Shown here: positions 1-64,000 of the stretch, in pieces
Position numbering within the stretch: the first letter of the stretch is position 1
Layout of the letters: each line of letters starts with the position of its first letter
NCBI GenBank assembly: GCA_001600495.1
Contig: BCKE01000010.1
Span: forward strand, 700,765-764,764
Direction of reading: 5' to 3'
Origin: Pilasporangium apinafurcum
Taxonomy: Eukaryota; Oomycota; Peronosporomycetes; Pythiales; Pythiaceae
DNA: 64,000 nucleotides
Translations under genes and position numbers: made by a program
Notes under the pieces: generated by a model
What the model was told of the DNA's origin: nothing
The model's input: the letters and a program-made list of their open reading frames with translations, nothing else
The model's database searches: none

Positions 1-581
1 ATTTGGAACGGGTGAGATTTTGTCTCGTGTATTTGGATCATCTTCTTGACATGTATTCATCAAAGAAAATGAAGAGGCTACGATGGTCGACCTACATTCG
101 TCGACAACAGACGTACGAGAAGGTAGTCAAGAACCTTGCAGGTGGTGATAAACAAACCGTTATCGCGTATGGAGATACAAGTTTCACAAGCTCAGCTAAA
201 GGCAACATTGCTGTTCCCACAACGACCCTACGGGAGAAAATTGGCTCCAGGTGTCGTGTTGCTGATGTGGATGAGTTCAGGACGAGCATGCTGTGTTGTG
301 CTTGTCATAAGAAGATGAAGGGGTTCGTCCTTGACGGAAGGATTGTCAGTGACGGTCTTTATGGTGTACGACACTGCAAAAATAGTGAATGCCATCGCAC
401 ATTGTGGGACCATGACATCAACGCCGCAATCAACATTTTGAGGCTATTCATCGACCAAGTGAAGAAAAGAGGAGACTCGAGGTGTTTACGAGGAAAAAGA
501 ATGAATTGGTACTCGAAATCAAAAACTGAGGTGATAAACGATCTCACTGCTATGATTCTGGAAACAGATGAGTGTAACTAG
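1..581 (+). CDS. Fanzor (eukaryotic TnpB-like RNA-guided nuclease), C-terminal part; 5' end outside window
   Basis: Open from the window edge to TAG at 579-581, about 192 residues, no start visible. Seen: a basic helical stretch (KRLRWSTYIRRQQTYEKVV), then a strand ending IAYGDTSF, then VDEFRTS, whose Glu matches the RuvC-II acidic residue. A Cys-pair zinc ribbon follows (CCAC ... CKNSEC), then WDHDINAAINI, matching the RuvC-III aspartate motif. This order is the signature of the TnpB/Fanzor C-terminus. Known: Fanzor proteins use an RNA made from the 3' end of their own element to guide DNA cleavage. Inference: the two catalytic acids visible here are kept and there is no frame break, so this half looks intact; RuvC-I cannot be judged. 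A domesticated or transposon-borne copy are both possible. Confidence 0.85.
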   Translation, partial: LERVRFCLVYLDHLLDMYSSKKMKRLRWSTYIRRQQTYEKVVKNLAGGDKQTVIAYGDTSFTSSAKGNIAVPTTTLREKIGSRCRVADVDEFRTSMLCCACHKKMKGFVLDGRIVSDGLYGVRHCKNSECHRTLWDHDINAAINILRLFIDQVKKRGDSRCLRGKRMNWYSKSKTEVINDLTAMILETDECN

Positions 582-586
582 TTTCC

Positions 587-624
587 CCACGTGCTCTGTA
601 CTTCGCGAAGTACAGAGCACGTGG
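587..624. repeat. 38-bp perfect palindrome 5 bp after the Fanzor stop
   Basis: Two 19-bp arms (left begins ccacgtgctc, centre cttcg/cgaag at 605/606) pair without a mismatch and contain CACGTG and TCGCGA. It could be the end of the mobile element, or a hairpin at the 3' end of the transcript from which a Fanzor guide RNA is made. No target-site duplication can be tested because the other end of the element is outside the window. Confidence 0.8.
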
Positions 625-807
625 AGTAAAGGCTAATGACACTTTAGTATGCACACAGTTGATCTATAACGAAACTTATACTAAATTTGTACCAATAAAA
701 CTTTTCAATGTGTGTCTCTGCAATGCACGAACTTGTGATGCAAGCAAAAAATTTGAAATTAGCGTCACTACTACTTGTTGAACTTGAGATACCAATTTGG
801 AACGAAA

Positions 808-2011
808 ATGGAAGAACAGCAGCCGCTGCTGCCGCCGTCGGTAGCTTCGCGGGAGGAGCGGCAGCGGAAGAACCGCGGGAAACGCGTCAAACTCTACTCG
901 AAGCGGCTGCGACAGCAATGGCGTATCATTGTGGAGTATTTAGACCCAATGGCGCTCGTGGTGCTAGGCAGCACTTGCCGAAGGTTGCAGTATTTGCTGG
1001 ATGATGAACAACTCTGGTGGGTTAGAAAGGTATCTCCAATAGCGTTTAGAACGCAATAAAGCAATGGTCTGGTTATGTGACAAATGGTGTATAGGCAACA
1101 GGCGTATGAGCGATTCCGTCAGCAGGCACTAACCCAGTTGCTCTTAAGCAGTAACACCGGTGAAGTGCACGGCGATGCAAATTCTAATTCAGCAAAGTTG
1201 AAACTCCAACGATTGGTAAGTGATCATAGTCATATCTTCGGCCTCAAAACGATATGCACACGGGTTGACTAAGCGCCGCTTATTTGTTTCGTATGCTTGT
1301 TCTGATGGTAGGTGCATATGCGGCGCTTACTTGATCCGACACATGCTCTGCTGGTACAATGCTTACCCCTTGATTACACATGGTGAATTGTCTCATAGTA
1401 CATGCTTATTCAGAGACGCATGCGTGAGGCTGAGCGTGAAGTGTATAGTTTATCGTTGTGGCAGGTACGACTTTCTATGAATGCTCTCAGGATCTGGTTG
1501 TATGGCATTTCAGTCTTGAAAGGTGCTGAGTAGAAACAAGTTCAAAGCACCGCTTGCATAAATATTCCCTGGGTTCTTCTGCTTTGCTGTCTCAGCATTT
1601 GGGGATACTGTGACAGTAGTGCAAGCCAAGTGATTCAGCAGCAAGCGACCAATCCAATTAAGATCGTGCGTATAGTCGTTAGCACAAAATTTGTTAGGCT
1701 GACTCAAGTGCCCACGTTGATGAGGGTCTGTTTTGCCTCTGTAGTTCCTAGTGGTCGAAGACGCATTGTCGGTAGTAGCAGTGTTGGTGTTAAGCTTCGC
1801 TCCATTAACTTTGAACGCACTCTGGACCGCTGGAATACTTGCCGTCATCCAAATCGCTGTGATGGTGCACGGGTTCGTCACATGGGTCACGCTGGAGCAA
1901 GTGCTGCACGCATTCCTTGTGCTCATCCTCTGCGTCGTCAATATCATTCTCATCAAGCAACGACGAGATACTTATTACCAAGAAATGGCACATTTCCGCT
2001 CATCCTACTGA
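808..2011 (+). CDS. F-box protein with predicted C-terminal membrane segments
   Basis: Six exons join in frame: 808-1029, 1102-1215, 1312-1353, 1414-1464, 1534-1665, 1745-2011 (275 residues). Residues about 40-75 (WRIIVEYLDPMALVVLGSTC, then a Trp-rich end) fit an F-box, the module that docks onto Skp1 in SCF ubiquitin ligases. A charged helical region follows (MREAEREVY). Exon 5 holds a hydrophobic stretch (IPWVLLLCCLSIWGYC) and exon 6 three more, so the tail looks like about four membrane spans. The last exon ends in a polar segment. The exon 4-5 join uses a 69-bp intron whose end is the TAG at 1531-1533; if it is not removed, the F-box protein stops there and the membrane part belongs to a separate gene. 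The F-box call is fairly sure; the fusion is an inference. Confidence 0.55.
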
Positions 2012-2139
2012 CAGCAAAACGAAGCAGATAGTGCATCGTAATTGGCTATGTGCATTCATGGTTTTGTATGTATGTTCCGTCCATCATATTTCTATTTTTC
2101 AATCAAATAACGACTATCACCTAAAAAACTATCTAAACC

Positions 2140-3189
2140 TTACTGGTACCACGTATCAAAGCAGCAGCCAGGTAAACCAATGGTGCCCCTCGTGTCAATC
2201 GCGAATCCCGATCGTGTCCATACTGAAGATGACGGTGTCCGCATCCTTTCAGCGCACTTGACAGCATCCTCTTGGTCGTAAAACACGCCTTGCACTACTA
2301 CATCCGTCAGTTGTGTACGAAAGAGTGGCTCACGCAGCGATAATTCTTCGTCTCGTTCCAGCGGCGCACGTGGTCGGTTGGTGATGTCGTTGCGTGCATG
2401 CAGCCATTTGGGATCCACCTGCTTTCTAACCTTACGCTCACGAGCACGACTGAGTAATGAATCGCTTACGTTGGTTGCTACATCCGTCTGCTGTTGTAGT
2501 GGTGTCAATGGATATCGTTGCTGCTGATACCGAGCCATATGATTACGGCGAGCGTGAATCGCATCGGTAGCTGCGTCGCCTTTCTCGCTTGGTGTGAGTT
2601 CGATGCTACCAACATCGTTCTGTGTGTTTCGGTTCTTTTCCTCCTGCGCGACATATTGTTCCAATACTCGACTTGAATGCATTTGTACGCGCTCAAGTGG
2701 TGCTGGCAATGAATTAGGTGAAGCATTCTCTTGGACATCAACAATGTCTGCTGCGTGGGCGAACGCAATGATGCGATCTCGATTGAAGAACGCTGGATTC
2801 AGTCGCTTGCCCATTAAAATCGGTTTCCTATTCTTCTGCCTATAATCACCATCATTAGGACTACTCGCTCTTTCAGTTTCTAACTTCATGAATGGGTGAA
2901 GATGTGGTACAGGCGCAGGTTGAGGTGCCATGTGATCGTCGTCGTCCTCGTCGTCCCGAGTATTAGGTGGACGCTGTAGCCGCTGCTGTTGTTCTGGGAC
3001 TGCTGGTGGTGGCCGTGGGATGGATCCGTAGAGAGATGGAATCCCACGGATCGATGGCGGCGCCTGTGGTCGTGGCGGTGGCGGCATCGGCGCGAGCACC
3101 TCTTCTTCACCGTTGACTTCCTTCATCACCACCGTCGCCATTTTCATTTTTTGTTGATTGTTAATACGCGACTCAGATTCAGATTGCAT
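2140..3189 (-). CDS. Hypothetical proline-rich, largely disordered protein
   Basis: A single open frame of 349 residues. The start is uncertain: Met1, Met15, Met17 and Met22 (MKEVNG) all lie close together. The N-terminal third is rich in Pro and Arg (APMPPPPRPQAPPSIRG) with an acidic run (DDEDDDD). The middle has ordered-looking pieces (LNPAFFNRDRIIAFAHAADI) and a basic patch (RARERKVRKQVDPKW). The C-terminus (VFYDQEDAVKCAERMR ... GLPGCCFDTWYQ) may be a small folded unit. I recognise no family. It is convergent with the F-box gene, 128 bp away. The length of the open frame supports a real gene. Confidence 0.6.
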   Translation of the reverse strand: MQSESESRINNQQKMKMATVVMKEVNGEEEVLAPMPPPPRPQAPPSIRGIPSLYGSIPRPPPAVPEQQQRLQRPPNTRDDEDDDDHMAPQPAPVPHLHPFMKLETERASSPNDGDYRQKNRKPILMGKRLNPAFFNRDRIIAFAHAADIVDVQENASPNSLPAPLERVQMHSSRVLEQYVAQEEKNRNTQNDVGSIELTPSEKGDAATDAIHARRNHMARYQQQRYPLTPLQQQTDVATNVSDSLLSRARERKVRKQVDPKWLHARNDITNRPRAPLERDEELSLREPLFRTQLTDVVVQGVFYDQEDAVKCAERMRTPSSSVWTRSGFAIDTRGTIGLPGCCFDTWYQ

Positions 3190-3398
3190 ACAAAAATCAA
3201 ATTAAACCTCGAACAAAAACACATTCCCGCCAAAACAAAAGATGGATACGTTCCTGCTCATGTTTGATGCTTTCGTTGTTTTCTGTGTAAGTGAATGAAA
3301 TCACCATTCCTACAATTACGTTTGGTACTATTCGCCTTCTTCAGCTGCTTTATATTCAAACCATAGAATGAGCTGATGTGCAGAACGCAATGGACAAA

Positions 3399-6300
3399 TT
3401 ATCTGTCATACCGACCAGAGCTAGCACTACCACGTCCTCCGCCACTATTGCTATTGTAGTTGCTCTGGTGGGAGCCTCGCTGTTGATGCATGGTACGCAG
3501 ACCGGCCTTCAGTGCCTCAAGACCTCGTGGAGCCTGCGCTGGCGGTGGTGGTGCATTCGATGAAAAGGATTGTACAGGTTGCAAACTGCCACCGAATGCA
3601 GACTGAATTGGAGCTCCACCACTGCGGGGATAACTGCTACCACCTCGGTTAGCGCCCGCGCTACTGTAATGGTTATTGCCTCCACCGTAGCCACGGTTAC
3701 CACTACCAGAATTATTCTGGTACGAGTTACTGTACCCACCGTATTGTCCGCCACTGCCGCCATCACCATATCCTCGGTTATCTCGCTGGTTATAGCTGTT
3801 GTTGTATCCGCCGCTGTTCCGGTAGTCATTGCGTCCGTAGGAATTATTGTTGTACTGGTTGTTGTGTCCTCCTCTACCACCACCAGTATTGTTATTACCA
3901 CCGAATCGCCCACGCTTGTTGCGAGGCTCTTGGGATCCCCAATTGCCGAACCCGTTCGTCAAATATTGATTGTACTCGGCACCACCTTGACTACCTTGAG
4001 CATATCGATCCACATTCAGATTGTTGTTCGTGTACCGCTGCTGACTTCCGTATTGCTGTTGGCCATAGTTTGAGTTCTGGTACCCACCACCACGGCCACC
4101 TCCACTATTACCTCGTGATTGGAAATTATGACGGACATTCGTCGCATTATTGGCACCACCTGCCAAATCCACAATGTTGATATTTGCCTTGCCAAAGAAC
4201 GGGATGGAGATTCGCTTGTCACTCTCCGTGATCAATACAGGTGCAGGCGCTTCCGCACCTTCCAATATACAGCAACGGTGAACCAGCTTCGGAGGCAGTT
4301 TGTACTGAAAGCTGTAACACTGGTTGTTTGGGATATCCATTAAATGCTGTTGTGATTTCTGTGGGCTTGGCACAACCGCACCGATAGGGAAGTAAACAGC
4401 ATCGATGTAGATTAGGGTTCCACTAAAGGATTCTGATATTTGAGGATCGGCAAGTGCTTCTGCACCTTCCACTGTGGGCAATTCACGAGCCACAGGGCAT
4501 TTGGAGTAGAAAAAGACCAGCTCTTTGCCGAATCGCTCATTACGTTTTCGCTCAGCTTCTGTCAGCTTGGTATTGGGTTCTTTCATTGCTTCAAGCAAAC
4601 GATCTTCATCAATGAACGGCAACAGTACTACCCACAACCAAGGCATAGCCTTTCCATTGGGATCTACAGGAATGTCGGTCGGGTAAAAGTCAATAATGGG
4701 AGATTCTGAATCGGACATAAGCCAGCGATATGGCTTTGGAATGGCGTGGCTACTACCAGCTGGGAACACTCCCATCAATTGCTCAAAAGGTCGGAACGGA
4801 ACGCCTTCGTCAAATTCGATCTTGAAGCGATCAATATTACGTAAATCGGACGCAAATGGTGCATAATGGAATGGATAAAACCATTGCCATGAGGCACATC
4901 CCGAGTAATAATACTTCATAACCCAGCAAAGCCCTTCAATATAGCTTTGGAATACTTTTTCACGACCGCCACCATGTTCAATGTCATCTGCCTTCATTTT
5001 GTCGTTATAATATCTTGTCTTCCATCCTGGTTCGCCTAGACGCACAACATCTTGCACTTCTTCACGGTATTTTTCCAGTTGATTCTCAACGGTTTCTTTT
5101 ATCCGCGCTTTCACAGCTTCTTCGGCAGTCATTCCGCCATACTTTTTATCTGCTTCAATCACCGTCTTGTCAAGCCGTCGCTTTTTCACAATCTCCACAG
5201 CAGATTCCTTTGCAGCACTGGCTGCTAACTGATCTCTCTTCTCATTTGAGAGCCGTGATTTGCGTCGTCGCTCATTTTCTTCTTGTTTAAGCGCTCGACG
5301 TTGGAAGATCACGTCTTCTACTGCACCTACTTCTGCTAAAATAACATCAACTCGAGATAAATCGACATTGCCTACGTCTGTTAAGTACCCACCCATTGCA
5401 GGAAGTAACTTTGCATAGATCAAAATCAGGAAATCCAAGGCCCCATCACGAATGTCCAGAGACGGTAAATGCGGCAAGAAATCATTGCCTACGAAAAAAC
5501 AGAGGAAGACAAAGTCATCAATGATGCGCTCGAAGTCGTACGGAAACGGTAGGACTCGAGACAAAGGCTACAGGTACATTCACCACGCATCCACAAAGGT
5601 CAGCACGAATCGTCAACGGCTATGCAACACTCGCAATACAGTGAATGACATACCTCAAACTCGATTTGCAAGTATTCTCGCAACGTCGCGATATGCAGAA
5701 ACTGCAAGGGCTTTTGGTCATCAGCAATCAAATCGCCGTCATGTTCACCAAACTCGCCACGCTTGCGCTTATTATGCTGGGGTACACCATTAGCGTCCAA
5801 TACGGTTTGTTGTTGTTTTTCACGCTCACGTTCATATTTTTGTTTGCCAAAGAGCACTTCTTCACGGAGGATGGAGAACTTCACCTCATGGGTGGCTAAT
5901 CCAAGCATGATCAAATCAGCGTCCAAGCCATGCAACACATGATGTTGATTTGGATCATACCCGGGCTGAGCACGTTGCACACGAATGTACGCCATGAGTT
6001 TATGTTCACCCTCTCCAGGACAACCAGCATCCGAAAAGATAATCTGTACAATAAAAAGCCAAATCAGCAATCACATCAAATACATTTGTTTAGTAGCAAT
6101 TCAGAAGTGTGTAGTTACCTTAATGTTTTTCCAAGCAGGATTGTTATTCACACGATCGCGAATGTAAAAACGCATGTATTTCGCCAATTTCGCCATAAAC
6201 TTCGTACCGGGCGTGATCACATTGGAATCCCAGGCTTTCTCTTGCTTCGCCGGCACATTGTGCCCTAGCGCCTTCATGTATTCCAGTGCTTCTTTCTCCA

Positions 6301-6697
6301 CTTCCATCCGCTGTTCAGCTTCCTGTGCAGCACGGAAACGACGCGCACGTTGCTGGTTCATCTTTGCACGCGGAGCAACACCATCAATCGCGAGGTACAG
6401 CACTCGTCGTGGGCGGACTGCGGCAACTAGCCGATCCACATAGGCCATGATGCGACGATACATTTCCTCCTCGGTCTTGGGGGCTTCGCCGTGTTCTGGA
6501 TGTGCACATGGGTGGATCAGCCCGTTCATGTCGATATACAGATTGTCAACTTCAAAACCGTTCGGGTTTGGCCCTGTGGTGTCCAGCAATTCATAATGCC
6601 GCTCGCCTTCCAGCACAACAGCACGGTTCTCGATGCAGTCAACGACACATTTTGGATATTTCTCCAGCACCCAACGGTAGAATGCAGGGACACCCAT
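3399..6697 (-). CDS. XRN2: Nuclear 5'-3' exoribonuclease XRN2/RAT1
   Basis: Three exons: 6119-6697, 5654-6043, 3399-5567, with 75- and 86-bp introns; 1,045 residues. The start MGVPAFYRW is the invariant XRN N-terminus. Active-site elements are present: YIDMNGLIHPC near residue 60, SDAGCPGEGEHK at 197-208, GLDADLI near 232 and FFVGNDFLPHLPSL at the start of exon 3. The second conserved block (WVMKYYYSGCASWQWFYP) follows. Known role: degrades 5'-monophosphate RNA in the nucleus, including the transcript downstream of the poly(A) site (torpedo termination) and rRNA spacers. The last 250 residues are low-complexity Gly/Asn/Tyr/Arg repeats (RGG and YGGGN types), long for this family. No zinc-knuckle motif is seen between the two catalytic blocks. 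Confidence 0.95.
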
Positions 6698-7075
6698 GCT
6701 CTCTCTTCTTTCCTTGCTACCCGCTTCTCCTTGGTGTCAAGTGCAACAAACAGACTGGTTGTTTCTATCACTTTAGAATTAGAAATTGAAATTAGAAACG
6801 ATAAAAGCCGAACCAGCGATTGGCTGCCCTCTCTCCCAATATCTTCAAGCGGTTCGGTTTGGGCCAATGCCACTGGACCGAACCATTTGGATCACTTGGT
6901 TCACCGAGGTACTGTCAACTTTCGCAAATTTATAAATAAACAGATAATGTCTCTTAATTAGAGTTTAATATTTTATAAGACTAATTTTTTGAAACACTAG
7001 GTGTGGCCATATGCTCGTATAGAGGAAACGTGGTTTTGTAAATTATATGGAAATACTCCACAACTTGAGGCGCAA
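6698..7075. other. Intergenic, divergent promoter region of XRN2 and the PDZ-UBA gene
   Basis: A 378-bp AT-rich stretch between two divergent genes. It contains short homopurine and A/T runs (6920-6990) but no gene, tRNA or repeat that I can support. It presumably holds both promoters. Confidence 0.5.
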
Positions 7076-9552
7076 ATGGAGCAGGACGTCATTTCTACCA
7101 CCAGTGCAGTTGAAAGTGCCGCTAATGGCGCGGAAATGAAGCTTCGAGTCAAGAAAAGCACAGGTGATCGATCTTTTGGGATGACACTCGAGCAACGTGG
7201 ACAACCAATGGCGACCACAGCCTTCGCAACGGTGTCGTATGTGTTCCCGAATTCACCAGCAGACCGTGCGGGCATCCGAAAAGGTTCGCATGAACGCTTG
7301 CAACGTCTTTTTTCAAGTAATCAACCAAATTGACAATGGATATAGTACTAATCTGTCATACGCATTGCGATTGACTTAGGATGGTTAGTGCTGCGAATCA
7401 ATAACCAATCGGTGGAAGGCAAACGAGTACGCGAGGTTGCTTTGATGTTTAAAGACTTGATGGAGGTATTGGAAGATCCGCAGATGGAAAGAAAGATCCG
7501 ATATTCTGGTTATGCAAATGTTACTTTTATTTGCGTAGGTGGATCTGCTCGTGAAGAAGATGGACGAGCGGCAGCCGAATATAAGCCATGTCACAACAGC
7601 TACACCTGTCAATATTGTTTCCTCAAATGCTTTTTCAGCTCCTCCAGTCACTGCACATCACTCAATGAATGCTGCGCCAAGCTGCATAACATCAGGCCTA
7701 ACGCCTCCTCCAGCGACAGGTATAACGGCTCAGAATGCGCAAGTCACAACTGGACGAGGAATTGCTGCACCTGGCACTTCGCTTAATGGCTGTGTGGCAA
7801 CACGCCCTGCCGAAACTATAATCGCAAATACGAGTATCTCGGGGACAAAGATTGATACGAAACCCTTTAAAACTGGTGATCACATACAGCCGAACCCCGA
7901 TGCAACACTAAGTCGCTCTGTTGAACCCGAGCAGACGCTAGTTGTCATCTCAAACGCGAATGCAGTACAGTCCCATGCACTTGGCCAGAAGCAATCACCA
8001 AAACGCGATGGTATTGTGGTGAATGATCATGCAAAGCCAATTTCAACTGGAATAGCAGCAGCTTCAAGCGTTACTGGTCCAACTGCAAATATTACATCAG
8101 TGCCAGTAACAGAAACGGTGCGTCCGACGCCATGTGCAGTGATATCAGAGCAAATGACAACACCAGAGGCTACATCGAATGCAATAAAATCTACGCCGAA
8201 TCTCACGCCCGCTCAGAAAAAACCGGTAGCGAGTCCTTTAGCTGATCCGAAATTTCCAGTAAACCCTCCAACTAGCACATCACCGGCCGTGAAACCAAAG
8301 ACAGGTCCTCCAACTCTATCTACCCAATCTATCACACCATCAAAATCGATTCCTGAAGCAACACCAATAGCGAAAATGCAAACAGTAAGCTCACCGCCTC
8401 CATCAACCTTATCGACGGCAGCAAAGGTAACGTCACCTGCAAGAACACCCACGTCTGCTATTCAAGACAAAAAAGGGAAGAAACGTAAGCGACCGCGCTC
8501 AGAAACATCGACAAGAAGCACCGAGGCAAGTGGCCGGGGAGGAAAATCAAGACAACGCCGAAAGCGAGCTGATAGCTACCATGACTCGAATTCCGATCTT
8601 GCTGCAGAAGTATGCGTTGAAGGTATACGCTCTTTACCATGAATGCTGTTTGTCTAATGCTAATTGCTCGCTCTTCTTTGTTTTTGTACAGACTACGACC
8701 TCGATCACTCATGCTCAAACCAGCAAGCTAACCGTCGCCGATACTCGCGTCGACAGGCTGGTGAGCAGAAAAGCTTGACAGTTGACCGGTTGATCACCAT
8801 GGGCTTCACGAGAGAAGATGCGGAGGCGAGTGTTGTGGCGTGTGGTCATAATCCCGATGAGTGCATGGTCTGGATCATAAAAAATATTGAAGAGCGACAA
8901 TTCATTGAGGATTTAAATCAGGCATCCATTCAGTCTGAGATGACGAGGCGTGTAGAAGAAGACGAACAGAAGAAGAAAGAGACAGAAACACTGCAGAAAG
9001 CCAAAGCGTTTACGTCGCTCTTCCCCTCGGTGAGTGTTCAACCATCTTCGAACGCTTTCGAGATCCATACTGCTTGGCTGAAAAATGTGATTAATCCTTT
9101 AGTCATTTATTCTGAGTACTGAGTCGACGGCCATCAAGTTGAAGAAGATGTTGGAGAGTACGATTGGGAATGTGAGCCCAGACTGCTTTATGCGTGTGAC
9201 GCTGACGAAACTGCTGAAACTCGAGACAAATACGATCAAATGGTATAAGGAGGCGTCAAAATGTTATATGCTTCAGCTCGCGGAAAATTTAGAGAACGCG
9301 TTGGGTTCGCATGACGTTCTGACATGCTGCTCACAAATACCATCGAATGCGGCCACAAATGCGACATGTACTTTTGTGCAAGTGTTATACGAAGCAGAAC
9401 AAACATTGACGAAAACGCTCTTTGATATGCCGGAAAACCACGGCGGTGTGCCCTTAGCGTTTCTTCAAGCAGATGAAGCCATGCATTTTGATTTGGAAGA
9501 AGATGGCTTTGAAGTGCTGGATGTTGCAATAACAACAGATGATGATACATAA
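7076..9552 (+). CDS. PDZ and UBA domain protein
   Basis: Five exons: 7076-7283, 7380-7465, 7539-8622, 8692-9029, 9124-9552; 714 residues, all phases consistent. An N-terminal PDZ domain covers about residues 15-100: the ligand groove strand is DRSFGMTLEQ, then VFPNSPADRAGIRKG, then WLVLRINNQSVEGK. About 350 Ser/Thr/Pro-rich, probably disordered residues follow, ending in a basic cluster (KKGKKRKRPRSE) that could be a nuclear signal. A UBA domain lies near 488-525 (LITMGFTREDAEASVVACG, NPDECMVWI), which in other proteins binds ubiquitin. A charged helix (VEEDEQKKKETETLQKA) leads to a C-terminal helical domain of about 140 residues that I do not recognise. The combination suggests an adaptor linking a C-terminal peptide ligand to ubiquitin; the function is inferred. 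Confidence 0.8.
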
Positions 9553-9716
9553 GGAGGTTCGTTGTATTGCGAGAGTGTATGTCTTTTTAGTTAAGCTGCT
9601 GATTATCATGCGTGCATGAGTGAAAACGAATTATTTAGACCCCAGAATGAAAAAACGAATCATTACTCATCTTCGCCAATGCATCTTTGTCAGCTCATTC
9701 GTCGTCTTCACACCCT

Positions 9717-10786
9717 CTATTGCGTCACATATATGCCTTCGCCAGCAAACCACAACGTGTCGTCGTCCTTCACGGACGTTGCACTTACTTCCTGCTGCCC
9801 AATGATCGGACAACGAGGACAATTATGGTCATCGAATCTGCTAGTTGCGCTGGTAACAAGGTACTTTCCGGTGCTGAGGTTGCGTAATCGCACTAGTTCA
9901 TTTCGTTTCCACATAGCATCATCCTCGCATTCGTCTTCGACGCTGCACTGCTGTGCTTCCTGACACTCAAGAACCCACGTGTCCTGAGCGTCCCCTTCTC
10001 CAGCGACACCAAATCCGCTCACTTCCTGATTTTGAGTCGTGATTGGAGCAGGAAAATGGTGGCTGTGCAGATTCCGATGCGTCTGGAGATGTTCCAGACG
10101 TAACGTACTACCGCATTGGATCTTCTCGCCTGAAGATCAACCGATTAGTGCATCGTTAATCGACAAGTTACAAACATACACACAACCCAATCAAAATATC
10201 TTACCAACAGTACACGCAGGCTCTCTATCTCCCTCCTTAATCAGCCAATAACTGTTGGGATCATTGCGAGAATTATGCGAAGTAATACATTGCTGGCGGC
10301 TCCCCGTACCATAGGAAATCGCGTGGGAGTGCAAACGGTAGCGACTTGGCTCATGGACAAGTTTAATGGTACTTCCGCACGTTACATACTCGAAACCGGT
10401 CGGATCTACATACCACAAGGCGGTTAGTTCACTTTCATGCTGGTCAAAAGAGCACCCATTCACATACAGGTAAGATCTGCAGATGATTCTTCAGCACACG
10501 CTTCTTCACAGGTGAATTCATGATGATCACAACCAACTTCGCGCACTCGTCGGCGATTTTCACATTCGCAATACCCGGATTTGCCAGACACGATCACTTT
10601 TGAACACGCAGCGTCATTATGTGGCTCGCGGATCCCATGTGGATCGCAGCGGCCAGTTGCTCTCCATTTTGTGCAATGCTGTTCATTACCGGACGCACCC
10701 GCGAAGGCTACGTCCGCATGCCCCACGACCGCCAATATCCACGTGGCAGTCGCCAAGAGTGCTGCTCGCATGATAAGATACTTCAC
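9717..10786 (-). CDS. SDF2-like MIR-domain secretory protein with N-terminal Cys-rich domain
   Basis: Three exons: 10468-10786, 10205-10405, 9717-10129 (310 residues). The first intron has a GTATGT donor, a CTAAC branch site and closes the frame. Residues 1-30 form a signal peptide (MRAALLATATWILAVVGHA within it). Residues 35-100 hold a Cys-rich module (GYCECENRRR, then FTCEEAC). The rest is the MIR repeat fold of stromal-cell-derived factor 2: VTCGSTIKLVHE, YRLHSHAISYGTGSRQQC, YWLIKEG, IQCGSTLRLEHL, LHSHHFPAP, LVRLRNLSTGKYL and LWFAGEGIY. Known: SDF2 proteins act in the endoplasmic reticulum with chaperones. No HDEL-type retention signal is seen at the end (GIYVTQ), so secretion is possible. 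It is divergent from the dehydrogenase at 10929, 142 bp away. Confidence 0.88.
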
Positions 10787-10820
10787 TATGACAGCAGGAG
10801 CAAAAAGTCAACAATTCATC

Positions 10821-10841
10821 AAACCGGTATTATACTGGTTT
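10821..10841. promoter_or_regulatory. AACCGGTAT-type imperfect palindrome in a divergent promoter
   Basis: An imperfect inverted repeat of accggtat and atactggt between the SDF2-like gene (ATG 35 bp away) and the dehydrogenase (ATG 88 bp away). Related palindromes occur at 42254 and in a cluster at 46361-46452, also upstream of genes. A role as a protein-binding site is inference. Confidence 0.3.
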
Positions 10842-10928
10842 AATTACCATTATTAGTGTTAAGCGTGTCTTGTGCCACAGAAATCTTAGATCAAATTCCA
10901 TTTGAATCTACCAGCCACCACGCAGAAA

Positions 10929-11720
10929 ATGGCAGCGAAGACGGTCTTGATCACAGGCTCCAACCGCGGAATTGGCCTCGCATTTGCGAATCACTACAAG
11001 AAAGAAGGCTGGAATGTCATTGGTTCGGCGAGAAACCTCGACACGGCTCATGAGGTGCATTAACGAAATATTTTTGTACTCAGTCTGACTGATGAGTAGA
11101 TTCTTTACTAAATACTTATGGTCTAATGTGTTTTACTATCGTATCAGTTGAAAGACCTAGCGCCATGGAAGTTAATTCAATTGGATACTTCGAATGAAGC
11201 GTCGATTCTGCAAGCAGCTAAAACGCTTGAAGGGGTGCCTATCGATTTGCTGATCAACAACGCCGGTATTTTGGAAGATACTACGCTCAAATCCACCACG
11301 AAGGAGGATTTGATGTATCAATTTGAAGTGAACGCTGTGGGTCCTTTCCTTATGACACGTGCGCTCTTACCCAACTTACGGCTGGCTGTGCAGAACAGTG
11401 GGAAACCTGTGTTTGTGGTGCAGATGACCTCGCGGATGGGTAGCATCACAGACAATTCTTCCGGTGGATACTACGGCTACCGTGCGTCGAAGACTGCGCT
11501 CAATATGATCACTAAAAGCCTGGCGATTGATCTAAAAGACGAGAACATTGGCTGCTTGTTGTTGCATCCCGGATACGTCAATACGGCAATGGTTGGGTTT
11601 CAGGGAACGGTGAGTACCACAGACAGTGTGGAAGGGTTGACCAAGATCATTGCTCGTGCGACGATCGATGATGCAGCCAAGATGTTCCACTTTGAAAATG
11701 GTGATGTTCTTCCATGGTAG
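10929..11720 (+). CDS. Short-chain dehydrogenase/reductase, C-factor-like
   Basis: Two exons, 10929-11054 and 11148-11720 (93-bp intron, phase 0); 232 residues, a normal classical SDR length. The coenzyme motif TGSNRGIG is at residues 9-16, NNAG near 80, and the catalytic YGYRASK has Tyr and Lys spaced as required. HPGYVNTAM follows the active site. The closest pattern is the C-factor/sniffer-type group of NAD(P)-dependent oxidoreductases; the substrate cannot be told. Start chosen because MAAKTVLITG places the Rossmann strand correctly and the upstream 140 bp is a shared promoter with the SDF2-like gene. Confidence 0.92.
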
Positions 11721-11860
11721 ATCGGTTGTGTCGCTAAGCAATGTTGTACGCATTGCTATTCATGAGTAACCATCAAAGTTCTCAGCCGTTATTTTCATGA
11801 AGTCATACAATCTGTCTGTTTGCATCGTCATTAAGTGTGGCCGCTCACTTAATATGTTTA

Positions 11861-12288
11861 TCATTGGATGAATAATGCATTTTCTCTCTTTTGATTTTGA
11901 TGATGAAATCGTTCAAGTCTCTCGCGGAAGAACGGATTCCGCATACGCACGACGTCCAATTTGACAGTCATCATGTCGGCTATATCAGCAAGTGCACGAC
12001 CATTCGTATACCACACAGAACCATCGACATCAGTTCTTACATGAATGAGAATATGAATTTTCTGCATAACCTTACTCTGTAGAAACGTAATTCGACTTCG
12101 TAGCTGTTCCAATGTGTCATTAATCTGCTGTATCGTCTTCTGGGCCTCATCTACATAAACCAGCGGGTTCAGTAATCTCATAGCCACAGCATTTCATTTC
12201 TCCATCTTAATCATGAAAGCCCGTTACCTAGACGTGCAGACGCAGCATATAGCTGCAGTAGCGCGGTTTCCTCAGGTGCTTCATCCAT
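11861..12288 (-). CDS. Small coiled-coil protein, family not recognised
   Basis: Three exons join in frame: 12228-12288, 12076-12150, 11980 excluded, 11861-11979 (introns 77 and 96 bp); 84 residues. The product starts MDEAPEETALLQLYAASARL, continues with a heptad-like helix (DEAQKTIQQINDTLEQLRSR) and ends in a basic, aromatic tail (NPFFRERLERFHHQNQKR). The second intron has a strong GTAAGG donor and is a multiple of three, so it could also be retained, giving 32 extra residues. Size and helix pattern recall subunits of small coiled-coil complexes (kinetochore, BLOC/BORC type), but I cannot assign one. It lies 138 bp upstream of, and divergent from, the LEKR1-like gene. Confidence 0.55.
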
Positions 12289-12426
12289 CTTCAATGAGCG
12301 AGAGTGATGGTATTGCAGCTTGGACGTGCGATTCAATGTTCATAAATCAATTCATTTTTGAATTGATGCATATCTTGAAGTACGAAACGACACAATGTCA
12401 AAACAACTTCGCTCAAAAAGAAAAAA

Positions 12427-14856
12427 ATGAGCGACAAATTTCTCTTCCGTCCACTCGAAGATGGCGATCTGCGGGACCCTACACGTGAGGAATTGTACAC
12501 AGGACCGAAGCGCGAGACACTTCCATTGGAGATTCAGCAGTTGTCATCGGAAGATACAGCCTGTACGTTCTGTGGTGTGAGCTATTTTGTGTTTGCCGAA
12601 GTGCAGGAACTCCAAGGAATTGTCAAGAAGTACAAGAAAACCTTCCATGTAGCGAATCACTTTAACCTCCCAGTATAACACATTAGTGACAAACGGGAAA
12701 TGAAAATCTGTGTTGGCATGTGTTGTTGCAGGAATTTGTTCGATTTCTAGAACGGGAACAAAGAGTTTCGCAAGATTTGAAAGTGCAAGTTGCCGCGATC
12801 AAGCAACAATTCGATGATGTGACGAAAACATGTAGCATAAGCATACAACAGCTATCTCAACAGATACTGCAATTACGAGTGGCTAGTAGTGAAGACGCCA
12901 AGAGACGTATGAATGCCGAGAAGGAGCTTGCGCTTGCAACGGAGGCTAAGGAGAAGTTGCAAGCGCAGATGAAGCATCAAGAGCAAGAATGGAGAAGCGC
13001 AAGCATGTTAACGGAACAGAAAATGCGAAATGAGATTTTGCATCTGTCGAGTCAGCTGGAAAAATGCAAGTTGCTTTCGAGTACACAGGAAGATGAAAGG
13101 AAAGCCGAGTTTGAACGGGAACGAGCGAAAATGCGCGAGTTGGAAGTACATCTTGCGGATAAAGAAGCTGAATGGAAAGCATCCGAACGGCTTGTAGTCA
13201 CAGAACGCGATCAGCTCAAACAAAAGCTACTCGAAATGACGGAACGGGTTCAAATGGAACAGGAAACAGCAAAGCAATTTGAGGCGCAATTAACGGCCGT
13301 TCGGCTTGAGCTCCAACGCGTAGTAGGAGCAAACGATGCTGAACGAGTAATGTTTTCGCAGTTAAATAGCGATGTCATCTTACTTAAGCATCAGATCAAT
13401 GGGCTAGAACGAAACAAGGCATTGCTGCTATCAGAACGCGCGCAGCAGCAAGAAGAACTTGCTAAAGCGGACAGCACAATACAGCAGCTGCGTACTCAAG
13501 TCAATGAAGTGCAGATAAAGTTGCAGGAAAACGTTACGACAAGAGAGAAAATTAAGCACGACTATGCTAAAGAACTGGAGAAATTGCGACAGGACCACTC
13601 AAACGAGATCAACCGCTTACAGCGCGATCATGCCAAACACATTGATTCCCTGAAGACGAGTCAAAGTGAGTACATTGAATATTTAAAGAAAATAACATTG
13701 GATGTCCAAGCAGGAGTTGAATCAAGCAACCAGACCACAGCTGTCTTGGAGAAACAGGTACGTGTCGTAGAGTCAACTTGTACCTACTATCAGCGTGAAC
13801 TAAGCATGGTCAGTGTCCATAACAGTTACGAGAAGCAGAGCAGTTAGTCACCAAGTGGAAAGACCAAGCACAACGCAGCATGGACGAGCTTCAAGTAAGC
13901 TGATAAATTGCTATTATGTTCGCACGCATGACAATAGATACTAATACACTCAAATACGAGCAGCATGTACGAATGAGTAGCTTAGAGGCACAAAGCCTGC
14001 AGGAATCGTTGGAGAGAAAGATCACAAGACTTGAAAGAGACAACGTAAGCCAGCCAGTTGTCTTTTGAATCGCTTGTTTACCCTGCCTATAACTCACGTT
14101 CACGTCTTCGTTCATGCGAAAACAGAAAGAGCTGGAGCAACAAAGGAAAAGCTTACAACAGGATCTAGATCATCATATCGCCAAGGCGCAGCAATATACT
14201 GAAAAATTACAGCAGGATCTATTAGAACAGTGCCAGCAAAATGAAGATCAAAGACTGACACTACAAAAGCACGTCGATGCACTGGAGACAAAATTAGTCT
14301 CAATGAAGGAAGAGAACGCTCGGTTAAGTACTACTGCTCGATCCATCACTTCACCCCAAGTCGCATGGCAGGACGCACCGACCACCAGTGGAAAGCCACT
14401 ACCAAACAATAACCAAGAGAGCCATGATAATGAGAAAGTTGTTGAAAGGCTACGACATACCCTCAAGCAAAAAGATCACGTGGGTGCTTCTGCTGCTTCT
14501 GAAGTTATTCATAAATGCCCACATGATGACATAATCGTAAAGATTAACGCCTACGCTTATCATTCTAATAGGAAATTTCACTGTTGCAACAAACAGTACA
14601 TCGAGAGTGCATGGAGCGGACATCATTACTCGAGAAAATGAGGAGTGGAAAGATTGCTCCAGACTTGGGTCCACAAATACACATCTCTACTCGCGAACTA
14701 AGTCTGAGTGCTGCAGCGGATACAACGTTACATGCTGAAGACGATGACGAATGTCGAGATAATGGTGTTGAAGGTAACGATAGCCAACCGAAAGCAGCTT
14801 CGTTTTACGAAAAGCTACGTCGAGCAGGTCATCGAAAATCCAAGACAAAGAAGTGA
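12427..14856 (+). CDS. LEKR1-like coiled-coil protein
   Basis: Six exons: 12427-12648, 12732-13757, 13826-13894, 13964-14044, 14126-14479, 14572-14856; 678 residues, all phases consistent. The N-terminus (LPLEIQQL, then CTFCGVSYFVFAEVQELQ) resembles the conserved start of LEKR1 (leucine-, glutamate- and lysine-rich protein 1), including the Cys-x-x-Cys pair. Almost everything after residue 75 is heptad coiled coil rich in Glu, Gln, Lys and Leu. The last 50 residues are polar with a basic end (FYEKLRRAGHRKSKTKK). A centrosomal or ciliary role is suggested only by family and by its neighbours C2CD3 and DZIP1. The family name is moderate confidence; the coiled-coil gene is certain. Confidence 0.75.
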
Positions 14857-15041
14857 GCCATCACATCATTCTCTTCTTCCACACATCAATATCAGGAAGC
14901 ATCCTATCACACCAAGTACAATGGTGGTACGAGTTCGCGTTTATTGGATTCTTCTACCAACTCCGTGTCCATATCGTGGTAAGATCATGCACAAGGATGG
15001 ATGTACAAATTAATCAGCAGATGATCCCTGCATCCATAACT

Positions 15042-18000
15042 TTAAAAGTACAGGTCGTCGTCGTCATCGTCGCAGTCATCATTTTCTTCATCACTGTCAT
15101 CCTCGTCTTTGAGCCAGTACTGAACACTGCCTTGCATGATTCTGGCAATCCGTTCGGTTTCCGAGTCATGGCAGAACATTCGCTTTACAGTACCTGGACA
15201 GTTGCGATTAATAGACTTTGCTTGAGTAACTGTTGTCTTTGCAATTGATGAAGATGAACTGCCATGGCCAAATGGTATGCTACGTTGGTTCTCCGTTGCA
15301 TAGTTCACGTGTGTGCGTTCACCGTCCACGAACGACCCCAAAAGTGACGGAAGGCTACTGCTACTGAGGCTTAGTCGTCGTTCGATCTCCTGTTGAAGTG
15401 AAAGTGAGTCAGGCCAGATACAGGCTTTCTTATCTTTGGCGGATGATTGGAACTTGCCACGCGAATTCCTCAAAGGGGACGAAGGCGGAGTTTTCGATGA
15501 TGAATCTCGAAAGGAACTTAAATTCTTCATTTCGGCGGGTATTTCGGTGAACGATGTGAATCTGGCGGAAGAATTGTCTAACAATGATGCTGAACCCGAT
15601 TTCCAGCCTTCAGCATCTCCATCTTCAGCTGGCGTCACGTCGACAACGTCATTTCCCTCTGAAGCCTGATGTGCTATCGAAGAACTGCTGCCAACAGTAT
15701 CCGTTGGCATGTGCGAATGCAGGTTGGTGCTAAAGCAGATGTCCTCGTCAGCTTTATCAAGTTTTCGACGCGATAGAACGTCAAAATCACCTCCACATGA
15801 CTCACGAATTTCACGCAGCAATTGGTATACAAGCTCTAACTTGTCTACAGGGATAGTGCGATTCGAGCTCTTTAGCGTTGGATGAACAGTGCTATTCATG
15901 ACACGCGATGCAGGGCTGATCGGTTTGCTTTTGTCATCTGTTGGTGCATTGAGTCGATGTTCCGTCGGATTGACTGCTCTAACGTCTTCGTCATCATCTG
16001 GGACTGTTAATGTAGATTGATTCCTAGTGTGTGTGGCAGCAGGAGCTGGGTTTACTACGATAATCACCTCTGTGCTATGCGATGTTAGATCGGAATTATG
16101 TGGAGCAGTTGGCATAGCATCACATTCAACATCAACCGTTCTTCTGTTCTCGCCAGTTAGAGACGAGTGGTTGCTTAGAGGGTCTTCTGAAATGGAATCT
16201 GGAGGATTAGCAGCAACGTCTGATGCATCTATAGTATCCATGCTCAACGGTGAGTTCTCATCATCATTGGATACTTCTGCCATTACAACCGCTTGTCCAC
16301 CATCCTTCATCAAATCATCAACATTGACTTGAATGGCCTTGTCTTCATGTGTAACCTCATCCAAATAAGTCGAGTTTTGCTCTTGATCATCGTTGAAAAT
16401 CGGCAAAGCAGTTATAGATTGCTCCAAATGTTCTTCGTCGTTACTGGCAGCAGAGATTTCGCTAGGATGAATGTTATGGATATTATGCGGCGATGCTTTT
16501 ACTTTCTCAATTTCGATGATGTCATTGTTGTCATGATGAGGTTGCTCCACCTCCATCGTTACCGTGTTGCTGCATGGCTCATCGACACAAGCAACTGGTA
16601 AAGCTTCCGTTTCTATGGCTTCATCTTCCGAAAGGGTTGTAGATTCTACTTCTTTCTTCGGGTCATCCACATGTGCATCATGATCTTCAACATGATAGTT
16701 GTCGTTTTCATACTCACTCTTTATATCAAGCGTACTTGTGTCCACAAGCACTGAGGAACATTGCGACGAATCACTCACTGATTCTTCTTTTTGGGAATAT
16801 TGATCGAAAGCAGCAGCTGGGCTGTCCACAGTTGCACCATATGGTAATGTTAAGTCTTCATTAGAAATTGCTTGATTTTGATTATCGTCGACCATCAAGT
16901 ACATCGGCGCACTCTCTTCTTCGACGTGGTCAATTTCAAGTTGTTGTGTTCCTATCTCCGCTTGAGATGGCGATATCTCATCATGGTTGGTATCTTTGTT
17001 CGAGCACGGTGACATTTCCTCAGAAAACGGAGAAAGTTCCATCTCATCAATACCAAATGAAGCTAGCGTGATTGGCTTATTATACTCGACTTCAATCTCC
17101 ATCTCTGAGTTTGTGCTCTCTGTCACTTCGCCTCCTTGATCCTCTTCATGGCTGGATATTGCAGACGTAGGCGAGTGAACCACAGCAATCATCTCATCTT
17201 GTATGGATGTTGGCGTATTCGCAGCTACAAAATCATTATGTTGTTCCACATATTTCGTATTTGTTGCTTCTTCTTGACTAGAAGTTAGCATTGAAATGGT
17301 TAAAGCTGAAGGTTCCTCGCCACAAACTTCCGTGTCAGTACCCTCTCCGACAGCTGACTGAACCATATGATCTGCTGTCGAATCCAGTGTCACATAGTGT
17401 TGTGACCTCTGTTGAACTTCATTACTTGGTCGGTGGGTAGATTGAACTCTACCATCAAACGACAAAGTCGATTCATCTTGATAAGTTTGTAATTGACCAG
17501 ATGTGTCAAAGGTCAATTCATTGTTGGTACCGAGAAATTCTGTTTGTCTTGGTGTAGTCAGCGCAGAAAATTGATTGTCGCTGAAAATCCTTTCTCCAAA
17601 AGATCCTACTGGTAAGGAGACGGGGATGTCGGGAATGTTTCCGAGCTTTCTGGTGACTCGAACTTTTATCTGACCCACATTGAGCTGACTGGTATCCAAG
17701 ATGTGATACCAGCCATGAATCTCTCGCCATCCACTCTCGAGTAAACTTATGTCAATAATGGCTTTACCCAATAATGATGCTTTTTGTTCATGGTCAAGCG
17801 GCATTACATCATCTTGGTTAAATTCAACAAGCCATACTGATACTTCCAAATGGAGTGTTTTCCATCGTGGATTCTTCAAAACGATTAAGTTGGTGTAGTA
17901 CCAGCGGGGGTGCGAGCTGGAGACGATTTGTGTTCTGATTTGTTCATTCTGTATGTGGCGGCCATCATTATTTGTTTCAATTACAGCAGCAGTAATAAAT

Positions 18001-21000
18001 GTACTGGGCATCGATAAATCTTGCCTGTCGGACCCAGGAATGATCAGGTTACGACCTTCTTCAATGGATACCTGTTTAAAAGCAAACACAAGCGTTATAT
18101 GCTCCAGTTTGATATTGGCAATAAGTGAACAATTTCTCCAAACCTCGATTGCGTGATCAGTATCGAGTACATGTGCATCATACAATATGTCTTTGTTGCG
18201 GCTCTGATACTTGATCTCAGGACTAACTGGGACAGATACATGACGAATATTCTCTTGTGTGAACCCAGTTTTATCGGGTGATTTCGACTGGTAACCTTCA
18301 ACGTGACTATGATCGATATAACAGTGCACTCCAACTCGACCCGTAGAGACTGCAATAAGGACAACAAGTGAGAATGATAAGGAAGAAATATAATATCCGA
18401 GTATTTGTCAACATGTAGCACAAGAACTTACCTTCCCCGATCTGGATCGGAAATAGACCTTCAACACCTTTTAACCGAAAAAGAACTGCTCCAATGGGTA
18501 CCGACACTTCTCCGATCGTGTAGGAGACGTGATGCTCCTCACACCAAATTAATACGTTTATCTGCATGCATTCTTTTTGTAGGCTATCAAGTAAATCTGG
18601 ATGCACGACGAGACGTGTTTGTAACGCAGACACAGCCGATGAGAGCAAGTGCACATCGTTTGATATCGCAATAGATTCTATGGGGACTCGCCATGTTTTG
18701 TACCATATATTTTTTTCTGTAGACAGCGTCGAGTTGTGTCTCATAGATGCTTTCCGTTCCGATTCGTGAACTTCCGATCCCAAACAATTTTTTACTTCCA
18801 GAATAATACGAGCATACTTTTGTTGTAAAATACTCTCGAGGTGGCGTTTCATGTCTGCATTGGATGGATCGTCGCAGCATTGAGCCACCAGTTCTTGCAG
18901 TGCACGCTTCAGATCCGATAGTGACAAGATGTGGACTGACAGCACGATATCAGCAGGTGACAACTTCTTGGTGGTCGAAATGGTTCTTGGCAAAGTCATA
19001 AAATGATAGTCACTTTCCTGGAGTAACTGCTCTGAAACTTGAGGCTTCGCCTCAATCAAAGGAATTGGCGCTGATGAAGCACGTGTCGATGGACGATATG
19101 ATACCCTCAATGGTAACACAGTGGCAAGCAGAATATCATCATCCTTCCATGCTTCCCAATGCACTGGGACGTCTACATCCAAGCTAAATGGCTTACATGG
19201 TCGAGTTGAATCGATACTGTCCTGCGTTTTCATGAATAGCGGGTAGAGATCGAGCTGTGCCTTTCCAATCGCAGAATCACCAGCACTCGATAACGATAGG
19301 CCATTTTCAGCACGTAGCGCAAATACAACCTGACTTTTCGGCTCGACAGCTACGTATTGACTCGAGCGGAACGAATGCACAAAATATGAATTCAGATTGC
19401 TATCCGAGGCATCCCACCAAAGCGCAAACGGAACGCCTTTGAGTTCGCATGAATATCCCGTATGATCATTGTGAAGCACCAATCTCCCTTGCAGCTCACA
19501 TCCCAAGACCAGTGATCCAGCTCGTTTTGGTCGCTCATCGCTTACACCATTTGAACCGGTGGAAGCACCGTCAGTGGATGCCCAGCATTTTCGAATATCA
19601 AATCGAAGCTCGTGAATAATAGATTCGGCAGGATAGGTAACTTTGTCGAAAGATGATTTATAAAACTGCAGTATCAATGGATCTTCGTTGCTGATAGTTT
19701 GTGAGACTTTCGTATTTTGATGACTTGATTGCTCATTCTCGTTCGGAACTGTTATTTGCAACCTATTATCTTCTGTGACAGCATGACTTATAGTGCGATC
19801 CTGGTAATGGCCATTCTTTTTTCTGTAAAGAAAGCCTCTGACAACACGTTGAAGCTGAATAACGGCTCGGACAGTTGATCTCCACACAACAATCTACAAT
19901 GGATATCCATCATATAGAAAAAAGGGTTTCTAGTGACAGATAGCAATGATGAAACATGAGCGTACCTGTTCAGCTGTTCCAATCGCAATCCGTGACCGAA
20001 GATAACCTCGCAAGTGCCCAGAGAAAGGATCCTCGATAGGAATCAGTCCATCTGCACCCGTAAAGGGAAGGATTTGCTCACAAAATAGGTCGATGTCAGA
20101 TTGTCTGTGTGAAATAGTATATGCCGATTGAGAGACCCAAATTATAGAATATGCTGATATATAATGATTCTCACCTGAAAAACCCTGAAAAAGTGCCTAA
20201 ACCGATCTTTGAAATCCCTAAGAGCACGCCAACTTCATCAAATAATCGCTGAATCCACACTTCCAATATCTAGTGACAGAACGAACCCAACATAAATACA
20301 ATAGCATACGTTAGCATAATTTCACCTACCGCTTCGATACAGATAGGTCTCGCATACCAGATATCCTTGCTCGAAGTAATTGATACTATCAGCATCAACC
20401 TTTAACGGGAATACATTAATATGGTTGAACGTAGCCATTTTCATCGATAATGAGTTGAACCATTTCGATGGACATAATCTCCGTTTAACTGTTCGATGAA
20501 AGTGTTCTGGATGAGAACGTCTTGAAATATTTTTGGAGAATCGAGTAGGTACCGCATATTGTATCCTGATGAATGGAGAGCTAGGTTCTTCAAGAGTATC
20601 TGTTTGGTCCAACTTTATACCTGTAGCTTGATCTATCATCAACGCCAACTGTAGATGATCGAACAGATTAACGCGAGATGTTGTCGATGGGAGCACCTGC
20701 CTCAAAGGAAGCTTCTTTTGATTCACTTGCCTTTCTCTCACACTATGTACAGAATCACCATCATAGGAGTCAGAGAAACTCACCATTTCATCTCTGACCT
20801 GCACCTTCTTCCGATTTAATCGATGAGTCGAATTCTGAGACTTCTCGCTCAAAATTTCACTTGATGCATCACTAGGACTGGTGAATATTTGCGAACAAAA
20901 TCGAAATTTGACTTGCAGTTCTCCAATTGCGTTCCTTTTTCTTTTTTTCTCCCATTTATTGCCTTTTGTGGAAGTGCGATTCACATCGTCGAGCTCCTCA

Positions 21001-22931
21001 TATAACGAGATTTTGGAAACCCAAGCATCTGTACTCCCCAAATGAGAAAATATCGCGTGTCCATCCAGTTGTCCAGAAACCAATTTATACCTTTTTCTGC
21101 GACTTGGACTTCTTTGTCCTCGCCTCTTTGGTGTCCGTTGCAAATCATATGCGCTTTCACATCGCACAAAGAAGGACACCTTTGCCTGGGCAGCTCGTTC
21201 CACGAGAGCATCACGCGACAATGGAGTATGTTCAAACGTTGATTTCAAAGGAACTACATGGGAATAATCCGGCCGCCACTGTCTCTTTCGCAATGACGTG
21301 GTGACAGTAAATGCCGGAACTTGCTCGTCATCATGACTTGAGTCAGAAGGTGCGATCACTGATGTGACATCGGAGTGTGCGACACTAAGCTGGATTGGAC
21401 TGGAGCGGCTCGAAACTGAAGAATCGCGGAGTTGTTGCAACTGTGCGATAAACTCGCTTTTGAATGTGAGAGATTCAAACACCATTTCTAATGCGTCAAC
21501 GCCAATAGTCGAGTCAGGATTCGATATATCTTTGTCTTTTGCTGACCACAGGTTGTCGAAAGAAGAGGCTTTCATCCTCATCGACTCTGTCCAATTCGGC
21601 GATTCCGGCTTACCATCTGCCCCGACCGTTAAGAGCTCGCATGGTGCAAACATGGTCGTGAATCCAGCATCATCCATTCCACTTGGAAACGAAGCTTTTC
21701 TGTCCGGTGCGGACCAAACTCCAAAAGTGTCATCAGTAACGTTAATCGCTGATGGAGCTTCTATAACCGCTTTCTCCATTGATCTCTGCAACGCTTTTCC
21801 TTTCTCTAACAGCATCTGAATCTGAGTATGGGATGGCGAAGGGGATATATCGCTGACTTCGTGCATGCTTCTTGCCATCGATTTATCGTTCAAATAGATG
21901 TTTTGATAATCGACTGAATCATCTTGTATATCGCTCTTTAGATATGAAAAGCTCGATACAGAGCTATTCACGACAAGGTCACTAGTATCGTGAACGTCTG
22001 TATCGAGAGCAATGCGAGGAGTTGCCTGCTCATCGTGTTTGCCTGATGGAGTAGGTATAGCTTCTTCCTTGTCAATATTTTCACTGCTAACATCTTCATT
22101 TCGCCAAGAAATATCAAAGTTAACTGCCAGGTAGCCTAAAAGGAGCGATAAATATATGATTCTATGTTAGTCACCATATGTAGACCCAAAAAATATGACG
22201 CTGTTGTTTCACCTACCAATGACTTCTCCAGTTTTTCTGTCATCCCCATGGTCAATTGCTGTAATCTCACATAGTGTATTGGATTTCTCCAAGCCACGAA
22301 GTATCGTCTCCGGATATGTAGACTCAGTAAAAATGAACGGAAGGCGACATCGTCCATATTTCTGACGACTCTTGCGATCAATCACATCCAGTTCCAGTTC
22401 TTTCTACCCCAATTTTCAAGCATTCGAATTATCAGTGCATCTCCACGATTAAACACACGAGATACCATCCTGGTTTCCACCTACCATGTCTTGGAAGTAC
22501 TCGACCAATCGTTTTGGCGACACACAGACCGGATATTGCATTTCATAGTTTACGTCCACATCCACGCCATCTTCAAGTCCCTCTGCTTCACGTCTTCTCG
22601 CTGGGGTCAACTCGCCATTTGCGAGCAACACTGGGCGAAATAGACTGCCTGGTTTCTGTTCTCCCCACCATCGTACACGCACGAGCGACTTTGTGGGTAG
22701 TGGCCGCGTCGAGGCCGCCGATTCTAAAATGTGCGGGATGCCTAGCGTAATGACGCCCTTGTGTGGTCCGTTGACCTGTGGAGGCAAAGACACACCTACC
22801 AGCTGCTGCGGAAGCGACGGATACTGTCTATTGTGTGATATTTCGCTCCTAAAATAGGTAGGAGATCTCTCTCTATGAGTTCCATTGATCGCTTCCGACG
22901 TCATTTCCTGGACTTCTTTGGTGACCGCCAT
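15042..22931 (-). CDS. C2CD3: C2CD3 homologue, C2-domain centriole protein
   Basis: Seven exons: 22485-22931, 22217-22403, 20358-22135, 20175-20269, 19966-20104, 18432-19893, 15042-18349; 2,471 residues, close to the animal protein (about 2,350). The N-terminal block LPPQVNGPHKGVITLG ... VRVRWWGEQKPGSLFRP is the characteristic C2CD3 N-terminal C2 domain. Further C2-like segments lie in exons 3-4 (YFEQGYL joined to ILEVWIQRLFDEVG), exon 6 (PIESIAIS to VPIGAVLFRLKG) and early exon 7 (HAIEVWRNC ... WKTLHLEVSVWLVEF). Exon 6 opens with an IQ-like helix (VIQLQRVVRGFLYRKK, about 893-908). Residues after about 1,600 are long, acidic and Ser/Thr-rich, ending in an Asp/Glu run. Known role: distal centriole elongation and distal appendages, needed for cilia. 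Consistent with a zoospore-forming organism. Confidence 0.88.
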
Positions 22932-23171
22932 TTTGGTATATAGCGAAGAGCATTTGAACTTGGCGCGTCAACTGATGATTCATGATTGGATGAAATAATC
23001 AATAATAACTTCATATTTCTACGAATTATATCTCATTAATAAAATTATAGATCATTAATTGGCTACTGTATATCATTAGATGCATCCTTTTGTACCAATC
23101 GTATGACGTATACTATGAGATCGCACATATATCAGATCTGAAGAGCCACAGGAAGCGAAACACGTACAAGA

Positions 23172-26100
23172 ATGCGGAACGCGCAGCGCTTTTGCTGGCG
23201 CGAGCGCACAGAACGTGTCAACTGGCGGATGCTACAGCGTTTAGATCTTTCAGAGATTGTACGTCGCGGGGATCCGACGCTTCTTGAGCCGTTCGCATTG
23301 CATTTGACGTTTGCTAGGCTCCCGTCTGGAGCAACTTCAACATCCAATGGCGACATACGGCAAGATGCGTGGTTCGTCGTACGAATCTTACAACTGTCGA
23401 TGGAGTATTTGCTTTATATGCGCTCACGGGACGCGTCTATGCTAGAATCGCTGGGAAAGGAGCTGCAGCTGTACGAGCAGTAAGTTTACTACATCATGAT
23501 TCTGAGTGGAATGGGCTAATGGGCGATTAAAGTGATTCGCTATGGTTAATTGGGTGCGCATGTTTGAATTGTAGAGAACGCGATGAAATGAATGAACGGG
23601 CACAAAAATGGAAAGAACGGTCGAAAAGTGGTGAGAAACAGGTTGAAAAATTGCACCGAGTGCTACAAAGCATTGCTAAGTTGCTGCAAATCCAAGGGTG
23701 TGGTCGTTGTTTCTGACGTTTTCCAACAATGTCCTTGGGATTGCCCTGATGTTCTCTAAATTTTGTACGTAGTGCTACGCCTAGTGCTGTGTCTACGATC
23801 GAAACCTTATTGCGGGATTTGACTCTTGTACAGCGAAAGCACGGGAAGCAAGCTGAACAGCTAGAGCAGCGAGCGCAGGAAGCACGAGTCTGTAGTCTCT
23901 GCGGCAAAATGTTTGCTTCAGCTGCATTTCTAGACAAACATATTTTGCGGCGACATTCCGAAGAAATTATGGGTTCCAAATACCCAGTGGAGCAAAAACA
24001 GCGCACGGCGGGCAGGCAAGAAACAACACCTGAGGACAACAACGATAGAAACAGTAAAGATGAACTGGTCAAGCAAGAAGTGTCACTAAATAGAATGCTG
24101 AAGCAGATAGAACGGACCCTTCATGAACACCAAGAGAGTCTTCGCGTAATGGCAAGACAGGAAGCGAACAAGATTCAGCAGCTGTACGATGAGTTACATA
24201 CTGAAAATCAACTTGCGGAAGAACTAAAAGCATCGAGAATCATGGTCGAGAAGCAGCTGCAGCAGGCAAAAGATCAACTTCATAGTGTGCTGGAAGAGAA
24301 GGAAGAAGCTACCAGTGCATTGAATGAGCTAAAAGAGCAAATTCAGTTTCTTACTCTAAAAAGGAAGATGGAAGGAACCACTTATGTAGCCGCTCAAGTA
24401 TCATCTACTCCACCCGATCGCGATATCAACGCGAACTTGGAGCTAAAGCGAATGGAGCAGACGCTATCCATGGTGAATGCAGCGTTGTTAACGTCGAGAG
24501 AAGAGTTATCGACGTTACAGAAATCTCATGTGGCCACGTTAAAGGAAAAGAAGATGTTACAGGATCAACTTGAAGAGGTAAACAACCGGGTTGTGCTACT
24601 AGAAACGCGTTTATCAACAGCAAACGGCGCTCTCAGTGTACCAGCGATAACAAACGATTTCGGCTGTCAGACGGATGCAATCGACCTCTTGGACCGTTGG
24701 ACACAAGTCGAAGATAATCGATCGGAATCGCCAGCGCGGAAGACCCCATATGTTGGGACGAGCGAAGACGTTGAAACACAAATAATAAAACAAGATAAAC
24801 CAGAGTTGGTCGATGCTGAGATGCAGACTTCAAGTATAGAACAGAATCAAAATGATGTCGAAGAGTCAACTTCCCATAATTTCTTGCCACAGATGGCACA
24901 AACGGTGGCAATCGATCGAGCGCGACTGTCAAGTGAATCAGATGTTGTGCCACAGGATTTCAAGTCACCGAGGGATATACCAAAGGAATCGCGACAAAGC
25001 GTTGATGTTGCTACGAGTACGTTGATACCAGAGGATCAGTCATCTGATTATTTGCACCATGTTCTTTGTCAAGGCTTGCTTGACACAGTTTCAGCAAATG
25101 CTCAACGGTAAGCGAATAGTTTATTGCTGCGATGCTCTGCAGTTATAAACTAACATTTATTACTGTTACATGGATAGATGTGCGGAAGATGCTTTAAAAT
25201 CTCTATCACAGCATACTAATCCCAACGACTCGAGCGGATTCTGCTCGCTTCGCCGACGTGAGTTTCTGCGAAGCCGTTATCTTCATGATGAGACGCTTGT
25301 CAAAGAGCGGATTGAAAGATGCATTCAGCAACTTGATCTGGCTGCACAACGGTTTGGCGTTCCTCCTAAATGCACTTTGCTTTCTAATACCCACATGCAA
25401 ATCGTCCAGCAAGCGCTGCATGGACATCTAGAAATCCTACCCGCAGAAGTCCTGGAAAAAATGGTTCAGTGCGAGAATAAACTCAATGACATGATTGCAA
25501 AGGAGTGGGTACCTAGAGAAAAAATGCGACAAGAAGCCTTGGAGCGCTTCAAAACAGAAACAGCAGCCAAGTCTCAACTGAATCAAGGGCTCGTCAAACA
25601 GGCAATGGTTGCGTTTTCCACCGCCAGTGATGCTGAGGAAATTGATAACCATCAAAAACTCCCATTAGGAAACATAATCGCTGCGGATGTGACCGTAAAA
25701 GAGCAGGCGCGAGCGCAAGACATTTCGATCATAGAAGGGAATCGTGTGATGTTGACTGTTGCTGCTAATGAAAGCGCTGTTACTTTACCACCGCGACAGG
25801 AGTCGCCTTCGATGATAATGCATATCACTCCAAGTTCGCTTCCTTTCGAGTCCGAAAAAATGGGACAGATAGCAAATCGCGAAGTTGCACCCGCTACCAC
25901 CATCGTCACTGCGGATGATCCAACAATCGGAGCTGAGTTAACAACGAGAATCCCATGGAGAGAAACCATGGCTTCGTCCGAAAATGTAAGCACTGCAGAA
26001 ATGCAACTTCATCAAAATGGAACTAGTACAGTGAGAATTGAAGTGGAATCACCACCAGCGGGACATCAGACAATCAAAGTCGTCTCAGTAGCACCCCGTC

Positions 26101-26990
26101 CATCTTCACCCAAGTCGTTGGAGATTGTTGCAAATGTCAATGCCGGAGTTGAACCTGCCACCCATGACGAGTCTGTAAAGGGAGATGATTTCAGGACATT
26201 TTCAAGCAAAGCAAAGCCTTCACTCGAGGCTTTCAGAGCAAGACTGCAGAAGATTGATACAAACGATGAAACCAGCGTAATTTTAACCAGTGGGAGCTTG
26301 ATTAGCGAGAATGGTGATGATGATCAGTGTACAAGTAAAATATCATCGATGTTGTTGCACGAAGGTTTGGCGAGTAAAGAAGGGAGTGAGAGTCTTGGTG
26401 ATACACTAGATAGACCCGAAGATGGAGTCGAATCTGTTGAACAAACGAGCATTGAAGTGCTAAATGATGAAGAGAACCACAATCATCTGCGACAAAGTGC
26501 TATTTCTTCCAGCGGACGCTCCTTCTCAGTGATCGACCCGTCAGAGACATCTTTTCAAGAAAGTATTTCTAGTATTGAAAGTGAAAGCGTTAAGATGGCA
26601 GACGACAGCCATTCCATGGATTTGCATAAGAACGGTGGAGACTCTATTGTGAGGAGCATCCAATTCAGCGCGTCAGACGATCAAGCGATTGTCAGATCTG
26701 ATAGCAGTAGCGACGAGGATGAGATTGATGTACAGGAGATCGATGATATTGACAGCATCCCGACCCTAATGGATACGCGTAAGTTTTATATTAGCTCTAG
26801 ATAAATGTAGTAGACTAACACATGGTAAATGACTGCAGCGGAGAGCGTGGAAGTGGTAGACACTGGCATAACACCGCCTGATCAGACATCTTCGATAGCT
26901 TACTCGCAACCTCAACCATACTCGAACAGATTAGCGACGAAGGTCATGGATTTTGACGATCTGGATATGGAAGAAATGGAACTCACATGA
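23172..26990 (+). CDS. DZIP1: DZIP1/Iguana homologue, ciliary zinc-finger coiled-coil protein
   Basis: Five exons: 23172-23479, 23575-23697, 23773-25107, 25178-26778, 26839-26990; 1,172 residues. The N-terminal domain (FCWRERTERVNWRMLQRLDL) and the C2H2 finger near residue 180 (CSLCGKMFASAAFLDKHILRRH) match DZIP1. Long coiled coil follows (residues about 210-430), then a polar, Ser/Glu-rich tail ending in an acidic Met-rich peptide (DFDDLDMEEMEL). Known: DZIP1 acts at the basal body and transition zone in cilium assembly and affects Hedgehog signalling in animals. Start chosen at the first ATG before the conserved domain. Divergent from C2CD3 with only 240 bp between the start codons, so the two may share a promoter. 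Confidence 0.9.
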
Positions 26991-27930
26991 GTAATGATCA
27001 CGATAAAGTGGAGCAGACGTACTAAAATCTATGAGTTTGTGAGTGCTCTGAATCTGTGCCTTCATATGGCACTAACTCTGGGCATCCTACGTACGTATCC
27101 GATCTGTGAATGATCGATGGTACCTCTACTTCATAGCATCAGCAGTCGATTGTTGAAATCGTGTGTCGGATATTAAATTGTGCGGCGTTGCAAACGTCTA
27201 TATGTGATTGATTCAATAGGTTCGGGCATCGTAAGAATAAAAGCTTCGCAGCTAGTGTTGACAAAGAAGAGAACGCTCGAGGACATTAAGAAAAAATTTT
27301 CAGCACTAGCACTATTTACCAAGTAGCGGAAGGAACACAACTGGCTGTGTTGGATTAAGAGACTTGATAAGCAAATCGAGCGTCAGTGCGATATCACTTC
27401 TGGCGGCAATTTCTGGGATTGCCAACGTTGGAGACCACTGGTAGCGAGTGTTTCGTTGATTTATCTCAACGATAGAGTATTGATGACGACGCTGATGCGG
27501 ATGTGTGCGTCTCTGAAAGTTGTTCCGGCAAGTTCAACCAACCGATGCGATAGTCAAGTCGCTGCATGTGGTGATGGCGTCGATCAATACAGATTTCCGT
27601 ACAAAACGGTGACTCAGGTGAATGATAAATAAGTCGATCTGCGCTATTTAAGAGCGTTAAGAGACTACTCATTTGCGGCACAAACTGTCCAGTTGGTCAT
27701 GAGATCATTGTCAAGTTTACTGAGCGGTATGGAAAAGAAATTCATGCCTATTGTGCTGATGCAAGGTTGGCATCTAAGTTATTGTATGTGGAAACTTTAC
27801 CGATTCATATCGGTCTATGCTCAGCAGATTAACGATGGGTGTCATGACATTGCGAAAATTTAGTTTCGAATAACGTCTGTCACCAAACTCAGATACTGTG
27901 CTTTGCTTTTTCGCTGGTCTAGTTGTTTTT
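26991..27930. other. Intergenic, no gene supported
   Basis: Between the convergent DZIP1 and COA7 genes. Only short open frames occur (the best on the + strand is 49 codons from 27482) and none has a recognisable domain or splice partner. It should hold the two 3' ends. Confidence 0.5.
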
Positions 27931-29032
27931 CTATGTGGCTTTGACACTGGACATCCCACCTGCCTGTGCGATGAGCTGGTTGGTCTTGTCTCGGTACTGT
28001 TGATACTTTTCGTCGCTTTGTGTGACACCGTCGTCACCACGTTTGTACATGACTGCGAGATTGTGGCATGCGGGTGCAAAATTGGCATCACAAGCTTTTT
28101 CCAAATACTGCTTGGCCATCGTCACGTTACGTGGGATGGCACCGGTGGCGGAAAGATACATGGACGCTACACGGTTACAGCTGTTGGCATCTTCACGCTC
28201 ACAGGCTTCTTTGAAGGCGTTGAGTCCTTTCACGACATCCTAGTGGCGCAGATATCTTGTATAAGCGCTCAATCTGATTAACATAACTTACAGGGGGAGG
28301 AGGAACTCTCACCTTCTCGCGACCAAGGCCCTGATAGTACATGATACCAAGGTGATGACATCCCTGTGCGTGGCCACCCTTGCACGATTTATCTATCGTT
28401 CATGTCAGCGATAAGCACGCATAAAATCAGTTTTGCTACACTTCATCCCTGCGAATGCATCACGTACCGAACAGATCAATCGCATCCTTGTCATTCAACT
28501 CCACTCCTTTCCCTGCAACTATAAAAAAGGACGATAGCATATTGAGCAGAAATGATCGATAGAATGAAGTAACTAGAGGTAGTGAAAACGAACAGAAAAT
28601 GCAATCTTACGTTTGAGTCGTCCAAGATTAAAACACGAAGCGGCGTAGTTGTTCTTGGTGCAATTTTGTTCATACATGGCCGCTGGTACATGCCACAGTC
28701 ATAGTCAACATCAATTATCAAGCAAACAAACAAAAAAACTCACACACAGTTTTTACATATTTACGCTACGCACCTGCGTCCTCGTAGTTCTTATCTACCA
28801 CAGCCAGCCATTCACCCCAACTATGGCATGCACTGGCATCACCTTCACCCATTGGTAACCATTGCATGCCAGGTGGTTAATCAGAGCAAAAACAACATAC
28901 AATAACAGTTTCTTTACCATCGCCATCGTTGCAGTTGGATCGAAATTCATAGTGGCGCTCCTCCAGCTGTTGATTCACGCGGTTCACCTCTTCTGGACTA
29001 GGATCGGAACTTCTGCTTCCATGAAACACCAT
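27931..29032 (-). CDS. COA7: COA7, Sel1-repeat cytochrome c oxidase assembly factor
   Basis: Six exons: 28918-29032, 28774-28842, 28611-28682, 28468-28518, 28313-28392, 27931-28239; 231 residues, the same length as human COA7. The chain is a run of Sel1-like helical hairpins with regularly placed Cys: ACHSWGEWL, SCFNLGRL, GCHHLGIMYYQGLG, SCNRVASMYL and ACHNLAVMYKRG. Known: COA7 sits in the mitochondrial intermembrane space, is held by disulfides between the helix pairs, and supports complex IV assembly. No N-terminal presequence is seen, as expected for import by the disulfide relay. The acceptor for exon 4 (before ttgcaggg, giving LAGKGVELND) was chosen over one 6 bp later by similarity to the repeat consensus. 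Confidence 0.92.
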
Positions 29033-29386
29033 TGCTGTCGTTTGGATATATATGCGCCAAGAAAATGCATGTCAAGTATCAATGGTGTGGACCACATAAT
29101 AATAAAGAGAGCCCAAAATACGTTAGAGTAATTTTGGGTTATTCGAAAGAGTTTTCGACCAATGAGAACCATAAGCGTGTCCAATTGTGGACTAATCCGT
29201 AAATAAGTAATTTTGGCTGTTCCCAAGTGGACGTCGCAACTTGCAGTCCCCTAGACCTTATGTATGAGAGATGTTGACAGAAGAATTATCTCATATCATC
29301 GTCATTCTTTGGAATATTCAAGATTCGTCACTGGCATTTTTTGTGGCTTGACATACAGTTACGGTAGAGTGACTATCTCCAACTGG
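29033..29386. other. Intergenic, nothing recognised
   Basis: 354 bp upstream of COA7, AT-rich. Presumed promoter and 5' leader of COA7; no coding, RNA or repeat feature is supported. Confidence 0.45.
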
Positions 29387-29743
29387 TTAAAAGCATGCGG
29401 TGATTTCCATTACTAGATTTTCGCCGTGTAAATGTGGTGGATACATCCATACAGTGGAGTGTTTCGTTTTGACGTAAACCTTGGAAAATGTTGGTGCTGA
29501 TGTTGTTGTTGTTGCTGTTGGAAGTGGAATGCGTCCGGATTTCGGGGATGTTCCATGTGTGGCAAAAGTTTCTGGGACAGGGGCGATAGGTAGTGTGTCG
29601 TAACCAGTAGTCAAACGCAATCTGTTTTCTGTTTGCTGTTGAATGTGCCCACGTGTTTTGGTCTTGACTGAAAAAATAAAAAAATGAGGTTTTAACCCTC
29701 CGTAGTCAAAACCTTGCGATCCCCGCTTTTTTAATTGGCCCAT
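29387..29743 (-). CDS. Weak hypothetical gene
   Basis: Open frame of 118 codons starting MGQLKKRGSQGF. A T-rich run ending in cag (near 29670) would make a good splice acceptor, so the coding part may be only VKTKTRGHIQQQ to the end, joined to an exon I cannot place. The C-terminus (TKHSTVWMYPPHLHGENLV) is not low complexity. No family recognised. It may be spurious. Confidence 0.3.
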   Translation of the reverse strand: MGQLKKRGSQGFDYGGLKPHFFIFSVKTKTRGHIQQQTENRLRLTTGYDTLPIAPVPETFATHGTSPKSGRIPLPTATTTTSAPTFSKVYVKTKHSTVWMYPPHLHGENLVMEITACF

Positions 29744-30169
29744 CTGATTCCTTCCCCGTCTGTTTTGTGATAGGGCGGGTGTGGCGTGGTGTGTTATTAC
29801 CAGTCACACACCCACGCTCACTCTGCCAAAACAGTCAGACCTGGCAGCTTAATCCAGAAAGACTCGTACCATCTACGGCGCGCAGAGAAGAAGAAACAAA
29901 GAAGCAAAAGGGAGAGAGAGTAAGGAAGAGCGCCCCCTTCTACTCCCCCCCCCTTTTACAACTCCACCACCACCACTACCACTACCATACCATCGGTCTT
30001 CTTATTGTTGTACATATTTCAAACCAAGACACAACACCACTCCTCCTACACTCCCCTCCCTTTCGCTCTTCGCCGATCAAATTGAGTGTGGAAGAAGAAC
30101 GAAACCCAAGCGAGTTGGGTGTATTTTAGTGTGTGTGTATTTTATTGTCTGTGTTCGTGTGATTAGTCG
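29744..30169. other. Promoter and 5' leader region of the WW-cyclin gene
   Basis: 426 bp with a purine run (29886-29925) followed by a C/T- and CCA-rich tract (29945-30060, including nine C in a row at 29945-29953). It looks like an untranslated leader; no conserved open frame is supported. Confidence 0.45.
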
Positions 30170-32485
30170 ATGAATAGTGTCGCGTGGATGAGTTTAGCTA
30201 CTGCCTCCATGCATCCACTTCATCCGTCTTCGTCCTCTTCCGGGGCAGCATCAGCCTCGATGCTCCCACGTCAGATCATGGTCACCGTCCCCCAGCAACT
30301 CCACTCGAAACAGCAACAGCTCAACGACGTCATAGCGCGTGCTGAGGCAATCGCGCGCGCACAGGCCCAAATTCAGGCGCAGGTTCAAGGGTACGCGGCC
30401 AACTACGCTGCAGCGTCGGCGTATCACCAGCAGCGATCCTCTTTTCCTAGTCTATCGTCGTATCAGCAACAGCGCTCGTCATTTCCAGGTCTGTCGTCCA
30501 CAGATCTCCCGCTGTATGCCCAGCCCCACCATCCAAACGCTCGGCAGCGGACCTCATCGTCATCCTCAACGTCTTCGAACTCACAAAGTCGTCAACAACG
30601 CAGTCACGACCACCAAGCTCGTCCACAGCAACAGCAACAGGTCCAGTATCATCTCTATGAGCCCACTCATCAAAATGGCGGTCGCGCGTCCATGCCATCG
30701 GCGCCGTCAACATCCTCAAGCTCATCTGCGCGGTCGTCACGCATAACTTCACGTCGTCACAACGATGAGGACGTGTACTATGCACGCAATAGTCTGCCGG
30801 GGACAAGTAGTGTCAGCAGCGCCGCAAAGAAGCCTAGCCGAGTGGAATGGCGCATTGCAATTGATCCGAAGAGCAAGAAGCCTTATTACTACCACCCAGT
30901 GACCCGCGAGACGACATGGAAGAAGCCACAGGAACTCGTCGAGAAAGAAAAACGCGAGAAGGCCCAATTCTTTTCTGTGATGGAGAACAACATTCGCTCG
31001 AAAGTGCGTAATGGCCACTGGTTCAAGTCTCAGTCTTCGGTAAATTCCGATGAAGGTGTGTCGTCGAGTGCGACGTCCACCAACAGTAATAGCAGTCGCA
31101 GTAGCTTTGGCAGTCTCTCGATCAGTACAAAGCGCGCGTTAGGCTTTTTCAAGGCTAACAAATCAGAACCAAATACCCCCGAAGGTGGTCGAAAGGGCAA
31201 GCGACGCGCCAAGAAGAAACAGGGAGATAACCAGGATGATGATATTGATGATGATGACGATGATGATGCGCGGATGCCGCAATTGTTTCGGACATTGTCA
31301 TCTTACGAGACCCCAGTGCTCTGTGAAAGTAAAAAAAACGGGATTCGTGAAACGCTATCGACAGTCCCCTCGCCAATCCAAGAGCGCGTGCGTTTGGCCG
31401 CACTCGCACCACGATCATCGGATGTGGGCGAGTATATCAAATCGACGTCAGCTGCAGCGAAGACGACTAATGGGCGTCAAGATGGTGACATGGAGAACCC
31501 TCAAAAATCACTGAAACCCACAACTGTAACGATGACGGCGGTGGATACGCGACCCCCGTTGCGTCGTCGATCGAATAGTACCAGTACGATCTACGTGCGG
31601 ATGGGGACCATGAACGCACCGGACCAGGACTGTACAATTGAGTGTGTCGCCACTGTGCTACGAGCGCACATGATGGAAGCACTGGAGGTGCCGATCATCA
31701 TCGATCCCAAGTTTGACGTGTTTTTGAATCGACGCGACCCGCGGCTGCCGGCGACGCTGAACGTCTCTATTAAGAACAACAATGATGACGACGAACGTAC
31801 GAACGAAGCAGTCGTGGTGCCATCGTTGCAAGAGATTGGTACGTTCATCAAGCACGTATTTGCACGTGCGCAGATGGAATCGGAATGTATCATCATGAGT
31901 CTGATCTACGTTGAACGGTTGCTCAAGGCCACGAGTGGCGAACTGCAATTGCGTGCCAGTAACTGGCGGTCGATTTTATTTTGCTCGATGGTCATGGCCT
32001 CAAAAGTATGGGACGATTTGAGCATGTGCAATGCCGATTTCTCCAAGATCTGGCCCGAGTATTCCCTCAAGGATATTAATGAGCTCGAGCTGTCTTACTT
32101 GAGTGCAGTTGAGTACAAGGTGCGTGTGTCGGCGGTGTCATATGCCAAGTATTACTTCCATTTGCGGTCGATGTGTGCGGCAATGGGGAAATTGGCATCC
32201 TTTGATGAAAGTGCCCCATTGAATTTGGATGGTGCGCGCAAGATGCAGGTATTGTCGGAGGAGTATCAAGAACGCGCCAAGTTGTTGCCCGCTCCTCGCA
32301 GACGCAGCGTGACGATTACAACACCATCGATGGTGGAACATCATTTGGCAGCTTCATCCAGTCCCAACAAAGCCAAGGCGTCTCCTGCGGCTAGTCTGGA
32401 GGAGCTTGTCCACATGCAGGTGCGTGGCGCCGGCGGGAGTTCGTTGGCAGCGATGCATCGCCTTTCTGCTAAGTCTCGTGGATGA
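30170..32485 (+). CDS. WW domain-cyclin (PHO80/cyclin Y-like) fusion
   Basis: A single exon of 771 codons. Residues 1-220 are Ser/Gln/Ala-rich and probably disordered, with a YHQQRSSFPSLSSYQQQRSS repeat. A WW domain spans about 226-256 (EWRIAIDPKSKKPYYYHPVT, then a second Trp in TTWKKP). A Ser-rich and Asp-rich linker follows. Residues about 487-690 form a cyclin box of the PHO80/cyclin Y class: ECVATVLRAHMMEALE, then IYVERLLKATSGELQL, SWRS-type WRSILFCSMVMASKVWDD, and DINELELSYLSAVEYKVRV. Known: such cyclins activate Pho85/CDK14-type kinases, often at membranes. The WW domain would add binding to proline motifs. The fusion is open without a break, so it is real as a single frame. Possible start codons also exist at Met7 and Met14. 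Confidence 0.88.
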   Translation: MNSVAWMSLATASMHPLHPSSSSSGAASASMLPRQIMVTVPQQLHSKQQQLNDVIARAEAIARAQAQIQAQVQGYAANYAAASAYHQQRSSFPSLSSYQQQRSSFPGLSSTDLPLYAQPHHPNARQRTSSSSSTSSNSQSRQQRSHDHQARPQQQQQVQYHLYEPTHQNGGRASMPSAPSTSSSSSARSSRITSRRHNDEDVYYARNSLPGTSSVSSAAKKPSRVEWRIAIDPKSKKPYYYHPVTRETTWKKPQELVEKEKREKAQFFSVMENNIRSKVRNGHWFKSQSSVNSDEGVSSSATSTNSNSSRSSFGSLSISTKRALGFFKANKSEPNTPEGGRKGKRRAKKKQGDNQDDDIDDDDDDDARMPQLFRTLSSYETPVLCESKKNGIRETLSTVPSPIQERVRLAALAPRSSDVGEYIKSTSAAAKTTNGRQDGDMENPQKSLKPTTVTMTAVDTRPPLRRRSNSTSTIYVRMGTMNAPDQDCTIECVATVLRAHMMEALEVPIIIDPKFDVFLNRRDPRLPATLNVSIKNNNDDDERTNEAVVVPSLQEIGTFIKHVFARAQMESECIIMSLIYVERLLKATSGELQLRASNWRSILFCSMVMASKVWDDLSMCNADFSKIWPEYSLKDINELELSYLSAVEYKVRVSAVSYAKYYFHLRSMCAAMGKLASFDESAPLNLDGARKMQVLSEEYQERAKLLPAPRRRSVTITTPSMVEHHLAASSSPNKAKASPAASLEELVHMQVRGAGGSSLAAMHRLSAKSRG

Positions 32486-32770
32486 GTGAATGGCCATCCT
32501 GTATTGTTGTATCTGAAGATTCAAGTCTGAAGACACGAAGTTGTGTAATGTGTTGTTGATTTTTTTAGTTTTCTTTTCATAGGTGTTGTTGTGGATTTGT
32601 GAGTACTTGCTGTGTAGTGTGTTTGTGTGCCGGTGCTAAGCGACAAAAAAATGAAACGTGTGAAATTATTGTTGTCAAATGCTATGGTGTGATTTGTCTA
32701 CAAGTCCAAATGAAGATGACACGAATATAAAGATCATGATAGACTCGATTCAGCCCTGGGATGATATTAG

Positions 32771-35345
32771 CTATAGTTGGATGATGGTAGTGATGTATTC
32801 CTTCACCCACTGAAGGGCTGGCTGTTGATCCAGAGGAATTGCTTGAAGAAGCAGATCTACTTCGCTCGCACTGGTCCGAGCTGGATGAAGGAGTGCAACC
32901 AGCGTTTGCTTGAATTTTGGGTCGTTGAGCATAGCGATGTCAAGCGTTCTGAGCGAAGTTTGCAGGTCTGGCATGGTAAAATATGGCGGTGGTGTCGACA
33001 AAGGCATCGTTTCAGTTTGATCTGGGATTACACCATCCTGTAGCTCAATCTTGCCATCTTGGGATTCCTCACCCTCATCACTCTCGTCATTGCTGTCATC
33101 CTCCAGATCACTTGGACATTCCACCACGCTCTTGAGCTGTAGCACCATGCGCTCAAATTCCAGATTTGCAGGTGTCGGTGGCATTGATGATGACTCGATT
33201 GCAACAAATCTATCTTCGTATTCCTCTACAACTGGTTGCTGGACTACTTCAATCTCATCGTCTGCTTCGTCCTCAACCATTTCATCTTCCTGAGTGTTTG
33301 TTGAAGTTACTACTACAGCGGTTGTTGGTGGTGGCGGAGGAAGGACAGCAGCAATTCGATCAGCTGCAATTACTACAGACGGTGGGTGTTTATAATCGGG
33401 AAGGTTTTGCACGAGAATGATCGGATCGTCCAGCGAGTGCTTCTCACTTGTCCCAACACTGACTTCGCCATTTGCTCGTTTTTTCTGGATCTCCAGCTTC
33501 CGCGCCCGAATATCCTTCCGCATCGCATGCCGCTGATCATCGGCGGCAGACTTTTTGCTACGTCTAACTGCGACAGCTTTTGCTTGAAAAGGTGCAGCTA
33601 GAGGAGGAGATGGTGCAGCTTCTGAAGTTGCTTTGATTGGAGCACGTTGGTCATCAACAGCGATGATGACTGGCTTGGGATAGTTGTTCCCTGCCACATG
33701 GAGTTTCTGGTTGGGGCTGATAAAATGAGCGGCAGCAGTTGGAGGCGGTGGTGGCATGAGGTTGTTGAGCAAATTTTGCCGCTGAGCCTGCCACTGAGGA
33801 AGAATTGCATAGAACGATAAGTGAGAAACGAAAGCTTAATAAAACATACAAAGTATGTATGGTCCGGTATACCTGTGCATTGAAGGCGGCAATGCGATCG
33901 GGAATATCTGCTGGTTTACTGACAACCGCTGGAGGAGGAGGAAGTTGTTCAGGTACATGCTGCGGTCGCTGCTGCTTTCGTTGAAGGTTTTTCTGTCTGG
34001 CTTGCTCAATAATCGCTTTCTTTTGATTTTGAAGAAGTTGCTGCTTGTTTTTCTGTTCCTGTGACCGCGGCGTCGCCATGGGTGCTGGTGATGAGACCTT
34101 CTTCTTCAGCTTTAAACTTGGTGATCGAAGTGGAGACCCAACTCCTGCGCTTGAAGCACCAGTTGATGCTGGTTTGGTGGGTTTCTTGAGTGACCGACTG
34201 CGTCGCAGCATAACGTTCATCGCCTGCGGTTTCTTCTTCGCAGGTGTGCCTTTGCCACCACCATTGACCGTTGGTGATGGTGCTTGTTTGACGATCCCAA
34301 ACGCTGCTTCTGCTCGACGAATTGCATTCCCCGCCTGAGCATCCGCGCGACATTTTCCTGGGGTCTGTACAACCGCCACTATCTTATGTGATGGCGTTAC
34401 TGGAGCTTCTTTCTTGTTCATCATCTGCATACCAACAGCAGGCTGTGGCTGCTTCCTCTTGAAGATATGTTGGCCATGCAGAACTGTGTGGTTAAGCTCA
34501 TCAGCCACTGCGCGATCCGACAAAAACCTTTGAATTCTGTCCATCACAATCGGTGTCTTAATGAGCTGGTTCACCGTCGGCCGGTCGCGCGGATTTTTCT
34601 TCAACATGTCACTCACCATGGTCGCCAACGCGCTACTTACTCGTCCACCACTACTTGAAATCGGTGCAAAGTTGCCTTTGATAATGTTATCGAAGAGTTG
34701 TCGCTGGCTTCGGCCATTAAACGCATGCATCAACGTCGTGAGTTCATACAAAACACACCCGAGACTCCAAATATCGCTCTTGTGGTTGTACTTCTTGCCC
34801 AAACAAATCTCTGGAGATGTATAATACGGCGTCCCAGTCAACGTCTCCGCACAAGCAAGTGTATGGCTCAGCACGGTTGCCACACCAAAATCACCGAGTT
34901 TCACAACGTTGTGCTGCGTGAGGAAAATGTTTTCCGGCTTAATATCTCGATGCAGGATCTTGCGGTCGTGCAGATGTTTGAGCGCAAGACAGATTTGCAC
35001 GAAGAACGCCAGGATTTCAGACTCTTGAAAAGGCAGGCGCAAATTTTGCTGGTTGGTGATTTTCTTGCGTAGATCACCACCATCAGCGTATTCTGTGACG
35101 ATACAAAGTATTTTTTCACGGTTGCTGACGGATGGTAACGTGAAACTTTCCTTACAGGTGATGATGTTCGGATGGTCAAGTGCTGCCAGCAATTGCGCTT
35201 CTTTCAATGCGCTTTGCTGGTCGCGTGGGTCCATCCGGATCTCCTTGATGACGTATTTCTTACTTGGGTCGTTTTTTCGGGTAGCCAAATAGGCACAACC
35301 GAAGCTGCCTTGGCCGATCTTGGTCATTTTCACGTATTTCTCCAT
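32771..35345 (-). CDS. NEK-family serine/threonine kinase
   Basis: Two exons, 33873-35345 and 32771-33793 (79-bp intron, phase 0); 831 residues. Kinase domain residues 4-265: glycine loop IGQGSFGCAYLA, Lys34, Glu49, HRDIKPEN with catalytic Asp134, DFG at 152-154, and TGTPYYTSPEI, all intact. The fold matches NEK1/NEK4/NEK5-type NIMA kinases, which act on centrosomes, cilia and mitosis. A basic, Pro-rich linker contains a short coiled coil (KQQLLQNQKKAIIEQARQ) typical of NEKs and a WQAQRQN motif at the exon 2 start. The C-terminal 150 residues are acidic (VEDEADDEIEVVQQP), ending in a small helical unit (LLQAIPLDQQPALQWVKEYI). Divergent from the LRR gene, 211 bp apart. Confidence 0.92.
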
Positions 35346-35556
35346 GTTTACAACGATTGCTCACTCGAAGTTGACTTGATGCTTTAGGTTCCCGACCTAG
35401 TCAATCAATCCCAGGAATAAAAGAGTGCAGAATGGCTCACTCATGAAACTCGCGAAACGCATGATACTACACTTCGTTTCACGAAACGAAAAACCGTTCT
35501 CAGTTAGTTGGAGTGGAAATGTGAATGAAATTGAGAGGGCTATATTTACGCAGCCC

Positions 35557-38500
35557 ATGGCCGCATCTACATCCGCATCATCCTCTCCACTGCGCAATCA
35601 TGCAATCCCAATATCTTCTACAATTTCGACGACTGCCTGTGTGTATCCACCCATATTGCGTGACAAGAATTCCACAGGGGATGACGGTATCCTCTACCAT
35701 GGTCCGCAGAGCCCTACGAAGCAGCGATTCCATCGAAAACCGCCGCATCTCGATCTTCAGCAAGAATACAAGGCAACTAAGAGCTATCGACAAGCGAGAG
35801 AGACAGTGAAAGTACTCACCGCCCACCACCGCCAACAGCAAGTAGAAAAGGAAGAGGGCTTTGAGCGTCAGTCCCATGCTGATAAATTCACGACGACATT
35901 TGTGGAAACGCGTTTGGCAACGTGTGGACCACCGACGCTCAATGACATGCGCGTGCGCATCGATCGCCAGCGGCAACGCGGTGCATCTACTGCTCAGCAC
36001 CCGGCGAGATTGTCCTCACCATTATCATCTTCAGCAACATCGATGAACAGAACGGAGCAAATTCATAAAGCGATTCGTCAAGCCTATGGTTCGCAAATGT
36101 TGGATCTAAAATCTCTGGGGCTCATTCATATCCCCGCCCAAGTCCACTCGACTATGCTCATGCAGCTTGCACATATGATCAAATCCGTCAATGTCAGTCG
36201 CAATGCACTTCGAGAGATTCCAGCAACGTTCTGTGAGGCATTTCCAGACGTTGAAACGCTCATTTACAAGGAAAACGCACTCGACCAACTCCCAGAAACA
36301 GCAATGGTCAAACTTCAATACCTCAAACGATTGGATATCGCCTGCAATCAGTTGTTACGTGTCCCTGCCTGCTTACCTGAGTCATTGGAAGTGCTGGACA
36401 TCAGCAGGAATCGCTTGCAGCATTTATCGAATCTGCATTTACTCACGCGCCTCGTAACACTAGATCTTTCATACAATCATCTTCAATTGCTCCCGCCAGG
36501 TATGATGTACTTGATCAAATTGCGCACGCTCGCGCTCAATGGCAATCGCTTGGTAACATTGGCAATACTTCCAAAACAAACGGTCAAAAGCACAAACGCT
36601 GTAGAAGAAAAGCAGCAGGATCCAACGGAAGAATCAGAAGGACTCGATGACGAGGCGGTGAAGAAACTGTGGCGTGTAGAGATTGATCCAGCGACGAATG
36701 ACACAATATACTTTCACACTATCACCAAAGAAGTCACGCGGACCAAACCACGTTGCTTTCTGGTCAAAATCCCCCCACTACCGCTAGCTAATATGCCATC
36801 AAGCGTGATTGAATCCAACGAGCCATCTGTTAAACCTAATAATGGGAAGGTGAGGAAGAAAAATGCCTTTCCAGATTGTGAATGGGAGATTGTGATGAGC
36901 GATGATGTCACATCCACGCAACTGGAATTCGTAAACTATCAAACAAATGAATCGTTTACGACATTACCCCCAGAGCTGGATACACTCGGTGACTTGACAG
37001 CTTTGCATACTCTCTCGCTTTCCGGAAATCAACTGCACGAGTTGCCGCCATCGATCGTAAGCACTGTAAAGAGTGGTCGACATGATTTACGCAAGACGCT
37101 CTTAATGTGTGACTTTGAAATTTTGTGTACTTGTAGGGAAAGCTCTTCCGTCTCACTCTTTTGGAAGCAGAAAATAACCATATTATGGTGATTCCAGACA
37201 CGTTACAGGATCTCCGTGCTCTACGAGTTGTCAAACTCGGCATGAATGCGCTCTCGACTCTGCCTCCGTCCTTCATGCAGTTACACAATCTTACCGAGTA
37301 AGTAGATTTTTTCAAGTCATGAACACTTAATCTCTTTCAAAAAGAAACTAACGAATCTTATGGGCGCACATAAAGATTAGATCTAAAGTTCAACCGTGTG
37401 CAGGTACTTCCAGACACATTCGGCCAATTAGCACATCTTAGCTCACTCGATCTGAGTGCCAATGTACTCGAAACGCTCCCGAAATCGTTTCTACAACTGA
37501 AAAAGCTGTCATCGCTCAAATTGCAAAATAATCCATCATTGTTACGCGCCGGTTTCCAAGCTGATACCCTTGCTCGTGGCGATATTGCGCAGGTGATGTG
37601 GCAGTTGCAGCACCAACTCGAATGTGATCGTCGTGGTGCAAAGCCACCAGATGTCAAATCCCACGTGATTGGGTTGGGCGATGAATGCTGGTCAACCAAT
37701 ATTCACCTCCATAAAGAATTCGCGCAGGCCATCATCACCGCTCAGACCACACACGTACTAGACTTCCACTGGAAAAATCTCGTCCTTGCACAATTCCCAC
37801 GCTCGTTTTTCACGTCTTTGGCGGATCTACGCGAGCTGCGGATCTCGGGCCAGGAACTATCGACACTCCCAGCGGATTTTGGGTGTGTTTTGCGCTCGCT
37901 TCGTATCCTGCAATTGCGTAAAAACAAAATAGAAACCATGGACGATAACCTTTTCACTTCACGTGACGGATTGGAATCACAATTGGAAGAGCTAGACATC
38001 GAATACAATCAGCTTGTGACACTGCCGACGTCTGTGGGTGATCTCAAGCGACTACGCGTACTCCGCGCAGCGAACAACCGCATGACGACGCTACCTTCGG
38101 AACTCGGCGCTCTCTCAGATATTTTGATAGAAGTGCATTTTGCGCATAACCGGTTCCAGGAGCCCCCACAATGCCTCGGCTCGCTTTTCCGCCTCGAGCG
38201 GCTAGACCTTTCGTACAACAAACTGGTGACGCTCAACTCGATGGACTTCGCACCGCTTCAAAACCTTATATCGCTGCGCGTGAATGTAAATCAATTGACC
38301 GACTTACCAGAGTCTATCAGCAAAAGTTCGTTAGAAGAACTCTGGGTCGCTGGGAACGCTTTCACGGTGTTTCCTTCGCCCGTATTGCAGCTCAAATCGA
38401 CCCTGCGCGTACTTAAGATACAAAGCAACAAGATCTCTCGCTTACCCCACGCCTTTGGCGAGCTTGCGAAGCTTGAGGTCATCGAATCCGATGGCAACCC

Positions 38501-40220
38501 GTTCCAATCACCTCCATCAGAAGTTATGGCCATGGGTATTCACCTGATCCGGCAATATTTGCTCAAGCGCCAAGAACGTGTGGAAGAGATCTCTCGATTA
38601 CTCACTGCAATCCAGTTAGAGTTCGATAGCGATGCCTTCCTGCAGCCTAAGCTCCAGGAACTTCTTATTCGTCCCACTTCTTCGTCGTCTTCAAATCGAT
38701 CAACCAACATGAGAGCGATGCAATTCCTGACTAATCAACATTTCATTGCTTTTAACAGCGCCGTTGACAAGTACGTTAACGGCTGCTTCTACTTGCATCC
38801 TGACACCCGCGGTGCCGATCTAGTGAACAAATTGCTGTTGCAAAAGCACTTTAATCTGGCACAGCGCCACCGCGCAAATGTGCTTTCTGATCTGCTCGCG
38901 CTTTGTGTACTAATTCGATCTAAAAAATGGGCTGACAAGGTCGATTTTCGGTTTAATGATGAGCGACCATGGGGTCGACAAGGAGAACTGATCGGGGTCT
39001 ATATGCTCAACCCCACGGTGATCTACGGTGATGACGATCCTGCTGATAATCAGTCGCCGAGTCTCCCGAGTATCTTGGAGGTGATCAAGACGCGAGTGCA
39101 CCATGGATTTACGGATGAAGCTTTCACGCACATGAGAGAAGATGTTGAAGACGCCATCACAAATTACATAGGGGTTTACGGTCCCATCGGTGTTGTGCAC
39201 GATTCTGTGCCGTTTAAATGTGGTTGCGAGGAGCTCCTGCGGTACAATAAAATGCACGAACCGTGTTATCGACCCGGATGGACGTTCGCGCAGGTGATAT
39301 ATACTCAGGAAGAAGCTGATCGCCGCGTGGCAGACGAGAACAAGATCGCAGAGGCGATGACTGCGCTTCGACCACAAATTGAGACGTTCTTGAAAACACC
39401 GGAGGGGGACAAACGCTTCCAGAAGGAAGTGAAGGCGCTGAAGACCAAATTACGATCAGAGCTTCAGGCGTTGAAGAAGAAGCTGGAGAAAACGCGCAAA
39501 AAGTACAAACGGCTGCATACTGAGCTCCAGAAGAAGGTCGCGGCTGAGAAGAAGCTGAAGAAATCGAATCCAATGGTATCATTGGGAACAGAGAAGGCAA
39601 AGACGGCAACGAACATAGCGGTACTCGACGATGATCAGACGGAAGTCCAGAAACTGAGTGACCGCGTGGCCAAGTGGACCAAGGAGTACGACCACGGCAA
39701 GGTGAAGCTCGGACAGGGCTACGTGGCGTTCATGGACGACGTTGTGTCAAAACTGCTGATAACTGTGGGAGCTGAAGTGCGCAACCATTTAATTCAGCAG
39801 CAACGTGACAAAGCGATCGAGCGTGGATGTCGAAGACCATGGGATGGACCGGGTGGGCATGACTTTGAGGCATACAAGAAGCTGATCCGACGGAACTTGC
39901 TTCGTGACGGTACCATGGAGAAAGAAGACGATAACGCCGGATCATTAGATACTATTGGTGACGATGCCGACCGAGTAAGCGTCAGCGACAACAGCGTGAT
40001 CAGTGACGTGTCATTTGAGGGATACGAAGATCTAGTCAGCAATGCTGCTGCTGCTGCCAATGGAGACTTCGATAATGATGATGAAGACGAAGAGGATGAT
40101 GATGATGTCGATACTGAAGAGGAAAAAGCAATGATCATGGCGAATCTTGTCGTGAGTGATGTAAGTGATGATGATGATGAAGATGCCAAGAAAGACGAGT
40201 CAGAAGACAGCGATTTATAG
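35557..40220 (+). CDS. Large leucine-rich-repeat protein with embedded WW-like segments and acidic tail
   Basis: Three exons: 35557-37056, 37137-37297, 37376-40220 (introns 80 and 78 bp); 1,501 residues. ATG at 35557 sits in a good context (cccatgg); an in-frame ATG at 35425 would add 44 residues. LRRs of the LxxLxLxxNxL type run from about residue 185 to 320 and again from about 460 to 1,000. Between them is a WW-like segment (LWRVEIDPATNDTIYFHTIT) and a second, weaker one (CEWEIVMSDD ... EFVNYQTNESFTTLPPEL). The C-terminal third has a compact domain with Cys (VPFKCGCEELL), a Lys/Glu coiled coil (about 1,240-1,310) and a long Asp/Glu tail. Domain order is unusual; function unknown, possibly a scaffold. 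Confidence 0.8.
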
Positions 40221-40350
40221 CAGCAAGCAACGAACAGAAAAGAGCAACAGCAATCATACCCAAAAAGACAACTTACACATCATCGCGTAGCCCGAGTAAG
40301 AACATATATTTACAAACACAGCATTTCGATTGTTGTTTGCAAATATTTTC

Positions 40351-42022
40351 TCACACTGGAGGATGGTGACTGGTCTGTGGATACGACGTGGCGTAGTCTC
40401 TCATCCATGGTGCACTGCCTGGCTTTCGAGGTTCCCGCATAGCAACACCATCAATGACAGGGTATCGTTCCGCAAATGAAGGCGTTCGAGGCGTTTTCAA
40501 CAGTGTTTGATACACTGCGTCACGATGGCCTGGATTTTCATGCAAGTGGCGAAATTGATTGAAGATTTTCATGGCGTACTTGGCATCAATCACAGGATCA
40601 TGATCCGCTTCCTACGGAATACATACACACATCAACGTGAGTGTCAATGCCCAGCAGACACAGTTGTTCAAAATTTGTCTTCAACGCATCTGTCCTTGTT
40701 ATACACACCTGGATGTTGTGCCCGAGCAAGTACTTTGCTACGTGGCGAAGTGAGAAGAAACGATAACGAATGATCCCATTGGTGGCTTGCATGGGAATTC
40801 GAAAAAGATCGGCTACATCAAACATTTGCCTGTAGTCGACGCCTTTTTCCAAACCGAGCCATTCGAGGTCTTTCTTGATAGACTGTCCCACAATGACGCT
40901 GTTCTTGGGAAGAATCGCCCTGAGTTGCACTAATGCTTCAGCCAGACTTGGAGCACCAACTAAATCACTATGTCCATTCGAACGTGGCGTCATGAAGGTA
41001 ATTTTTGTTGCCAGTTTCCCAATGTTTGGCGTACCTTTCGGTAATTCCAGTGAGTTGCGTGAGGTAGCTGATAATTTCTTTATCAGGTTTCACGTATTGC
41101 TCATAAAACACATTCTCCTGCTCATCCACGACTGCGATTCGAGCCACATCACGGTCTCTATACGCACACGTAAGTCAAAGAAACACACGTAGTCAGCGCA
41201 ACTGTCAAGTCTTCGCAAGTTCAATAAAAAAATATTCAACAGATACCGCAAAGCAGAGATAACGCAAAAGTACTTACGTTGTGCCCGTACCGGTAGCGAC
41301 GCATTCCACATCAATCGCATAGAACTAGATCAAAGCATGAATAAGTACAATCCACTTATCGCAATTATAAACGTCACAAAACTTTAACGCACCGGTCCCT
41401 CGATATCTCGCGTAAGTACAGGCACAATCTCGCTGATGACTTCGTAGTTCGCCTTCTTCTGGGGATTCGCTTGAATCTTCAGGCGGCGTCGTGTAGCACC
41501 CGAAGCTGCTGTTGATGCATTCGTGGGTGTCGTCGATACGCCTGGCGTAAGCACTGGCGCAGACTGATAGGAATCCATGGGTGACGGTATCATCAGCTGC
41601 GTCGGTGGTGCGGCATAGTACATACCACTGTTACCGTATTCCACAGGTGGCATCAGCAATTCCTTCGCACTATACGCACCACCACCACCCGTAACAGGAT
41701 TCGGCACCGGTGGGACGTGTGCAAACGGGCACGCTGTACCATTGCGGCATCCAGTTCCGGCCGTGTAAAAGCGGCATTGCCGTAACCCTGAGCTGGTCAC
41801 ACCAGTTGAATGGTTGCCCGCATATGGGTTGGATGCACTAATAGCAACATCGTCCTGCTGCTGTTGTTGCTGCGGCTGAAATTGCTGCTGATGACTGGCG
41901 CTATTGTCTCCATTCGTCTGGTTTTCATTCGAGGTATTTTTTTCGTGACGAAACGTACACGAATCGCCCCGGAAACAGCCCTGCGGCGCCTGGAAGTAGC
42001 GGCACACCGCCGTGGTCTGCAT
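40351..42022 (-). CDS. DEDDh 3'-5' exonuclease (REXO/Rex family) with two CCCH zinc fingers
   Basis: Five exons: 41393-42022, 41278-41324, 41035-41157, 40709-40967, 40351-40611; 439 residues, frames close. Two CCCH fingers: CRYFQAPQGCFRGDSCTFRH at residues 7-26 and CRFYTAGTGCRNGTACPFAH near 83-102, separated by a Gln-rich run. The exonuclease domain begins at FYAIDVECVATG (first Asp and Glu), continues with IVGQSIKKDLEWLGL (third acid) and ends with EADHDPVIDAKYAMKIF (His and last Asp), so the DEDDh set is complete. Known: Rex/REXO enzymes trim RNA 3' ends. CCCH fingers usually bind RNA. The exact orthologue (REXO1, Rex3, or a lineage form) is not decided. Confidence 0.87.
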
Positions 42023-42527
42023 GGCGGTCGTGTGTGTGCTTTGTCAATCAGCCAGAAGTTGTTACCCTCTCGTTACAGTACCCCCTCTGCTTTTTTCCCT
42101 TCGATGGACAAGGATCAGGAACTGCACGCGCGTGCGTCTGCTGTTATTTCCCACTGCAACCTCCCAAGTGGCTGCCTTTGCTTCCTTTCCCTTTCCGTAT
42201 TGACGCGGCATTTAGGAAAGAAAAACCAGTTCACAAAATTTAGGAAATCGAAAAACCGGTATTGATATACCGGTACCTGAGAACACGCCAACGGAATCAG
42301 GCAATTCCGATTAAGCCATGGAAGGAAGTGAATCATAATGCTGTTTTTGGATGATGTGCATCTCTTCTTGCTCCTTTTTCTCTCTTTCTTTCTCTCTCTT
42401 CCTTACATTCTGTTCTTAAGAATTTTATCTGCTATCATGTAAAAAAAAAAGAAAAGAAGAAAAAACACCGACCTGCATGACGATTGTATATAAATTAGCT
42501 GCCGGCTAGACACCTCTCAAAAAATCC
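42023..42527. other. Intergenic, with palindrome and polypyrimidine tract
   Basis: 505 bp upstream of the exonuclease gene. It holds an ACCGGTAT palindrome (42254-42275), a C/T tract (42361-42412) and an A/G run (42440-42468). No gene is supported. Confidence 0.5.
42254..42275. promoter_or_regulatory. ACCGGTAT-type inverted repeat
   Basis: accggtat and ataccggt face each other across a few bases, 232 bp upstream of the exonuclease ATG. Same motif family as 10821-10841 and 46361-46452. Function unknown. Confidence 0.3.
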
Positions 42528-42869
42528 TCATGAATCTTGTTTGTTTGGTGCTCGAGCTTGCTCTACTGATTCATGTGCACTATCCCGCATCATGCGCTGG
42601 TACTCGATGTTTCGCAGCGCATCTTGCAATTCTGTGGAGGTGTAGCGCTGATTTAATGTGCGATATTTCTTCAGCTGGATCACACCGATCAGCTCCCGTA
42701 CCCACCAACGCCCATCTTTGATGGCTTTCTTAATCGCCACGTCATCCTGCAAGTCACGGTTCTTGAAGAACGCTTTCTTGGCTTTATCCCGCACGTACGA
42801 TAACCCCAGTGGGTAGTCCCTGCCGACGAACAGGAACCGCTTGTAGAGATCGCGCACTTGTGGATGCAT
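42528..42869 (-). CDS. ETFRF1: ETFRF1/LYRM5-like LYR-motif protein
   Basis: 113 residues from the ATG that begins MHPQVRDLYKRFLFVGRDYP; upstream codons in frame have no other ATG. The LYR-type motif (DLYKRFLFVGRDYPLG), the FFKNRDLQDD stretch, and LIGVIQLKKYRTLNQRY match ETFRF1 (LYRM5). Known: this small matrix protein binds electron-transfer flavoprotein and displaces its FAD, lowering electron entry from fatty-acid and amino-acid oxidation; LYR proteins also bind acyl carrier protein. The C-terminal 25 residues are an extra polar extension. An upstream non-coding exon is possible. Confidence 0.88.
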   Translation of the reverse strand: MHPQVRDLYKRFLFVGRDYPLGLSYVRDKAKKAFFKNRDLQDDVAIKKAIKDGRWWVRELIGVIQLKKYRTLNQRYTSTELQDALRNIEYQRMMRDSAHESVEQARAPNKQDS

Positions 42870-43397
42870 GCTTTTTGTTCGGCAGCTTTCTTGCAAAAGA
42901 AATCGAACTTAACTGAAATGATGTTAGCTCAACAAAAGGTTGCGAGAAGGTACGCAAATACTGGCAGCAAAACTGTGAGTTCACCTTCGTGCGACCACCA
43001 TTACACATGACGCACATGAACCAATCGTTTTTCAATAGTAGGTACGGTACATGGTTTAATCAGGGCTGTCTTCTAGATGGATCTTCAAAAGATTTTTTTT
43101 GCTTTTCTCACTCTTTCTGATTTTCTCATTAATATCGTGTTGTTTAACGCCACTACATTCTACATCACACTGTCCTCTATGTGTCACGTTGCTGCTTTTG
43201 GCTAGAAGCAGCGCGTGATGACTTTTGTTTCCTTTATATTTTGCTTCTGTACACAACAAACACAGAAAAACCTAATAAGCACTAATGCTATCTACACTAT
43301 CATATCGTACTTTGTCCTGCCCAGAAGCCTTTCCACAATGTTCGCTCATGCACATACACTGCATGACATGGCACACCAAATCCAAAGCCTGTGGTCA
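42870..43397. other. Intergenic, nothing recognised
   Basis: 528 bp between two genes on the minus strand. It should contain the ETFRF1 promoter and the 3' end of the CCT gene. No open frame with a domain or splice partner was found. Confidence 0.45.
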
Positions 43398-44786
43398 CTA
43401 GGAAGCGCTGGTAATGAGCGGTGCAATCGCCATCGTCGGTGGTGAAGTTACTGTTGTTGGCTGTGGTGGTGTTGTTGGTTGCGTCGCTGTTGATGCTGAT
43501 ACAACCACCGGTGCTACTGCAACTAGGGCAGGAGTTGGGATTGCAGCGACAGCTGGAACAACAACATCCGTGTCCGATAGTGCCAAAGCTGGAGGTGTTG
43601 ATGACGTGGGTGTCGATGGAAGCGGAAATGACGGTAACACAGACGGCGACGCGTCTCCACTTGTTGGAGACATACTTTCGTCCTTGTTATCATTTTCCAA
43701 GACCCGCACAAACCGTCCTTTAATACGTGGACGGTCATCGGCAAGCTTCTTTCGGCAATCGTACTTGATACTCTTCTTCCAGGTACGATTTTTCCTCTTC
43801 TCGTGGAATTTTTGGATCCGCAATTTGCGCGCCTGTGGGCTATAGGACCCAATTTTCTTGTTGGAATCGCTCGGTTTCCCAGTAGGCGTCACAATATTCA
43901 GCACCCCCAGTAATGCATCGGGAGCAGTGATGGAAAGTGGTGCCTTGCTTGCAGCAGCTGCTGCAGGCACTGTCACACGTGCATGCTCCTTGCGTAGCTC
44001 TTCGGCTGCTGCAGAACTAGCAGTTACTTTGAGCTTCAATGATGGACTCATAGATCCTTTCGAAGCGGCTGCAGATCGTCCAACTGGCTGGGGAGCAGCG
44101 ACGGTTTTCTCGTCCTGTTTGCCAAAGAGTGCAGCACGCTTCTTGCGACTGGATGCACTCGTCGGTGACGGAATCGTAAAGTTCATCGTGTCAAAGCTCA
44201 TCAAGAGCTTCTCCGCATGCGTGGCATTGCTTGCCGGTTCCACATTCATTGGCTCTACTAGGCAAGAAGAGAGACACCAAAACAGGGTGAGACTCTTCAA
44301 TCAGAAAGCAAAAACAGCAAGTGGCGCCAACTAACCAAAGCTTGGCGAAGACGACATTTCTGCAACATCATCGTCATCGTCGTAGGCCAATCCACCACGC
44401 AGTGGCGACAAAAACGAATTCGGGCCAAACGCAAAATCTTGATCGTTGTCGTCTGCGCCAACAGGCGCAAAGTTCATATCTAACGACAGCTCCAAGTCGT
44501 CGTGCATGACCCAGTCGATATCGTTGTTCACACGCTCATCAAATTCCATGGATCGCAGGTTGTCATCGCTGATCCATCCGTCGGTATCCAGGTCGACCTC
44601 CATGCTGTCCATCGGTGGTTTCCGGCTGTCTACACAGACAGCGACCGCAACAGCAGCGGCCATGGCGGCAGCAGCATGGTGACTGCTTGATTTCTTTCGT
44701 TGCGCAAGCGTCATGGCGTTCAGTTTCTCTTGCGGCGACAAACACATGGACGACGGTTTGTCATCCATTGCATTCAGCGTGTTCAT
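43398..44786 (-). CDS. CCT-motif protein (first of two)
   Basis: Two exons, 44336-44786 and 43398-44257 (78-bp intron, phase 1); 436 residues. The CCT motif lies around residues 305-350: RKLRIQKFHEKRKNRT, WKKSIKYDCRKKLADD, RPRIKGRFV, all hallmark positions kept. In plants this motif gives nuclear import and DNA or partner binding (CONSTANS, CO-like, TOC1 family). No B-box or receiver domain is present. The N-terminal exon has an Ala/Val run and an acidic segment with phospho-type sites (DDDDDVAEMSSSPSFG), and the C-terminus is a long Pro/Thr/Val-rich tail. A transcriptional role is inference. Confidence 0.85.
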
Positions 44787-46906
44787 GGACTACTATTCAA
44801 ATGATGATGGCAACTACAACTACCACTACACACACACGCAGAGCGCATACACTGAGCGTGCACTATCTTTTTTTATCTAGCGGAATCAATCGCAAAAGAA
44901 TGAACAAGAATGCAACCAATAGTGACGAGCGATCCTCGCCACTGTGTGTTTGTATTGCGTTCTTTTTTCCCACAGGCTTTGGTTTTGGAAATGGAAAAGA
45001 ACTCAGCGGCAACATCAGCAGAAAGGAGCTATTCCCGAGGATTTGTGCAGGTATTTCCGGACAAGAAACAGATAAAAGTTTTTGGATTTATCTGTTTTAA
45101 ACATTTAAAAACAGTGACCTGTTTTTTATACACAATTGCACGATAGTGTTTGTGCCTTTGTTTGCGCTGACAAAAAAAATAATTTTTTACCAATCAAATT
45201 CCATTTTGTTGGATTTATGGGTCTGTCTCTTGAGGTACCTAAGAAATTTAATACTGAAGAAGTCGGGTAAAGTATATTATAGATACTAAAAAAACACAAT
45301 AGATAACGAAAAAATGGATCAAAACATTTACTTAATCGATTTCTATTCGAACTCATCTACCCACAGTAGATTCCTTCTCCTCTCAAGAAAAAATTGTTCT
45401 CTTCCTGTCATCACGTGGATGGACTGGTATCATTTGGGCAATATAACACCAATCATGCCACCCATGGGAAGTACAGTAAGTATACTCAGCTTCAGATTTG
45501 AAATCAATGGATGAATTGAATGGAGTGGACCCATACCGCAGTCTACGTAGGATTTTTGTTGGACGAAAACAGTTAGCATCACCTACTACGTCAATGACGC
45601 CATGACACCATGACGCACTTACGAGAAAAATGAAAAGAACGGTAACATCATGTCACGACGCGAAAGCGAATACAAATATTATGATCATTGTATACTTCCA
45701 ACAACAGGAACTCGGTCAAATTTTGCGAACGTCGCCAATAAAGGCGAGTGGGATGAGGTTTGGCATTCGATTTCTCAAATTTTGTAAAGTGTCAATGTCA
45801 AAAGTAAATCAAGCGTACAGTTATACATTATACCTACCCTTACCATGAATGGGAATCATACACCCGCCCTGAATGAATTGTTGTTGACTATGCATTTTAC
45901 AGACGAAAATTCGTTCTTGGGTTGTTTGCGCCAAAAATAGTCAGCAAGCAAGATTTTCGACAAAGCCGAACCATCAATTTATGAACTGGAATCCGTTTCT
46001 GTCCGTTTTTCCTTTCCCGTTTACCCTTCTATTTAACTACGGTGGTTATCCCGATGAACGTAAAACAAATCCCTGTATGAGCTCCTCATTTTTACCAAGA
46101 AATACACCAAAGTACCTTCTAAAACCACATTGCGTTCCACAAGAAACTAGGGGGGAGGGGGTATGTGCACTCCATAGTCCCATGGAGTGATCGTGCTGAA
46201 CGCTTTTGAATATCAGGTCAAAAAGGAATTCCATTAAATTAAACATCCGCTTCTGTGTACCCTTATGCGCGCTTCTTTACTCTTCCACTTCGATGACGAC
46301 GGCATGTCACGCCACTGCCTATCTGACACTTCATTCAGGCTAGCGAGTGGTTCACCGATGTATACCGGTATTTTACTTGTGTATTTTATATACCGGTTAT
46401 TTACTGGTATTTCCCATCCATTATTTCTTAAAAAATACCGGTATACTGGTATCTCACTACCTCTTCCGAAGTGTCGTGCTGAACCCACCAAAAAAAATCG
46501 GTTGTTCCACCCAGTTGGCTGGGTGCAGAAAAGAGCCCGTTCCGTGAAAAGCTCTAAACAAATGCAAACCAAAATTCCATTTTTGCGCACAGAAGAAGCC
46601 GAGAAGAAAGCAGTTGGAGAAGCCACACAACCCACCAACAGCAACAGCCGCAACGGTAGGATATTTTACAGTCCAGTCAATCATAGGACTAAGAGACTGT
46701 AAGAACCATCACCATTTCCCATCTCTTCTCTCAAGTCTGAAAGCGCCTGTAGCTGTGTGGATTAGGTTGTGTCGATCTGTTTGTCTGTGTGCAAGAGGCG
46801 AGCAGCTCCAGTGGGTTTTGGGGTTTGACAGGAAAGAAAAAAAAAGAGAGAGAGAGAGAGAATTAGCGGCACACGCAAAACCAATTAGTCGAGTAATATT
46901 AAAACA
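44787..46906. other. Long intergenic region, no gene supported
   Basis: 2.1 kb between divergent genes. Open frames are short and lack domains. Features seen: a palindromic ACCGGT-type cluster (46361-46452), a G run at 46149-46157 and a GA microsatellite (46845-46862) just upstream of the FYVE gene. Confidence 0.5.
46361..46452. repeat. Cluster of TACYGGTAT palindromes
   Basis: Five copies of tac(c/t)ggta within 92 bp (at about 46363, 46391, 46402, 46436 and 46444) in an AT-rich stretch. The density is far above chance and matches the palindromes at 10821 and 42254. It lies 455 bp upstream of the FYVE gene ATG. Confidence 0.55.
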
Positions 46907-49102
46907 ATGACGCGCGTCCATTTATCGCGTGATCGCGAGCAAACACAGCGCATGCACCAGCGCGCAATGCACCAGATTAACCAGGTCCTCGACCTCTGCC
47001 TCAACTCAACACGCACGAAACAGGACTGGGCCTGTTTGCGTCGTGAAAACCACCTGGAATTATATGCGAAGCGTACAGCTACAGCGATGTCAGCGTCGTA
47101 TTTTCTGGGTGTGAATGAAGCCAGCAGTGGGTTTGACGAGGTGCTTGAGCTACTACAGTACGACTCGACAAAGCAGTTCCGATTGATGATGAAATTGGTG
47201 CATGGCCGAGATTTCAAAGACGGTGCGTTGATCTCTATGCGCACTCGGAAACACTCGCTAAGTGATTGGACGTACGACACACAGCATGCTGCAATCTGGT
47301 TTACATTTCAGGACAGAAGCAGGTCGATGTTACTGCGCGACAAATCCTTCACACTCTTCCAGACATTAAAAGTGTTTGCACCCGACGGTCATATTATTCC
47401 TAGTGGTGCGCTTGTTGGACGACCAAGTGATAGCGTCCACAAACGTACAGTTGCCTTGAGTTGGCTACCATTTCCTGAAACTGATGAGGAATTGCTCTGG
47501 AATGGAGCAGAATTGGATGAAGGGAACTCTCAATTGAACTTGCAGTACACACTTATTATAGAAGAATTAGACCGCGATCGACTCCGGATTTCTTGTGTTA
47601 CCAGCGTATATCATGACGGTGACGAAGCTCGGAATGGCTCTAGGTGGTCTGCGCGTGCAATTGCGAGACGGTTGGCGTTTCGATCTGTGGCACGGCTGGA
47701 TGCTGCAGTAGCTGCTGCGCGGATCAGCGCCCATGCGCTCGTCGCCCCGCATCAGTGGATCAAGAACGAAGAACGATTGGCGTGTGTGATATGCTGGAAA
47801 CTATTTAATCCATTCTACCGTCGGCGTCACCACTGTCGGTTGTGTGGCGAAGTCATCTGTGGTTCTTGCTCGTCGATGCGGAAAACAAAGGTCATGAAGG
47901 CAAGCGAGTTGCAAAAGGTACGCATTTGCCATTTGTGTAGTAATAAAGCGCGTGTCAAGGGCGATTCGTTTGCGTCAACGGTCGATACAGCACCAACGAT
48001 GCTTCGAATAGGTGACGAGCCGCTGCCGACTGCGCGGTTGCTACCTGGGGCGCCTACGACTATGAATGACTTTTATCAACGCAAAGAATCAAACCAAGCA
48101 ACTCATGACAACGCACAGAACGATGATGATGAGTATATTACCGAGGATGATAACTATGATGGCTACATTGGTGCGGGTCCAGAATCCTTGATCGTCTACA
48201 CAAGTCGAAAGCTCATTTCGATCAAGTCTTTGACGGCCTCAGAAGAGTATAAAGTATTTCGATCGATGACAAATCTCATCCCACCCACAAGCAACCAAAG
48301 AAAGATCCCATTGCAGCCCCAGTCCAAGAGCAACGATGAACTTTTGCGACAAGGTCAGCGTGAGTCGATTTCGTTTCTACACCCCGCTGCATTACAAACA
48401 AATCAGCAGCAGCATCCGTCACAACCAATCGTCGCTGAGAGTAGCACTTACACTGATTATGGTCTATCACCCCCAGTAAGCGACGAGGATTTCGATGACA
48501 GTCGCGAAACATCGCTGATCAGTTCAAATGCTGGGCTGTTGGATCGTTATTTCATGGACGAGGGTTATTTCCTCCCGAAATTGGATCCTGCACAGGAAGC
48601 GCAGCGACTGCGGCTGTTACAGTTGGTGGCTTCGCCTGCGTGTACGTTTGTGGATCGCACAGTCATGCAACGAAGCTGTGAGATTGCAACCTCAGCGTTC
48701 GGCGTTCAGAGCGCATTCATCGCTCGTGTGGAGGAGAATCACGTACTGATTGATTATGCACTGGGCATCGCGCATCTCAGTGCAAACGACGAATTCTTTC
48801 GTCATCACACGCTGTGTGACTTTGTATTGGTGCAGCAAGCGATGAATCCACTAGTGATCTTGGATTGTTTGACCGATCCGCGCACGCGGGATATCCCGAT
48901 GGTACAACAGCTCTGTATCCGTTTCTTTGTGGGTGTGTGCATTTGTGTCCGTGGACTACCGCTAGCGTGTCTGTGTGCGTTTGGACAAGACGATGGTGAA
49001 GAACAGTTAGCGACGTCCCGGTACGATCTCAATATCTTGGAGAATGCAGCACACAGTATTGAAGTAGAGCTGGAGAACTTGGTGTGCGATCTGAACATCT
49101 GA
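46907..49102 (+). CDS. FYVE zinc-finger protein with START-like N-terminus and GAF-like C-terminus
   Basis: A single exon of 731 codons. Residues 1-270 resemble the START-like domain found before FYVE fingers in oomycete proteins (FDEVLELLQYDSTKQFRLMM, then IEELDRDRLRISCVTSVYHD). The FYVE finger, about 285-350, has all the Cys pairs and the basic patch: CVICWKLF, RRRHHCRLCGEVICGSC, CHLC. FYVE domains bind phosphatidylinositol 3-phosphate on endosomes. Residues 400-560 are polar and probably disordered. The C-terminal 160 residues (VDRTVMQRSCEIATSAFGVQ, then LPLACLCAFGQDDG) fit a GAF-like sensor domain. Ligands of the START-like and GAF-like parts are unknown. Confidence 0.85.
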   Translation: MTRVHLSRDREQTQRMHQRAMHQINQVLDLCLNSTRTKQDWACLRRENHLELYAKRTATAMSASYFLGVNEASSGFDEVLELLQYDSTKQFRLMMKLVHGRDFKDGALISMRTRKHSLSDWTYDTQHAAIWFTFQDRSRSMLLRDKSFTLFQTLKVFAPDGHIIPSGALVGRPSDSVHKRTVALSWLPFPETDEELLWNGAELDEGNSQLNLQYTLIIEELDRDRLRISCVTSVYHDGDEARNGSRWSARAIARRLAFRSVARLDAAVAAARISAHALVAPHQWIKNEERLACVICWKLFNPFYRRRHHCRLCGEVICGSCSSMRKTKVMKASELQKVRICHLCSNKARVKGDSFASTVDTAPTMLRIGDEPLPTARLLPGAPTTMNDFYQRKESNQATHDNAQNDDDEYITEDDNYDGYIGAGPESLIVYTSRKLISIKSLTASEEYKVFRSMTNLIPPTSNQRKIPLQPQSKSNDELLRQGQRESISFLHPAALQTNQQQHPSQPIVAESSTYTDYGLSPPVSDEDFDDSRETSLISSNAGLLDRYFMDEGYFLPKLDPAQEAQRLRLLQLVASPACTFVDRTVMQRSCEIATSAFGVQSAFIARVEENHVLIDYALGIAHLSANDEFFRHHTLCDFVLVQQAMNPLVILDCLTDPRTRDIPMVQQLCIRFFVGVCICVRGLPLACLCAFGQDDGEEQLATSRYDLNILENAAHSIEVELENLVCDLNI

Positions 49103-51446
49103 CAAGCACAAAAATTATAAAAGTACAGCTCGGGAAGACAAGTATGCTTGCATCCGTCTATCATCAATATCTTTGATAATATCTTTGAGGCACTGACCAA
49201 GCGATAACAGAGTAGCAAAAGACAATAGTTTAGTATTAACACAATGTAAGAGTGCGTAATTTCTTGATCGCATGCAGGATATTACTGGGATCTTTGAACT
49301 CCTCATCAAACACTTCTGTGCGGTCATGGCAAACAATCAGATATATGCTAAGTAACAAAATAGACTCGCTGTTATTTTGGAGTAAAACTTAATAGAATAC
49401 TGACACGAACAAATGGTGTTGATATTGGCTTTCATTGCATCTTTAGCGGCGAATATAATTCAAAGAAAACTTGAATATTTGATTATCGAGAGCCTCAGGT
49501 TCCAGGGACACAAGCGTTCTCATCAATGATCGGGAACTCCGTGCTACAAATTGAAACTGCAACCCAGTTTCTGATCTCATTTATGAAGAAAATACGTATG
49601 AGAAGAAGATTAGTCCAGTATCGATTTGTAGCAGGGAGTTCCAGATCATCGATGTGAACGTCCTGGTTCCCCGCTTATCCATCACGCCTCGGTCATCTTG
49701 ATATCTTGCTTGGCAACTTTTTTAAAGTTTGATGCCTGCCGGGACCTCATGCTTTTAATCACTCATTTGAGAAAATTACTTGTTCGTCATGGATGTATAA
49801 ATTCCCATAGACTTCAGCCGGAAGGCAACTCGATGTCACCCTTGAGGAAGCGAGAAAGAACTTCTCCATCCGGTCTGGATAGAATGCCGATAGACTCGTG
49901 TATGTGAGATCGAAATCTGAAGTGAGCTGTCATAATTGCAGGACTTCATCCTTCGCCTATCGTAAGGGAGAGTCTGTGTGTAGAACCAGGTCAAAGTTTA
50001 CTTTCAAATAGGTTTACTTGAGGATTGTCGTAGTGATCTGTCCGATATTTTTGAGCAGAAGGTATACCCGCAATGCAAACAGGATTTGTAGCAACTGACG
50101 CCTCGAGTATGTGCTGCGTCTGTGTACTAGACATCCAGTGAATTGAATTTTTTTGTTGTTGGCAAAAATTGCATATGACTCCAAACGATACATTCTGAAT
50201 CCGATGGGATGATTATGCGCTAAGGTTGCCATTCGTCAAGAGAGCAATCAGCAATAACAGCCAATCAATAAAGTTTTTCAAGTTTGTTAGTGAATGCATG
50301 GCGCGTCCATAAACAATGGAGCATGACAGAAATAACAAAGTAGCAAGTGTTTAACGCCAACTTTGATGTGACTGTGCAAAAGCCAGTAGAGCATCCGTTT
50401 GCTTCTTTGTAGTTTCATCACCGGTCAAAAAAAGCCAAACGCTCTTACCAAAAGCCTTTGTGCTCTACTTGCCAAGAACCATCATAATGCATGCAGAATG
50501 CACGGACTAATCTACTATGCCATGAATCTCCAATCTGTCATACCATTATTCTCACAGTGAATCCTGAACGTTTCTTTCTTAAGGATTTTCTATTCCTGCT
50601 ATGTTTCTTCCATGCAGCGCATTCTCACATGTCTTAAATGGTATGTAAGCCCCTGCTTGCTAGTTAGATAGTACGCTGTAATTTTATGTGTGCACAACTT
50701 GAACAAATGTACCCATATCCAAATTCGAGGCTGAGTACGCTATCGTGAGATCTCTAGGAAAAGTTTATGTCAATCTCCTATGCTGATAATATTTCGCAAT
50801 CTAAGCGTGGAAGCAACAGTATTCGTGCATCATAGTGGTGGATGTTACCACATGATGGACAGCAGCCGCTTTATGGTACATTTCTAGACACACATACCAT
50901 ACCATCTAGGGGATAATACCTATGTGAATTGTCTGGTGATGCCTAGGCTTCGATAGTACTGTATGGAGAATCACTAGTACCTATGAGTCACAATGACCGC
51001 TTTAGTCAACACCATACTGCCAAGACGTAGAGGCTGCATAAGGTAATCAACGTCAGCAAGAGAGCTTGGTTTTAACGCCGATGAGGCTATTGAAAATGAA
51101 GTGTGTTGTATGTAAAAAGAAAGAGAGAGATGCGTCGAGCAGCTAGTCGAATTGCAAGCGATCTAATTTGTAGGATTTTCAGCGCGTTGTGATCGCTCAA
51201 ATTAAAGAAACCGTACTTACGTGTACAAACCCCTTCATTGGTTCGGGTTGCTGGTATTGACATCATGTAGAGCATTTCAACAAGTTCAGCTCAGCGAACA
51301 GTGGTGTCAGAATTACTGGTGAAAGAAGAGGGTGAAGTCTTCAGTTACTTATCAAAGGCTTAAATTGCGTGTCTGCATTCAAGGGATGGATTTGATTATG
51401 TGTCAATGCATATGATATCGCCAGTATTACTCGATCTATCCAACCA
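49103..51446. other. Long intergenic region with a dioxygenase fossil
   Basis: 2.3 kb without a supportable gene. A short fossil of the intradiol dioxygenase lies near 49590-49670. The rest is AT-rich with many stops in all frames. Confidence 0.5.
49590..49670 (+). pseudogene. Fossil fragment of an intradiol dioxygenase gene
   Basis: Positions 49636-49659 match 23 of 24 bases of the functional gene (gagttccag.tcatcgatg region, codons 152-159), and weaker similarity runs about 40 bp upstream. Flanks are full of stops and carry no other part of the gene. It is a relic, not expressed as a protein. Confidence 0.5.
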
Positions 51447-52824
51447 TTAAATTGGCTCGTCGCGAGGCTCAACTAAGACTTCATTCACTGCAACATATGA
51501 TGGTTGCGTTACGGCATACAGCACCGCGTTGGCAATGTCTTCGGGTTTTAGGATCTCATAGCCTGAAAAATTGGATATGACAATAAGTTTTCAAGCATCA
51601 GATGACGTAAACACTGTGAAGAGTTGTCAAACTCAAAAATAATATTGCCAGGCTCCTACCTGAATCATCCCCATATAGTTTCATGGCTTCTTCATCAATG
51701 CCGCTTGCTGCATTGCCATTCTTGACAAGATCCGTGGCGACATTTCCCGGCTGTGAAAACACGAGAAAGCGTGATTCAGCACTGATATTGTGCGTCAATT
51801 GGTAATCGAAGGCGCATGGTCTCACCTGAATCGAGGTAACACGCAGACCTGATCCAATGTTCTCAAGACGCAATGCCTATACAATATTGATGACTAAGAT
51901 CATAGGTTTGCATTGAAGAAGAACTGATACCATGTCAAAACCACCTGTGAGATGCCTTCGATAAACATCTTTGAGGCCGAATAGACACCAAGTCCAGCGA
52001 AAACTTTACGTCCAGCGTCCGAAGAGATATTGATAATGTGACCAGACTTTCGCGCGAGCATCTTTGGCAGCACAGCGGCGATTCCGTTTAGCGTGCCTTT
52101 GCAGTTGATATCAATGGTCTAAACGAACATAGGAAACCTTGTTAGTGCTTGCATTCACATCCATATTCAAAATAAACATCACATACACGATCCCAACTAT
52201 CTTGGTTCACATTCTTCATCAGCTCAAAAGGCATCACACCAGCTACAACAATAAGAAAACCAAGTCATCAGGACAAGTTGTGTGGTGCCAGTTCTCAAAA
52301 TAACAATTTTACCATTGTTGACGAGAATGTCCACAGGTCCAAAGCGTTCTTCGGCCTTTGTAACCAAATTTTGAAGCTGTGATAGGCACACATTGTGTCA
52401 GCAAGTGGTATGAATACATAATGAGAAATCCATGTTTGATATCTTCGTGATTACATACATCCTCACGTTTGGTTACATCAGTCTGAACGATCAAAACTGC
52501 ATCACTCGATCCAATTTTCTCGGCAATCGTGGCTTGCACACCATCCAGTGCATCCAGACGCCGCGCTCCCAGAGCCACTTTTGCTCCCGCACTCGCCAAA
52601 CTCAGTGCGATTGCTATAGAAACACGTCCATCACACGCATCCTCAAATTATCCACGCTGTACTTTAACGAAGACGAGACAAGTGCATGCAATCGACTTAT
52701 CCATACATGTCGCCGCATTTGCACGGCAATCAAATGTTTATTGAGCACACATACCTGCGCCAATGCCTCCGGATGCACCCGTGATGACTGCTACTTTCCC
52801 ACTCAACTTGTCTGAGCTGCTCAT
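51447..52824 (-). CDS. Short-chain dehydrogenase/reductase, eight exons
   Basis: Exons: 52755-52824, 52459-52613, 52313-52376, 52187-52242, 51945-52118, 51826-51876, 51660-51750, 51447-51562; 258 residues with every phase closing. Motifs: TGASGGIG at residues 16-23, NNAG split across an intron, ISSDAG with the catalytic Ser, YSASK with Tyr and Lys, and PGNVATD. This is a complete classical SDR of the YdfG/serine-dehydrogenase-like type that usually takes NADP; the substrate is not known. It is much more intron-rich than the SDR at 10929 and not closely similar to it. Confidence 0.92.
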
Positions 52825-53189
52825 ATTGGTTCTTTTGCAATGTAATCACTATCCATCACATTCAAATCGTACTTTTACGAGTAAAGACGATACACTTGGC
52901 AGGCTCGTTAAAAACGGGATTTCCGTATTTACACTTCATTGTCCTTCGATGGTGTTGGCAACTTTTCCAACCAGTGCCAAATGCACTACGACCATATGAT
53001 TGGAATCATTCCCTTCTTATTCACGAAGTAACTAGTTTGTTGTGGATTTTCTTCCACCTTTCATCGCTCTAGTGTATGATATCAAGGTCCAATGGGGCCG
53101 TGATGACGCATTTGATTTCGTAGTACGCTCGTTTATGCGAACAGCTGGGCATGTTTACACGTGTGGACAAGAGGCACACGCATCCATAT

Positions 53190-53430
53190 TAAGAGCAAGC
53201 GAAGTACGCCCCCAATTGGTGGCGCACACGTGGTCCATACCTACACAGCCAATATCGATGATGAACTTGTAAACCACTCGTCATTTCTCTTTTGACTAGC
53301 AAGCTCAGCCACCTCAACACAGAACCATCACGCAGAGGACGTCGACAGCGAAAGTCGAGGTATCGGTTCTCAACTACGAGATACCTATTAACATCGATGA
53401 TCTGGAGATAAGTGCACCAGTCGGCAAATA
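53190..53430 (-). pseudogene. Fossil intradiol dioxygenase fragment, antisense copy
   Basis: Translated on the minus strand, LQIIDVNRYLVVENRYLDF aligns with FQVIDVNTCLPVEDLYLEIF of the intact enzymes. A later piece (YGPRVRHQL) may be the remnant of the GHYSGRATHIH metal site, with the histidine pair lost. Stops and shifts surround it. Confidence 0.6.
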
Positions 53431-53624
53431 ACGAGTTCTGATCAATAAAAATCAAAACACCGACGACTATACAAGCAAATTCCTGGCGACGACAAGAGAA
53501 GATAATGAAAAGTGTGCTTTTGATAACGTGGCTAAGAATGTGGCCGTCCAAGTTCTGTGCTCTGAAGCATCATCATCCAACATCAAAACTCGCCCCATGT
53601 CCATCCAAGGCGCGTTTGTCCCCA

Positions 53625-53740
53625 TTGGTACACTCACTTCCAGATCATCGATGTTGATACGTATCTCCAAGTTGGCAACCAATAACTTGCCTTTCTAGCA
53701 CAAGGACGTCCTCTGCGACTGCAATGGTTGTGTGGTGTTT
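53625..53740 (+). pseudogene. Fossil intradiol dioxygenase fragment, sense copy
   Basis: Matches the antisense fossil at 53300-53425 over about 100 bp (shared ccagatcatcgatgtt and gacgtcctctgcg) and, more weakly, the intact genes. A TAG follows within 60 bp. The two fossils are head to head, as are the intact copies. Confidence 0.6.
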
Positions 53741-54260
53741 GTGTGCGAACCTGCAGTCGAGAAAGAATCAATGCATCATTCTGCCAGTGTTGGCTACATA
53801 ATAATAAACGTATTATGAATGGTGCAGTTTTGTGTGAATGGTAAACTCTGTTAGTAACTGAAAAAATATATCTTGCAAGGGCATTCAAGACTTTATTGCC
53901 GCACCACACAAGAGGACGACCATAGCTGCATGGCTGCTAATACCCATGCACGAAAGCAGAAAAAACTGTATCATCCACGGCAAAACGAGGATGTGTACCA
54001 TACCTTGCCTTCATCAATCGTCAATCCCAGGGAAACACAAGCATCCACCAAGAGATATCGTCTCAAGATGCACCAATATACGAACCACTGTGACTCTCCC
54101 GATGCCGGAGCTATCCCTGATGCTGGCTGATTGCTATAAAAGGGAGAAAAGGAAGTCCATAGCACATGCGAATGCTGAACTGGATCAATTAAGCCGAGTA
54201 GTCAAATCATCACCCAATTCCAGTCTGTCCTGTTTCTGAACCATTAATAAATGTCCAAAA

Positions 54261-54389
54261 GATTGCGCTTTTCATAGATCCATAGTCCTTTTTCTGCATA
54301 TTACTCTTCCTGATTACCTAGCGAAAAATCAGAGAACTACCACAATCTCACAATTGTGGGAACAACATGTAAGAATCTGGTGGTTCTGT
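54261..54389 (+). repeat. Diverged direct repeat, copy 1 (mate at 57887-58003)
   Basis: Shared anchors are gattgcgctttt, ctttttctgca and aagaatc.ggtggtt.tgt, in the same order and orientation as in the palindrome spacer, with many substitutions and small indels between them. It marks an older duplication than the palindrome arms. Confidence 0.5.
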
Positions 54390-54888
54390 CTATGACGCAA
54401 GATGAGAAAGGAAGGCTCCACTAGGTACATAATAGTAAACCTCTTCGGAACGACAATCAATCATTATTGTAGACTGACAACGCTAGGAGTTTTTAAGAAT
54501 TGAGAAGCGGCATATGAAAGGTTTCGTCTCAGTAGGAAGCTACTATTGCATCGTGCTGTCACGATCATTCAAGCATGTGGTTCTGACAGATCGCACGCGA
54601 GTGTTGTTGCTGGATTGCTTCTTATGCGCATCCACTCTCCTTCCACTCTGTTCAACAGAGCTCAACTGTATCAATTGATTTCGTGAACTATCGGTCGGAG
54701 GAACTGAGGTTGTTGTAGAAAGCTATGTCGAGCGAAAAGAACTGACCAACAAAACGAAAAAGCAAAAGCCGATATGAATGCAAACCAGCAAGATTACACG
54801 AGAGTCTGCGCACCTTGCACGAAGAGGCTCATATTCCACAAACTTTAAGTTAGCAGCCTCGACGCTAAAATTTCCCATGATATTATTA

Positions 54889-55226
54889 TTACGCAGGTCG
54901 TCAGTCTCTTGTGTGTTAAATGTACGATCCATTTACAATACATACTCAAAGGCAAAGATATAAAAATGACTTGACTTACCTTCATGCAATACGTCAAGCT
55001 CCTTTTCCACGTCTGCTCGGTTGTTGGGATGAGCCAATTTTCCAGCATGCTTGGATGGGGACGCATCATCTTTGGACACATGGAACTGAATTTCAAACGG
55101 ATTGCGAGGTGGTCGACTACGTTGTGAGTAAGCGAGTCGGACCATGTTTGGCAGTGATTGTCCGCGGCGGCATATTCGAGTACGTAGTGTTCCAGCAGTT
55201 GCGCTTCCAACCACCAGAGGTATCAT
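54889..55226 (-). pseudogene. Truncated copy of the dehydroquinase-like gene (exon 1 only)
   Basis: Mirror image of exon 1 (60094-60340) at 54980-55226, with the same ATG and the same GTAAGT donor. The arm ends 91 bp into the intron, and the sequence beyond has no acceptor plus exon 2. The copy therefore cannot make the full protein; it would read into unrelated DNA. Confidence 0.85.
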
Positions 55227-55612
55227 TTTGTCTCCTGATGTCTGTCAGAACGCCATTCCCTCACCAGTTCTAGCGTTGATTTTGTTCAATGAGAGACCAG
55301 TGATTTCTATTTGGAAAGCCTATTGGTTATATTTTCTTTGGATTAGTTGCAAATGACAATGTTGAAGAGATTTCCACAGACCATATCTGATTGAGTGGGT
55401 AGATTGAAAACGATGCATGGAAAAATGGATACTTTCCAGACCAGAAACATGCATTTATTGGAGAAGTTATCAATAAAAGCTATCAGTTTCTACCCTACAA
55501 TTGACCACGCCACAACTGAAATGTATTTTTCTTTGTCATGCAAGCATACACACAGTATGAATCGATCCAGTGCAAAGGACAGCAGCACCAAATGATTCAT
55601 CATCCCAAGAGC
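55227..55612. other. Left-arm intergenic segment
   Basis: 386 bp between the dioxygenase stop and the truncated gene, mirrored exactly at 59708-60093. It should hold the dioxygenase 3' end and the promoter of the dehydroquinase-like gene. An AATAAA-like signal (aataaaagctatcag, 55472) occurs on the other strand. Confidence 0.45.
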
Positions 55613-56857
55613 TTACTTGCGGGCAGCACAGGCAAGGTCACTCTCGCCAGCAACAGATCCCGAAGGAGGAGAACCACCTTGGGCACTGCCGCCGCCATTG
55701 AAGCCACTGCCGCCGCCATTGAAGCCACTGCCGCCGCCATTGAAGCCACTGCCACCACCATTGAAGCCACTGCCACCACCCATGTCGTTACCGCTGCCAG
55801 TAGTAACACCACCATTCGCGCTGTTCGTCACACCGCCGTTAGCAGTAAGTGTCGACGCACCGACCACCGTGTGAGCCACAGTCATGTCAATACCAATGTT
55901 GATCCATGCGAAGATGCCATCTTCCACCGTGTCCCCCAACAAGACATACTCCATAAAAGGATCAAAGTCCGTAAGTGTCGCAGCATTGACGACACGATCG
56001 ACTTCGTTCGTGGTGATGTCGATGGTGTTGGTTGAATATGGTTCGAGCGCCTCCACTTGGGTGATGAGGTCCTGATCAAAGAAGATTTGGCTCACACTTG
56101 CAGCAACGCTGCCGGCATACGTATTGTTCTCCAAGACCGTACCGTTGTAGGACGCCAATACGTGTATGTGTGTGGCTCTGCCTGAGTAGTGACCGGGGAA
56201 GAGTGTAGAGTAGGACACAATCCCTTCCGAGTCGGTTGGCCACAGCCCACGCAGAAACGTCGTGTTAATGTTGCTGAGGTCGCTGCTGTCACCATTACCC
56301 GAGGCAACGACACCCGAGTAGACTCCCGTAGCGTTACAGTTGAAGATTTCCAAGTATAAATCTTCGACAGGGAGGCACGTGTTCACATCGATGACCTGGA
56401 ACTCAGTGTAGAGCGCAACACCTTCTTGACCCTCACGGATGTCGTTGCGGATGTACTCGCCATTGACATAGTATGGACCTTGTTCCACCTCAGGCTCAAG
56501 GATGCAAGTGACTTCTGTGCCAAAGAGTGTGGAGGGGTCCACGTCGGTGGTGATACCGGAGAGACTGGACTCGTGGTCGGTCGCAAGGATCGTGGCAGTG
56601 TCCAATCGACGGCGCTGCTTGCGGAGCTCGTCGATTTTGGCGGTTCGACGAGCGACTGCTCGTTCCTTGAGCTGTCGGGCCGCCTCAGAATTGGCACAGC
56701 CTTCCAGTGCGCGCTTACTGTTGGCCATGAAGAGTCTGCGGTGTGCAAGCTCGATGGCGGAAGGCTCGTGGTGTGCTCCAGGATGAGCAGATGCGAGGGT
56801 GGCAAGGCCACATGTAGCGAGGGCTGCGGTGGCGAAGACTTTCGTAAGTTGGACCAT
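55613..56857 (-). CDS. Secreted intradiol ring-cleavage dioxygenase, left copy
   Basis: Intronless, 414 residues, identical in sequence to the right copy at 58463-59707. Signal peptide MVQLTKVFATAALATCGLAT plus ASA; then a Glu/Arg/Lys-rich propeptide-like stretch (residues 30-90). The catalytic domain has GPYYVNGEYIRNDI (Tyr129/130), VIDVNTCLPVEDLYLEIFNC, GVYSG, GIVSYSTLFPGHY (Tyr224) and ATHIH (His230 and His232), the ligand set of the non-haem Fe(III) in this family. The tail is (GGGSGFN) repeated four times. Known: intradiol enzymes open catechol-type rings between the hydroxyls; secreted fungal and oomycete members are thought to act on plant phenolics. The substrate here is not shown. 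Confidence 0.93.
   Translation of the reverse strand: MVQLTKVFATAALATCGLATLASAHPGAHHEPSAIELAHRRLFMANSKRALEGCANSEAARQLKERAVARRTAKIDELRKQRRRLDTATILATDHESSLSGITTDVDPSTLFGTEVTCILEPEVEQGPYYVNGEYIRNDIREGQEGVALYTEFQVIDVNTCLPVEDLYLEIFNCNATGVYSGVVASGNGDSSDLSNINTTFLRGLWPTDSEGIVSYSTLFPGHYSGRATHIHVLASYNGTVLENNTYAGSVAASVSQIFFDQDLITQVEALEPYSTNTIDITTNEVDRVVNAATLTDFDPFMEYVLLGDTVEDGIFAWINIGIDMTVAHTVVGASTLTANGGVTNSANGGVTTGSGNDMGGGSGFNGGGSGFNGGGSGFNGGGSGFNGGGSAQGGSPPSGSVAGESDLACAARK
55690..55790 (-). repeat. 21-bp tandem repeats encoding GGGSGFN (left copy)
   Basis: About four and a half 21-bp units near the 3' end of the left dioxygenase gene; some units use ggcggc and others ggtggt for the Gly pair. Gives a flexible Gly/Ser/Phe/Asn tail. 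Confidence 0.85.
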
Positions 56858-56939
56858 GTTTTGTACCCCAAGACTTGGTTGTCGCTTGAGTAATGGAGAG
56901 GAAATTTGGAAATGGTTTCACTTTAACTATGTTCTGCAT

Positions 56940-58380
56940 CCTTGTGCTGAGATACATGGATACTCAGCGCATATTTTTTGGCTTGCACTCCGGTTCACTT
57001 TATATCCTTTGATCAGTTTTCGACACAATTGCAATGAATGCTTCGACGGATCGTGTAGGATGCTGGCTAGTCGACAATGTTCAAAAAAGTCGATCTTACT
57101 GGTGCAGGACACAGATCAGAAGATCGGCTCTCGTTCCGAGGGTATGCTGCACAGAAAATCTCTCAGTTTTGCTTAACAGACAGAACCATCGGATTGTAAA
57201 TAATGGAGCTGAATTTCATATGTGATACCGCTAAAGATCAAGCCCAGTCGCTCACTGCTCAGCATCCACGTAATCGGGAGAAAGTTGGAACAGAATCAGT
57301 GCAACAAACCGACGAAAAGCGCAATCTTCAAGGTCGGCACAGAGTCAGGGACAGCAATATATGACGACTATCCAAGGTTCAAAATGAACAGTCCAAGGTT
57401 GATCAAAAGAGATTAATCTTCATCCGAAAACAACTGGTATGAAGCAAGATAGCAATTGCATCGAGGAAGCAGTACATATATTGGAACAGGAGGTGCTTCT
57501 ATTTCCGTACTGTAACTTCACGCCACTCGTGTGTAGATTGAGTCTGCTTGTGCTGTTTTTCGTTGACTGGGATGTGTAGTCATCGAAAACTCGTCTGAGG
57601 TGATAGAGCTTCCACACATTACTAGTACGAATAATGACTGATTATATTGTCTGGCAGATGGCCTCGCTTGACAAGCGACGCCTAGATACACATATTGAGC
57701 TGTGATCAATCGAAATCACTTCAGATACACTCTTATTGCTTTCTCGTCGATGTTTCAGCTACCTGGCGCGGGGTTTTAAGGGATTTCTGAGTATACAAAT
57801 GGACAAAGATTATTTTTACTAATACTATGCAGAACGGATGTAAGTCAGAGAGGGGGACAACGCCGTTCCTGTTTATGTCCCTTCAGGATTGCGCTTTTTG
57901 TGGATTGAAAGTCTTTTTTCTGCACCCCTAGTACTCCTGTTTACACGGGCGATCTTTGACCCAAGTCACAGTTGATGCAACACTAAGAATCCGGTGGTTT
58001 TGTAAGTTAAACGAGAATACAAAGGACGACAGATTCTATAGTGCATACGTTATCAGACTTCTCGACACAAGTGCCCATCTTTGATCTGTGTTCTACCAAG
58101 TACAGGTTCGTGTTTTCAGATCGAGACTGTCACACGATCGTTCGTGCCTACCCATCCGTTCAATCACATAGTTGCAGCTTCACGGACGTCTCATCTTCTA
58201 CTTATACGCCACTACTTTTCGAAACGAATTGATTTCGTGCCATTAGGATCAAATTGTCTAACAGATGGAGAAGACGCAGGAAATCCTGCCAAGCGAGCGC
58301 AGCCAGCAACAGTTTCTAAGTTGAACATGAACGTAAAGCGGTCTGCAAATTATATTGTGTTCACATGTTAAACCACCCGA
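56940..58380. other. Spacer of the large inverted repeat; shared 5' region of the two dioxygenase genes
   Basis: 1,441 bp unique between the arms. The two dioxygenases point away from it, so it lies upstream of both. It has no gene I can support. Positions 57887-58003 are the mate of the diverged repeat at 54261-54389, and weaker similarity runs on to about 58150. Confidence 0.6.
57887..58003 (+). repeat. Diverged direct repeat, copy 2 (mate at 54261-54389)
   Basis: Same anchors as copy 1 (gattgcgctttt, cttttttctgca, aagaatccggtggtt). It lies in the unique spacer, so the duplication that created it is separate from the palindrome arms. Confidence 0.5.
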
Positions 58381-58462
58381 ATGCAGAACATAGTTAAAGT
58401 GAAACCATTTCCAAATTTCCTCTCCATTACTCAAGCGACAACCAAGTCTTGGGGTACAAAAC

Positions 58463-59707
58463 ATGGTCCAACTTACGAAAGTCTTCGCCACCGCAGCCCT
58501 CGCTACATGTGGCCTTGCCACCCTCGCATCTGCTCATCCTGGAGCACACCACGAGCCTTCCGCCATCGAGCTTGCACACCGCAGACTCTTCATGGCCAAC
58601 AGTAAGCGCGCACTGGAAGGCTGTGCCAATTCTGAGGCGGCCCGACAGCTCAAGGAACGAGCAGTCGCTCGTCGAACCGCCAAAATCGACGAGCTCCGCA
58701 AGCAGCGCCGTCGATTGGACACTGCCACGATCCTTGCGACCGACCACGAGTCCAGTCTCTCCGGTATCACCACCGACGTGGACCCCTCCACACTCTTTGG
58801 CACAGAAGTCACTTGCATCCTTGAGCCTGAGGTGGAACAAGGTCCATACTATGTCAATGGCGAGTACATCCGCAACGACATCCGTGAGGGTCAAGAAGGT
58901 GTTGCGCTCTACACTGAGTTCCAGGTCATCGATGTGAACACGTGCCTCCCTGTCGAAGATTTATACTTGGAAATCTTCAACTGTAACGCTACGGGAGTCT
59001 ACTCGGGTGTCGTTGCCTCGGGTAATGGTGACAGCAGCGACCTCAGCAACATTAACACGACGTTTCTGCGTGGGCTGTGGCCAACCGACTCGGAAGGGAT
59101 TGTGTCCTACTCTACACTCTTCCCCGGTCACTACTCAGGCAGAGCCACACACATACACGTATTGGCGTCCTACAACGGTACGGTCTTGGAGAACAATACG
59201 TATGCCGGCAGCGTTGCTGCAAGTGTGAGCCAAATCTTCTTTGATCAGGACCTCATCACCCAAGTGGAGGCGCTCGAACCATATTCAACCAACACCATCG
59301 ACATCACCACGAACGAAGTCGATCGTGTCGTCAATGCTGCGACACTTACGGACTTTGATCCTTTTATGGAGTATGTCTTGTTGGGGGACACGGTGGAAGA
59401 TGGCATCTTCGCATGGATCAACATTGGTATTGACATGACTGTGGCTCACACGGTGGTCGGTGCGTCGACACTTACTGCTAACGGCGGTGTGACGAACAGC
59501 GCGAATGGTGGTGTTACTACTGGCAGCGGTAACGACATGGGTGGTGGCAGTGGCTTCAATGGTGGTGGCAGTGGCTTCAATGGCGGCGGCAGTGGCTTCA
59601 ATGGCGGCGGCAGTGGCTTCAATGGCGGCGGCAGTGCCCAAGGTGGTTCTCCTCCTTCGGGATCTGTTGCTGGCGAGAGTGACCTTGCCTGTGCTGCCCG
59701 CAAGTAA
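58463..59707 (+). CDS. Secreted intradiol ring-cleavage dioxygenase, right copy
   Basis: Same 414-residue product as the left copy. Fe(III) ligand candidates are Tyr129 or Tyr130, Tyr224, His230 and His232; all are present. No intron or frame break. The gene lies upstream of, and on the same strand as, the dehydroquinase-like gene (386 bp). Identical 5' sequence in the arms extends only 82 bp upstream of each ATG, so the two copies share only the core promoter; regulation further upstream may differ. Expression of either copy cannot be told from sequence. Confidence 0.93.
   Translation: MVQLTKVFATAALATCGLATLASAHPGAHHEPSAIELAHRRLFMANSKRALEGCANSEAARQLKERAVARRTAKIDELRKQRRRLDTATILATDHESSLSGITTDVDPSTLFGTEVTCILEPEVEQGPYYVNGEYIRNDIREGQEGVALYTEFQVIDVNTCLPVEDLYLEIFNCNATGVYSGVVASGNGDSSDLSNINTTFLRGLWPTDSEGIVSYSTLFPGHYSGRATHIHVLASYNGTVLENNTYAGSVAASVSQIFFDQDLITQVEALEPYSTNTIDITTNEVDRVVNAATLTDFDPFMEYVLLGDTVEDGIFAWINIGIDMTVAHTVVGASTLTANGGVTNSANGGVTTGSGNDMGGGSGFNGGGSGFNGGGSGFNGGGSGFNGGGSAQGGSPPSGSVAGESDLACAARK
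59538..59640 (+). repeat. 21-bp tandem repeats encoding GGGSGFN (right copy)
   Basis: Mirror image of the left-copy repeat, with the same unit order and the same synonymous differences, which supports very recent duplication or gene conversion. Confidence 0.85.
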
Positions 59708-60093
59708 GCTCTTGGGATGATGAATCATTTGGTGCTGCTGTCCTTTGCACTGGATCGATTCATACTGTGTGTATGCTTGCATGACAAAGAAAAATACATT
59801 TCAGTTGTGGCGTGGTCAATTGTAGGGTAGAAACTGATAGCTTTTATTGATAACTTCTCCAATAAATGCATGTTTCTGGTCTGGAAAGTATCCATTTTTC
59901 CATGCATCGTTTTCAATCTACCCACTCAATCAGATATGGTCTGTGGAAATCTCTTCAACATTGTCATTTGCAACTAATCCAAAGAAAATATAACCAATAG
60001 GCTTTCCAAATAGAAATCACTGGTCTCTCATTGAACAAAATCAACGCTAGAACTGGTGAGGGAATGGCGTTCTGACAGACATCAGGAGACAAA
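59708..60093. other. Right-arm intergenic segment
   Basis: 386 bp between the dioxygenase stop and the dehydroquinase-like ATG. No gene is seen; presumed 3' end and promoter. Confidence 0.45.
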
Positions 60094-61339
60094 ATGATAC
60101 CTCTGGTGGTTGGAAGCGCAACTGCTGGAACACTACGTACTCGAATATGCCGCCGCGGACAATCACTGCCAAACATGGTCCGACTCGCTTACTCACAACG
60201 TAGTCGACCACCTCGCAATCCGTTTGAAATTCAGTTCCATGTGTCCAAAGATGATGCGTCCCCATCCAAGCATGCTGGAAAATTGGCTCATCCCAACAAC
60301 CGAGCAGACGTGGAAAAGGAGCTTGACGTATTGCATGAAGGTAAGTCAAGTCATTTTTATATCTTTGCCTTTGAGTATGTATTGTAAATGGATCGTACAT
60401 TTAACACACAAGAGACTGACGACCTACGTAATTGATATGGATGATGTGGGTAGAGTTATCACTGATTTTTGGAGAAACGCTTGAGCAGTACGATGGCGGT
60501 GAATCCGGTAGTAGTATCACAAACGCGTCTACTATTAATCAAGATACAGTTACAGAAGAGTTATCTGGCCGCTCGAGTTATCACCTTGACGAAACTGAGC
60601 TTATTGATTCTGCTGCGAGGCAACGCGCGTATGGCCAACACTTTGTCAACGGTGATGAAGTCCTCCTGATACAGGGTCCATGTAGCTACATAGGAGGTGT
60701 CCAAATCGGGTAAGAAGTGAAATGATGCGCCAGTTTGTTGTGAATAAAATAGAAATTTAATTTGTCGTTCAATAAGTAGGAGTCAACAAACCAAAGAAGA
60801 AGTGAAGCAAACGATGGCAATTAGTGCGGCACAGGTAGGACTTACTGCTACCTGTTATCATTCGAATCATGAAGGCGATATCCTGGATTGGCTCCTTAAC
60901 GCCAAGCATGGACAGACGATTATTTTATACTGGAACGGTAAGACAACAATCAGCATTGGCTTGCCTGACTCAGAATTATCCTGTTGAACAATAACGTGTC
61001 CTCTAATCTATTTCATATCTCTATTTACAATAGGTTGTATATCTGATGCACCAACGATTCTTCGCGCTCTGAAGCTGGTCAAAAATTCAGTCATTATTGT
61101 GAGTCCAGCCGGAATCGATCATGGCTCGTTACCTCCTTCAGTCATTGGGGTGCTCACAGGTAAGAACTCCGCGCATATTCACTTCTTTGGCAAATCTCGC
61201 CTTTTAATCGAAAACGCTCATAATTTGACTATCTGTGCATACATTATCAATGGCTGATATAGGATTCGGTGATCAGGCGCTTGATCTCGCATTAGTTGCT
61301 GCCAAACGAATTCAGGACGAAGGTAGTACAATTCACTAA
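60094..61339 (+). CDS. Type II dehydroquinase-fold protein, probably catalytically inactive
   Basis: Five exons: 60094-60340, 60454-60709, 60780-60937, 61034-61159, 61263-61339; 287 residues, phases closing. An Arg-rich N-terminus (TLRTRICRRGQS) could be a mitochondrial presequence. From about residue 150 the chain follows type II 3-dehydroquinate dehydratase: VLLIQGPCSYIGG (for LNGPNLNLLG), HSNHEGDILDWLLNA (conserved), TIILYWNGCISDAPTILRAL (for the INPGAYTHTSVALRDAL block), then VIGVLTGFGDQALDLAL. The usual catalytic Arg and Tyr after the first motif and the His of THTS are missing, and the REEFR segment is replaced. So the fold is likely kept but dehydration of dehydroquinate is not expected. 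Role unknown. Its first exon is duplicated in the left arm. Confidence 0.75.
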
Positions 61340-62273
61340 GGAGAAAGTTTTTAGCAATTGGCTCTTGCAAAGTTGTCCAGGTAGATTGTTTGAAGTAACT
61401 ATTGTTCTCTTTCTCTCTACCAACACGCTAAAAGAGTGTAATTACTATTTGCATCGTGGATGTGAGTATACAAGAAGTAGATAATCGATTAAATTTGTAT
61501 CATCACGCAAAGCGCGTAAGCGGGCAGTCTGTGAGGCTTCTTCAATGGCGAGTACCACCACAACTACTCCACATGGACACTGCTAGAGACCCAAGTTCAT
61601 TGCGTTGATCGGTCATCAGAATGTTTCTTTTTGCATCATTTAAAAACAAGCGGTTTCGGGTACCTACGACAGACAACTGAGTGTATGGCCACTCACATGT
61701 AGTGAGTGGTTCAGAAATGGTCATTACGTTGCGAGTTATTTTGGGTACACAGTTTCGATCTGATGTGTGGATAGGAACGGCTCTCGATAGATCCCCACAC
61801 AACAATAACAACAAAAAGAGTCAGACTCTGCTATGTCTGGGCTATTGAGTGGCCCTTAGCGATGCACCTGTGGATCCTCAAAGGTTGTCATCGTCAGTCC
61901 GTGTGTGGTTCAGCACGTTTGTTGTGGTTGTGGCCTCTGCTATTTTTACTCCCTCAGATAAGGTTTTAAAATTTAAACCTCAATTGATGTTGAATCTGGG
62001 ACATGGTAAATAAGGTTTTTCTGTTATATTGAAGGGTTTTTTCCTTGGAAGGTAGTAGGGAAACGTCGCGGAAGCTGAAAAGAAGAACAACTTGCCGACA
62101 AGAAGACACAACCAGAGCTGAAAAAAGAAGACAAACAAGAGCAGACAAAAAAGCAACCCAAAGGAAACCAAGCAATACAAGACAGAAGACACAGCGTACA
62201 GAGGCTGAGAAGCCGTACCCGTGACTCCAGAGCCGCGCCGCTGAGGTGCTTGCTATATACAGGGAAAAACGCA
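61340..62273. other. Intergenic, no gene supported
   Basis: 934 bp. The last 200 bp (62060-62180) is strongly purine-rich (AAGAAG and CAAG runs) and looks like the 5' leader of the CCT gene. Nothing else is recognised. Confidence 0.45.
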
Positions 62274-63303
62274 ATGTTGGTTGCGCGCAAGCGAGTGCGC
62301 GACGTGACCGAGACGCCCATCATGCATCATCATACTGCTACAGACTGTCCATCCCAACAGCAATGGCTTCTGCGCGACCTTCTTAACGCGTATAGCGAAT
62401 CATCCGCGTATTGTGCTTCGCATCGATTTCGCCCAGATCATGAAAAAGAAGACAAAGAGCAGCGGCATACGTGGCGCCAGGCGCTACTCGAATACCTACA
62501 GCGATATAATCAGCTCACAGATAAATCCGCAGCAGATGTACACGAAGGTTCGCTCGAGGTATGTAGTATATCGAAAAGAACACATATAATGATGTATGCG
62601 GCGTACCATTTGCTAAGCTATTGCTATTTGTGATACAGCGTTCGAGTGCTCGATTGAATTCCCAGGAACTTTTTTTGAGTGTTGTTTTGGAGTGGCAGCG
62701 TTCGGAACTACCACATGCTAGTGCTTTGTATCAAGAACAAAGCAGTGGTGGAGGGGGAGTAGAAAGCAATGCCAATAACAACCGCGTTACTAAGGAAATC
62801 TCTTCCTGTTCCAGCTCCATGTACTCTACATCTGACTCGGAGCCAGATGAACGTAATGATGTTCATCACATCAAATCAAAGCAACGCAAGCTTCAACCAG
62901 TTGATGAAATCAGCCCCACCAGGTACTGTTTGTGTGAAAAGAAGTAGAATTTTTTGCAATTTGTGGATGGCTAATAACCTTTGTCTGCGCTGCACTGTAC
63001 CCTAAATGTAGTGTGCATAACATCCCTGGGAACTTGACTCCGTTGCGTCTGGACTACTGCGGCCACCTTTCTTCATCGTCCATCAAACGGATTGGTATTT
63101 ACTCGCCGCGCTCGCGTCAACAATTGCTTCGCAAGTACATGGCCAAACGCGAAAAGCGACTCTCGCAGAATACGGTGCGCTATCGTGTCCGCAAAACGCT
63201 GGCAAATGCTCGTCCTCGGGTCAAAGGCCGCTTCGTGAAAACAGAGCAGCCACTTACAGCGGCACTGGTAGAAGCGATGGCTCCTGCGTCAAGCAAGAAG
63301 TAA
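62274..63303 (+). CDS. CCT-motif protein (second of two)
   Basis: Three exons: 62274-62558, 62639-62922, 63012-63303; 286 residues. The CCT motif is at about residues 222-262: SPRSRQQLLRKYMAKREKRL, SQNTVRYRVRKTLANARPRV, KGRFVK. Compared with the first CCT gene it keeps the final RPRVKGRFVK but has Ser-Gln-Asn-Thr in place of the Trp-Lys block. The N-terminal region has helical segments (QWLLRDLLNAYSES, ELFLSVVLEWQRSEL) and a Ser-rich middle. No B-box or other domain. A nuclear, transcriptional role is inferred from the motif alone. Confidence 0.85.
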
Positions 63304-64000
63304 CGTGACTTTCTTCTACCAAGAAGATCAGTTTGCTCAATGTCTGACAACGGATAAGGACGACCATACTATGTTCTGCGCAGTAGATGCAGATCGAAGC
63401 TACATGACGCTGCCATATGTATACTACAGAAAGGTTTTGCACATTTTTGATTTATAATTTATAAATATATTTTAGATTACCTCGAAGAGATCACATGAGA
63501 TACAAAAGTACCTCAGGAAGGACCCTGTGTTCTTTTGTTTGGGTCCAACTCAACTGCAAAAGCTAAGACTAGACAATCGTGGAGTAGGCATCTCCAACAC
63601 CTGGGCTCGATGATCTCCTCTTCCTTCGCGATTGCAACTGCTACATGTAGATCTCTCTGCATACTGGTTTGGTTTTGCTGAAACTAGCACTAGCCGATAG
63701 TCTGCAATTTTTTCCGTTAATTATGCCATTTTATTGCTTAGAGTTCGTTTTCTGAGAAAAATAAGAGCCAAAAGACATGGATGGTGTTGTGCAGTGTAAA
63801 TAAATTCGACCATGCCATCCAGCGCACCACTCAATTCACAAAAACAGGTTGTGCATCGAGCACACCAGATCGATGAGCTAGAAACGCAAGCGCGACGAGG
63901 ATAAAGTGCTTGACGAGAACAAGAAAACACAAACAAGTAGTGTCGTGAGTTGGCATGGCATGCACAGATCCCAAGAATTATGGTTACCTTCCAAAGAAGA
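63304..64000. other. Window end, no gene supported
   Basis: 697 bp downstream of the CCT gene. Only short open frames without domains are seen. Confidence 0.45.

Follow-up and report, generated by a model that had tools for sequence, protein, structure and literature searches.

The window analysed here (64 kb, C10:700765-764764, in a genome of 36.5 Mb and 136 contigs) begins with the right-hand third of an element of about 1.9 kb that carries a truncated Fanzor1 gene (window 1-632), and the ends and flanks of this element identify it as a non-autonomous DNA transposon inserted at TTAA. The sibling copies show that Fanzor cutters travelled in TTAA-inserting transposons of an oomycete genome. 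It is considered probable that the window copy is an old, inactivated member of such a family, that its ancestors were RNA-guided and that it is itself past function. The family is described through its insertion at TTAA, its ends, its copy number, its truncation and its RNA-like conservation; the window copy by itself matters little and adds no new working nuclease.

A first-pass annotation of the window had recognised a Fanzor nuclease of an oomycete-type genome in positions 1-581 by VDEFRTS, a Cys-pair zinc ribbon and LWDHDINAAINI, and this family assignment holds. The features of the element within the window are as follows.

1..581, forward strand: 3' part of the Fanzor1-like frame, codons 290-481 and the stop TAG
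168..185, forward strand: YGDTSF, former RuvC-II strand that has no Glu at the canonical position
273..275, forward strand: alternative catalytic Glu E380 (VDEFRTS), in the alignment the counterpart of the Glu in DEYKTS of SpuFz1
294..392, forward strand: zinc ribbon CCAC...CKNSEC with four Cys, the first at 294-296, the last extending to 392
414..416, forward strand: RuvC-III catalytic Asp D427, in HD and not RD
465..468, forward strand: A-run with a one-base deletion; none of the six relatives inspected here has this gap
526..636, forward strand: predicted guide-RNA (omega RNA) scaffold, with stems and a terminal hairpin; the closing helix of the consensus pairs three of the four target-site bases
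587..624, no strand: perfect palindrome with 19-bp arms, inside the right end
621..632, no strand: outer segment of the right-hand TIR, TGGGGAATAAAGG in the family, ending at 632
633..636, no strand: right target-site copy, CTAA (the left copy is TTAA, L009:7505-7508)
637..651, forward strand: flank just past the target site, the guide segment expected from published Fanzor1 guide RNAs (PMC10711439, PMC10432273)

An open frame of 192 codons occupies 3-581 in the ORF reading of the 64-kb window. As the annotation had supposed, this is the 3' part alone of the gene, the remainder of which lies upstream on the contig: the frame starts at an ATG at C10:699900 (L009:7901), 865 bp left of the window, and runs for 481 codons to the TAG, with four single Ns at or near its 5' end. 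The half missing from the window has no stop and supplies the RuvC-I Asp (D208), and the motifs follow in Fanzor order, IGLDSG (D208), YGDTSF, VDEFRTS (window 267-287) and WDHD, with LWDHDINAAINI placed after the zinc ribbon. All three catalytic acids (D208, E380 and D427) are retained, including the two visible in the window that had been described as kept; the RD signature, however, reads HD. Six residues separate E380 from the first Cys of the zinc ribbon, E(FRTSML)CCAC, which is the ExxxxxxCxxC arrangement of Fanzor1; this pattern together with DPG has been described as a Fanzor mark (PMC10711439).

Profile comparisons agree with the motifs. The Pfam family Cas12f1-like_TNB (PF07282) matches the window part with an E-value of 1.6e-6, and the score (28.6 bits) exceeds the curated cut-off of 26.3, placing the match beyond chance; with 25.2 bits, the frame in its full length of 481 aa stays slightly below that cut-off. 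In a phmmer search of solved structures with the 481-aa frame, SpuFz1 was matched at E 2.4e-4 and the next chain, named 'Transposase', at 0.71. A profile built from the frame and four homologues matched SpuFz1 (1.8e-20), PpFz1 (2.1e-12) and GtFz1 (1.5e-11), the Fanzor1 proteins with structures named in PMC11423790; the remaining chains at E<=1 were PcrA helicases alone (0.067-0.3), and no TnpB/Cas12 chain appeared at that threshold. The OrfB_IS605 helix-turn-helix, a Fanzor2 trait, had no Pfam match in the 481-aa frame or in the full-length homologue P0002. Because the alternative RuvC-II Glu stands before the zinc ribbon, the RuvC-I Asp is present upstream and the matches are to SpuFz1, PpFz1 and GtFz1, the gene is assigned to the Fanzor1 type and is, judged on these sequence comparisons, a true Fanzor1 by descent. 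The oomycete-type host is likewise borne out by a 5'-3' exoribonuclease gene in the window, the best named matches of which are in Lagenidium giganteum (71%), Pythium oligandrum (69%), Globisporangium ultimum (78% over 77%) and Phytophthora.

The complete element measures 1,889 bp (C10:699508-701396; left end L009:7509, last base window 632). Where 18 left and 30 right ends were aligned, similarity ends at TTAA followed by CCTTTTTTCCCCAAGTG on the left and at GGGGAATAAAGG followed by TTAA or CTAA on the right. The inverted ends read CCTTTWTTCCCCA on both sides and start with CCTTT. Ends of piggyBac-type transposons begin CCY, and those of this family do the same. On the left, the target site is TTAA in 14 of the 18 ends, which were aligned without a TTAA pattern, and on the right the 29 selected ends carry TTAA (14), CTAA (12), TTAG (2) or CTAG (1), such that the right copy is CTAA or otherwise changed in 15. 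When the two flanks of the window copy were joined (350 bases) and used as a query, the search found 11 places that continue uninterrupted across the junction for 232-315 bp with a single TTAA, in addition to one short match and one filled site; the empty site in L022 was read base by base as well. These eleven paralogous empty sites prove the insertion, and the duplicated TTAA with precise empty sites is that of a TTAA-inserting TIR transposon.

The host sequence at the insertion is itself a repeat. Part of this repeat, left of the window, is a fragment with a stop (L009:6941-7475) that by eye resembles the C-terminal part of a DDE transposase and matched no Pfam family above cut-off. Farther left, on the minus strand, a decayed frame (L009:6033-6800) looks by eye like a second, different Fanzor, with DEYQRS and, in a broken frame, GIDPG; phmmer against solved structures gave no support (best E 0.9), and a related stretch (79%) occurs in L033. 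At two other loci, L011 and L025, homing into paralogous sites was considered on account of a common left flank up to the insertion point. The identities of flank (86%) and element (89%) fit an old segmental duplication, and the homing reading was dropped for this pair.

Elements with these ends are numerous. The end pattern TTAACCTTTWTTCCCCA, allowing at most one mismatch, has 251 forward and 243 reverse matches genome-wide, compared to 0 and 0 for the reversed-letter control, and at the DNA level the window copy has at least 40 long matches (40 of 276 candidates were scored), of which one is the copy itself and the others are 88-93% identical to it. Three size classes were read. Short elements of about 1.9 kb resemble that of the window. 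Long elements (L064-L066) span 2.43-2.52 kb between target sites and keep the N-terminal region in broken frames; long siblings such as L034-L037, L065 and L066 hold sequence for long-form residues 1-227, again with broken frames. Five MITEs of about 207-226 bp (L059-L063) are homologous to the left part of the long element. Besides these classes there are solo hairpins of about 60 bp with TTAA on both sides (L070:105-165, and a decayed one at L040:3412-3472), and these palindromes look like the smallest mobile form of the family.

A second gene type shares part of this architecture. The 503-aa protein of L003 has an OrfB_IS605 helix-turn-helix and a zinc ribbon in Pfam searches, and is therefore classed as Fanzor2-like. 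Of six Fanzor2-like loci, three (L004, L006 and L007, two of them internally shortened) have a homologous TTAACC left end that starts TTAACCTTTATT(T)CCCCA; four of the six right ends read GGTTAA, and the right end, CCGTTATTATTTGGG inward, is unlike that of the window family. This suggests that Fanzor1 and Fanzor2-like genes may be carried behind one type of left end. PF07282 domains are abundant in the genome: at least 150 of 852 candidates were scored, all above cut-off, and the true number exceeds 150, since the weaker window copy is missing among the matches listed. Two of these matches, C53:214292-214489 (minus strand) and C29:297585-297782, fall in putative open frames of 8,140 and 2,332 codons, which would be remarkable if real. 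Two TnpB-like genes (L001, C7:592916; L005, C135:16707) differ from Fanzors in that they seemingly have the RuvC-II Glu at its canonical place (IIFLEKFES), and could be of bacterial or viral origin.

The right end of the element has the structure expected of a Fanzor1 guide RNA, as predicted from folding and covariation. Right ends were found in 40 rows, from which L053 (a repeat), L037, L047 and L048 were dropped; seven of the remaining 36, with damaged or deleted hairpins, were set aside, and 29 were aligned over the 125 nt up to TTAA. The consensus fold consists of a stem across the relatives' stop codon (window 526-546), a small stem, TCCGgaaaCGGA in the family and TCTGgaaaCAGA in the window (557-568), and, at the terminus, a long hairpin; its outer helix, TA[G/A]CC / GG[C/T]TA, includes three of the four target-site bases in the consensus of the 29. 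Two-sided changes occur in 8 of 32 pairs and in 23 cells, where shuffling gives a mean of 5.4, and 97.7% of cells are paired, figures to be read with the choice of ends in mind, since selecting for an intact end favours pairing. In the three small stems alone, two of 12 pairs change on both sides, a number reached by 71 of 500 shuffles, over four cells (one of 500). For the right end of the window copy the folding energy is -44.9 kcal/mol (z -5.7). Its palindrome at 587-624 is the sole perfect inverted repeat in the 64-kb window with arms of at least 14 bp and a loop of at most 8, and is perfect although its letters depart on both arms from the family form, which has 108 forward and 109 reverse occurrences at three or fewer mismatches (control 0); palindromes may thus be maintained as DNA. 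In the right target site, the first base was also compared with its hairpin partner (A2 columns 71 and 133): C stands with G in 11 cases and with A in two, T with G in eight and with A in eight, a weak hint of hairpin-templated change of the right target-site copy.

The left ends form hairpins as well, so the role of the terminal hairpin may lie in DNA transposition and not in an RNA. Taken to its conclusion, this would make the Fanzor an inert cargo of ordinary TTAA transposons, presumably of piggyBac, Kolobok or Sola3 type, with a 3' end that is a transposase-binding terminal hairpin and encodes no guide RNA. Such an account draws further on the MITEs, which multiplied without the Fanzor 3' end, on the existence of solo hairpin elements and on the broken state of nearly all copies examined. 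It is nevertheless thought unlikely. Conservation extends to small stems that are not part of the terminal repeat and that show a few two-sided changes, and variants shared among copies have an omega of 0.70, below neutral and a sign of weak past constraint. The layout also fits experimentally mapped Fanzor1 guide RNAs, which include the TIR and TSD in the scaffold and extend about 15 nt past the TSD (PMC10711439).

The window copy is probably a dead relic without an intact enzyme, as judged from its reading frame and its missing parts, and the working nuclease implied by the first-pass annotation is not borne out. The first ~200 residues of the 680-aa homologue P0002 have no counterpart in it, and its similarity to the long form starts at long-form residue 174. 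The upstream Fanzor homology that the annotation had made a condition is present with RuvC-I but ends ~200 residues before the full N terminus. The complete REC/WED N-terminal region is absent here and present, in broken frames, in the long siblings; its absence bears on function, not ancestry. If D208 is equated with D383 of SpuFz1, the missing stretch is by position that of SpuFz1 residues 1 to ~175, within which fall H21, T22, K25, R96, Q129, Q130 and N133, named as guide-start and TAM contacts of that protein (PMC10432273). As for an upstream exon that would give the short element its N terminus, no frame 5' of codon 1 reliably matches the long form. N-terminal matches in six short copies (L017, L019, L025, L027, L029 and L031; 46-55%, reaching back to residue 139-151) were considered and rejected, and the upstream matches of the two inspected, L019 and L031, cross a stop and look spurious. 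In the retained part, RuvC-I reads DSG in place of DPG (P in 33, S in four and L in two of 39 aligned sequences) and RuvC-III reads HD (R in 35 and H in four of 39). The annotation's 'no frame break' is correct in that the frame is open, yet relative to its relatives the copy has lost one base in the A-run at 465-468, after RuvC-III; as a consequence the last ~38 codons stand in a shifted frame, and the frame of the relatives stops at a TGA equivalent to window 527-529 (..ENELVLEIKN-stop).

Relative to the window copy, whose own deletion is counted, all 38 other aligned copies have a frame-changing indel, and 36 have in-register stops. Pairwise dN/dS is about 0.58 in the short and long size classes alike; private changes pooled over the 38 (92 synonymous, 277 non-synonymous) give an omega of about 1.16, and the copy tree is star-like in appearance. 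The private changes look neutral, and the family is read here, from these substitution patterns, as an old burst that has since decayed.

It could be argued that the shortened gene still works and is under selection, either as a miniature Fanzor or as a regulator that binds guide RNA and does not read a TAM, and that the copy in the window is the active one. The window copy is alone in having a frame longer than 431 codons, found at none of the other 49 places in a survey of fetched places, some shortened or cut by the locus end (51 rows, 50 places, L053 repeating L025). It retains the three catalytic acids, 18 short copies including it have a common left end, so that the short element did amplify, and its nine private changes (three synonymous, six not) give an omega of 0.77. 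That omega is statistically indistinguishable from the one in the other copies (Fisher p 0.70), however, and the five MITEs show that amplification in trans proceeds without a Fanzor. With the region of TAM and guide-start contacts gone by position, and with DPG, RD and the C-terminal frame altered, a functional miniature is judged very improbable; the lone long frame probably reflects luck and fewer hits.

Neither IS607 elements nor Helitrons are, to our knowledge, known for duplicating TTAA. An IS607-like element or Helitron in place of a TIR/TTAA transposon merits hardly any belief in view of the inverted CCTTT ends, the TTAA on both sides and the single-TTAA empty sites, even though Helitron2 elements with hairpins at both ends carry Fanzor1 in Chlamydomonas and some have TSDs of 7-19 bp (PMC3627910).

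With respect to a transposase partner, none was seen between CCTTTWTTCCCCA ends in the elements read, which represent part of the genome (the look-up of distant pairs covered the first 100 of 494 end matches), and an autonomous copy may exist elsewhere in it. A 7.3-kb candidate for an autonomous element (C26:140329-147662) proved to be two separate remnants around host genes. The genome has three matches to the transposase family PF13843, one of them with an open frame of 546 codons; for piggyBac-type genes, there is one complete frame and 18 other places that partly match it (E 2e-88 to 5e-4), none of them linked to the ends of the Fanzor family. The best piggyBac gene, that of L040, was considered as the partner on account of TTAACCTTTGGCC...ACGCGTGG, 370 bp past its stop, which resembled the family's right end. 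A 71-bp search from this hairpin found five other places, and the one fetched (L070) is a solo hairpin of about 60 bp with TTAA on both sides. The L040 hairpin resembles this solo element and for that reason does not tie the piggyBac gene to the Fanzor family; no ends matching the family were shown beside the gene at this locus.

For the preferred reading, an old TTAA transposon whose ancestors were RNA-guided, the following mechanism is proposed. A DDE transposase with TTAA specificity, in the simplest case one of piggyBac type, would move the elements in trans. In the full-length ancestors, the Fanzor would bind an RNA derived from the 3' end of the transcript that encodes it, with the stems, terminal hairpin and target-site copy serving as scaffold and the flank beyond TTAA as guide. 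By analogy with work on TnpB, the ancestral Fanzor might then cut an empty TTAA site next to a matching flank, and repair from a filled copy would restore the element after excision. TTAA would be insertion site and TAM at once, which is plausible because the TAM of GtFz1 is TTAAN (PMC10432273); one sentence in PMC11423790 swaps the CATA and TTAA TAMs of GtFz1 and SpuFz1, and elsewhere in that paper TTAA again belongs to GtFz1. A more ambitious version is offered tentatively and held at somewhat less than even credence: that a single TTAA transposon lineage captured both Fanzor1 and Fanzor2-like genes, with TTAA as target, TAM and part of the scaffold, a nuclease that homes the element back after excision and a helper of piggyBac type. 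If true, the TnpB cycle would have a eukaryotic, double-stranded counterpart. The homing idea becomes testable through the hundreds of TTAA ends, the clean empty sites and the identity of the target site with a known Fanzor TAM, and one question it opens is whether, from one oomycete genome to the next, guides and TAMs agree with the TTAA sites that are filled and those that are empty.

It should be noted that Fanzor1 genes in oomycete transposons have been reported before, in the Pythium and Phytophthora families of Bao and Jurka 2013 (PMC3627910). Unlike the family described here, the Pythium elements PUl-1 and PUl-4 were assigned to Mariner with TA TSDs. The main text of that paper names Helitron, Mariner, IS4, Sola and MuDr, contains no TTAA, and mentions piggyBac once, for other proteins; in the literature searched by titles and abstract openings, no description of TTAA-type Fanzor transposons in oomycetes was found. 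Fanzor2* is known from eukaryotic cut-and-paste transposons of Chloropicon and molluscs (PMC10711439), to which the Fanzor2-like L003 and the TTAACC left ends at half of the six loci are comparable; in P. apinafurcum, unlike there, one 13-bp left-end motif is common to Fanzor1 and Fanzor2-like elements, and the right ends differ.

Among the close parallels are two Fanzor1 systems with known TAMs. SpuFz1 of Spizellomyces punctatus (PDB 8gkh), encoded by Spu-1, has the same order of D, relocated Glu and D with a zinc ribbon, and Spu-1 is likewise a Fanzor-only element with inverted ends, many gene-less relatives and a structured RNA region 3' of the gene, from its stop codon to the right end (PMC10432273). 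In that work, Saito et al. report no transposase between Spu-1 ends and call the biological role of Fanzor cleavage unknown. The two differ in that Spu-1 has putative TA TSDs (PMC3627910) and a CATA TAM where the oomycete family has TTAA, and 19 full-length genes where the window copy lacks an equivalent of residues 1 to ~175 and has a frame-shifted end. GtFz1 of Guillardia theta (PDB 9cer), matched by the Fanzor1 profile as given above, comes from loci that reportedly seem to be without inverted repeats, in contrast to the clear ends of the oomycete TTAA elements, but its TAM, TTAAN, is the very target site at which the oomycete family inserts (PMC10432273).
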